DNA from: a virus
DNA length: 28,814 bases
Direction: 5' to 3' (one strand)
Virus record (IMG/VR): IMGVR_UViG_3300005067_000008
Span: 1 to 28,814 of that record
Shown: one piece after another, positions 1-28,814 of the stretch
Layout of the letters: every line of letters starts with the position of its first letter
Position numbering within the stretch: the first letter of the stretch is position 1
Translations under genes and position numbers: made by a program
Notes under the pieces: generated by a model
Seen by the model: the letters and a program-made list of their open reading frames with translations, nothing else
Databases searched by the model: none
What the model was told of the DNA's origin: nothing

Positions 1-436
1 GCAGGCCGGCGCCGCCGACGTGGTACACGTTGGGGCCGGACGCCGGGACCTCGATCATCACGTCGGTCGGGTCGAGGACCTCCAGGGCGAAGATCCCGCC
101 GTCCGGGGCGCGCTGTACACGCCAGTAGGCGTTGCCGCGCAACGCCAGTGAGGACACCGTTTCGTCCAGGAACGCTGGCCCGTGGGACCACGGATCGGGG
201 GTTGCCACCCATGACGGCGTCGCGATGCGGGCGGGGCCACGCCACACGTCCATCGTGAGCTGGGAGGCGGCCGTCTGGAGCAGCTGCACAGCTCGATAGA
301 TCGCGTCCAGGCCGAGCGGGTCGGCGGAGGCCGGGCGGACGGCCGGCGGGGTGATGCTGGGGAGCATCTCTGACCCGCTGTCGCGGGTGAGGATGCCGAG
401 CGCTTGCGCTGCCCTGGTGAGTGCTCCCATGCCCAT
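1..436 (-). CDS. phage portal protein, HK97 type (5' part only)
   Basis: Translated on the minus strand from the ATG at 436, about 145 residues are present before the window ends, so the C-terminal two thirds is missing. The portal forms the dodecameric ring through which DNA is packaged and to which the neck attaches. The segment LALRGNAYW, followed by an alternating pattern ending in LEVLDPTDV, is typical of the N-terminal part of HK97/SPP1-like portal proteins. An upstream stretch reads LDAIYRAVQLLQTAASQL, the usual helix in which the portal samples 'several residues of Y..V..i...ia'. It lies directly after the large terminase and one tiny gene, the standard gene order. A second ATG lies six bases downstream, so the start could be 430. 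No good Shine-Dalgarno is visible. The family is well supported; the exact start is not. Confidence 0.85.
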   Translation of the reverse strand, partial: MGMGALTRAAQALGILTRDSGSEMLPSITPPAVRPASADPLGLDAIYRAVQLLQTAASQLTMDVWRGPARIATPSWVATPDPWSHGPAFLDETVSSLALRGNAYWRVQRAPDGGIFALEVLDPTDVMIEVPASGPNVYHVGGAGL

Positions 437-457
437 GACCGTCGCAGTGGCCCCGGA

Positions 458-652
458 TCAATTCACGAATGCGCGGCGCGCCGTGCGTGCCCGGTTCTTG
501 CGGATGGCCTCGGACTCGCCGGGGTGCGCACGGTGCTGGTGGCGGGAGAGCTGGGCGAGCGCGTCGAGTTTCGAAGCGGCCGGGTCGCCGCGCCATCCGC
601 ACCCACACAGGGGAAGGTGATCGGTCGCGGACGAATCAATGCGGTAGTGCAC
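458..652 (-). CDS. small zinc-ribbon-like protein between terminase and portal
   Basis: This is a 64-residue protein starting at a GTG whose G is the last base of the terminase TAG stop, so translation is probably coupled. Near residue 16 it has a CGCGWRG motif that could bind a metal, and the C-terminal half is rich in Arg, His and Ala. The reading frame is open far upstream inside the terminase gene, but that extension would overlap the terminase almost completely and is surely a shadow. Small basic proteins with one CxC or CxxC pair are common between terminase and portal genes in actinophages. The function is not known. An RNA- or DNA-binding role is only a guess from charge. Confidence 0.65.
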   Translation of the reverse strand: MHYRIDSSATDHLPLCGCGWRGDPAASKLDALAQLSRHQHRAHPGESEAIRKNRARTARRAFVN

Positions 653-2094
653 TAGAACACCTGCAATTCTCTGGGTCGGAGGATGGCGGCGTGGAGGGCC
701 AGGGCGACGGCGCGGGCCGCGTCGATCGGCTCGGCGGACTTGCGGGGGTCGAGGGCGGTCATGCCGGCCAGGGGCCGGGTCACGGCGGCCCGGAGTGCTG
801 CGGTGAGGGCGTCGGACGGAAGCAGATGGCAGGTGCCGGACAACACACGGTCGTGGAGGGTCTGGCAGGCCAGGGCGTAGCCGGCCGGCGACGTGCGGGT
901 GACCGCGAGGCTGTCGGGGGCCGAGTCGAGCCACACGGCGGTCGGTCCGGCCGGGTCGGCGGTGATTGGTGCGCCGGCGGCGTGGAGCGCGGCCAGGTCT
1001 TGGGCGAGCCAGCTGGTGCCGGGCTGGTGGGCGATCACGGCTGCCGTGGGGACTCCGTCATCACCTATCCAGCCGGCGGCGATGGTCGCCGAGGACTGGT
1101 CTGCGGCAATGTCGAACGCGATTGTGACCCGTGCTGCGGGACTGGCTGGCCATTCTGCGGTGACCGCGTTCACCGAGGCGATCGGGATCGCTGCGTGGTC
1201 GTCCTCGTCGGCCTCGTCCCACCGGTTCCCGAAGGCCCGCTTGAACTCGGCGGCGCTCATCTGTTCACGGAATCCCATGATGGATTCCACGTCGGTCGTG
1301 TATCCGACGCCGGGATGGAATTGCGGATATATCGCGGGGTCGTTCGGGTCGGCGCCGTCCGGCGAAGCGTATTCGATTATCGCGGTGTGGGACTCGGGAA
1401 TCAGGCCGGCCTCTTCGGCCTGCGCGATGATTCCCCGGAACCATGCGGCGTCGGCGCCGCCACGGGTGGAGATGAGGATCGTCTGCCGCCAGGGCCGCGA
1501 TGTCTGGGTGGGGATCGCCGAGCCGAGCAGCGCTTCGCCGGCCTCGACGCTGTGGGCCATGGCCTCGTCGATGACCAGGGTGTCGCATTGCTTCGAGTCG
1601 AGGCCGTCGGAGGTCGGCGGGAACGGGGCGAACAGTGATCCGTTTCGGAACAGGACCTTGGAGTCGCCGGCGCCCTTAGTGACCTTGCGGATGGTGCGGG
1701 CGATCTTCGGCGAGTGCTCCATGGCTTCGACTACGCCGAGCCACAGCTCGCGGGCCTTCTGGCCGGTCTGGGCGGTCATGTAGACGTGGTGGCCGGGCAT
1801 CATGATGCAGCGGTAGACGACCAGGGCAGCGACCATCACGGACTTGCCGGACTGGCGTGGCACGGTGACCACGACGCGCGGCCATCGCCAGCCGACACCG
1901 CGCGGATCGTGTTCGGAGATGACGCGGCAGGCGCCGACCTGCCACGGGATCAGGCCCTTGTGTGCCGGCCGGTAGGGTGCGCCGGCCGGATACAGCAGGG
2001 TCGCCACCCGGTGGATGCGGCGGGTGTCATGGATCGCGCCGGGTGTCGGCGGCGTCGCACACGACGCGGACGGGGCGGCGGCGAGTACGGTCAT
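652..2094 (-). CDS. terL: terminase large subunit (packaging ATPase and nuclease)
   Basis: This 480-residue protein is the motor that translocates DNA into the prohead and cuts the concatemer. The N-terminal ATPase has a Walker A motif PRQSGKS at residues 79-85, a Walker B strand LVIDE at 173-177 with the catalytic Glu, and the coupling motif ISTRGG at 208-213. The C-terminal RNase H-like nuclease begins with the strand VTIAFDIA (about 323-330), whose Asp328 is a likely first metal ligand, followed by a Ser/Ala-rich second strand. A late region (PIDAARAVALALHAA) fits the last acidic position. Length is normal for the family. The start codon ATG overlaps the upstream gene's TGA by four bases (ATGA), which supports this start. 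It is followed by a tiny gene and the portal. The family call is secure. Confidence 0.95.
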   Translation of the reverse strand: MTVLAAAPSASCATPPTPGAIHDTRRIHRVATLLYPAGAPYRPAHKGLIPWQVGACRVISEHDPRGVGWRWPRVVVTVPRQSGKSVMVAALVVYRCIMMPGHHVYMTAQTGQKARELWLGVVEAMEHSPKIARTIRKVTKGAGDSKVLFRNGSLFAPFPPTSDGLDSKQCDTLVIDEAMAHSVEAGEALLGSAIPTQTSRPWRQTILISTRGGADAAWFRGIIAQAEEAGLIPESHTAIIEYASPDGADPNDPAIYPQFHPGVGYTTDVESIMGFREQMSAAEFKRAFGNRWDEADEDDHAAIPIASVNAVTAEWPASPAARVTIAFDIAADQSSATIAAGWIGDDGVPTAAVIAHQPGTSWLAQDLAALHAAGAPITADPAGPTAVWLDSAPDSLAVTRTSPAGYALACQTLHDRVLSGTCHLLPSDALTAALRAAVTRPLAGMTALDPRKSAEPIDAARAVALALHAAILRPRELQVF

Positions 2095-2390
2095 TGCTGC
2101 GGGATCTCCGCTAGCTCGTCCACCAGGTCGTCGCCGGCGTCGCCGACGTCCAGGCCGGTGACGAGCCGCTCGAACAGGTCGCGGGCCTCGCGGGTCAGGC
2201 CGCCGATGCTGTAGGCCGGTGTGCCCGGCCTCGTGAGCTGATCCACGACCAGCAGCAGCATCGACGCCACGAATTGACGGTCAGGGGTCATCTTTCCGGC
2301 AGCAGTGATATCGGCAATAAGCGCATCGGCTGATTCGGTGAGTTTTCTAGCCGTTTCACTCATTGGCATTTCGAAAAGCGCGTCATTCAT
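2091..2390 (-). CDS. putative terminase small subunit
   Basis: The protein is 99 residues, acidic at its C-terminus (GDAGDDLVDELAEIPQQ), with predicted helices throughout, including MLLLVVDQLTR near the middle. No catalytic motif is visible, as expected for a small terminase, which recognises the packaging site and loads the large subunit. The call rests mainly on position: it is immediately upstream of the large terminase with an ATGA overlap, and downstream of an HNH endonuclease gene, the order seen in cos-type HK97-like phages. A Shine-Dalgarno (CCAGGA) lies about six bases before the ATG at 2390. It could instead be another small packaging accessory protein. Confidence 0.6.
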   Translation of the reverse strand: MNDALFEMPMSETARKLTESADALIADITAAGKMTPDRQFVASMLLLVVDQLTRPGTPAYSIGGLTREARDLFERLVTGLDVGDAGDDLVDELAEIPQQ

Positions 2391-2405
2391 CGTTTTTCCT
2401 GGTGA

Positions 2406-2732
2406 TTAGTGAGAAAAAGAAGACTGGGCGCACGGTCGGGCAGCTTGGAATAGCTCAAAAAACGAGGGGCGGCGCTCGAACTTGGTATCGTGATGGACTG
2501 GGCGATCGCCTCGTGAGCAATTGCAGGTCAGATGCGCCGGCCGGAGGTTGGCTAGGTCATCGCTGCCGCCACGCGACCGCGGCACCACGTGATCGATCGA
2601 CATGCCGCGCGGATGACGACGCGGCAAGCTCGTGTCGATCGGCCGATGGCAGATCCAGCACACGGGGCCGTACTCTGCGACCACACGGGCGGCGAGCCTC
2701 GACCCATCACGGCCGCCGATCCAGCCGCTCAC
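2406..2732 (-). CDS. HNH endonuclease
   Basis: This is a 108-residue protein read from the GTG at 2732. It contains a CxxC pair (CWIC) near residue 31, then the HNH core: IDHVVPRSRGG with the catalytic DH, a central Asn in DDLANLRPAH, and the final His followed by TCNCSRGD, which supplies the second cysteine pair of the structural zinc site. HNH proteins encoded beside the terminase genes cut DNA with the large terminase at cos in several HK97-type phages; that is the likely role here. The start at 2732 is favoured over a longer frame because it gives a 4-nt GTGA overlap with the upstream membrane-protein gene. The longer N-terminal extension is Gly/Arg-rich and looks non-coding. Confidence 0.9.
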   Translation of the reverse strand: MSGWIGGRDGSRLAARVVAEYGPVCWICHRPIDTSLPRRHPRGMSIDHVVPRSRGGSDDLANLRPAHLTCNCSRGDRPVHHDTKFERRPSFFELFQAARPCAQSSFSH

Positions 2733-2890
2733 CGCCGGCCACCAGACAGCACGAGCAGGGCCAGCGCCGTGCCATACGCCACCACCAGGCAGACCACACG
2801 CGACGGTTCCGACAGCACCACCACCACGCCCAGCACGCACGCAACGGCAAGGCACACGAGAGCGACCAGACGGAGCACGTTCACCTTCAT
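2729..2890 (-). CDS. small two-helix membrane protein
   Basis: A 53-residue protein begins MKVNVLRLVALVCLAVACV and contains two hydrophobic segments (about residues 4-24 and 30-48) separated by a short polar turn around SEPSR. It ends with a positively charged GGRR. Both ends are joined to neighbours by 4-nt overlaps (ATGA at the start with the winged-helix gene, GTGA at the end with the HNH gene), which supports both the start choice and real translation. No family is recognised. It could be an inner-membrane accessory, but nothing in the sequence shows what it acts on. Confidence 0.7.
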   Translation of the reverse strand: MKVNVLRLVALVCLAVACVLGVVVVLSEPSRVVCLVVAYGTALALLVLSGGRR

Positions 2891-3636
2891 GCCCACCACA
2901 ACCTCAACGTCACAGGCACCCACGGGTGAGGGTCACCCGTGCGGTGGGCAACCTGGTCGTGCATAGCCCTGGTCCGGCCACAGCCCTCGCACTTGTCGGC
3001 GTACTCGAAGCCTTTCGGCGGCCGTCCGGCGGGCACACATATCGGGCAGCGGTTCGCTATCTCGTGATGCTCACAGATCGCATACATGGGTGACCTCGAT
3101 TCGTGGGTGTTGTCCACAGGCGGGGAGTCGTCCCCGGTAGGTGACTCCCCCGTTAGGGGGTGAGGGTAGGTACTGAGTTCCGCATGGACTGGCAAGGGGT
3201 TTCGTTTGCGGGGTCGGACGTAGAGCCGTTTCAGGCCTTGGATGCGGGCGAGGGTGGCGGCGCGCCGGCCGGCGGTGATCGCGTCGAGGGCGGGCCGGGC
3301 AAGCTCGATGAGCTGCACCAGCATCGTCTTGACGATCCGGACCCATGAGGGCGTCGGCCGGCCGTCCACGACAGCGCCACGCGTCCACTCGATGACGCCG
3401 AGATCCTCCAGGAGATGCATGCGTGTCCGGACCCACCGCTCGGACAGGCCGGCGCGGTCGGCCACCTGGGAGACGGTGACCAGACCGGCGCCGGCCTGCC
3501 AGGGCAGCGAGTTGACGAGCGCGACGAGGACCGACCGGCACCCCTGCATTGATGCGCCGCCCAGCTCGCCCCACCCGGCGCGAGCCAGCGACGTGACCAG
3601 GCTGCGTGTCTCGCGGTGCGCGGTCGGCGTACTCAT
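2887..3636 (-). CDS. helix-turn-helix protein with C-terminal Cys/His cluster
   Basis: This is a 249-residue protein. Residues about 30-110 look like a winged helix-turn-helix: LVALVNSLPW, then LVTVSQVADRAGLSERWVRTRMHLLEDLGVIEWTRG, a textbook HTH followed by a wing. A basic linker follows (KRLYVRPRKRN). The C-terminal 65 residues hold a Cys/His cluster: CEHHEIANRCPIC and, later, CEGCGRTRAMH, likely one or two zinc sites. It resembles replication/regulatory HTH proteins of actinobacterial plasmids and phages, but I cannot assign a job. Its location in the packaging strand rather than the early region is odd for a replication protein. It overlaps both neighbours by four bases. Confidence 0.75.
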   Translation of the reverse strand: MSTPTAHRETRSLVTSLARAGWGELGGASMQGCRSVLVALVNSLPWQAGAGLVTVSQVADRAGLSERWVRTRMHLLEDLGVIEWTRGAVVDGRPTPSWVRIVKTMLVQLIELARPALDAITAGRRAATLARIQGLKRLYVRPRKRNPLPVHAELSTYPHPLTGESPTGDDSPPVDNTHESRSPMYAICEHHEIANRCPICVPAGRPPKGFEYADKCEGCGRTRAMHDQVAHRTGDPHPWVPVTLRLWWA

Positions 3637-3806
3637 ACCGATGCCTCGTCACGGTGGGCGATCTCGTCGTGGAGAGCCGCATTGACGCGGGCCATCTCCG
3701 CATGGAACGTCGCCGGCCCGTGCCACGAGCACGTCGAGCACACGGGCCGCCACAGCACCATGCCGGGCGTGTGGTCGACCAGCTCGATCGTGGCGTGGCC
3801 GGTCAT
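3633..3806 (-). CDS. small CxxC protein, function unknown
   Basis: This is a 57-residue protein starting MTGHATIELVDHTPGMV with a CSTC pair near residue 28 followed by WHGPA. The second half is a predicted helix rich in Ala, Glu and His. The pattern (short beta-rich front, CxxC, helix with A..H) recurs in small phage proteins that probably fold around one metal. The ATG is chosen because the upstream 22-residue gene ends in TGA overlapping it by four bases, and its own stop overlaps the next ATG in the same way. The longer frame upstream is Arg/Pro-rich and looks non-coding. Function unknown. Confidence 0.7.
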   Translation of the reverse strand: MTGHATIELVDHTPGMVLWRPVCSTCSWHGPATFHAEMARVNAALHDEIAHRDEASV

Positions 3807-3871
3807 AGGTCTTCCCCGCACAGGTGGAGGACGAGGCATGCGCCGGCCGCGAGGGCCAGGACGGCGATCAT
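3803..3871 (-). CDS. 22-residue membrane peptide
   Basis: This very short gene encodes a peptide beginning MIAVLALAAGACLVL, a single hydrophobic span with a short polar tail (HLCGEDL). The case for it is architectural. Its ATG overlaps the upstream stop by exactly four bases (ATGA at 3871-3868), and its stop overlaps the next start by four bases (ATGA at 3806-3803), matching every other junction in this operon. Without it there would be a gap. No function can be given. Confidence 0.55.
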   Translation of the reverse strand: MIAVLALAAGACLVLHLCGEDL

Positions 3872-4107
3872 CGGGGCTCACCCGCCGTGGCAAGCAGGTA
3901 GTCCTTGAACAGGAGTGGCGGGTTCGCTGACCGGTAGTTGTCGAGTTCCTCAGAGCGGCCGATGAACGGAGTCGTGCACGTCTCCCACTCGGCGGCAGCA
4001 ATCCATGCCTGCATCGCCGTCCAATAGACGTTCATGAATGCGTCGAACCGCTCACGCCGGGCCGCCTCGACCTCGGAGGCCGGTTGGCGTTTGTAGCTGC
4101 ACATCAT
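3868..4107 (-). CDS. conserved small phage protein, paralogue of the gene at 13490
   Basis: This 79-residue protein has the core sequence AWIAAAEWETCTTPF followed by GRSEELDNYR and PPLLFKDYLLA. Almost the same core occurs in the protein encoded at 13490-13738 on the other strand (AWIAAAEYETCTTPF, GRSEELDHYR, PPMLFRDYLIA). The two are clearly paralogues, roughly 60-65 percent identical over the shared 58 residues by eye. The N-terminal helix is charged (EAARRERFDAF). No known domain is recognised. One copy sits in the leftward packaging strand and the other in the rightward early operon. Confidence 0.75.
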   Translation of the reverse strand: MMCSYKRQPASEVEAARRERFDAFMNVYWTAMQAWIAAAEWETCTTPFIGRSEELDNYRSANPPLLFKDYLLATAGEPR

Positions 4108-4163
4108 CGGCGGCCGCCGCGTGCCGCTGCCTCGGCCGGGGTCAGCATCACTACCTCAGGCAT
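4104..4163 (-). CDS. possible 19-residue ORF
   Basis: A minimal frame encodes MPEVVMLTPAEAAARGGRR. Its TGA overlaps the next gene's first ATG (ATGA at 4107-4104), the same coupling used along this operon, and its ATG overlaps the upstream gene's end by eight bases. The LTPAEAAARGG segment resembles the first helix of excisionase-type HTH domains, so it could be a leader or a remnant. The evidence is only the overlap pattern. Confidence 0.25.
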   Translation of the reverse strand: MPEVVMLTPAEAAARGGRR

Positions 4164-4563
4164 GGGTGGCCTCGATCGCTCTCAGGTCGGCTTGCATCGC
4201 CGAGTGGGCCAACTCCATCTGGGTGCGGGCACGGAGGATCGCGGCGCGCGTCCGCTTGGACCACGGGCCGCGCCGGAGCGCCGGCCACGCGTCCAACGCG
4301 ACCTGAGCCGATGCCGCATTCAGCCGGCCAGCCCGCACAAGAGCGTGAGTGTGCAGATGCCGGCGGGCCGAGTCCAACGCGGCCGACGGCGTATCCTCGC
4401 CGGCGACCATGCGAGCCGACAGGGACCAGGCACCGCATTGCGGGCAAGCCCAGCCATAGTTGCCGTCGCCCAAGGCATGCACCGTGAGGCGACCATGACG
4501 AGCCGGGCCAGCCGGCTCGTCATCCGGCACAACCGACAAGACAGCACGAGCAGCAGTCATCAC
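4156..4563 (-). CDS. zinc-ribbon protein, first gene of the leftward operon
   Basis: This is a 135-residue protein. An N-terminal domain reads WACPQCGAWSLSARMV with a CPQC knuckle. It is preceded by a beta-like stretch (RLTVHALGDGNYG) and followed by helices containing HLHTHALV, so Cys2/His2-type metal binding is possible. The C-terminal 60 residues are a charged helix (TRAAILRARTQMELAHSAMQ), possibly a coiled coil. A strong Shine-Dalgarno (GGGGAGG) lies about eight bases before the ATG at 4563. It starts only 33 bases from a divergent plus-strand gene, so this gap should hold back-to-back promoters. Function unknown. Confidence 0.7.
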   Translation of the reverse strand: MMTAARAVLSVVPDDEPAGPARHGRLTVHALGDGNYGWACPQCGAWSLSARMVAGEDTPSAALDSARRHLHTHALVRAGRLNAASAQVALDAWPALRRGPWSKRTRAAILRARTQMELAHSAMQADLRAIEATHA

Positions 4564-4595
4564 GCGCCCTCCCCGGTAATGGCAGGATCAACCAC

Positions 4596-4985
4596 ATGGG
4601 ACTGTTCACACGCAAACCGAAGACGCCACCAGTGGTCGAGTGGCAAGGGCCAGAACTGACCGTGACGCTTGAGCCTCGACGGGTGGAGGGACGCGAGCGA
4701 TTCATGGCCGGCCGGAGCCTCAAGAACGTCTGGGTCACGCTCCGGCCGACCGCAAACAAGCAGGGGCGAACCAAGATCGATGTAATGGTCGACGGCCGAT
4801 GGATCATCGGGAACGTCCCCGCTGCGGCGCTGCAGAAGAACCCCGCTATCGCAGACGCCATCCTGCGGGCGAGGGTAAACGTCGGCGTCGTCCGGCTCGA
4901 TTCGAACCACGGGCAGGACGTGCCCACGGCCGAACTCGTCCTTGGACGCGGCTACAAGTACCGGCCGAAAGCTCTCTGGGACTAA
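4596..4985 (+). CDS. hypothetical protein, 129 aa
   Basis: The protein begins MGLFTRKPKTPP and contains alternating strands and basic patches (VTLEPRRVEGRERF, WVTLRPTANKQGR). It then has IDVMVDGRWIIGNVPAAAL and a C-terminal LVLGRGYKYRPKALWD. The 'grwiGnVp..al' pattern and mixed strand content suggest a compact beta-barrel or HIRAN-like fold, but I do not recognise the family. The start is supported by AGGA eight bases upstream. A long minus-strand frame covers the same DNA but has a less protein-like composition. It converges on the excisionase gene with a five-base gap and stands outside the neighbouring operons, as lysogenic-conversion genes often do. Confidence 0.6.
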   Translation: MGLFTRKPKTPPVVEWQGPELTVTLEPRRVEGRERFMAGRSLKNVWVTLRPTANKQGRTKIDVMVDGRWIIGNVPAAALQKNPAIADAILRARVNVGVVRLDSNHGQDVPTAELVLGRGYKYRPKALWD

Positions 4986-4990
4986 GGCGC

Positions 4991-5197
4991 TCACTTGCTA
5001 GTCACCTTCGCAAGAGCATCAATCGCAGCCTTGTTGAAGATGTAAGCGCCGGTCTTGCCGGGGAGCTTGCCTGCTGGCTCGACCTCGCCGGCCTCGATGC
5101 GGCGATGCAGCGTGTCGATGCTGATGCCGAGTTTTCGAGACGCGTAAGCGCTGCCAACGATAGATGCCGGAGTGGCGTTAGTTGCACAATTGGACAT
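4991..5197 (-). CDS. xis: putative excisionase / MerR-like HTH DNA-binding protein
   Basis: This 68-residue protein has one clear excisionase-type winged helix: SAYASRKLGISIDTLHRRIEAGEV followed by a wing (KLPGKTGAYIF) and NKAAIDALAKV. Such proteins bend attachment-site DNA and turn the integrase from integration to excision. It lies about 350 bases from the attP core and 480 from the integrase gene, fitting that role. Its promoter is unusually clear: reading leftward, TTGACA (5228-5233), an 18-base gap, then GATAGT (5204-5209) with the ATG seven bases on, so the mRNA should be leaderless or nearly so. The symbol is given by function and position, not by a specific homologue. Confidence 0.7.
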   Translation of the reverse strand: MSNCATNATPASIVGSAYASRKLGISIDTLHRRIEAGEVEPAGKLPGKTGAYIFNKAAIDALAKVTSK

Positions 5198-5199
5198 GA

Positions 5200-5284
5200 G
5201 GCAACTATCGAACGACGAACAACATCATGTCAAGGATCGATAGGTGGTCGTTGTGTCGCGGGCCCTATATGTGCGATAGTTGCC
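5200..5284. promoter_or_regulatory. divergent promoter pair with symmetric operator-like repeat
   Basis: The 11-base sequence GGCAACTATCG (5200-5210) recurs as its exact reverse complement CGATAGTTGCC (5274-5284), one copy next to each of the two divergent start codons. Each copy contains a GATAGT that can serve as the -10 of its gene. For the leftward gene the -35 is a perfect TTGACA. For the rightward gene TTGTGT (5251-5256) is a weaker candidate. A further partial copy (CGATAGG) lies at 5238-5244. Because the repeat covers both -10 boxes, a single protein binding it would control both genes. Confidence 0.6.
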
Positions 5285-5286
5285 GC

Positions 5287-5586
5287 ATGAGCATGCAGTA
5301 CGAGCCCGGGATCATCCCGGAGTGGACGCGTGGCGACAGGATGCGCAAGGCACTTGAGGTCGCCGGTGTCGGCGTGGCCGAGATGGCCGAATACTTGGGT
5401 GTGGCACGGACGTCATGCTCGAACTGGATGGCGGGCAGGGTGGCACCGTCTAAGCAGACAATGCGCCTATGGTCCATGCGCACAGGTGTGCCGTTGGTGT
5501 GGTTGGAGACAGGCACGGCTCCGACCGATGGGCCGGAGCCGGATGGGCTCCCCGGCCTGGACTCGAACCAGGAACCCTCTGATTAA
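5287..5586 (+). CDS. HTH (XRE-like) regulator whose 3' end lies in attP
   Basis: A 99-residue protein starts MSMQYEPGIIPEWTRGDRM and contains a Cro/CI-type helix-turn-helix: MRKALEVAGVGVAEMAEYLGV then ARTSCSNWMAGRVAPSKQTM. It ends in GLDSNQEPSD, which is the translated tRNA-Asn sequence of the attP core. The stop codon itself is inside the core. The ATG at 5287 is chosen because the promoter -10 (GATAGT) ends just upstream, giving a leaderless transcript; a longer frame from 5227 would overlap the promoter. It is upstream of and co-directional with the integrase, an arrangement reminiscent of repressor-integrase cassettes in mycobacteriophages such as BPs. It is probably a regulator of integration or lysogeny. 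Confidence 0.75.
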   Translation: MSMQYEPGIIPEWTRGDRMRKALEVAGVGVAEMAEYLGVARTSCSNWMAGRVAPSKQTMRLWSMRTGVPLVWLETGTAPTDGPEPDGLPGLDSNQEPSD

Positions 5587-5590
5587 CAGT
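5546..5590 (-). other. attP: attP core: 3' part of tRNA-Asn(GUU)
   Basis: Read on the minus strand, the 45 bases begin at the anticodon loop (ACTGTTAATC, anticodon GTT), then the 3' anticodon stem, variable loop, a complete T-arm (CCTGG, TTCGAGT, CCAGG) and the 3' acceptor strand CCGGGGA. The D-arm and 5' acceptor half that should lie beyond 5590 are absent, so this is a partial tRNA rather than a gene. This is the expected core of a phage that integrates into the 3' end of a host tRNA-Asn gene and restores it. The integrase gene starts 91 bases away. Confidence 0.85.
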
Positions 5591-5680
5591 TGTTTGTAAA
5601 ACCGTGTCCCACAACGGCGGGGAGTGTCTGAAGGCACACAATAGGGCACATCAGTTTTAGTGCCGGGACGTGAGGAACGA

Positions 5681-6784
5681 ATGTCGATCAGAGACCGCTG
5701 GGAGACCACCGAGAAGGTGGGCAGTAAGACCGTCCGACACCGCACCCCCGACTGGGGCAAAGGAGACCGCTGGGAGGTCCGCTACCGTGATGCTGCCGGA
5801 GTACAGCGCAAGAAGCGGTTCGCGGCGAAGGACGACGCCAAAGACTTCGAAGCCGAACTGCGGATGTCCCCGAAGATCCGCGCCACCAAAACGATCCTAT
5901 CTGAAATGTGGGAGCCGTGGATTGCCGGGAAACGGCGCCTGAAGCCCAAGACCATCTACACCTACACGTCCGCCTACAACGCCCACATCCAGCCCGAGTT
6001 GGGTCAACGCTACCTGTCCGGGCTCGCCGCCTCCGAGCTGAGTTCCTGGTTCGGGCGCATCCCCTCGAAAGACTCCGCCCGCGTCTCCCTGGTCGTACTC
6101 AAGGGCATGCTCGACCTCGCTGTCGAAGACGGCATGCTGGCCACGAACCCGGCAGCGAACCTGAAGGGCGGCCAGACCACCAGACGGAAGGTGCCGACCC
6201 TCACCGCCGCGAAGCTTGACGAGTTCGCGGACGCGATGCAGCCGTTCACCGTCGAGTTCTGGTTGCTCGCCGGGTGCGGCCTGCGATTCGGTGAGATGGC
6301 CGCGTTGAAGCCGTCGAACGTCATCCGGCACAAAGACGGCACATCCACCCTCCACATTGAACGCACCGTGCAGCGGATCAAGGGCGAAATGAAGTGGGGG
6401 TCACCGAAGTCTGGGAAGGACCGCGACGTGCCCTGCCCGGCATGGCTGACCACGCTACTGCCTTCGACCGGTGACCTGGTGTGCCACGACCCGAACGGTG
6501 GCGTGTGGCTCGCTGACGGCCCCTGGCGGGCCTACTGGCGTACCGCCCGCGACAAGGTCGGACTGAAGGGCTGGCACACCCACGATCTGCGGCACGTGTT
6601 CGCTGCCCGGCAGATCGAGGCAGGCACAGATTTGAAGACGTTGCAGTTGGTGATGGGGCACGCGCACCTGTCGATCACAACCGACCTGTACGGTGACCTC
6701 GCACGCGGCAAGCAGTCATCTGTGGCTGACATCCGGAACACTACGACCGCGACCGACACGGCAGGCCAGGAGACTGCCGCCTGA
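5681..6784 (+). CDS. int: tyrosine-family phage integrase
   Basis: This 367-residue enzyme would catalyse attP x attB recombination. An N-terminal AP2-like arm-binding region (WEVRYRDAAGVQRKKRF, residues 31-47) precedes a SAM-like core-binding domain (about 70-165). The catalytic domain has Arg202 in GCGLRFGEMAAL, a beta-hairpin lysine in SPKSGKDRDV (243 or 246), the HTHDLRH box (His301, Arg304), His327 in MGHAH, and the nucleophile Tyr337 in TDLYGD. All catalytic positions are present. The ATG at 5681 is chosen because GAGGAA lies seven bases upstream; a GTG at 5660 would add seven residues. It ends 99 bases before a strong stem-loop that separates it from the leftward repressor genes. Confidence 0.95.
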   Translation: MSIRDRWETTEKVGSKTVRHRTPDWGKGDRWEVRYRDAAGVQRKKRFAAKDDAKDFEAELRMSPKIRATKTILSEMWEPWIAGKRRLKPKTIYTYTSAYNAHIQPELGQRYLSGLAASELSSWFGRIPSKDSARVSLVVLKGMLDLAVEDGMLATNPAANLKGGQTTRRKVPTLTAAKLDEFADAMQPFTVEFWLLAGCGLRFGEMAALKPSNVIRHKDGTSTLHIERTVQRIKGEMKWGSPKSGKDRDVPCPAWLTTLLPSTGDLVCHDPNGGVWLADGPWRAYWRTARDKVGLKGWHTHDLRHVFAARQIEAGTDLKTLQLVMGHAHLSITTDLYGDLARGKQSSVADIRNTTTATDTAGQETAA

Positions 6785-6806
6785 CACGCCGCGCGTTCCA
6801 ACCATA

Positions 6807-6815
6807 TGCTATAAT
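6807..6815 (+). promoter_or_regulatory. candidate extended -10 promoter after int
   Basis: The sequence TGCTATAAT is a perfect TATAAT hexamer with the extended TGn element, 23 bases after the integrase stop. No convincing -35 is seen at 17 bases upstream. A transcript from here would run about 110 bases into the stem-loop at 6883-6935, and no ORF of useful length with a ribosome site lies between, so a short non-coding RNA is possible. The AT-rich hexamer is conspicuous in this GC-rich surrounding. Confidence 0.35.
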
Positions 6816-6882
6816 GACTATCAAACCGGTGGTCACGGGCCTGGGTGCTCGAATAAGAATCGCTTCAATGGGCCTACGAAGC

Positions 6883-6935
6883 AAACAGACGGGGCGGAAC
6901 ACTACCTAGCTAGTAGTGTTCCGCCCCGCCTGTTT
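6883..6935. terminator. long stem-loop between convergent int and repressor genes
   Basis: The arms 6883-6904 and 6914-6935 pair over 22 bases with one mismatch (AAACAG, R, CGGGGCGGAACACTA), around a nine-base loop. The arms end in AAACAG / CTGTTT, so each strand has a short U-run leaving the stem. It lies where the rightward integrase and the leftward repressor operon converge, so it probably stops transcription in both directions. Confidence 0.7.
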
Positions 6936-6957
6936 CGTCTCCAGCGACAAGGACTCG

Positions 6958-7254
6958 TTACGGTACGGTCGGGCTGTTTTTCGCATCGTCGCGTGCAACG
7001 CGGGCCTCTGCCCGAAGCATCATCTCATGGGGTGCCACGTCGAGCGCGTCGCACAAGGCGATCAGGACATCCAGAGGAATGTTGCGGGGGTCGTTTCCGT
7101 CGATGGCGTACCGGAAGATCGTTCGCTCCGACACGCCGACATTGCGTGCCAAGTCCTTCCACCGGCTGACGCCCTGGGCGGCTTTCTCCGCTCTGATCTC
7201 AGCACGCATGGCGTCCTGGAGACGTTCCGCATGCTGCCTAACCGACTGTTCCAT
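6958..7254 (-). CDS. HTH repressor-like protein (XRE type)
   Basis: From the ATG at 7254 this gives 98 residues starting MEQSVRQHAERLQDAMRAEI. The HTH is WKDLARNVGVSERTIFRYAIDG followed by NIPLDVLIALCDALDVAPHEMM, a typical CI/Cro fold without an RecA-type autocleavage domain. A start at TTG 7323 would add 23 residues and give a 4-nt TTGA overlap with the upstream gene; that start is possible, but the extra residues look less folded. It is the last gene of the leftward set beyond the switch. A role in maintaining lysogeny or immunity is inferred from family and position. Confidence 0.75.
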   Translation of the reverse strand: MEQSVRQHAERLQDAMRAEIRAEKAAQGVSRWKDLARNVGVSERTIFRYAIDGNDPRNIPLDVLIALCDALDVAPHEMMLRAEARVARDDAKNSPTVP

Positions 7255-7319
7255 ATGGGCAGTGTACATGCCTGGTGGGGCGGATCGGTCCACTAAAGCG
7301 TCCGCCTCAAGACCGACGG

Positions 7320-7490
7320 TCAAGCCGCCGTGTTCGCTGCGTCCTCAGCCCACAACTGGACAAGCCGAACAGTGACGCCGAGTTCCCGCGCAACCGCTCG
7401 TGGGTCACTGCCTGGGGTTCTGTCCACTCCCTCAGCTAGGATTCGAACATCGGTTCGATTATTTGGGAGGTTGGCGTGATGGTTCGTCAT
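7320..7490 (-). CDS. short HTH protein
   Basis: From the ATG at 7490 the product is 56 residues. Its C-terminal half, DPRAVARELGVTVRLVQLWAEDAA, is a single helix-turn-helix, the sort found in minimal DNA-binding adaptor proteins. No Shine-Dalgarno precedes the ATG, and the frame is open to 7547, but that extension crosses a strong stem-loop. The TGA overlaps a TTG start of the next HTH gene (TTGA). It could be a regulator acting with its neighbours. The start is uncertain. Confidence 0.5.
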   Translation of the reverse strand: MTNHHANLPNNRTDVRILAEGVDRTPGSDPRAVARELGVTVRLVQLWAEDAANTAA

Positions 7491-7529
7491 ACGGTAGTGA
7501 CCGTGACCAGCGAGTGCCCCCGACCTTAG
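7479..7529 (+). CDS. possible 16-residue leader peptide, antisense to the repressor operon
   Basis: On the plus strand GGGAGG (7465-7470) lies eight bases before an ATG that opens a 16-codon frame (MVRHTVVTVTSECPRP). The stop codon is in the loop of the stem-loop at 7512-7549. That stem-loop has a T-run only in the plus direction, so some rightward RNA seems intended here although all neighbouring genes run left. It may be a leader peptide or part of a small antisense RNA. Confidence 0.3.
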   Translation: MVRHTVVTVTSECPRP

Positions 7530-7556
7530 AGGTAGGGTCGGGGGCACTCTGCCTTT
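7512..7556 (+). terminator. intrinsic terminator, plus-strand direction
   Basis: Arms GAGTGCCCCCGACC (7512-7525) and GGTCGGGGGCACTC (7536-7549) pair perfectly over 14 bp around a 10-base loop, followed by TGCCTTTTTG. The T-run follows the stem only on the plus strand. In the minus direction there is no U-tract, so leftward repressor transcripts should be affected less. Confidence 0.75.
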
Positions 7557-7566
7557 TTGCCGAGGG

Positions 7567-7815
7567 CTAGTCGGTCAGGCGTTCCACCGCCCCGTTGACT
7601 AGCTTGCCAGCGTCGAGCCCCATACCGTCACACAGCGCGATCAGAGTCTCAATGGCAAGCGTACCCTCACCCTTTAGGGCGCGATCAACGGTTGATCGCG
7701 CCACCCCGCTGCGCTCCGCGATGTCGTCCAGCGTCCATTGACGCCTGGATCGCTGAGCGCGCAGTTCCCCGGCGATCCATTGCGTAGCCGGTCCATTCAA
7801 TCCGCGTCGTCCCAT
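7567..7815 (-). CDS. CI-like HTH repressor, left side of the genetic switch
   Basis: This is an 82-residue protein with an XRE helix-turn-helix: WTLDDIAERSGVARSTVDRALKGEGTLAIETLIALCDGMGL. A basic N-terminal segment (GELRAQRSRRQ) precedes it. It has no cleavage or dimerisation domain beyond the HTH. It is transcribed divergently from the next gene, the classical repressor/Cro arrangement. A TACAGT -10 (7822-7827, minus strand) ends six bases before the ATG, so translation is probably leaderless, as is common for actinobacterial phage repressors. It is the best candidate in the window for the main immunity repressor. Confidence 0.75.
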   Translation of the reverse strand: MGRRGLNGPATQWIAGELRAQRSRRQWTLDDIAERSGVARSTVDRALKGEGTLAIETLIALCDGMGLDAGKLVNGAVERLTD

Positions 7816-7821
7816 ATCTGC

Positions 7822-7892
7822 ACTGTACCACTTTCGGGATGTGCTGGGCGAAAGGGTTGCGTAGATTTCTAAATAGGGATACAGTCATGGAC
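7822..7892. promoter_or_regulatory. divergent early/lysogenic switch with paired TACAGT boxes
   Basis: Rightward: TTGCGT (7857-7862), a 17-base gap and TACAGT (7880-7885), with transcription expected to begin at or next to the ATG at 7893. Leftward: another TACAGT (7822-7827) ends six bases before the repressor ATG. Between them CTTTCG (7831-7836) and CGAAAG (7849-7854) form an inverted repeat with a 12-base spacer, a possible operator half-site pair. Confidence 0.6.
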
Positions 7893-8135
7893 ATGAACAA
7901 GCCAACAACCCGAGAAGCCATAGCTGGCGAGGTGCGGGCAGCCCTCGCTCGCGATGGCAGGTCCGCCGCCGAGTTGGCCGCTGCGGCAGGAATGTCAAGG
8001 TCGTCTCTCAGCCGGAAGTTGCGTGCTGCGTCGCCGTTCTGGGTGGAGGAAATCGTCACGATTGCGGCGGCGCTCAAGGTCCGCCCCTCACAACTCATGT
8101 GCGATGAACGTGAGCGACAGAAGCAAGCCGCATGA
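7893..8135 (+). CDS. Cro-like HTH protein, first gene of the rightward early operon
   Basis: Starting at the second ATG (MNKPTTREAIAGEV) the product is 80 residues; the ATG at 7887 would add two. The HTH reads RSAAELAAAAGMSRSSLSRKLRAASPFWVEEIVTIAAALKV, with a typical recognition helix (SRSSLSRKL). The promoter places the likely transcription start at 7893, which favours a leaderless message. It is divergent from the repressor and heads the early operon, the Cro position. Its TGA overlaps the next ATG by four bases. Confidence 0.75.
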   Translation: MNKPTTREAIAGEVRAALARDGRSAAELAAAAGMSRSSLSRKLRAASPFWVEEIVTIAAALKVRPSQLMCDERERQKQAA

Positions 8136-8509
8136 CTGTGGCAGCCCCGGAGAAGGGGCACCCCACCCAAGCCCAGGGTTACAGGCACCGGGACGGCCAG
8201 CCGGACAAGTTGAGCCCCGAAGCACCGGGAGAACTCTGCCCCGACGAACTAGCCCTCATCGAAGAGATGCGAGCAGCAGGACAATACCTGTCGCCCCGGC
8301 GAGCCCACACTATCTACCTCAAAACCGTCGCCGCGATCCCCGAACGCGAAGAGTTCGTACCCCACCTCACCCGGATTGTAGGCGACACCTCAGTGACCGT
8401 CGATCCGACCGGAGACCTGATCGCCAGCCAGATCGACTCTACGGGAACCGCCGACGCCCGCATTCGTACCTCATGGAATGCGACCGAACGCCCAACGAAC
8501 CGGGTCTAG
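8132..8509 (+). CDS. hypothetical protein, 125 aa
   Basis: This protein begins MTVAAPEKGHPTQAQGYRH and has an acidic helix near the middle (CPDELALIEEMRAAGQYLS). It then has PRRAHTIYLKTVAAIPEREEF and a C-terminal beta-rich, Thr/Asp-rich stretch (DTSVTVDPTGDLIASQ). No family is recognised. It overlaps the Cro-like gene by four bases (ATGA), so it is translated from the same message. The N-terminal 30 residues look disordered. Confidence 0.65.
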   Translation: MTVAAPEKGHPTQAQGYRHRDGQPDKLSPEAPGELCPDELALIEEMRAAGQYLSPRRAHTIYLKTVAAIPEREEFVPHLTRIVGDTSVTVDPTGDLIASQIDSTGTADARIRTSWNATERPTNRV

Positions 8510-8521
8510 CCAGGAGGCCAC

Positions 8522-8716
8522 ATGACCACCATTTACGAACCGAGACGGGTAGAAGCCCCATGGATCACGAATTTGCGTGACAGACTCGCGGTCCTTCCCC
8601 CACAGCCCATCGTTCCCGCCCGGCGCAGTCTTGACGCGGCACCACCAGACGCCGGGTTCCGCACCCCATCCCGGTTCTGGGATTTTGAATGCGCGCGATG
8701 CCTTTTTATACCGTGA
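8522..8716 (+). CDS. hypothetical protein, 64 aa
   Basis: A good ribosome site (AGGAGG, four bases before the ATG) supports this short gene. The product begins MTTIYEPRRVEAPWITNLRD and continues with a proline-rich segment (VLPPQPIVP), ending FWDFECARCLFIP with one CxxC. It overlaps the next gene by 28 bases, longer than the other junctions. No function is recognised. Confidence 0.55.
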   Translation: MTTIYEPRRVEAPWITNLRDRLAVLPPQPIVPARRSLDAAPPDAGFRTPSRFWDFECARCLFIP

Positions 8717-8940
8717 TCACTCACCGCGCAGAGCGCACAGGAGTCTGCCCGGTCTGCGGACGCCGCGTGCGCCGTGCCAAAACATTCGAACAGACCGTCA
8801 ACCCCTACCACCCGGCCATCATGCCCGGAATGACGTACCTGGAAGCGTGTACAGCGGTGCGGCTGGCGGTTGAGGCCGACGCCCGCGACTGGCAGCCGAA
8901 CTTCACTCATGCGGCATGCGAAGCGGAACTCAACCAATGA
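8689..8940 (+). CDS. small zinc-finger-like protein
   Basis: This is an 83-residue protein with CPVCGRRVRRAKTF near residue 19, a classic zinc knuckle. It is followed by an NPYHPAIM segment with a His and a helix (LEACTAVRLAVEADARDW), ending in FTHAACEAEL where a second His/Cys pair could complete the site. The ATG at 8689 is preceded by GGGA at six bases; 8698 is an alternative. The stop overlaps the next ATG by four bases. A nucleic-acid-binding role is plausible but unproven. Confidence 0.65.
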   Translation: MRAMPFYTVITHRAERTGVCPVCGRRVRRAKTFEQTVNPYHPAIMPGMTYLEACTAVRLAVEADARDWQPNFTHAACEAELNQ

Positions 8941-9092
8941 CAAACGCCACCATCACTGTCACAAGGAACAGTCTCGTCTACGAATGCGGCATCTACCGCT
9001 GGACATGGTTTTGCTGGCGGGGCGCCACGCGTAAAGCAGCTTTCCGCGCACTCAACAAGCGACTCAACCGAATTGGAGACAGCAACCGATGA
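8937..9092 (+). CDS. 51-residue basic protein
   Basis: This is a short gene joined by ATGA overlaps at both ends. The product starts MTNATITVTRNSLVYECGIY and continues RWTWFCWRGATRKAAF, then a basic helix (RALNKRLNRIG). It has three Trp and two Cys in the first half and a strongly basic second half, so nucleic-acid contact is plausible. No family is recognised. The double overlap is the main support. Confidence 0.6.
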   Translation: MTNATITVTRNSLVYECGIYRWTWFCWRGATRKAAFRALNKRLNRIGDSNR

Positions 9093-9340
9093 CACAAAAA
9101 GGTTACCTTGAAGGTGACGTTTATGCAGAAGTCGTCTTCAGTGTGATGGAGGGCGGGCACGAGGATGGAGTTCTCTACTTCATCGCCGAGCACGGAATCA
9201 TCACGTGGACTTTCTGGTCGCCGCACGACATCCGTAATGGCAGTATCGAAGACTTTCCGACCGGTAACGGCTGGCCCTACCCAAACCAAGCCCAAATGTC
9301 CCTTCTCCGGGCAGCCCTCCTACTCCAAAACCGAACCTAA
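9089..9340 (+). CDS. hypothetical protein, 83 aa
   Basis: This is a beta-rich protein beginning MTQKGYLEGDVYAEVVFSVM with strands DGVLYFIAEHG and ITWTFWSPHD, a loop with GNGWPYPNQ, and a C-terminal helix MSLLRAALLLQ. The fold looks compact and single-domain. It overlaps the preceding gene by four bases. No recognised family. Confidence 0.6.
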   Translation: MTQKGYLEGDVYAEVVFSVMEGGHEDGVLYFIAEHGIITWTFWSPHDIRNGSIEDFPTGNGWPYPNQAQMSLLRAALLLQNRT

Positions 9341-9351
9341 GGACCACCATC

Positions 9352-9582
9352 ATGGACAAGGACTTCAACATCACCCCCAGCGAAGCCGAACTTGTGTATT
9401 CGGCGCTAATGCTGTACTCAACCTCCGCTGCATCTCTCGCGGAGCACCTGGACAACCAGGCTACCTCAGCCGAAACCGCCGAGGAAGCGTCCGAACGCCA
9501 CGACAAGGCAGACGAATGGTTGGTGGGGTCCGTGCATGCGCTGCGGCTCGCTATCCGTTGGGCGGCGTTCTGTGCCGACTGA
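9352..9582 (+). CDS. hypothetical helical protein, 76 aa
   Basis: The product starts MDKDFNITPSEAELVYSALM and is almost entirely helical: SAASLAEHLDNQATSAETAEEASERHDKAD has heptad-like spacing, followed by HALRLAIRWAAF. It could form a helical hairpin or coiled coil. It resembles, in its first 25 residues, the later small proteins in this operon that begin 'f.p.e..vi..aL'. No function is assigned. Confidence 0.55.
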   Translation: MDKDFNITPSEAELVYSALMLYSTSAASLAEHLDNQATSAETAEEASERHDKADEWLVGSVHALRLAIRWAAFCAD

Positions 9583-9835
9583 ACCCAGCACATACCAGCA
9601 GTCAATATCGATCCCACGGGCTGATGCAGTCATTTTCTCCGCGAGCCTGAAGGACGCCAACTTCTGGCACACCGAGATCGCGAGAGAATTCCTGATTGCC
9701 GCGACGACGGAACCTGACCTCGACTATCGGGACAACTACCGGAACGCTGCGATCTACCATCAGAAGCTTGCCACCAAGTACTCGAACTTGGCCTACCAAC
9801 TGGACGACACCCTGTATCGGAAGAATGATGAGTGA
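9572..9835 (+). CDS. hypothetical protein, about 87 aa
   Basis: Read from GTG 9572 (VPTEPSTYQQSISIPRADAV), with GGGCGG nine bases upstream and an 11-base overlap with the previous gene. The main body (FWHTEIAREFLIAATTEPDL, then NYRNAAIYHQKLATKYSNLAYQL) is helical and Tyr-rich, resembling a TPR-like or ferritin-like helical pair. The frame opens earlier (9536), but that would overlap the preceding gene more. No family is recognised. Confidence 0.5.
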   Translation: MPTEPSTYQQSISIPRADAVIFSASLKDANFWHTEIAREFLIAATTEPDLDYRDNYRNAAIYHQKLATKYSNLAYQLDDTLYRKNDE

Positions 9836-10070
9836 CGGGTCAGCCATGGAGTTCACGCCTGCCGATCTATTGGTGATTGAGCAGGCGTTGAAGGACGCGA
9901 AGATGCTTGCCGGGGTTCGGGCCGAAACGATCATGCCCGAACTGTGTGGCGATGCTATCGATGGGGATCGTGAAACGTTCTTGGAGCAAGAGCTAGCGGA
10001 CTGCTACACGATGCTTGGCCTCTACGGGAAGCTACTCGTCGAGCTGACGGAATGGAGTGAACGCCAGTGA
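9825..10070 (+). CDS. hypothetical acidic protein, 81 aa
   Basis: Two adjacent ATGs (9825, 9828) allow MMSDGSAMEFTP. The body reads LLVIEQALKDAKMLAGVRAE, MPELCGDAI, RETFLEQELADCYTML, then a helix (GLYGKLLVELTEWSERQ). It overlaps the previous gene by about ten bases and the next by four. It is helical and acidic, similar in style to its neighbours. Function unknown. Confidence 0.55.
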   Translation: MMSDGSAMEFTPADLLVIEQALKDAKMLAGVRAETIMPELCGDAIDGDRETFLEQELADCYTMLGLYGKLLVELTEWSERQ

Positions 10071-10315
10071 ATGACTACGGTGTATGGATCAGTGAAGACG
10101 AATACGATGTCCTGACCGAAATGTGCGACTACCTCAGAGAATATCTGGCTATTGATGCGGCCTCTGCTGACCTCAAGGCGCGGGACTCTGATGTGGGGGT
10201 ACGGGACCGAATGGCCTTCAGGGAAGACGCGGCATGGTATTCGGTAATCAGTGACGGGTACCGTGACCTGTTCGCCAGTCTGAACAAGCGTGTCACCAGA
10301 GACCCGGAGAAGTAG
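10067..10315 (+). CDS. hypothetical acidic protein, 82 aa
   Basis: The product begins MNDYGVWISEDEYDVLTEMC and continues with helices DYLREYLAI, SADLKARDSD and DAAWYSVISDGYRDLFASLN. It is Tyr/Asp-rich and coupled to its upstream neighbour by ATGA. No motif identifies it. It ends 10 bases before the next start, where AGGAG forms the ribosome site. Confidence 0.55.
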   Translation: MNDYGVWISEDEYDVLTEMCDYLREYLAIDAASADLKARDSDVGVRDRMAFREDAAWYSVISDGYRDLFASLNKRVTRDPEK

Positions 10316-10325
10316 GAGAATCATA

Positions 10326-10808
10326 ATGTTGACTTCAATGCATGAGCAGATCCGTCTAGTTTTGGCGGACACCGATTTGGCTGACCCGGTCGAGATCGCG
10401 GAAGAGATCTTTGGGCGGTTGAGTCCGACTGAACGTATGCAGGCGCTTCGTGAAGTGTTGCCGTCGTTTGTGAGGCAGTCGCTTGCGTTTGATCGTAGGC
10501 TCACCCCGGCTGTGACCCCGGCACGCGAACTGGTTGGTGCTGGGCAGACGGTGGGTGGTTCGGCGCGTGTGCGGCGTATCCGTGATGATTGGCAAACCCG
10601 GTTGCAGACACCGTTGTGTGTTGACGGGGTTTGGATGCGTTTGGCTGAGTGTACAGCGGATGATTTGCGGACTGTCGCGGCTGATTTGCGGGTGCGGGCC
10701 GGAAAGATCGAGTCGAAGGCGGCTTGGTACGAGCAGTTGGCTGGCTTGTTGCCTCCCGGTGGCACTGTTGGCTCGTTGTCGCATGATCCGACCGCTGAGG
10801 CCGCATAG
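10326..10808 (+). CDS. conserved actinophage-type hypothetical protein, 160 aa
   Basis: From ATG 10326 (AGGAG nine bases upstream) the protein begins MLTSMHEQIRLVLADTDLAD. It has a helical front (IAEEIFGRLSPTERMQALREVLPSFV), a basic middle (SARVRRIRDDWQTRL) and a C-terminal region (LAECTADDLRTVAADL, then KIESKAAWYEQLAGLL). I recall similar proteins from actinophage early regions, always without assigned function; the C-terminal part could be a short coiled coil. It is the last conventional gene before the hairpin array, which begins 16 bases after its stop, so the array may be cotranscribed with it. Confidence 0.65.
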   Translation: MLTSMHEQIRLVLADTDLADPVEIAEEIFGRLSPTERMQALREVLPSFVRQSLAFDRRLTPAVTPARELVGAGQTVGGSARVRRIRDDWQTRLQTPLCVDGVWMRLAECTADDLRTVAADLRVRAGKIESKAAWYEQLAGLLPPGGTVGSLSHDPTAEAA

Positions 10809-10824
10809 TCAGCCACACAAACTT

Positions 10825-11339
10825 CCCCGCACGCCAGGCGATAGGCGACACCCATTGTAGCGCCGCGTGTGGGGACCAATTCTTACCGCCAACGCCAATG
10901 ACGGCACGATACCTAACCCGGGACCGCGTTGGCGGTACTTAAGCCCACCCCCACAAACTTCCAGTACACGCCATTACCGTTGCGATCGCCCAACACGTCC
11001 TCGCGTGTGCTGGCGTCCTATCCACCCCCACAGTTTTCCCAACCCGGGCCACGACGCGCTCGACATCCAACTGACGCGCGCCCGGGTTGGGGCTAGACCA
11101 GCCAGCCGACGCCACGCGTTGCACGACACCCATTCCCGGGCCGCGTCGGCTGGCCCTACTACTTCCGCACACGCCGAAGGAATTGCGAAATCCATCCGGA
11201 GTCCGCGTGTGCGGTTTATTCCACCCTGCCCCGACCACAGTAGCCGCGTTTTATCCGCCATGGACTCGCCGGGGCAGGGCCTGACACTTCCGCACACGCT
11301 AGAGCAGTTCCGCTACCCATTTCGCGCGCGCGTGCGCGG
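10825..11339 (+). repeat. hairpin-unit array, units 1-8 (TIGR-like guide array candidate)
   Basis: Eight inverted-repeat units follow each other with no sensible ORF. Arms (left/right): 10825-10834/10865-10874; 10885-10895/10926-10936; 10961-10971/11003-11013; 11038-11049/11080-11091; 11101-11112/11143-11154; 11165-11174/11205-11214; 11224-11233/11270-11279; 11290-11299/11330-11339. Arm sequences differ from unit to unit but pair within each unit. Units 2, 4, 5, 6 and 7 pair perfectly, 1 and 3 have one G-U pair, and 8 has one mismatch. Loops are 30 nt except unit 3 (31) and unit 7 (36). Most begin CA, end CC or GC, and have CGAYAYCCA-like sequence at loop positions 12-20, with about nine variable bases on each side. 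Linkers are 9-10 bases, or 24 bases with a shared CCACCCCCACA. Direction is taken from the downstream gene. Confidence 0.8.
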
Positions 11340-11373
11340 GTTATTCGTTGCCCACTACCCGAAGGAGAAAACC

Positions 11374-12399
11374 GTGTCTCTCACTATGCTTCCCGCCCAC
11401 CACGCCGGTGTCGCTACCCACAAGACGCCCGTGGGCGGGACCAATTTGTTTGATCCGGACAGCAACGATGCTGTCACTATTGCTTCCCTCACCAGCACAA
11501 GCCAACCATGCTGCGATATCCAAGGATTGCCCGCTTGTGCTGGTGAGGGGCAAGACTCAGCGACGGGCGCCACCGTGCCCGCGATACCCACACGAACTCC
11601 GCGTCCGTCGCTGTTCGACCCCGCCCTGGCCACCCTCGCATCCCTCCTTGACGACATCGAGGGAGCGCGAAAGTCGTCAGGCAACCGGCTCCGTATCCTC
11701 ACCGAGACTGAACCGGACTCGGATGGGGTCATGCGTGGTTTCGGTCTCGACGAAACCCATCCTGCCGTCGCTGTTATCGCCGCCCTCGGGGCCAACCTGA
11801 AGCAGGTTGAGCACGAAACTGTTCTCGCTTTGAACCGTGTGATGCGGAAGCATCCGCTTGGGGCGTGGCAGAAGACGCAGAAGGGCGTGGGTGAGAAGCA
11901 GTTGGCGCGGTTGCTTGGCTGCATCGGTGACCCATATCTGCGCGAGTTCGAGGATGGCACGTCACAGCCCCGCACAGTCTCACAGTTGTGGGCGTACTGC
12001 GGGCTCCACACACTCCCCACCACCGGCCATCGTCGGGGCGATGACACCCAGGAGTCCGTCGCCGGTGGTGGGGGCATTCTCCCGGCAGGGGCCATGGAGC
12101 GGTCGACACCCACAGTGGATACGCCCCTGCCGGAACTACGTATCGCGGCGAAACGCGCCAAAGGCCAGAAGGCCAACTGGTCAACCGACGCGAAAACCCG
12201 CGCCTACCTGATCGCCACCTCCTGCATCAAGCAGGACGGCGAATACCGGAAAGTGTACGAGGCACGCCGTGAACACACCGCGATCACACACCCCGACTGG
12301 ACGCCCGGGCACTCCCACAACGACGGACTGCGCATCGTCTCAAAACGCATCCTCCGCGACCTGTGGCGAGCAGCACGCGACTACCACAACGAGGCATAA
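11374..12399 (+). CDS. IS110 C-terminal / Nop-like protein without nuclease domain (Tas-like candidate)
   Basis: This is a 341-residue protein from GTG 11374, with AAGGAG six bases upstream. Residues 1-80 are low-complexity and encoded largely by three hairpin units. From about 81 (FDPALATLASLLDDIEGARK) there is a helical region, a coiled-coil-like stretch (GANLKQVEHETVLALNRVM), then an HhH-like segment at 171-187 (GVGEKQLARLLGCIGDP) and QLWAYCGLHTLP. After a second insert comes KRAKGQKANWS (260-270), then TRAYLIATSCIKQ and RILRDLWRAARDY. The HhH, 'W.ycGL..lP' and 'rakGqkanws..aK.raYLia..cik' series matches the C-terminal region of IS110/IS116 transposases, whose fold relates to the Nop domain of box C/D and Tas proteins. 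The N-terminal DEDD RuvC domain and an obvious catalytic Ser are absent. It is therefore likely an RNA-binding, non-cleaving protein. The open frame continues upstream to 10867, but through the array, and is probably fortuitous. Confidence 0.7.
   Translation: MSLTMLPAHHAGVATHKTPVGGTNLFDPDSNDAVTIASLTSTSQPCCDIQGLPACAGEGQDSATGATVPAIPTRTPRPSLFDPALATLASLLDDIEGARKSSGNRLRILTETEPDSDGVMRGFGLDETHPAVAVIAALGANLKQVEHETVLALNRVMRKHPLGAWQKTQKGVGEKQLARLLGCIGDPYLREFEDGTSQPRTVSQLWAYCGLHTLPTTGHRRGDDTQESVAGGGGILPAGAMERSTPTVDTPLPELRIAAKRAKGQKANWSTDAKTRAYLIATSCIKQDGEYRKVYEARREHTAITHPDWTPGHSHNDGLRIVSKRILRDLWRAARDYHNEA
11391..11613 (+). repeat. hairpin units 9-11, inside the 5' end of the Tas-like gene
   Basis: Three further units of the same design lie within the coding frame. 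Arms: 11391-11400/11431-11440 (10 bp), 11486-11502/11533-11549 (17 bp, perfect, the longest of all), and 11558-11570/11601-11613 (13 bp with one G-U). All three loops are exactly 30 nt and carry the core motif (CGCTACCCA, CGATATCCA, CGATACCCA). They are translated as Pro/Thr/Gly-rich peptide between the start codon and the first folded part of the protein. Confidence 0.8.
12015..12133 (+). repeat. hairpin units 12-13, inside the Nop/IS110-like domain coding region
   Basis: Unit 12 arms are 12015-12027/12061-12073 (13 bp, perfect) with a 33-nt loop whose core carries three extra bases (CGATGACACCCA). Unit 13 arms are 12082-12092/12123-12133 (11 bp, perfect) with a 30-nt loop and core CGACACCCA. 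They sit eight bases apart and encode about 40 residues between 'YCGLHTLP' and 'ELRIAAKRAKGQ', where I would expect only a short loop. The extra three bases in unit 12 preserve the reading frame. Confidence 0.8.
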
Positions 12400-12401
12400 C
12401 T

Positions 12402-12881
12402 GTGGCGTCCAGGTCGGACTTGAATGCTGTGATCCGGCGTGTCCTGGCCTGCCCCCACGGTTGGAAATACACCGGATACAACAGCACCGGGCATCCCGTC
12501 TACCAGCTACCAGACGGGCGAAGAGTCACAGTGTCGGGCACGCCAGGGGATGTGAACACAGCCCGGAACATTGCCCGCCAGTTCGCAGACGTTTGCGGAT
12601 GTGACACGTTTTGGGCACGCGCCGGTATCGGAAAACCACGCGGGACAGGCCATCACACGGACTTTGATCCGGCGAAAGCAGCTAGGGAAACCGAAGTGTG
12701 GCGGCAGGAGAACCCGGACTACGAATCGTTGCCACGCCAGCATGCGATGCTCCTGGCCGAGTTGCAGGCACTCGATCCCCGCCGTCAACAAGCTGATGCC
12801 CGGTTGTTGGCGGAATCTCTGGTGGCGTTGGAGACAGAAATGGATGAGAAGCATATCTACTACGAGAGGGGGCCAAGGTGA
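12402..12881 (+). CDS. hypothetical protein with HicA-like N-terminal fold
   Basis: This is a 159-residue protein from GTG 12402. Residues 4-50 (SDLNAVIRRVLACPHGWKYT, then GHPVYQLPDGRRVTVSGTPGD) resemble the small alpha-beta fold of HicA-type mRNA interferases. The canonical catalytic His is displaced, and the partner antitoxin is missing. Next comes NTARNIARQFADVCGC, then a charged, helical C-terminal half (LLAELQALDPRRQQADARLL). In actinophages such proteins usually have no toxin role. It begins three bases after the Tas-like gene, so it is probably cotranscribed with it. Its stop overlaps the next GTG by four bases. Confidence 0.6.
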   Translation: MASRSDLNAVIRRVLACPHGWKYTGYNSTGHPVYQLPDGRRVTVSGTPGDVNTARNIARQFADVCGCDTFWARAGIGKPRGTGHHTDFDPAKAARETEVWRQENPDYESLPRQHAMLLAELQALDPRRQQADARLLAESLVALETEMDEKHIYYERGPR

Positions 12882-13036
12882 CGTGGCCTAAATGGGTTTT
12901 GACAGCCATATTCGCGCTCAGCGTGTTCGCGAGTATCGGCAGTATCGGGGACAAACGTGAACCGCTAACACCGCGAATAGTGATGGCTGGCGTCATGTTT
13001 GACATCGTCTTGGTTTGGTTGGTGGTGATCGCATGA
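12878..13036 (+). CDS. small membrane protein, first of a tandem pair
   Basis: This is a 52-residue protein starting VTWPKWVLTAIFALSVFASI, with one hydrophobic helix, a short charged turn (GDKREPLTP) and a second helix (GVMFDIVLVWLVVIA). The ends are joined by GTGA and ATGA overlaps. The next gene begins MTWPKIVLLVWFGLLF, so the two are tandem relatives. No function is recognised. Confidence 0.65.
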   Translation: MTWPKWVLTAIFALSVFASIGSIGDKREPLTPRIVMAGVMFDIVLVWLVVIA

Positions 13037-13200
13037 CGTGGCCGAAGATTGTTTTGCTGGTGTGGTTCGGGTTGCTGTTCGCTTTCCAAGCCGCGTCTGC
13101 CAGGAAAGCGTTCAAGGCGCCTGCCAGTTCGAAGAAGGCTAGCTCTATTTCGGCGCTGGTTGTGTGTGTGGGGCTGATGGCCCTGGTTGTGATCGCCTAA
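13033..13200 (+). CDS. small membrane protein, second of a tandem pair
   Basis: This is a 55-residue protein with an N-terminal membrane helix (MTWPKIVLLVWFGLLFAF), a basic cytoplasmic-looking loop (SARKAFKAPASSKKAS) and a second helix ending ALVVIA. Its start and its TWPK opening copy the upstream gene, which suggests local duplication. Positive-inside logic puts the loop in the cytoplasm. A stem-loop 17 bases after the stop closes the operon. Confidence 0.65.
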   Translation: MTWPKIVLLVWFGLLFAFQAASARKAFKAPASSKKASSISALVVCVGLMALVVIA

Positions 13201-13216
13201 CAAGATCACTGTTTCT

Positions 13217-13258
13217 GTGAGGGGTGCAGCCCGGATATGGGTCGGCTGCACCCCTCAC
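13217..13258. terminator. intergenic stem-loop, probable terminator
   Basis: Arms GTGAGGGGTGCAGCC (13217-13231) and GGCTGCACCCCTCAC (13244-13258) pair perfectly over 15 bp with a 12-base loop. No T-run follows on either strand, so termination would be weak or Rho-assisted; RNA processing or stabilisation is an alternative. It lies in a 77-base gene-free gap. Confidence 0.55.
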
Positions 13259-13277
13259 CTGTGTGTGAAAGGGAAAA

Positions 13278-13493
13278 GTGTTGAAGCCCCAGTTTAAGCC
13301 GGTCGGTGACGGCCCGGCAGGCGTGGAAACCGTGATTGGCGCGGGCGGTTTGTGGCATGAGTCGGTGTGCTACCGGTGCGCCGAGAACGGCATGCTGTGG
13401 CGTGGTCCTCAAACAGATCAGGCCGCTGATGCGAGGCAGGCCGCGAAGGTCCACAACAGGAAGTTCCATCAGCCAGCTAAGGCTTCGGTGTGA
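13278..13493 (+). CDS. small CxxC protein, 71 aa
   Basis: From GTG 13278 (AAAGGG six bases upstream) the product begins VLKPQFKPVGDGPAGVETVI. It has a CYRC pair near residue 31 flanked by beta-like segments (GGLWHESVCYRCAENGMLW), then a helix rich in Ala/Gln with His and a basic tail (NRKFHQPAKA). One metal site is possible using CxxC and the later His. It overlaps the next gene by four bases (GTGA). Confidence 0.65.
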   Translation: MLKPQFKPVGDGPAGVETVIGAGGLWHESVCYRCAENGMLWRGPQTDQAADARQAAKVHNRKFHQPAKASV

Positions 13494-13738
13494 CCGAAAC
13501 AATCATCCGTTACCGGACTCCACCGGCCACGAGAGCGGAGGATGCACGCCGGGTTCGGTTCGAGCAGTTCATGCAAACGTATTGGACTCAGTTGCAGGCG
13601 TGGATTGCGGCTGCCGAGTACGAGACGTGTACGACACCGTTTGCGGGCCGGAGTGAAGAGTTGGATCACTACCGGCAGGCGCATCCCCCAATGTTGTTTC
13701 GTGACTATCTGATTGCTTCGCGGGGTTGCCCGCGTTAA
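13490..13738 (+). CDS. conserved small phage protein, paralogue of the gene at 3868
   Basis: This is an 82-residue protein whose core AWIAAAEYETCTTPF, GRSEELDHYR and PPMLFRDYLIA nearly matches the minus-strand protein at 3868-4107. The N-terminal part differs (VTETIIRYRTPPATRAEDAR). Two charged helices and a conserved Cys are the main visible features. Having one copy in each transcriptional arm suggests duplication or two independent acquisitions. No biochemical role is known to me. Confidence 0.75.
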   Translation: MTETIIRYRTPPATRAEDARRVRFEQFMQTYWTQLQAWIAAAEYETCTTPFAGRSEELDHYRQAHPPMLFRDYLIASRGCPR

Positions 13739-13751
13739 GGGGAAAAACTGG

Positions 13752-13985
13752 ATGAACAGGTTTGCCGCTTTCCATGTTGATTTGGATGAGGATGGCGTGA
13801 TTCGTTCCACGGTCACATTGGCCGAATGGTGTGAGGTTGAGAAGGTTGGTAGGCAGACCGCTTACCAGTTGTTGCGTGCTGGTTTGCTTCCCGCCCATAA
13901 AAAGAATCCGACGAAGCGCCGTTCACCGTTGTTGGTGACTCCGGCTGAGCATCGTGAATACAGGCGAAGGATTAGTCAACTGTGA
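13752..13985 (+). CDS. helix-turn-helix DNA-binding protein
   Basis: From ATG 13752 (AAGGGGA about ten bases upstream) this gives 77 residues. After a beta-like start (MNRFAAFHVDLDEDGVIRST) it has TLAEWCEVEKVGRQTAYQLLRAGLLPAHKKN, an excisionase/MerR-type HTH and wing, and a basic tail (PAEHREYRRRISQL). It is embedded in the early operon rather than beside attP, so a transcriptional or replication role is as likely as excision. Confidence 0.65.
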   Translation: MNRFAAFHVDLDEDGVIRSTVTLAEWCEVEKVGRQTAYQLLRAGLLPAHKKNPTKRRSPLLVTPAEHREYRRRISQL

Positions 13986-14006
13986 CTATTAGGTTTGGAG
14001 TGTGTG

Positions 14007-14207
14007 ATGAGTAGGTATGACTACGAGCGGTCACGTGAACTGTCTGCGGAGCCGTTTTACGCGTTGATTATGGCTGCGATGCGGACTGCTGACAGTTCCA
14101 ATTACGAGTTGTTGCGTGAGGCTTTCCCGGATACGTTGGATGAGTTGCAGGAACGCTACAACGCTCCCGGAGGGGTTTTGCCGGGAGAGGGCATTCTGCG
14201 TTGGTGA
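14007..14207 (+). CDS. conserved small phage protein, 66 aa
   Basis: From ATG 14007 (GGAG seven to eight bases upstream) the protein reads MSRYDYERSRELSAEPFYAL, a helix MAAMRTADSSNYELLREAFPD, then LDELQERYNAPGGVLPGE. The combination 'D..N...L..aFP...dEL..RY.APGGvLPge' is a pattern I recall from many phage proteins of unknown function. The length is typical. The next gene begins one base after its stop. Confidence 0.7.
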   Translation: MSRYDYERSRELSAEPFYALIMAAMRTADSSNYELLREAFPDTLDELQERYNAPGGVLPGEGILRW

Positions 14208-14208
14208 C

Positions 14209-14541
14209 ATGTCTAATACTGCGATTGAGTTGGGTGGCGGCTGTGACTGGTTTGCGGCGCACACGACGGATGTGTCTGGTGCGCTCATCAAAGTTATCGA
14301 ACAGCTGCGCAAGGACTATTTTCCGCGCTATCCGGTCGCGTTTGCCGAGCTGGTTGTGACCGTGCTGGAACTGCCCCGTTTCGTCTATTCGCGCGGCGTG
14401 TATGTGACTCAGGACGGAGAGCTGCGCGTGGCCAACGGGAAGTTTGGCTCGTACGCTCCCGGCATGCACCACTGGATCGGTAGCGGTGTTGCTTTCGGTG
14501 TCAAGTTGCCTGTTGACGTGGAGGGTGATCCGAATGAGTGA
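14209..14541 (+). CDS. hypothetical protein, 110 aa
   Basis: This starts MSNTAIELGGGCDWFAAHTT one base after the preceding stop. A helix (ALIKVIEQLRKDYFPRYPVA) and strands (FAELVVTVLELPRFVYSRGVYV) follow, then GELRVANGKFGSYAPGM and a glycine-rich end. It overlaps the following gene by eight bases. Longer upstream frames overlap two genes and are rejected. No recognised family. Confidence 0.6.
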   Translation: MSNTAIELGGGCDWFAAHTTDVSGALIKVIEQLRKDYFPRYPVAFAELVVTVLELPRFVYSRGVYVTQDGELRVANGKFGSYAPGMHHWIGSGVAFGVKLPVDVEGDPNE

Positions 14542-14944
14542 TGTTGATGCCCGCGACGATTTAGCACGGATCATCAGGGACCATCATCCGGTGTTCACCG
14601 GCCATAGGTGGGTCTGCTCGTCAGAGCAATCCCTGACCCTCCTTGAGGATTTCGATGATGACGAGGATGTGGAATGGCTGGACCTCGACCGCCACACCGC
14701 CGATGCGATTCTTGAGGCCGGTTGGCGTCCACCTGCCCGCGTGATTGATTCTGTGGAAGAAGTGCGTGATCTGCCCACTGATTCTGTTCTCGTTGGCTGG
14801 TTGTGGACAGAGGTATACATGGTGGCTCGTCCAGCAAACGGTGTTCCTGGACGCCTGTATCACGGGAACCGTGAAGTCAACATCGCAAGCCGTCTCGACC
14901 AAAACGGCCCCTTCATACTTCTCCGCGAGGGTGGTCACGAATGA
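14534..14944 (+). CDS. hypothetical acidic protein with an LP-turn beta domain
   Basis: This is a 136-residue protein starting MSDVDARDDLARIIRDHHPV. A strongly acidic stretch (LLEDFDDDEDVEWLDL) precedes EEVRDLPTDSVLVGWLWTEV, then GRLYHGNREVNIAS and LDQNGPFILL. The 'v.sveevrdLPtdSVlv' segment and following strands resemble parts of the proteins at 15160 and 17584, suggesting a shared small beta domain. It is coupled to both neighbours by short overlaps. Confidence 0.6.
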   Translation: MSDVDARDDLARIIRDHHPVFTGHRWVCSSEQSLTLLEDFDDDEDVEWLDLDRHTADAILEAGWRPPARVIDSVEEVRDLPTDSVLVGWLWTEVYMVARPANGVPGRLYHGNREVNIASRLDQNGPFILLREGGHE

Positions 14945-15156
14945 CGACTGAACGCGCTTGGGACTTTTCCATCGACCTGGATCATGCCGGGCTTGTCATG
15001 TTCGAGCATTGGGCGGAACCCGATTCTGATCATCCTACTTGCCTTCGTGTCTCGTCGATTCCTGAAGGCATGGTGTTGAAGCCGGGCGATGTGATCGTGA
15101 AGCGTATCTGGGTTCCGACATCCACCCCGAAGATTTTCAACTGGGCTAGAAGGTGA
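14941..15156 (+). CDS. hypothetical protein, 71 aa
   Basis: This begins MTTERAWDFSIDLDHAGLVM and continues EHWAEPDSDHPTCLRVSS, then MVLKPGDVIVKRIWVP. It is beta-rich and acidic with a basic C-terminus (NWARR). It overlaps the upstream gene by ATGA and ends three bases before the next ATG. No family is recognised. Confidence 0.55.
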   Translation: MTTERAWDFSIDLDHAGLVMFEHWAEPDSDHPTCLRVSSIPEGMVLKPGDVIVKRIWVPTSTPKIFNWARR

Positions 15157-15159
15157 AGC

Positions 15160-15384
15160 ATGGCTTACCGAGTATTCGATCCGGACAATCCGGATGATGT
15201 CAGAGACCTGAACGCTCTACCGGACGGCTCGATCCTGATTAATGGGAACGGTTCTCCATATCTGCTGGATAGTCGCGACGGGCAGCCGGGTGTTTGGTCG
15301 TGGGGTTACCTGGATGACCGGGCGACGTTATTTCATGACTACGGTGTCCTGACTCTCATCTACACGCCGGGGGATGAGCTGTGA
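15160..15384 (+). CDS. small beta-rich protein, LP-turn family
   Basis: This is a 74-residue protein starting MAYRVFDPDNPDDVRDLNAL, then LPDGSILINGNGSPYLLDSR, GVWSWGYLDDRATLFHDYGV and LTLIYTPGDEL. It looks like a compact SH3-like barrel: the 'd.n.LPdGSil..ng' turn, an aromatic central strand with W-x-W, and a hydrophobic last strand. Similar architecture appears at 14534 and 17584. Many actinophages carry such proteins without known function. It overlaps the next gene by GTGA. Confidence 0.6.
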   Translation: MAYRVFDPDNPDDVRDLNALPDGSILINGNGSPYLLDSRDGQPGVWSWGYLDDRATLFHDYGVLTLIYTPGDEL

Positions 15385-15665
15385 ACGATTCTGAGATGGT
15401 TTCAGCAGAGCAGTTCCTTCAGCAGGTCCGTGACAGCGTCGAGACGGTCACCCTGTACGCATCATTTCCAGTATCGCGGGATGGCATTCTTCGCATGGTG
15501 ACCGTGCTGGAGGACATTCTTTCCGAGTGCCGTGGAATCTTCGACAGCGGGGACATGAACTTCGACTGTTCGTTTGATCAGGGAGTCAATTTCGAGATGG
15601 ATGTGGTATCCGCGATCATCGACGTTGGAATAGGGGAAGGCTATCAATCCTATGGCAGTGAATAG
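15381..15665 (+). CDS. hypothetical protein, 94 aa
   Basis: From GTG 15381 the product begins MNDSEMVSAEQFLQQVRDSV and has helices MVTVLEDILSECRGIFDSGD and VVSAIIDVGIGEGYQ around a short aromatic segment (FDCSFDQGVNFEMD). It is acidic. It is joined by GTGA to the previous gene and overlaps the next by 14 bases. Function unknown. Confidence 0.55.
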   Translation: MNDSEMVSAEQFLQQVRDSVETVTLYASFPVSRDGILRMVTVLEDILSECRGIFDSGDMNFDCSFDQGVNFEMDVVSAIIDVGIGEGYQSYGSE

Positions 15666-15912
15666 CGGCGATCTGGTTCCGAACCCGACTATCGGAACCG
15701 TCGAGTGGAATGGTCTCGTGTACGAGATTGATTGGCCGTTCTTGTTGGACGACGAGAATGAGCGTGACCCGTATCTAGCGGCGGTTTACAGGGATGGCCG
15801 TCAACTGGCCGAGTTGAATCACCCCTGGTTTGGTGAACCGTTTACGTCCAAGGCAGAGGTTATGCACCTTGCCGCCGATTTTATTAGGAATGGAGGATTG
15901 GTTGATGACTGA
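15652..15912 (+). CDS. hypothetical protein, 86 aa
   Basis: The protein starts MAVNSGDLVPNPTIGTVEWN and continues LVYEIDWPFLLDDENERDPY, LAAVYRDGRQLAELNHPWFG and a C-terminal helix (KAEVMHLAADFIRNGG). The layout (strand, acidic loop, strand, helix) suggests a small alpha-beta fold. It overlaps both neighbours by eight to fourteen bases. No family is recognised. Confidence 0.55.
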   Translation: MAVNSGDLVPNPTIGTVEWNGLVYEIDWPFLLDDENERDPYLAAVYRDGRQLAELNHPWFGEPFTSKAEVMHLAADFIRNGGLVDD

Positions 15913-16105
15913 ACGAATCGATCATGTCGCACTAGCAAAGGGCTTGCTCGGCGCTGAATGGCGTAACGGTGATGTCGCGATCTCGTTCGAATGGCCAGAG
16001 CAGGTAGGTAATGCGGAGTTCGCGTGGGACGGTGGGAAGTGGAAACTCCAGCCGGACATTGCCGCCGCGCTCGGGATCGAGGACAGCGCCAATGACCAGC
16101 AGTGA
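15905..16105 (+). CDS. hypothetical protein, 66 aa
   Basis: From ATG 15905 the product begins MTERIDHVALAKGLLGAEWR and has strands VAISFEWPEQ and AEFAWDGGKWKLQ, ending in an acidic helix (IAAALGIEDSAND). It is a short acidic protein. The longer frame upstream lies inside the preceding gene and is rejected. It overlaps the next by 14 bases. Confidence 0.55.
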   Translation: MTERIDHVALAKGLLGAEWRNGDVAISFEWPEQVGNAEFAWDGGKWKLQPDIAAALGIEDSANDQQ

Positions 16106-16325
16106 TCTGCTCGGCGGTCCAGGTGATGAAGTCGCGCTGCGGGCTGTGCTGGATCTCCACCAGCCAATCGACGTGGCCACTAACGACTACCTCAGCGACA
16201 GTGATGAGCCTGATGTGATTCAAGTGTGTTCCGAATGCGGCATAGCTGGCAGTTGGCGGCAGTTGTGGCCTTGTCGAACTGTGCGGGCCATCTGGAACAA
16301 GATCGAGATCGAGGTGAATAGCTGA
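16092..16325 (+). CDS. small Cys-containing protein, 77 aa
   Basis: This begins MTSSDLLGGPGDEVALRAVL, then LDLHQPIDVATNDYLS, and a C-terminal half with VCSECGIAGSWRQLWPCRTV: a CxxC pair and one further Cys that could make a metal site. It ends in an amphipathic helix (RAIWNKIEIEV). The stop and next ATG overlap by one base. Function unknown. Confidence 0.6.
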   Translation: MTSSDLLGGPGDEVALRAVLDLHQPIDVATNDYLSDSDEPDVIQVCSECGIAGSWRQLWPCRTVRAIWNKIEIEVNS

Positions 16326-16588
16326 TGGCACGCGCAGAACAGAACACGCGCACAGTGCAGACGGAAGAGGTTGCAGGTTACATGCTCAGGCTGAGCGTGT
16401 TCGAGGCTGAGGTGCTGCGCGCACTGTGCGGCCATGTCGGTGGCAAGATCGGTTCGATAGACAAACTGACTGCACGCAATGCGATGAATAGCATCGGGGA
16501 CGCTCTTTACAGTGTGATGCCCGGCGAGCCCGACTACAGCCTGTTCACAGGCACGGTTACGGCGGTATCTGGTGGTGAGCAGCCGTGA
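16325..16588 (+). CDS. duplicated early protein, copy A (87 aa)
   Basis: This starts MARAEQNTRTVQTEEVAGYM and continues LRLSVFEAEVLRALCG, KIGSIDKLTARNAMNSIGDAL and MPGEPDYSLFTGTV. The gene at 16914 encodes a near twin: its VEEVAGYTLRLSVFEAEVL and TARNATDNIG segments match this one. The helical EVAGY..RLSVFEAEVLRA core suggests a small DNA- or protein-binding fold, but none is recognised. The two copies flank one unrelated gene. Confidence 0.65.
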   Translation: MARAEQNTRTVQTEEVAGYMLRLSVFEAEVLRALCGHVGGKIGSIDKLTARNAMNSIGDALYSVMPGEPDYSLFTGTVTAVSGGEQP

Positions 16589-16914
16589 ACGATGAGGATC
16601 GTCGCAAGGTCATCTGGACCGACAGTAATGATGATCTTCCCGAGATCGTATGGTCCGGCGATGCCAGTAATTGCATTGAATTGGTGTCAGACGGTGGCGG
16701 CGAGTTCCCGAACGGGTATCGCCTGACCGCGCAGGGTATGCGGGTGGTCGCCCGCTGGCTGCGTGAGCACGCGAACCTGCGCGACATCGAGGACTGCGAC
16801 GCATGCGACGTCCTCGAAGAGGATTACTGCCCCGTCCACTACGGAATCGGAATAGGCTCCGACATCACGTTGCAGGCGATCCGTGATGCTGTGGACAAGG
16901 CAGTGAGTTGCTGA
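16585..16914 (+). CDS. hypothetical acidic protein with Cys/His cluster, 109 aa
   Basis: From GTG 16585 (GTGA overlap with the previous stop) the protein begins MNDEDRRKVIWTDSNDDLPE. It then has NCIELVSDGGGEFPNGYRLT, a helix (AQGMRVVARWLREHANLRD) and CDACDVLEEDYCPVHYGIG, with three Cys and one His able to hold zinc, and a final helix (LQAIRDAVDKAVS). It is strongly acidic. It lies between two paralogous genes; the stop and next ATG share one base. Confidence 0.6.
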   Translation: MNDEDRRKVIWTDSNDDLPEIVWSGDASNCIELVSDGGGEFPNGYRLTAQGMRVVARWLREHANLRDIEDCDACDVLEEDYCPVHYGIGIGSDITLQAIRDAVDKAVSC

Positions 16915-17180
16915 TGGCACATGCACAGCAGGACATACGCACGCGGCAGGTGGAAGAGGTTGCAGGCTACACGCTCCGTCTGTCCGTGTTCGAGGCTGAG
17001 GTCCTACGCGCGATGTGCGGGAAAGTTGCTGGCCTGATAGGGCCAGTTGATAAGCCGACTGCACGCAACGCGACGGACAACATCGGGAGATCTCTCGATC
17101 TGGTAATGCCCAGACAACCAAAATATTGCCTATTCGATGGCTATTTGACGGTACCGGACGAGGTGCGCCCAGATGAGTGA
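16914..17180 (+). CDS. duplicated early protein, copy B (88 aa)
   Basis: From ATG 16914 it begins MAHAQQDIRTRQVEEVAGYT and then LRLSVFEAEVLRAMCGKVAG, following copy A at 16325 closely through TARNAT.NIG and the MP..P.Y.LF segment. The C-terminus diverges (GYLTVPDEVRPDE). The pair is best explained by local duplication followed by drift, with an unrelated gene in between. It overlaps the following gene by eight bases. Confidence 0.65.
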   Translation: MAHAQQDIRTRQVEEVAGYTLRLSVFEAEVLRAMCGKVAGLIGPVDKPTARNATDNIGRSLDLVMPRQPKYCLFDGYLTVPDEVRPDE

Positions 17181-17514
17181 CCCACAGGTGTTCCCGGTCG
17201 GTTATGTGGTACTGCCATCCTGCTGGGGGCAGATGGGTAACTCGGACCGGTGGATGTGGGCGCTGAACATTGAATGCCGCGACTGGGACTCTGGAATGTG
17301 GGCGGTCACTTGGCTATCGGCATGTCTCAGTATAGACGGCACCTGGGATGAGGAACCGATACCGTCTGGCCGAACCAAAAAGTGGCTGAAAACGCACAGG
17401 TTTCCGCTCGCGGATGCCATTAGTCTCGCTGTCAGGACTGTTGACAGCCACGTCGTTAGCGGCTGTACAGCAAGACAGGTAGCTTTCATGTTCCCGCGAG
17501 TGCCGGGCGCCTAA
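17173..17514 (+). CDS. hypothetical protein, 113 aa
   Basis: The product begins MSDPQVFPVGYVVLPSCWGQ and is Trp-rich (SDRWMWALNIECRDWDSGMW), continuing with VTWLSACLSIDGTWDEEPIP. A basic helix (RTKKWLKTHRFPLADAISLA) and a C-terminal strand with VAFMFPRV follow. The many Trp and alternating strands suggest a beta sandwich. It is the last gene before an intrinsic terminator. Confidence 0.6.
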   Translation: MSDPQVFPVGYVVLPSCWGQMGNSDRWMWALNIECRDWDSGMWAVTWLSACLSIDGTWDEEPIPSGRTKKWLKTHRFPLADAISLAVRTVDSHVVSGCTARQVAFMFPRVPGA

Positions 17515-17536
17515 CCTGTTGACCTGGAACTAATCG

Positions 17537-17564
17537 AACCGACCCGCGAGGGCCGGTTTTTTCA
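17537..17564 (+). terminator. intrinsic terminator
   Basis: Arms AACCGACCC (17537-17545) and GGGCCGGTT (17550-17558) form a nine-position stem with one mismatch, capped by GCGA and followed by TTTTC. It lies 23 bases after the preceding stop and ends the operon of 13278-17514. Confidence 0.8.
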
Positions 17565-17583
17565 TGCCCGGAAAGGGACACCA

Positions 17584-17931
17584 ATGGTAGACGAGTTCCT
17601 ACGTAATCAGATTGCGGAAGCCCTAGAACAGGAATGGAATCCTGAACACGATCCTGCACTGACCGCATCGTTCGGCGACTATGCGGCGACCGCTCTCCGT
17701 GCACTCGGCATGTTTATCGTGACGACTGCCGCCGAACTCGATGACCTACCACCCGGCACGGTGATACGGAGCATCACCCACGGGGTTGTTCTCGTGAAGA
17801 GTCTCTATCCATTTGATGGATTGTATGAGTGGCGGGTTGACGGCGGATGGGCGTTGAGTTCCACAGCCAATATGGTCGAGGTCGCCTATGTGCCAGCCCT
17901 TGTCTTGTGGCGTTTACCAGACGTCGCCTAA
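17584..17931 (+). CDS. hypothetical protein with LP-turn beta domain, 115 aa
   Basis: A ribosome site AAAGGGA precedes the ATG by about six bases. An N-terminal helix (VDEFLRNQIAEALEQEWNPE) and a second helix (DYAATALRALG) lead into TTAAELDDLPPGTVIRSITH, GVVLVKSLYPFDGLYEWRVD and VAYVPALVLWRLPD. This is the same 'a.elddLPpGtvi' turn and aromatic strand order as the proteins at 14534 and 15160. The helical front with 'iAe.l...w' is common in actinophage early proteins. Function unknown. Confidence 0.6.
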   Translation: MVDEFLRNQIAEALEQEWNPEHDPALTASFGDYAATALRALGMFIVTTAAELDDLPPGTVIRSITHGVVLVKSLYPFDGLYEWRVDGGWALSSTANMVEVAYVPALVLWRLPDVA

Positions 17932-17961
17932 CCGCCTCGTTTAAACATTTGAAAGGAAACC

Positions 17962-18348
17962 ATGTCTGAACAGAACGACATCAATCAAATCATTGTGTCA
18001 GCGGTGAACGCCCGCGTTGAAGCCGAAGTGGCGGCGGCATTGACGAATGCCGACGCGATGAAAACGTTCGTGGAAGCCGCCCTCCACGAAAAAGTGAAGT
18101 CTAGCGACCGCTACGGTGCGGACGACATCACACTGGTGACGAAACTGGTGCGCGGCACCGTGGTCGAGCAGACCAAGAAGGTTGTCGCGGAAGAAGTGCA
18201 GGCCCAGGAGGCTGAGATCCGCGCCCATGTACGGCAGGCCGTGCAAGCCTCTGTCGGTGTGATCGCCGACAGTCTCGTGGACGGTTTTATGCAGTCCGTG
18301 ACCGGCAAGTATCCGTCCATCAAAGTCACGTTCAATGAACGTAGCTGA
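17962..18348 (+). CDS. helical / coiled-coil protein, 128 aa
   Basis: GAAAGGA lies six to seven bases before the ATG. The protein is almost all helix with heptad spacing: VNARVEAEVAAALTNADAMK, EAALHEKVKSSDRYG, then TVVEQTKKVVAEEVQAQEAE and AHVRQAVQASVGVIADSLVD. It ends in a short strand (SIKVTFNERS). It is probably an elongated oligomer. In other actinophages such genes lie near recombination genes, but no role is known to me. It overlaps the next gene by 14 bases. Confidence 0.6.
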   Translation: MSEQNDINQIIVSAVNARVEAEVAAALTNADAMKTFVEAALHEKVKSSDRYGADDITLVTKLVRGTVVEQTKKVVAEEVQAQEAEIRAHVRQAVQASVGVIADSLVDGFMQSVTGKYPSIKVTFNERS

Positions 18349-18736
18349 CAAGTATGCGGGCGAACTTACGGAACGTGATGTGTACGCTTGGCGGGAAGGC
18401 GGATGGTATTTCGCCGCTATCCGCGACCAGGTTGTCGCCAGACGGTATAAGCCTCACGGGTCTCACCTGAGTGAGGCGATATTCATTTTCGATGAAGCGT
18501 GGTCGCCCCGCAAGCCAAAAACGATGCCGGAGTTCCAGAACGTCCAATGGCGATGCCAAGGCAATCCATACCGAAATCAGTTTGGGACAAGTAACCGTCT
18601 CATCGTGCCGGTCAGCGAAGAGTGGGTAGGCAAGCACCCGCGATGCGCATGCCTGGACAGCCCAAATGCCGCGTTCGACGTTATATGCCAAATCCACGAC
18701 TGGACCCCCACAGGTGATTGCCTGGAAGAAAGGTAG
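18335..18736 (+). CDS. hypothetical protein, 133 aa
   Basis: This begins MNVADKYAGELTERDVYAWR and has EGGWYFAAIRDQVVARRYKP, a strand pair (LSEAIFIFDEAW) and a C-terminal region with RCACLDSPNAAFDVICQIHD and WTPTGDC. Four Cys and a His in the last 40 residues could bind a metal. It overlaps the coiled-coil gene by 14 bases. No family is recognised. Confidence 0.55.
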   Translation: MNVADKYAGELTERDVYAWREGGWYFAAIRDQVVARRYKPHGSHLSEAIFIFDEAWSPRKPKTMPEFQNVQWRCQGNPYRNQFGTSNRLIVPVSEEWVGKHPRCACLDSPNAAFDVICQIHDWTPTGDCLEER

Positions 18737-18741
18737 AGGGA

Positions 18742-18993
18742 ATGACGCCTACCCAATGGTGTCCGAGTTGCAGGCAGGTACGGGGACCCCTCGGGGGTCC
18801 CTGTTCTGTTTGCGGCACAACCCTCGGCCCGCTCCCCGAACCGGTGTGGGCCACCGATAGTGAATGCCCCATGTGTTTCGGGTCCGGCCTGATCTGGTTC
18901 GAAGTCGCAGGCGGCGATCCTGAAGCCCCCACAGAAGTACCGGAAGACTGCCCTGATTGTCACGGACTCGGATATGTGGAAGGAGACCTGTGA
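18742..18993 (+). CDS. zinc-ribbon / DnaJ-type cysteine-rich protein, 83 aa
   Basis: From ATG 18742 (AGAGGGA upstream) the protein contains four CxxC pairs: CPSC near residue 8, CSVC near 21, then CPMCFGSG and CPDCHGLG. The last two are CxxCxGxG repeats like those of the DnaJ zinc-binding domain and of many zinc-ribbon proteins. Two zinc ions can be held. It has no J-domain. It probably binds nucleic acid or a partner of the next enzyme, to which it is coupled by a GTGA overlap. Confidence 0.7.
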   Translation: MTPTQWCPSCRQVRGPLGGPCSVCGTTLGPLPEPVWATDSECPMCFGSGLIWFEVAGGDPEAPTEVPEDCPDCHGLGYVEGDL

Positions 18994-19634
18994 ACAAGCT
19001 CACAGGCGTTTTCATCGGCCAGTGGGAGCCTGACACTGACGAATGGCTGGAAGCCCGTCTGAACCGTCTTGGCGGCTCTGAGATAGCTGTTGCTTGCGGC
19101 TGGTCACCCTACGACACCCGCGACGAATTGATGCAGCGCAAGGTTGGTCTGCTGCCACGGCAGGAGATAACGGACGCGATGCTCCGAGGGAAACTATGCG
19201 AAGACGCTGTACTCGCATGGCTCGACCAGAAACACGGCCTGAACGCGACCGTGCAGCATCCCGGAACCTTCGTGCATCCCGCAAACAACAGATGGCTGTA
19301 CAACCCGGACGGTATCCGCACGAACGCAGACGGTGACCTGATCCTGTTGGAAGCGAAAACGGTGTCCGACCGGTCTGTTGATTCCGGTTGGGGCCGTGCC
19401 GGATCAGACAAGATCCCGATCTACTACCAATGTCAAGTCATGTGGGGTATGGGGATTCTCGGTTTGGATGTCTGCCATGTGGGTGTGCTGCATGGTGCGA
19501 CGAACGGCAGACCAGATTTGGGGTTTGCGACATACACGGTCGCGTTCAAACAGGAATTGTTTGATCTGTTGGCGGAACGCGCAGACGTGTTCCTGAACGA
19601 TCTTGATGCACTACGTGAAAGGAGTGCTGCGTGA
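18990..19634 (+). CDS. YqaJ-type viral recombinase / lambda-like exonuclease
   Basis: A 214-residue protein from GTG 18990. It has GGSEIAVACGWSPYD at about 29-42, the LRGKLCEDAVLAWL helix with Glu71, the NPDGI loop (Asp107), the LLEAKT motif (Glu121, Lys123) and the YYQCQVMWGM segment with Gln147/149. This is the order E...D...ExK...Q of PD-(D/E)xK phage exonucleases (YqaJ/lambda Exo), which resect dsDNA ends for single-strand annealing. It is coupled (GTGA) to the ATPase gene that follows, a common recombination pair with Sak4-like proteins. The family call is firm; the exact substrate is inferred. Confidence 0.85.
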   Translation: MNKLTGVFIGQWEPDTDEWLEARLNRLGGSEIAVACGWSPYDTRDELMQRKVGLLPRQEITDAMLRGKLCEDAVLAWLDQKHGLNATVQHPGTFVHPANNRWLYNPDGIRTNADGDLILLEAKTVSDRSVDSGWGRAGSDKIPIYYQCQVMWGMGILGLDVCHVGVLHGATNGRPDLGFATYTVAFKQELFDLLAERADVFLNDLDALRERSAA

Positions 19635-20668
19635 GTAACCGTACAACGAGAAAGCCGACCGGTTTGCCGCCGTGGCCGACCGTGTTGTTGGCTGGTGCCG
19701 AGAAGGCTGGGAAAACGTATGCGGCGCTGGCGGCATCCGGTTCCCGCTATGTGTCTCGCACCCTGTATGTGCCTGTTGGGGAAGACGAGCCAGACGAATA
19801 TGGTGCGCTCGACGGAGCCAACTTCGAAATCGTTGAACACGATGGAACGTTTGCCGACCTGGTAGATGCCGTCAAGTGGTCTGCGGAACAGCCCGGCCAC
19901 AACGGTAAGCAGTCACTATTGATTATTGACTCTGCTACCCGGCTGTGGCAGCAGTTGTCTGCCATGGCGCAGGCTGAGGCAGACGATAGAGCACGCCGGA
20001 AGGCTGCGAAATATCATCGGCCAGCCCCCACCGAGGAAGCCGATATCGGATTCGACTTGTGGAACCGTGCCGGGAAACGGTATGCGGACTTCATGGACGC
20101 TGTGAAGTCACATCGTGGCCCTGTGATTCTGACTGCCCGTCTGGAACGTCAAACGATCATGGACGCGGAAGGCAAGCCGACTCGCGAAAAGGACTATAAG
20201 GTGGTCGGCCACAAGAATCTGCCGTTTGACGTGGACGCCATTGTGATGATGCCGGAACGCGGCACCTATTGGCTTTCTGGTGTGCGGTCGTTGAAGTGGG
20301 ATTGGCGCTCGGAGCGGGAGCAGTTCCCGAACTTTACGGTGGAACGGTTGTGGGAGCGGCTGGGTGTGACGGATCAGGCTGGTACGCGCAGAACTGCCGC
20401 GTTCGTGACTGATGCGGATACGTCGGAAGACGCACCTGAACCGCCCGCTAGCTTGTCGGATGCTGTGTCGGAGTCGCGGAAGGTGTTTGACGAGATCGCC
20501 GGTTTGCAGTCTGCGGATGAGTGCCGTGACTTTTGGAACGACTTGAAGGGCACTCCGGCGTTGACAGCAACGGTGAAGGCCGCGATTGAGGCGCGCGTGG
20601 CCGAGTTGAACACGGCTCACGTGGCGGAAGCGTTCGACGCGACCCGGCAGGAAGAGTTGACGGCATGA
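19631..20668 (+). CDS. Sak4-like RecA-fold ATPase
   Basis: This is a 345-residue protein. A P-loop is seen at residues 21-30 (AGAEKAGKTY, with the GKT), and Walker B is LLIIDSAT near 97. A helical insert follows (AQAEADDRARRKAAKYHRPA), then VILTARLERQTIMD and YKVVGHKNLPFDVDAIVMM, matching the catalytic and sensor strands of phage RecA-like ATPases (Sak4 / 'AAA family'). The C-terminal 110 residues are a flexible acidic linker and helical domain. With the adjacent exonuclease and downstream SSB it forms the phage recombination set. The GTG start overlaps the exonuclease stop by four bases. Confidence 0.85.
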   Translation: MSNRTTRKPTGLPPWPTVLLAGAEKAGKTYAALAASGSRYVSRTLYVPVGEDEPDEYGALDGANFEIVEHDGTFADLVDAVKWSAEQPGHNGKQSLLIIDSATRLWQQLSAMAQAEADDRARRKAAKYHRPAPTEEADIGFDLWNRAGKRYADFMDAVKSHRGPVILTARLERQTIMDAEGKPTREKDYKVVGHKNLPFDVDAIVMMPERGTYWLSGVRSLKWDWRSEREQFPNFTVERLWERLGVTDQAGTRRTAAFVTDADTSEDAPEPPASLSDAVSESRKVFDEIAGLQSADECRDFWNDLKGTPALTATVKAAIEARVAELNTAHVAEAFDATRQEELTA

Positions 20669-20859
20669 TCGAAGCTCTGCGGCAGCGCATCAACTGTCTT
20701 GAAACCCAGTGGGACATGGATGAAGGACCTGGAACCTATTTGGCGGTCCCGCTTTTTGGTGACGCGCTCCGCGAAACCCTCGCATTGGCCGATGACGAGC
20801 CGAACAATCCTCTAGCGGTGAAGATCGTGAACGCTATCGACGCCGCTACTGCCTCATAA
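20665..20859 (+). CDS. small helical protein, 64 aa
   Basis: The product starts MIEALRQRINCLETQWDMDE and ends in two short helices (ALRETLALADDEPNN and VKIVNAIDAAT). Charge and spacing suggest a helical pair. It is coupled to the ATPase gene by ATGA and lies just before a strong stem-loop. Function unknown. Confidence 0.55.
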   Translation: MIEALRQRINCLETQWDMDEGPGTYLAVPLFGDALRETLALADDEPNNPLAVKIVNAIDAATAS

Positions 20860-20870
20860 CCCCACCCTCA

Positions 20871-20917
20871 AACAAAGGGGGGTCAGCCGCATTGTGGGCG
20901 GCTGACCCCCCTTTGTT
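20871..20917 (+). terminator. 20-bp perfect stem-loop, probable terminator
   Basis: The arms 20871-20890 and 20898-20917 are perfect reverse complements over 20 bases around a seven-base loop. The right arm ends CTTTGTT, giving a partial U-tract. It sits 12 bases after the preceding stop and 24 bases before the RNA ligase start, so it separates the recombination operon from the RNA-repair operon. Confidence 0.75.
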
Positions 20918-20941
20918 TACCCCTAAAACGAAGGATATTTA

Positions 20942-22039
20942 GTGATTCACATTGACAGCATCGTTGACCCTGCCGAGTTACAGCAGGGTCTTAAGGACGG
21001 CCTGATCGTATGCAGGGAATCTGGTGACGGTCAGTACATCCTCAACTACACAGACCGGGCAATGCACACTGGTTCCTGGGCGAATAAAGCGGTACGGGCC
21101 TGCCGTGGCCTCATCTTCAACGCAGACAGGTTCGTGGTCGCACGCCCGTGGGAGAAGTTCTTCAACTACGGCGAGGGTTTGGCGGGCGACCTTCCGCTGG
21201 ATGCGCCAGTCGAGGTCACCGACAAGATTGACGGCTCGCTCGGCATCCTCCACCTGGGGGAAGACGGTGATCTTCGGATTGCGTCTCGCGGCAGCTTCCA
21301 CTCCGACCAGGCACAGCACGCCACCCACATCCTGCACAGCCGCTACCCGGACATCGCATACCACTTCAACCCGCGCGAAACCACCGTCTTGTTCGAGATC
21401 GTGTATCCAGCCAACCGGATCGTGTGTGACTACGGCACCCAGGATGATCTGATTCTGTTGGGTTCCGTCGATATAGAGTCGGGTGAATATTTTGGCCCGG
21501 ACTACACGGCGGCAGCTATCCACTGGAGTGGGCCAAAAACCGACACGTTCCGGTACGAGACGTTGCGGGAAGCGTTGGCCGCACCTGAACGGCCCGGCGC
21601 TGAAGGACTCGTGGTCAGGTTCCTCGGAGATAACCATCTCGTCAAGATCAAGCAGGCTGACTATCTGAAGCTGTTCCGGATCACGTTCGGCCTATCTGAA
21701 CGTACCGTTTGGGAGCACCTGATGGGCGGCGGCATCATTCTGAATTTACTCGATCAGCTTCCGGAAGAACTGCACCCGTGGGTTCGTGCCGTGTCTGGGA
21801 GGCTGCACGGTGAGGCCTTCGCTATCTGGGACGCCGTGGATACCATCCATCAAGACATTCTTTATGCACTACCAGCGAACTTCACCCGCAAGGAATATGC
21901 CGCGTATGCGAACAAGACAAAATACGCGCACTTCCTGTTCCAGATGCTGGACGACCGCGACATGTACCCGATCATTATGAAGTCGTTGAAGCCGGGCCAT
22001 AACCATGCCCGGACTAGCCAGTCGGAGGATGCCGCATGA
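20942..22039 (+). CDS. RNA ligase (ATP-dependent, T4 Rnl1-like)
   Basis: This is a 365-residue nucleotidyltransferase starting at GTG 20942, with GAAGGA upstream. Motif I is DKIDGSLG with the adenylated Lys95. RGLIFN and WEKFFNYGEG lie before it, and SRGSF (motif Ia) follows at 115-119. Motif IIIa/IV is FEIVYPANRIVCDYG (Glu152) with EGLVVR at 221-226. Motif V is HLVKIKQADY (Lys235, Lys237). This is the complete set of the RNA ligase/DNA ligase superfamily, and the F-N-Y-G segment is typical of T4 Rnl1-type RNA ligases. The next gene (polynucleotide kinase) overlaps by ATGA. In T4 this pair repairs tRNA cleaved by host defence nucleases. The family is confident; the in vivo substrate is inferred. 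Confidence 0.9.
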   Translation: MIHIDSIVDPAELQQGLKDGLIVCRESGDGQYILNYTDRAMHTGSWANKAVRACRGLIFNADRFVVARPWEKFFNYGEGLAGDLPLDAPVEVTDKIDGSLGILHLGEDGDLRIASRGSFHSDQAQHATHILHSRYPDIAYHFNPRETTVLFEIVYPANRIVCDYGTQDDLILLGSVDIESGEYFGPDYTAAAIHWSGPKTDTFRYETLREALAAPERPGAEGLVVRFLGDNHLVKIKQADYLKLFRITFGLSERTVWEHLMGGGIILNLLDQLPEELHPWVRAVSGRLHGEAFAIWDAVDTIHQDILYALPANFTRKEYAAYANKTKYAHFLFQMLDDRDMYPIIMKSLKPGHNHARTSQSEDAA

Positions 22040-22950
22040 CCACATTGCACATCATCAGGGGTTTGCCCGGCTCGGGTAAGACCACGTTCGCCACCAGCTG
22101 GGTACGGGAAGATCCGGACAACAGGACGCGCGTAAACCGTGACGATCTGCGGCAGATGATGTTCGGGAAACGTGCCGATTTGCTTCCCGCCCAGGAAGCG
22201 TTGGTGACAGCCGCTGAACAAGCGATTGTGCGTAGCTCGTTGGAGGCTGGCCGTGACACGATTGTGGATGACATGAATCTGCGTCCCCGGTATGTGCGCG
22301 GCTAGCAGGAAATCGCCTACGAGACCGGTGATGTCACCCGTTTGGTCGAGATGCCCGTCAACGTCGAGTTGTCCGTCCGCCGCGATTTCCGCCGCGATAA
22401 GCCTGTCGGTGAGACTGTCATCCGTGACTTGGCGAAACGGTTCACCCGCAAACGCTCATATCTGCCCGTCTCGGATTACAGCACGGCTACCGGTCTCGCC
22501 CAGTATGTCGGCTATTCCCCGGACCGGCCTAATGCGGTGATCGTTGACTTGGACGGCACTATCGCATTGGGTACCCAGCGGGGACACTACGACTGGGCGA
22601 AGGTTGGCGGCGACACCCCAAACCAGCCGATCATCGATCTTGTCAATGACTTGTACAGTGTGGGAACCGACCAGATCATCTTCTTGTCGGGCCGGAAGTC
22701 TGTTTGCCGCCAGGAAACACTGGACTGGCTTTTGAGGCAGTTCCCCTACATGAACTCTTATACTGTGGAGCTTTACATGCGCCACGACGATGACGGTCGC
22801 CCCGACTTCATTGTGAAAAACGAATTGTTCGCGACGTATGTGAATGGTATCTACAATGTGCGGCTCGTTCTGGACGACAGGAACAGTGTGGTGCGCATGT
22901 GGCGGGATATCGGACTCACCTGCCTTCAGGTGGCGCCGGGAGCGTTCTAG
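22036..22950 (+). pseudogene. polynucleotide kinase/phosphatase interrupted by an in-frame amber codon
   Basis: The frame encodes 304 residues if the TAG at 22303-22305 is read through. The N-terminal kinase has GLPGSGKTT (P-loop, residues 8-16), NRDDLRQMM, and DTIVDDMNLRPRY before the stop. After the stop the same frame continues QEIAYETGDVTRLVEM, the lid VRRDFRRDKPVGE, and a HAD phosphatase with DLDGTIA and FLSGRKS, ending VLDDRNSVVRMWRD. This order (kinase, then phosphatase) is T4 Pnkp. Upstream part: 22036-22305; a possible internal restart is ATG 22342. Nothing else is lost, so a recent nonsense mutation, a sequencing error, or suppression/readthrough are all possible. It overlaps the ligase gene by four bases. 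Confidence 0.85.
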
Positions 22951-22952
22951 CC

Positions 22953-23297
22953 ATGTGGACGCCCGAGGAACAACACCAGCACGTGGTAGACCTTGCAGGG
23001 TCTATACGCGACTGGTCGTATCGGAAACCCGGTCGGACCTGTGAATCCGTGTCCGACCGGGCCATCCGGTTGACCCTGAAAGCCCGCTGGCACAGAGACG
23101 AAGCTGCACGTCTGCAAGCCCTCGTCCACCGGAAGCCGACACAGGCAGAGTACCGGGATTACGTGATGCGTGAATGGCGTCGCTGGTATGGCCGGAATCC
23201 GGCTTGGATAGCTCGGCGTCTCGGCTTCCACAGTGTAGGCGAACTGAAGTTCGCGGTACGCGGATGGCTCCAACACGAAGGAACATATAGTGGGTGA
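22953..23297 (+). CDS. hypothetical basic protein, 114 aa
   Basis: This starts at ATG 22953 two bases after the kinase gene. MWTPEEQHQHVVDLAGSIRD opens a helix, then RKPGRTCESVSDRAIRLTLK and a long basic helix (KARWHRDEAARLQALVHRKP). The C-terminus (MREWRRWYGRNPAWIARRLG, then HSVGELKFAVRGW) looks like a helix-turn-helix with strong positive charge. It is cotranscribed with RNA repair genes, so nucleic-acid binding is reasonable, though no family is recognised. Confidence 0.6.
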   Translation: MWTPEEQHQHVVDLAGSIRDWSYRKPGRTCESVSDRAIRLTLKARWHRDEAARLQALVHRKPTQAEYRDYVMREWRRWYGRNPAWIARRLGFHSVGELKFAVRGWLQHEGTYSG

Positions 23298-23385
23298 CTT
23301 TGTCCTGTATGCGTCGTTTGTTCTTGCAGCCATCACCTGGCTACTGTCCGCCGCCACGCTCATCCTCGCCAGGAAAGGACGATAA
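23290..23385 (+). CDS. 31-residue membrane peptide
   Basis: From GTG 23290 the peptide reads VGDFVLYASFVLAAITWLLS and continues AATLILARKGR, a single membrane helix with a basic end. It overlaps the preceding gene by eight bases and ends directly before the next ATG. Its size and joining to neighbours are consistent with a real small gene. Confidence 0.5.
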   Translation: MGDFVLYASFVLAAITWLLSAATLILARKGR

Positions 23386-23646
23386 ATGATCGTCTACTGG
23401 ATTGCGACCGGTGCCCTAACCGTGGTGGCAGTAGTTGCCGGTTACATGATTGGCTGGCGGCACTGCTACAAAACCAAGGTTGAAGACAACGACGCTATCG
23501 CACACCAATTCATCGGCTCATGGGTGACAGACACCATGCAGTTAGCCAACGTCAAATCTGTGTACTTCGTTCACGACCTGGACGACCCTACCCAGATCCA
23601 CGGACGCGTTGACTACTACGACCCCTACCTATTCCAAGAGTTCTAG
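23386..23646 (+). CDS. membrane-anchored hypothetical protein, 86 aa
   Basis: An N-terminal membrane helix (IVYWIATGALTVVAVVAGYM) is followed by a short basic segment (GWRHCYKTK), then a soluble acidic tail with SVYFVHDLDDPTQIHGRVDY. AGGAAAGGA lies upstream of the ATG. With the 31-residue peptide before it, it forms a small membrane pair. Function unknown. Confidence 0.55.
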   Translation: MIVYWIATGALTVVAVVAGYMIGWRHCYKTKVEDNDAIAHQFIGSWVTDTMQLANVKSVYFVHDLDDPTQIHGRVDYYDPYLFQEF

Positions 23647-23653
23647 GAATGAC

Positions 23654-24016
23654 ATGCCGGAATTCACTTTATCCACTCTCATACGCGAATGCGTCGTATA
23701 CCCTCTCGGCTTCGATACGGAGGCCGAAAACTGGTATGAAATGACGGTTTGGGGTATTCAGGTTCGGTGGGCTGGGCCGAGACATTTGGAGGATGGCTAC
23801 CGTTCCACAGGCGGATGGTATGCGTGTCGTCTCGGCGGCTGGTGTTTGTCGCGAGCCGGTAAATGGGCTCGCCCGGAACGCTATCAAACCTGGCAGTACA
23901 GGTTCGCCACCTACCAGGAGGCGGAAGCAGCTGCCGTGTCTGCTTCACGATCATTCCGTGTCAACGGTCTGACGTGGGACGAGTTCACTGCATGGCGGGA
24001 AAGGCAGAAAGACTAG
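23654..24016 (+). CDS. hypothetical Trp-rich protein, 120 aa
   Basis: From ATG 23654 the protein begins MPEFTLSTLIRECVVYPLGF and is rich in Trp and Tyr (NWYEMTVWGIQVRWAGPRHL, then STGGWYACRLGGWCLSRAGK). It then has a helix (YQEAEAAAVSASRSFRVNGL) and ends FTAWRERQKD. The GGWY..RLGGW spacing looks like stacked beta strands. It overlaps the next gene by one base. No family is recognised. Confidence 0.55.
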   Translation: MPEFTLSTLIRECVVYPLGFDTEAENWYEMTVWGIQVRWAGPRHLEDGYRSTGGWYACRLGGWCLSRAGKWARPERYQTWQYRFATYQEAEAAAVSASRSFRVNGLTWDEFTAWRERQKD

Positions 24017-24201
24017 TGGAAATCGATACGTATTATACCAGTGAAATTGTGTGCCCGTGGTGCGGCTACGAATACCAGGATTCCTGGGCGTTCGAACCTT
24101 CCGCTACTGCACGCGGCGAACAATGCCAGAACTGCGAACAAACGTTCTGGTGGGAAACCGACATCGAAGTCACCTACACGTCAAGGAAAAGCTATGATTA
24201 G
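24016..24201 (+). CDS. zinc-ribbon protein, 61 aa
   Basis: From GTG 24016 the product begins VEIDTYYTSEIVCPWCGYEY and has a second pair CQNCEQTF near residue 37. Two CxxC pairs about 21 residues apart form a zinc ribbon. The remainder is beta-like (WWETDIEVTYTS). It is commonly seen as a stand-alone phage protein. It is coupled to the next gene by an eight-base overlap. Confidence 0.65.
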   Translation: MEIDTYYTSEIVCPWCGYEYQDSWAFEPSATARGEQCQNCEQTFWWETDIEVTYTSRKSYD

Positions 24202-24433
24202 TCATACTATTCAGGTCGGCTATCTGACCGTCGAATATTTGGGTCACACCATCGGATTCCCGTTCGAGGATGAGTACGGGAACGAAACCGGCGAATGGGT
24301 TGAGGGTATCCTCACCGACTACTCGGTCAAATCAGGCGCACCCGGATGCTGGGTCACCATCGAGTTCACCGACCCCGATGACGAATGGCACATGGAAACG
24401 TTCTACTACACAGCAGAAATCGAAGTGCTGTGA
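24194..24433 (+). CDS. hypothetical beta-rich protein, 79 aa
   Basis: The protein starts MISHTIQVGYLTVEYLGHTI with AAGGAAAAGCT before the ATG. Strands include VEGILTDYSVKSG, CWVTIEFTDPDDEW and [13 protein letters not shown], alternating with acidic loops. It probably forms a small barrel. It overlaps the following gene by GTGA. No family is recognised. Confidence 0.6.
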   Translation: MISHTIQVGYLTVEYLGHTIGFPFEDEYGNETGEWVEGILTDYSVKSGAPGCWVTIEFTDPDDEWHMETFYYTAEIEVL

Positions 24434-24582
24434 ACTTCCTCAACCTCGTCGCTGTCGCTCTCTGCCTGCTAACCGCATTCACCTATTTCGCAGCCCACAA
24501 CGTGGCACTCGCCTGCGTGTGGCTCATGTTCGCCGCCCTCTACACACACATTCTCCTCAGTAAGGAAAACCATAATGGCTAA
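24430..24582 (+). CDS. small two-helix membrane protein, 50 aa
   Basis: From GTG 24430 it reads [20 protein letters not shown], then [20 protein letters not shown] and [10 protein letters not shown]. Two membrane segments are present, with a polar C-terminal end. It is translated with the upstream gene (GTGA) and overlaps the SSB start by eight bases. Function unknown. Confidence 0.55.
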
Positions 24583-25057
24583 CGAAACTCCTATCACTCT
24601 GGTCGGGAATCTGACCGCTGACCCTGACTTGAGGTTCGCCCCGTCCGGGGCAGCCGTAGCGAACTTCACAGTCGCCTCAACCCCCCGCACGTTCGACCGG
24701 CAAACCAACGAATGGAGGGACGGGGACCCCCTGTTCCTGGCTTGCTCCCTGTGGCGGCAACCGGCAGAGAACGTTGCGGAATCCCTGTCGAAGGGCATGC
24801 GGGTGATTGTGCAGGGCCGGTTGCGTCAGCGTTCCTACGACGACCGCGACGGGAACCGGCGCACCGTGTTCGAGGTTGAGGTTGACGAGATCGGGCCGTC
24901 GCTGCGGTATGCGACCGCCGTCGTCAACCGGAAGTCAAACCCGGACAGCAGCTTCAAGGGCACACAGTCACGGCCTGCACAGGATCGCCGGTCGGATGGC
25001 TTCGCTGGCCGCGACCCGTGGGCTGCTGCGGGCGAACCGGAAGACCCGCCCTTCTGA
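24575..25057 (+). CDS. ssb: single-stranded DNA-binding protein
   Basis: This is a 160-residue OB-fold protein. The N-terminal domain has [72 protein letters not shown] and [17 protein letters not shown], which are the SSB strands in order. The linker is Ser/Gly/Arg-rich, and the tail EPEDPPF is the acidic tip that binds partner proteins. It coats single-stranded DNA made by the exonuclease and by replication. AAGGAAAACC lies before the ATG. A terminator follows 24 bases after the stop. Confidence 0.95.
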
Positions 25058-25080
25058 GCTAACCCCACCATCAAGACACG

Positions 25081-25118
25081 AAAGTGGTGTACCAGCACTT
25101 GGTACACCACTTTCTTTT
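25081..25118 (+). terminator. intrinsic terminator after ssb
   Basis: Arms AAAGTGGTGTACCA (25081-25094) and TGGTACACCACTTT (25100-25113) pair over 14 bp with a five-base loop, followed by CTTTTTCCCC. It ends the operon that contains ssb. Confidence 0.85.
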
Positions 25119-25133
25119 TCCCCTGAAGGACAA

Positions 25134-25436
25134 GTGTTGATAGACCCATTTGCAGATAACCAGTCATGGCGGCTCGATGCTGCTTGTACTGGAACAGATA
25201 CGGACTTGTTTTTCCCGGACGCGCGGGGTGCGGTCGCCTCCGTGAACGCCGCGAAAGAACTGTGCGCTAAATGCCCAGTATGTGACTACTGCCTTGAATA
25301 CGCGATGCTCATCGAGCACCGAAGGGGCGAATACCGGAATGGCGTGTGGGGCGGTTTGAGCGTCAGGGAACGGTATCGCATAGCTGATGCGTGGGCGGCT
25401 GAAAGATACCCGCAAGAAGGGAACGATCATGATTGA
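25134..25436 (+). CDS. WhiB-family iron-sulfur regulator
   Basis: This is a 100-residue protein from GTG 25134 (GAAGGA upstream). It has Cys18, then CAKC (44, 47) and Cys53, the C-x25-C-x2-C-x5-C pattern of the Wbl [4Fe-4S] cluster, and the GVWGG turn at 70-74 with a following basic helix. Wbl proteins bind the sigma-A region 4 and change host transcription. Phage WhiB homologues such as that of mycobacteriophage TM4 can override host WhiB2 and cause septation defects or superinfection exclusion. That role is inferred here. The gene is restricted to actinobacteria and their phages, so it points to the host group. It overlaps the next gene by eight bases. Confidence 0.9.
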   Translation: MLIDPFADNQSWRLDAACTGTDTDLFFPDARGAVASVNAAKELCAKCPVCDYCLEYAMLIEHRRGEYRNGVWGGLSVRERYRIADAWAAERYPQEGNDHD

Positions 25437-25749
25437 TGCTGACGCTGTTTGGGAAAGGTATCAGACCGCTTTGGATGCGAAACCAGGCAAGGGCGCATAC
25501 ACCGGTGACGGTATCGCGGCACTGACTGACAGTGTGTGTGATGTGCCGGAAATGCTTCACGAGATCGAACGGCTGCAAGGGTTGGCTGGACCGAATGAGC
25601 GTGTCCGTAAACAGATAGCAGCCGACTTGGATGTGATTGCCGACATGATCGAGAAGAGCCATGACACATATCCGTCTCCGATCATTGCAGGCGTCGTTGC
25701 TGGATACAGGCAGGCAGCCGGATTAGTGAGGGGAGACAATGATGAGTGA
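25429..25749 (+). CDS. hypothetical protein, 106 aa
   Basis: The protein begins MIDADAVWERYQTALDAKPG, then a helix pair (IAALTDSVCDVPEMLHEIER and RVRKQIAADLDVIADMIEKS), ending in VVAGYRQAAGLVRGDNDE. It is mainly helical and may form an antiparallel bundle. It overlaps the WhiB gene by eight bases and the next by about eleven. No family is recognised. Confidence 0.6.
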   Translation: MIDADAVWERYQTALDAKPGKGAYTGDGIAALTDSVCDVPEMLHEIERLQGLAGPNERVRKQIAADLDVIADMIEKSHDTYPSPIIAGVVAGYRQAAGLVRGDNDE

Positions 25750-26077
25750 TATTTCAGATCGGCCCCAGGTCAGCGATGTTGACGATGTGATGTCGCGGGT
25801 CAGGTGTGATCCCTACACACCAACCGATGACGAGATCCAGGTTTCCGCGACACGCTTGACCAAATGGGTGAGCGATGACACCTACTGCCGCTGGCTTGCC
25901 GACCACGACAACAAGGTCGCCCAAAAAGCACTAGCCAACGCGACCACCAACATTCCGTTCCCGATAGATCCCTACGACGGCTTCGACCACGAATCACTGC
26001 GCGCCGCCTACGTGCAGATCACCAGCTGGCTGCGCGACCACGCCTTCCAACATTACGGAAACGGAGAACGTTCATGA
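25739..26077 (+). CDS. hypothetical protein, 112 aa
   Basis: Two adjacent ATGs give MMSDISDRPQVSDVDDVMSR. The rest reads EIQVSATRLTKWVSDDTYCR, WLADHDNKVAQKALANATTN, then IDPYDGFDHESLRAAYVQIT and a C-terminal helix. It is acidic and helical, with a central W-L-A-D segment. It is coupled by ATGA to the following zinc-knuckle gene. Function unknown. Confidence 0.55.
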   Translation: MMSDISDRPQVSDVDDVMSRVRCDPYTPTDDEIQVSATRLTKWVSDDTYCRWLADHDNKVAQKALANATTNIPFPIDPYDGFDHESLRAAYVQITSWLRDHAFQHYGNGERS

Positions 26078-26292
26078 GCGACCAATGCGTCTATTGCGGA
26101 GCCGACGAACAGACCCGGGACTTGCGCCCATACGGACCTGGAGGCGCGTGGGTGTGTTTCCCGTGCGCCATGGCAACACCCGAACGGGAACAGGAAGCCC
26201 ATAACGCGTTCGATGCCCTGTTCACTGCGGCATGCGAAGCAAGCCCAGTTGTCCAGTTGGGCAGCAAACACGGCCCAACTCCACTGTCGTGA
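26074..26292 (+). CDS. small zinc-knuckle protein, 72 aa
   Basis: The product begins MSDQCVYCGADEQTRDLRPY and has a second pair CFPCAMATPE near residue 28. Two CxxC pairs with 20 residues between them form a zinc ribbon. A helix follows (EREQEAHNAFDALFTAACEA). This 'CvyCGa...DLRPYGPGGawvCf.CAmatPe' arrangement is one I recall from actinobacterial phages, without assigned function. It is coupled on both sides (ATGA, GTGA). Confidence 0.65.
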   Translation: MSDQCVYCGADEQTRDLRPYGPGGAWVCFPCAMATPEREQEAHNAFDALFTAACEASPVVQLGSKHGPTPLS

Positions 26293-26540
26293 CCGACTAC
26301 ATTAGCGCAGTTGGCTCAGGTGTAGACGGTTTCGACCCGATACCGCGAAACAACCGTGTCGTCTACTTGCACATTCATGACCACGACTGGACGCCAATCG
26401 GGAAGTCCACTCAACCCAACGGTTCCGTGCATCCCGTCTACGCCTGTACCCGCTGCGGCGACTACGGCTACGACATATTTCAACAATACGGCGGCATCGA
26501 CATTGATACCGGACTGGAAGAACCAGACACAAGGAGATAA
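26289..26540 (+). CDS. hypothetical Cys/His protein, 83 aa
   Basis: From GTG 26289 it begins VTDYISAVGSGVDGFDPIPR and contains VVYLHIHDHDWTPIGKSTQP with three His, then YACTRCGDYGYD (CxxC) and an acidic end. The HxHDHDW and CxxC could together bind one metal. The start is fixed by a GTGA overlap with the previous stop. It is followed after two bases by the next GTG. Function unknown. Confidence 0.55.
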   Translation: MTDYISAVGSGVDGFDPIPRNNRVVYLHIHDHDWTPIGKSTQPNGSVHPVYACTRCGDYGYDIFQQYGGIDIDTGLEEPDTRR

Positions 26541-26542
26541 CC

Positions 26543-26779
26543 GTGTCTTCACAACGCAAGTATCGTAGACACCATCGGATGCGGCCCGCACCTGGACCGG
26601 AAAGCACGATCACACGCACTGTGTACATGACACCCTCAGATCAAGTGGATCTGATGATGCAGAACGGGATATTGACTATCGAGTTCCCGATTGATTCCAC
26701 CCACTATCTGGGAGTCGAGTTCGACAAGAAAACCGTTGAGTTTCTGCGTGACTTCCTGACCGAAATCGAATCACGATGA
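26543..26779 (+). CDS. hypothetical protein, 78 aa
   Basis: From GTG 26543 (AAGGAGA upstream) it begins MSSQRKYRRHHRMRPAPGPE, a very basic N-terminus, and continues TVYMTPSDQVDLMMQNGILT, FPIDSTHYLGVEFDKKTVEF and a helix (LRDFLTEIES). The folded part looks like a small alpha-beta unit. It is coupled to the following gene by ATGA. No family is recognised. Confidence 0.55.
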   Translation: MSSQRKYRRHHRMRPAPGPESTITRTVYMTPSDQVDLMMQNGILTIEFPIDSTHYLGVEFDKKTVEFLRDFLTEIESR

Positions 26780-27192
26780 CCACCTATGTGTGGACACATC
26801 CGACAGCCAGGAAACGACATTACTGCGGCTTCAACTATTGCCTCCGCCCTATCCTGCCCGGCGAGTCCTATCGGCGCATGGCTGGTCTCGACAGCGGCAC
26901 GGCATGGACCTACTTGTCGTGCGAGCACTGCTACCGGGTGTGCGGAATGTGGTGGAGCCCGTGGGATGACAACGGCTGGGATGACGCGTCGATAGCCGCA
27001 TGGCTGCGGGAAGACTATCCGACCGTCTGGTCGCAGATGCGCGCCGGATGGCGCTACCCGGATGGCGAGCTTCTGCCCCTGCCGTTTCAGCCGACATGTG
27101 ACGACTGTGGCGCACTTCTGCACCATGACGGGTTTTGGTGCGACTCGTGCCTTGACGGCATCTACAGGTCGCTGCGGGGGATGACCGCATGA
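26776..27192 (+). CDS. cysteine-rich protein with three CxxC-like sites, 138 aa
   Basis: The protein begins MTTYVWTHPTARKRHYCGFN and has CGFNYCLRPILPGESY, then CEHCYRVCGMWWSPWDD and CDDCGALLHHDGFWCDSC. The first pair plus CEHC, and the final CDDC...CDSC, can form two zinc sites. The 'P.LPGE.Y.r..G' segment followed by CEHC is a pattern I recall from phage proteins found beside replication genes. It is Trp-rich. It overlaps both neighbours by four bases. The role is likely DNA-related but unproven. Confidence 0.65.
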   Translation: MTTYVWTHPTARKRHYCGFNYCLRPILPGESYRRMAGLDSGTAWTYLSCEHCYRVCGMWWSPWDDNGWDDASIAAWLREDYPTVWSQMRAGWRYPDGELLPLPFQPTCDDCGALLHHDGFWCDSCLDGIYRSLRGMTA

Positions 27193-27362
27193 GAGCCGAT
27201 CGCATGCCGCTCAAGGGCGGTGACGAATACGACGTGTTCACCGGGTGGCGACACGTCGTTTCACTTCGCAGGGGAACCACGAAAGCAGTCAAACGCCGCT
27301 ATTGGCGGCGCATCAGACGGGCATGGCGACAAACAGAAAGACAAGATGACACAACAGAATAA
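27189..27362 (+). CDS. conserved small basic phage protein, 57 aa
   Basis: The peptide begins MRADRMPLKGGDEYDVFTGW and continues RHVVSLRRGTTKAVKRRYWR and RIRRAWRQTERQDDTTE. The 'LKGGDEyD.ftgWR......g...avKRrywRRiRra' pattern occurs in many phage genomes, usually near replication or packaging genes; it is named only as a hypothetical protein. It is strongly basic, so it probably contacts nucleic acid. It overlaps the next gene by 17 bases. Confidence 0.7.
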   Translation: MRADRMPLKGGDEYDVFTGWRHVVSLRRGTTKAVKRRYWRRIRRAWRQTERQDDTTE

Positions 27363-27615
27363 ATTACTTGACGCGCTCGTGGAGCGTACCGCAAGAGTAC
27401 TAGCCAAGCACCAGATCAAACACGACCGGGGTATGGACGTGTATTGCACGTGTGGCGCGCTTCTCTTCGACCACGCACACGGATTCTACGGAACAGAGCA
27501 GATGCTACCGTCGCGCGCTCTCCGAGCAGCAGAATCCGTCCTTGTGGACCATCAAGCAAAATCGGTTCAGGCAGAACTCAACCTAAAGGTTTCAATCAAT
27601 GACGCAAGTGAGTGA
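27346..27615 (+). CDS. small CxC/His protein, first of a pair (89 aa)
   Basis: From ATG 27346 the product begins MTQQNKLLDALVERTARVLA and has VYCTCGALLFDHAHGFYGTE: a CTC pair followed by two His, a possible zinc site. The rest is helical (LRAAESVLVDHQAKSVQAEL). The following gene carries the same module, so they are tandem relatives. It overlaps both neighbours by 17 bases. Confidence 0.6.
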   Translation: MTQQNKLLDALVERTARVLAKHQIKHDRGMDVYCTCGALLFDHAHGFYGTEQMLPSRALRAAESVLVDHQAKSVQAELNLKVSINDASE

Positions 27616-27985
27616 CCGGTTGGATGATTTGCAGACACGTATAGCCAACGTGTTGGCCATGCATGAGGCTAGGAGTAGAGACGACTACTTGATCTACTGC
27701 GCGTGTGGGACTGCCGCGACATCTTCGCATGCTTTTGCCTGGCATCAAGCCGAATGTCTGCTCGCAGAACTCGATCCTGCTGTGAATGTCACTACATCCG
27801 CACCAGTTGACAGCCCGTTCGCAGAGATCGAGTTCAACCACGTCTTTAATGAAGAAGTGCACCTGGCCGGAATCAACGAGCCTGCGGTCGATAGGTACGT
27901 CACTGGCCAGTACGTCAAGTGGCTCAACTCGCTGCCCAAGCAGGTCACATACACCATCACCGACACGGTAGACACGGAGGGCTGA
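27599..27985 (+). CDS. small CxC/His protein, second of a pair (128 aa)
   Basis: This begins MTQVSDRLDDLQTRIANVLA, then YLIYCACGTAATSSHAFAWH: the same 'vLA.H......YC.CG......HaF...q.ec' module as the preceding gene. An extra C-terminal half (FNHVFNEEVHLAGI, then YVKWLNSLPKQVTYTITD) is not shared. It is adjacent to the initiator gene with no gap between its stop and the next ATG. Function unknown. Confidence 0.6.
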   Translation: MTQVSDRLDDLQTRIANVLAMHEARSRDDYLIYCACGTAATSSHAFAWHQAECLLAELDPAVNVTTSAPVDSPFAEIEFNHVFNEEVHLAGINEPAVDRYVTGQYVKWLNSLPKQVTYTITDTVDTEG

Positions 27986-28814
27986 ATGCCGCGTATCAGG
28001 ACCATCAAACCGAGTTTCTGGCGGTCGCCGTCAACAGGTCACGCGTCGCCGTGGGCGCGTCTGTTGTACATCGCGATGTGGAACTGGGCTGACGATTGGG
28101 GGAGGGCCGAGTGGACTCCGAGGGAGCTTCTGGGGTTCGCGTTCCCGCACGACACAGACGACCCGTGCGACGATCTGAACTTTCCCACACTTGTTCAGGA
28201 AGTTTCCAGAAAGTTCTCGATAAAGTTTTACCGATGTGGTGAACGGCGCTTCTACGCTGTGGATAACTGGGACGAGCATCAGAAGGTGCCGAAGAGGGTC
28301 GAGAGCAAGTTCCCCGCACCCGACGACCCTGAATGTGTACCTGACAAGGAGGTATACGGAGAATCCTGGAAAAGTCAAAACTTTTCAGGAACTTTCCTGA
28401 CGACTTCGGAAAAAGTTGGCACTGGAAGTAAGGAAGTAGGAAGTAAGGAAGTAGGAATAAATACTCTTGCTCGACCGGCGAGCAAGAGCCTCGAACCTGA
28501 CCGGTTCGATGAGTTCTGGGCGGTGTATCCCCGCAAGGCCGCCAAGGCCAAGGCCCGCACGAAGTTCGCCACAGCCGTCAAGAAGGTCGGAGCCCAGACC
28601 GTCATCGACGGCGCCACCCGATACGCGGCAGACCCGAACCTGCCCGAACAGCAATACATCCCGCACCCCACGACCTGGCTCGAACAGGGACGCTGGGACG
28701 ATCCGCCGCTACCAGCCCGTCACGACAGGCGGCAGACCGCCACGAACGGGCTCACCGACGACCAGTGGTCTGCCGCCTGTCGTGACGGGCTGGTAGCGGC
28801 GGATCGTCCCAGCG
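27986..28814 (+). CDS. replication initiator-like HTH protein, 3' end not present
   Basis: The frame is open to the window end (276 codons). The N-terminus (MPRIRTIKPSFWRSPSTGHA, then WARLLYIAMWNWADDWGRAE and LLGFAFPHD) is the winged-helix domain found in phage replication initiators and DnaD-like proteins. A Ser/Lys/Thr-rich linker follows (residues about 130-165). The C-terminal domain has RFDEFWAVYPRKAAKAKART and IPHPTTWLEQGRWDD, a helical module recurrent at the end of phage replication proteins. Only about 28 bases beyond 28738 may be genuine; after 28766 the sequence is a reverse-complement copy, so the last 16 residues should be ignored. It probably opens the origin or loads the helicase. 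Confidence 0.75.
   Translation, partial: MPRIRTIKPSFWRSPSTGHASPWARLLYIAMWNWADDWGRAEWTPRELLGFAFPHDTDDPCDDLNFPTLVQEVSRKFSIKFYRCGERRFYAVDNWDEHQKVPKRVESKFPAPDDPECVPDKEVYGESWKSQNFSGTFLTTSEKVGTGSKEVGSKEVGINTLARPASKSLEPDRFDEFWAVYPRKAAKAKARTKFATAVKKVGAQTVIDGATRYAADPNLPEQQYIPHPTTWLEQGRWDDPPLPARHDRRQTATNGLTDDQWSAACRDGLVAADRPS
28177..28396. other. candidate origin iterons inside the initiator gene
   Basis: The octamer GAAAGTTC or its reverse complement occurs at 28177-28184, 28209-28216 and 28389-28396, with near copies between (for example AAGTTTCC at 28200-28207 and AAAGTTTT at 28222-28229). The surrounding linker region is more AT-rich than neighbouring genes. Lambda carries its origin iterons inside gene O in the same way; the analogy is an inference. 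Confidence 0.35.
28424..28453 (+). repeat. 15-bp tandem repeat in the initiator linker
   Basis: GGAAGTAAGGAAGTA occurs twice head to tail (28424-28438 and 28439-28453), each itself containing two GGAAGTA. In frame it gives GSKEVGSKEV. It directly follows the iteron-like stretch and precedes AT-rich GGAATAAATAC, so it could be part of an origin's unwinding region or simply a linker repeat. Confidence 0.6.
28691..28814. repeat. 48-bp perfect inverted repeat at the contig end (probable fold-back artefact)
   Basis: Bases 28767-28814 are the exact reverse complement of 28691-28738, separated by 28 bases. The repeat stops exactly at the window's last base and lies inside an open coding frame. A fold-back chimera from amplification or assembly explains this best. 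Confidence 0.85.

What the first reader, a model, noticed from the sequence alone, without database searches (positions are those of the whole stretch)
10825..12133. Array of 13 hairpin units with variable self-complementary arms and a constant 30-nt loop: a TIGR-like guide array candidate
Thirteen inverted repeats lie in 1.3 kb. Arm sequences change from unit to unit, yet the two arms of each unit always pair (9-17 bp, seen directly). Ten loops are exactly 30 nt. In those ten, loop positions 12, 13, 16, 18 and 20 are invariant (C, G, A, C, A) within CGAYAYCCA, with about nine variable bases on each side. Such co-variation cannot come from copying one repeat; it means that structure or paired targets are selected. 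Published TIGR-Tas systems have tandem arrays cut into short guides with two spacers separated by conserved repeats, next to Nop-domain proteins related to IS110. Layout and neighbour fit. The self-complementary arms are, to my knowledge, not a described feature.
Basis: partly seen in the sequence, partly recalled or inferred. Interest (0 to 1): 0.95.

Follow-up and report, generated by a model that had tools for sequence, protein, structure and literature searches.

The report
Hypervariable stem-loop TIGR guide array
A phage of soil-type bacteria carries 13 small hairpin RNA units that look like paired 9-letter address labels for a DNA-binding protein of the recently described TIGR-Tas type, and in well-known mycobacterial phages the same labels are swapped far faster than the rest of the genome, so the unknown natural targets of this system can be sought in laboratory phages.

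Summary
In detail: 13 hairpins at 10824-12133, ten with exactly 30-nt loops; arms 99% paired with compensatory changes in 8 of 10 pairs. Each unit reads CCA-N9-CG-N4-CCA-N9-CG: box C, spacer A, box D, linker, box C, spacer B, box D. The overlapping gene (11374-12399) is a nuclease-less Tas protein: NCBIfam TIGR_Tas 188.5 bits (cutoff 100); profile match to TasR 9mty at 1e-28; Foldseek best hits TasR and TasH.

What I did not find described: (1) five of 13 units lie inside the tas frame; relatives carry units within the Nop domain in 32 of 80 loci. (2) The system occurs in 84 sequenced phages, 76 of them mycobacteriophages. In cluster A1, spacers differ at 58% of sites against 8% at third codon positions. 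(3) Spacer ends A9 and B9 covary, and A and rc(B) share coding phase, which predicts 17-bp coding targets read on both strands with one shared base pair. (4) A conserved partner gene (PHROG 4604) precedes tas in 78 of 80 loci.

No natural target was found. Function (competition with other DNA) is inferred.

The parts
10290..10808 (+). Conserved partner gene (PHROG 4604, function unknown), directly upstream of the array and tas
   Evidence: Homologue upstream of tas in 78 of 80 loci; PHROG 4604 in all 18 members scanned; in 297 actinobacterial genomes found in 3, the same 3 that have a true tas; no known fold.
10824..10875 (+). Unit 1: spacer A GGCGATAGG, spacer B TTGTAGCGC
   Evidence: 30-nt loop, 11-pair arm; CM E 2.6e-10
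10884..10937 (+). Unit 2: ATGACGGCA / ACCCGGGAC
   Evidence: 30-nt loop, 12-bp arm; CM E 1.2e-10; fold z -3.4
10961..11013 (+). Unit 3: TTACCGTTG / ACACGTCCT (31-nt loop)
   Evidence: CM E 2.3e-4
11037..11092 (+). Unit 4: CGACGCGCT / ACTGACGCG
   Evidence: CM E 2.2e-10
11101..11154 (+). Unit 5: CGCGTTGCA / TTCCCGGGC
   Evidence: CM E 3.5e-11
11165..11214 (+). Unit 6: AAGGAATTG / TCCGGAGTC
   Evidence: CM E 9.5e-11
11224..11279 (+). Unit 7, divergent (36-nt loop, no clear boxes)
   Evidence: 10-bp arm; CM only E 0.027
11290..11339 (+). Unit 8 (30-nt loop; loop starts TA instead of CA)
   Evidence: 9 of 10 arm pairs Watson-Crick; CM E 8.8e-10
11374..12399 (+). tas gene (TasA type: Nop domain, no nuclease domain), GTG start after AAGGAG
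   Evidence: NCBIfam NF052498 188.5 bits, cutoff 100; TasR 9mty profile E 1.3e-28; AlphaFold model pLDDT 86.5 and Foldseek best hit 9mty E 1e-7; start codon and ribosome site read from the sequence
11391..11440 (+). Unit 9, inside tas N-terminal coding: CGCCGGTGT / CAAGACGCC
   Evidence: CM E 4.1e-10
11485..11550 (+). Unit 10, inside tas N-terminal coding: ACCATGCTG / AGGATTGCC
   Evidence: 17-bp exact arm; CM E 2.6e-10; fold z -6.0
11558..11613 (+). Unit 11, inside tas N-terminal coding: CCGTGCCCG / CACGAACTC
   Evidence: CM E 2.2e-10
12014..12074 (+). Unit 12, inside the Nop-domain coding: TCGTCGGGG / GGAGTCCGT (33-nt loop)
   Evidence: CM E 3.9e-5; encodes the disordered insertion (model residues 138-179)
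12082..12133 (+). Unit 13, inside the Nop-domain coding: TGGAGCGGT / CAGTGGATA
   Evidence: CM E 2.4e-10

Best explanation
[quoted passage not shown] Inferred path: the array (units upstream of tas, in its N-terminal coding part and in a loop of its Nop domain) is transcribed together with tas; each hairpin is cut out as one guide RNA; a Tas dimer holds the two box C / box D modules (CCA...CG), one from the arm edge and one from the middle of the loop, so that spacer A pairs with one DNA strand and spacer B with the other strand of one short double-stranded site. In this clade the two 9-nt spacers meet at their 3' ends and share one base pair, giving a 17-bp target, usually in protein-coding DNA. 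With no nuclease domain, Tas should act by binding and bending the target and so block transcription or replication of foreign DNA, most likely other phages or plasmids in the same host. Because five guides lie inside the tas message, cutting out guides should destroy that message and limit Tas production. The gene just upstream (PHROG 4604) is a standing partner of unknown role. Shown here: identity of the protein, unit anatomy, compensatory pairing, spacer hypervariability, A9-B9 covariation, A/rc(B) coding phase, partner conservation, absence of self-targets in the A1 relatives tested. Inferred: transcription, processing, DNA binding, foreign targets, autoregulation. The confidence given is for the identity as a Tas guide array; for the foreign-DNA function alone I would say about 0.5.
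For: Protein: NCBIfam TIGR-Tas 188.5 bits over cutoff 100; TasR E 1.3e-28 and TasH E 1e-15 by profile; Foldseek TasR 1e-7, TasH 7.6e-5, then IS621. Units: two CCA-N9-CG modules, 9/4/9 geometry in 368 of 475 units near tas; arms covary; CM finds 206 units in tas loci and none in 20 tas-free stretches. Spacers: in 11 A1 loci pairwise difference 0.582 against 0.096 in arms and 0.083/0.074 at third codon positions of tas and the upstream gene; both spacers changed at 4 or more sites in 141 of 180 comparisons. Geometry: A9-B9 mutual information z 17.7 with excess of complementary letters, 149 of 352; A and rc(B) in the coding phase of one 17-bp site, z 4.5 (4.9 without the A1 group), tandem control near 0. 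No self-target: best match in own A1 genome has 2 or more mismatches. Partner: 78 of 80 loci and 3 of 3 genomes.
Against: No natural target was found: no excess in about 1.7 Mb of related phage DNA, no exact 17-mer in an actinophage among 50,697 phage records for about 17 units (three-unit queries may sit near the E limit), only chance-level matches in 121 Mycobacteriaceae genomes, none in the first 50 kb of Ashwin, a phage from the same soil sample as the A1 phage Chanagan. No expression data. The TIGR-Tas paper saw no obvious A/B covariation in its systems, so the 17-bp site may be special to this clade or wrong; phase alone also allows 20 bp. The N-terminal in-frame units rest on the chosen GTG start; those in the Nop domain do not.
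Confidence: 0.85

Rival explanations
1. Same RNA-guided protein, but the guides regulate the phage's own genes or the host's genes (lysogeny switch, host takeover) rather than competitors.
For: Tas lies near repressor, Cro, integrase and excise genes in Gordonia phages and in the early right arm of A1 phages; TasA has no nuclease, so repression is plausible; spacers appear to match coding DNA.
Against: No unit of nine A1 genomes (five nearly complete, four partial) has a self match at 0 or 1 mismatch; host-family search gave only scattered chance matches; regulators of own genes should be conserved, yet spacers are the fastest-changing part of the locus.
Confidence: 0.15
2. The units guide Tas to RNA (box C/D-like RNA guide or antisense) rather than to double-stranded DNA.
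For: Nop domain and box C/D-like layout resemble snoRNPs; Nop5 is a weak structural hit.
Against: TasR and TasH relatives act on DNA and TasR is inactive on RNA; A and rc(B), not A and B, share coding phase, as for two strands of one DNA site.
Confidence: 0.05
3. An IS110-type element with a bridge RNA, or decayed copies of one.
For: GenBank and PHROG call the protein transposase; IS621 and ISCro4 are structural relatives.
Against: No DEDD transposase domain found; Transposase_20 matches only one member at 0.059; an IS110 element has one bridge RNA, not 13 units with two 9-nt spacers each; best relatives are TasR/TasH.
Confidence: 0.02
4. The hairpins are structural DNA or RNA elements (terminators, attenuators, REP-like repeats) and the loop letters are incidental.
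For: Strong stems.
Against: Fixed loop length and two CCA-N9-CG modules in hundreds of units tied to tas; hypervariable 9-nt blocks with constant flanks.
Confidence: 0.02

Closest known systems
TIGR-TasA with stem-loop array (Peromyscus gut contig; PMC12045711, section 9)
   Same: Solo Nop protein without nuclease; 13 stem-loop units; variable palindromic arms; [quoted passage not shown]
   Different: Here box D reads CG (UG in TasR); the loop middle is a regular 4-nt linker; units run inside the tas gene; conserved PHROG 4604 partner; A9-B9 covariation; cultured actinophages; hypervariable spacers. Whether the published locus shares any of these could not be checked (supplement not readable here).
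TIGR-TasR / TasH dual-repeat arrays (9mty, 21kl and relatives)
   Same: Homologous Nop domain; box C CCA; 9-nt spacers; two-strand targeting geometry.
   Different: No RuvC or HNH domain; palindromic arms replace the edge repeat; 17-bp site with a shared base pair inferred instead of 18 bp.
IS110 family recombinases and bridge RNA (IS621, ISCro4)
   Same: Nop-like RNA-binding fold.
   Different: No DEDD domain, many units instead of one two-loop RNA, no mobile ends seen.
TasA-TasParB operons (PMC12045711)
   Same: TasA with a standing partner gene.
   Different: Partner here has no ParB similarity in Pfam, PDB sequences or Foldseek and goes with stem-loop, not dual-repeat, arrays.

Membership tests
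TIGR-Tas (stem-loop TasA) | Nop-domain Tas protein | tested here: met
   NF052498 188.5 bits, cutoff 100; TasR 1.3e-28; Foldseek TasR/TasH
[quoted passage not shown]
   CCA-N9-CG twice per unit; 368 of 475 units exactly 9/4/9
TIGR-Tas (stem-loop TasA) | Variable, consistently palindromic arms | tested here: met
   99% of arm cells paired, 8 of 10 pairs compensatory
TIGR-Tas (stem-loop TasA) | Array adjacent to tas | tested here: met
   Units lie around tas
TIGR-Tas (stem-loop TasA) | Boxes match between edge and loop | tested here: met
   CCA and CG in both positions; the unit search required these boxes, but the ten window units show them independently
TIGR-Tas (stem-loop TasA) | Array transcribed and processed to one RNA per hairpin | not testable with these tools
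   needs small-RNA sequencing
TIGR-Tas (stem-loop TasA) | RNA-guided binding of both DNA strands | tested here: inconclusive
   Only indirect: A and rc(B) phase and A9-B9 covariation; no target found
TIGR-Tas (stem-loop TasA) | TasA: no RuvC or HNH domain | tested here: met
   No nuclease family in Pfam; model is Nop domain plus disordered stretches
IS110 transposon | DEDD and Tnp domains with bridge RNA | tested here: not met
   No transposase domain at threshold
CRISPR array | Identical direct repeats with long spacers | tested here: not met
   Arms differ from unit to unit; no direct-repeat family spans the array
Box C/D snoRNA | Known RNA family match | tested here: not met
   No Rfam match even at E 1

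The most novel reading that the evidence does not exclude
The array is a renewable memory: an unknown process, perhaps involving the PHROG 4604 partner, writes new 17-bp protospacers from foreign coding DNA into fixed hairpin frames as paired 9-nt spacers, so that phages carry a CRISPR-like adaptive guide store without Cas1/Cas2, partly nested inside the effector gene and controlling its own message.
Probability: 0.25. Interest if true: 0.95.

Novelty: new variant of a known kind. Interest (0 to 1): 0.8.

Why it matters
The authors of the TIGR-Tas paper name natural targets, spacer origin and TasA function as open, and say targets are hard to find because most systems are metagenomic. This clade sits in dozens of sequenced, culturable Mycobacterium smegmatis phages, annotated only as transposase, DNA-binding or hypothetical protein, and its spacers turn over between close relatives. 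That makes spacer origin, targets and competition directly testable in a standard laboratory host. The A9-B9 and phase signals give a concrete target rule, and the nested guides and the PHROG 4604 partner give concrete genes to delete.

Tried and rejected
Rfam at gathering and at E 1: no match. Direct repeats and tRNAs: nothing useful. Target searches with gaps -2 to 6 and several strand orders in pooled loci: no excess. Hits with gap 2 looked promising (6 against 2.2) but were partly duplicates and fit the period-3 effect. Wobble-position bias among similar spacers: none. Similarity of A to B or of A to rc(B) beyond position 9: no clear signal. IMG/VR scan with one A1 17-mer gave two small contigs, about chance, not followed. 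Host-family search: chance only, judged without a permuted control. Ashwin/Chanagan pair: only two of Chanagan's units were extracted and the first 50 kb of Ashwin tested; nothing. Several well-known mycobacteriophage accessions are not in the collection. PADLOC: no match. The 799-aa Nocardia Tas first looked like a huge nested array but is an intein.

Full report
What is there. The window is a complete IMG/VR record of 28,814 bases, an actinophage fragment by its terminase, whose relatives infect Mycobacterium, Arthrobacter and Gordonia. At 10824-12133 thirteen hairpins stand on the + strand. Ten have loops of exactly 30 nt, with C, G, A, C, A fixed at loop positions 12, 13, 16, 18 and 20. 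In these ten, 99% of arm cells pair, 8 of 10 pairs change on both sides, and no shuffle of 500 reaches the observed covariation score. Five units folded as RNA are more stable than shuffles, z -3 to -6.

Anatomy. Read with the arm edge, each unit is CCA-N9-CG-N4-CCA-N9-CG: two equal modules of box C, 9-nt spacer, box D. In TasR the published boxes are CCA and UG. The same 9/4/9 layout holds for 368 of 475 units found near tas. Spacers A and B have the same position bias (A/T at 1, G/C at 3 and 6), as expected if a symmetric dimer treats them alike.

The protein. The frame 11374-12399 (GTG after AAGGAG) encodes a Tas protein: NCBIfam TIGR_Tas_endo 188.5 bits, cutoff 100; TasR 1.3e-28 and TasH 1e-15 by profile; a model of pLDDT 86.5 whose best structural matches are TasR and TasH, then IS110 recombinases. 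No nuclease domain is seen, so it is of the TasA kind, despite the word endonuclease in the NCBIfam name. GenBank and PHROG call it transposase.

Known or not. In PubMed Central I found no paper on this clade in actinophages, though only open papers were searched and the supplement of the TIGR-Tas paper could not be read.

Nested guides. Units 9-11 lie in the N-terminal coding part and units 12-13 in an insertion of the Nop domain. That insertion is predicted disordered (model residues 138-179). Units lie within the Nop-domain coding in 32 of 80 loci and in the open frame before it in 50; the second number is softer, since GC-rich DNA has long open frames and the true starts are not known. The published text places arrays upstream or downstream of tas, and a term search of it turned up no nested units.

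Cultured hosts and hypervariable spacers. Tas relatives occur in 84 sequenced phages, 76 of Mycobacterium, among them the A1 phages Arlo and Chanagan (PMC6256580, PMC11636230). In eleven A1 loci the array frame is nearly constant: pairwise difference 0.096 in arms, 0.124 between units, 0.083 and 0.074 at third codon positions of tas and of the upstream gene; but 0.582 in spacers. In 180 unit comparisons both spacers differ at 4 or more sites in 141, and only 12 are identical. Neutral drift should not exceed third-position change sevenfold, so I infer that spacers are diversified or replaced.

Target rule. Across 373 distinct units, A9 and B9 covary (mutual information z 17.7), and in the 352 units tabulated Watson-Crick pairs are over-represented (149), while purine-purine and pyrimidine-pyrimidine pairs are depleted. 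The TIGR-Tas paper saw no obvious covariation in its systems. With a coding model trained on 553 kb of phage open frames, A and rc(B) share a strand and a phase that fits a contiguous site with one base (or four) between A1-8 and rc(B1-8), z 4.5, or 4.9 without the A1 group; the tandem order A-B gives nothing. The A9-B9 signal favours one base. Together this suggests a 17-bp coding site read on both strands with a shared middle pair. It is a statistical inference, not a demonstrated site.

Partner. A homologue of 10290-10808 precedes tas in 78 of 80 loci; tblastn with the window copy finds only tas-bearing phages. In 297 actinobacterial genomes the partner occurs in three, the same three with a strong tas match, and the unit model matches only two of them, beside tas. 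It is PHROG 4604, with no known fold.

Targets. None found: own A1 genomes, related loci, 50,697 phage records for about 17 units, 121 host-family genomes, and part of one phage from the same soil sample. Absence of self-matches fits foreign targets, but the function stays inferred. Small-RNA sequencing and a full search of all A1 arrays would decide.

Noticed in passing
L082 9476-11872 (Nocardia suismassiliense): The tas gene is an open frame of 799 aa with an intein-like insert starting at the Cys of the WAYCG motif and ending in VHN before CG.
   Followed up: partly
window 20942-22950: T4 Rnl1-like RNA ligase (Pfam E 5e-16) followed by frames with a P-loop kinase-like start (GLPGSGKTT) and a HAD-like VDLDGTIA motif: probable RNA-repair pair.
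   Followed up: partly
window 28691-28814: Inverted repeat with 48-bp arms at the very end of the record: probably a fold-back assembly artefact, possibly a real terminal hairpin.
   Followed up: no
L048, L053, L055 unit 4 (A1 mycobacteriophages): The same spacer A (TATCTCCGG) is paired with three different spacers B (ACTGTCGAC, ATGCTCACC, TGATCATCC), so the halves can change independently.
   Followed up: partly
L004 5624-5688 and A1 equivalents: Unit 2 has a long loop linker that itself could form a small stem (CGGCAACTCGCCG), unlike the 4-nt linker elsewhere.
   Followed up: no
L010 (Microcystis phage Mvi-JY20): A distant Tas relative in a cyanophage, without a detected PHROG 4604 partner upstream and with no clear array of this type.
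   Followed up: no
NCBIfam NF052498 and PHROG 4285: Database names for this protein (endonuclease, transposase) do not fit a Tas without any nuclease or transposase domain.
   Followed up: yes
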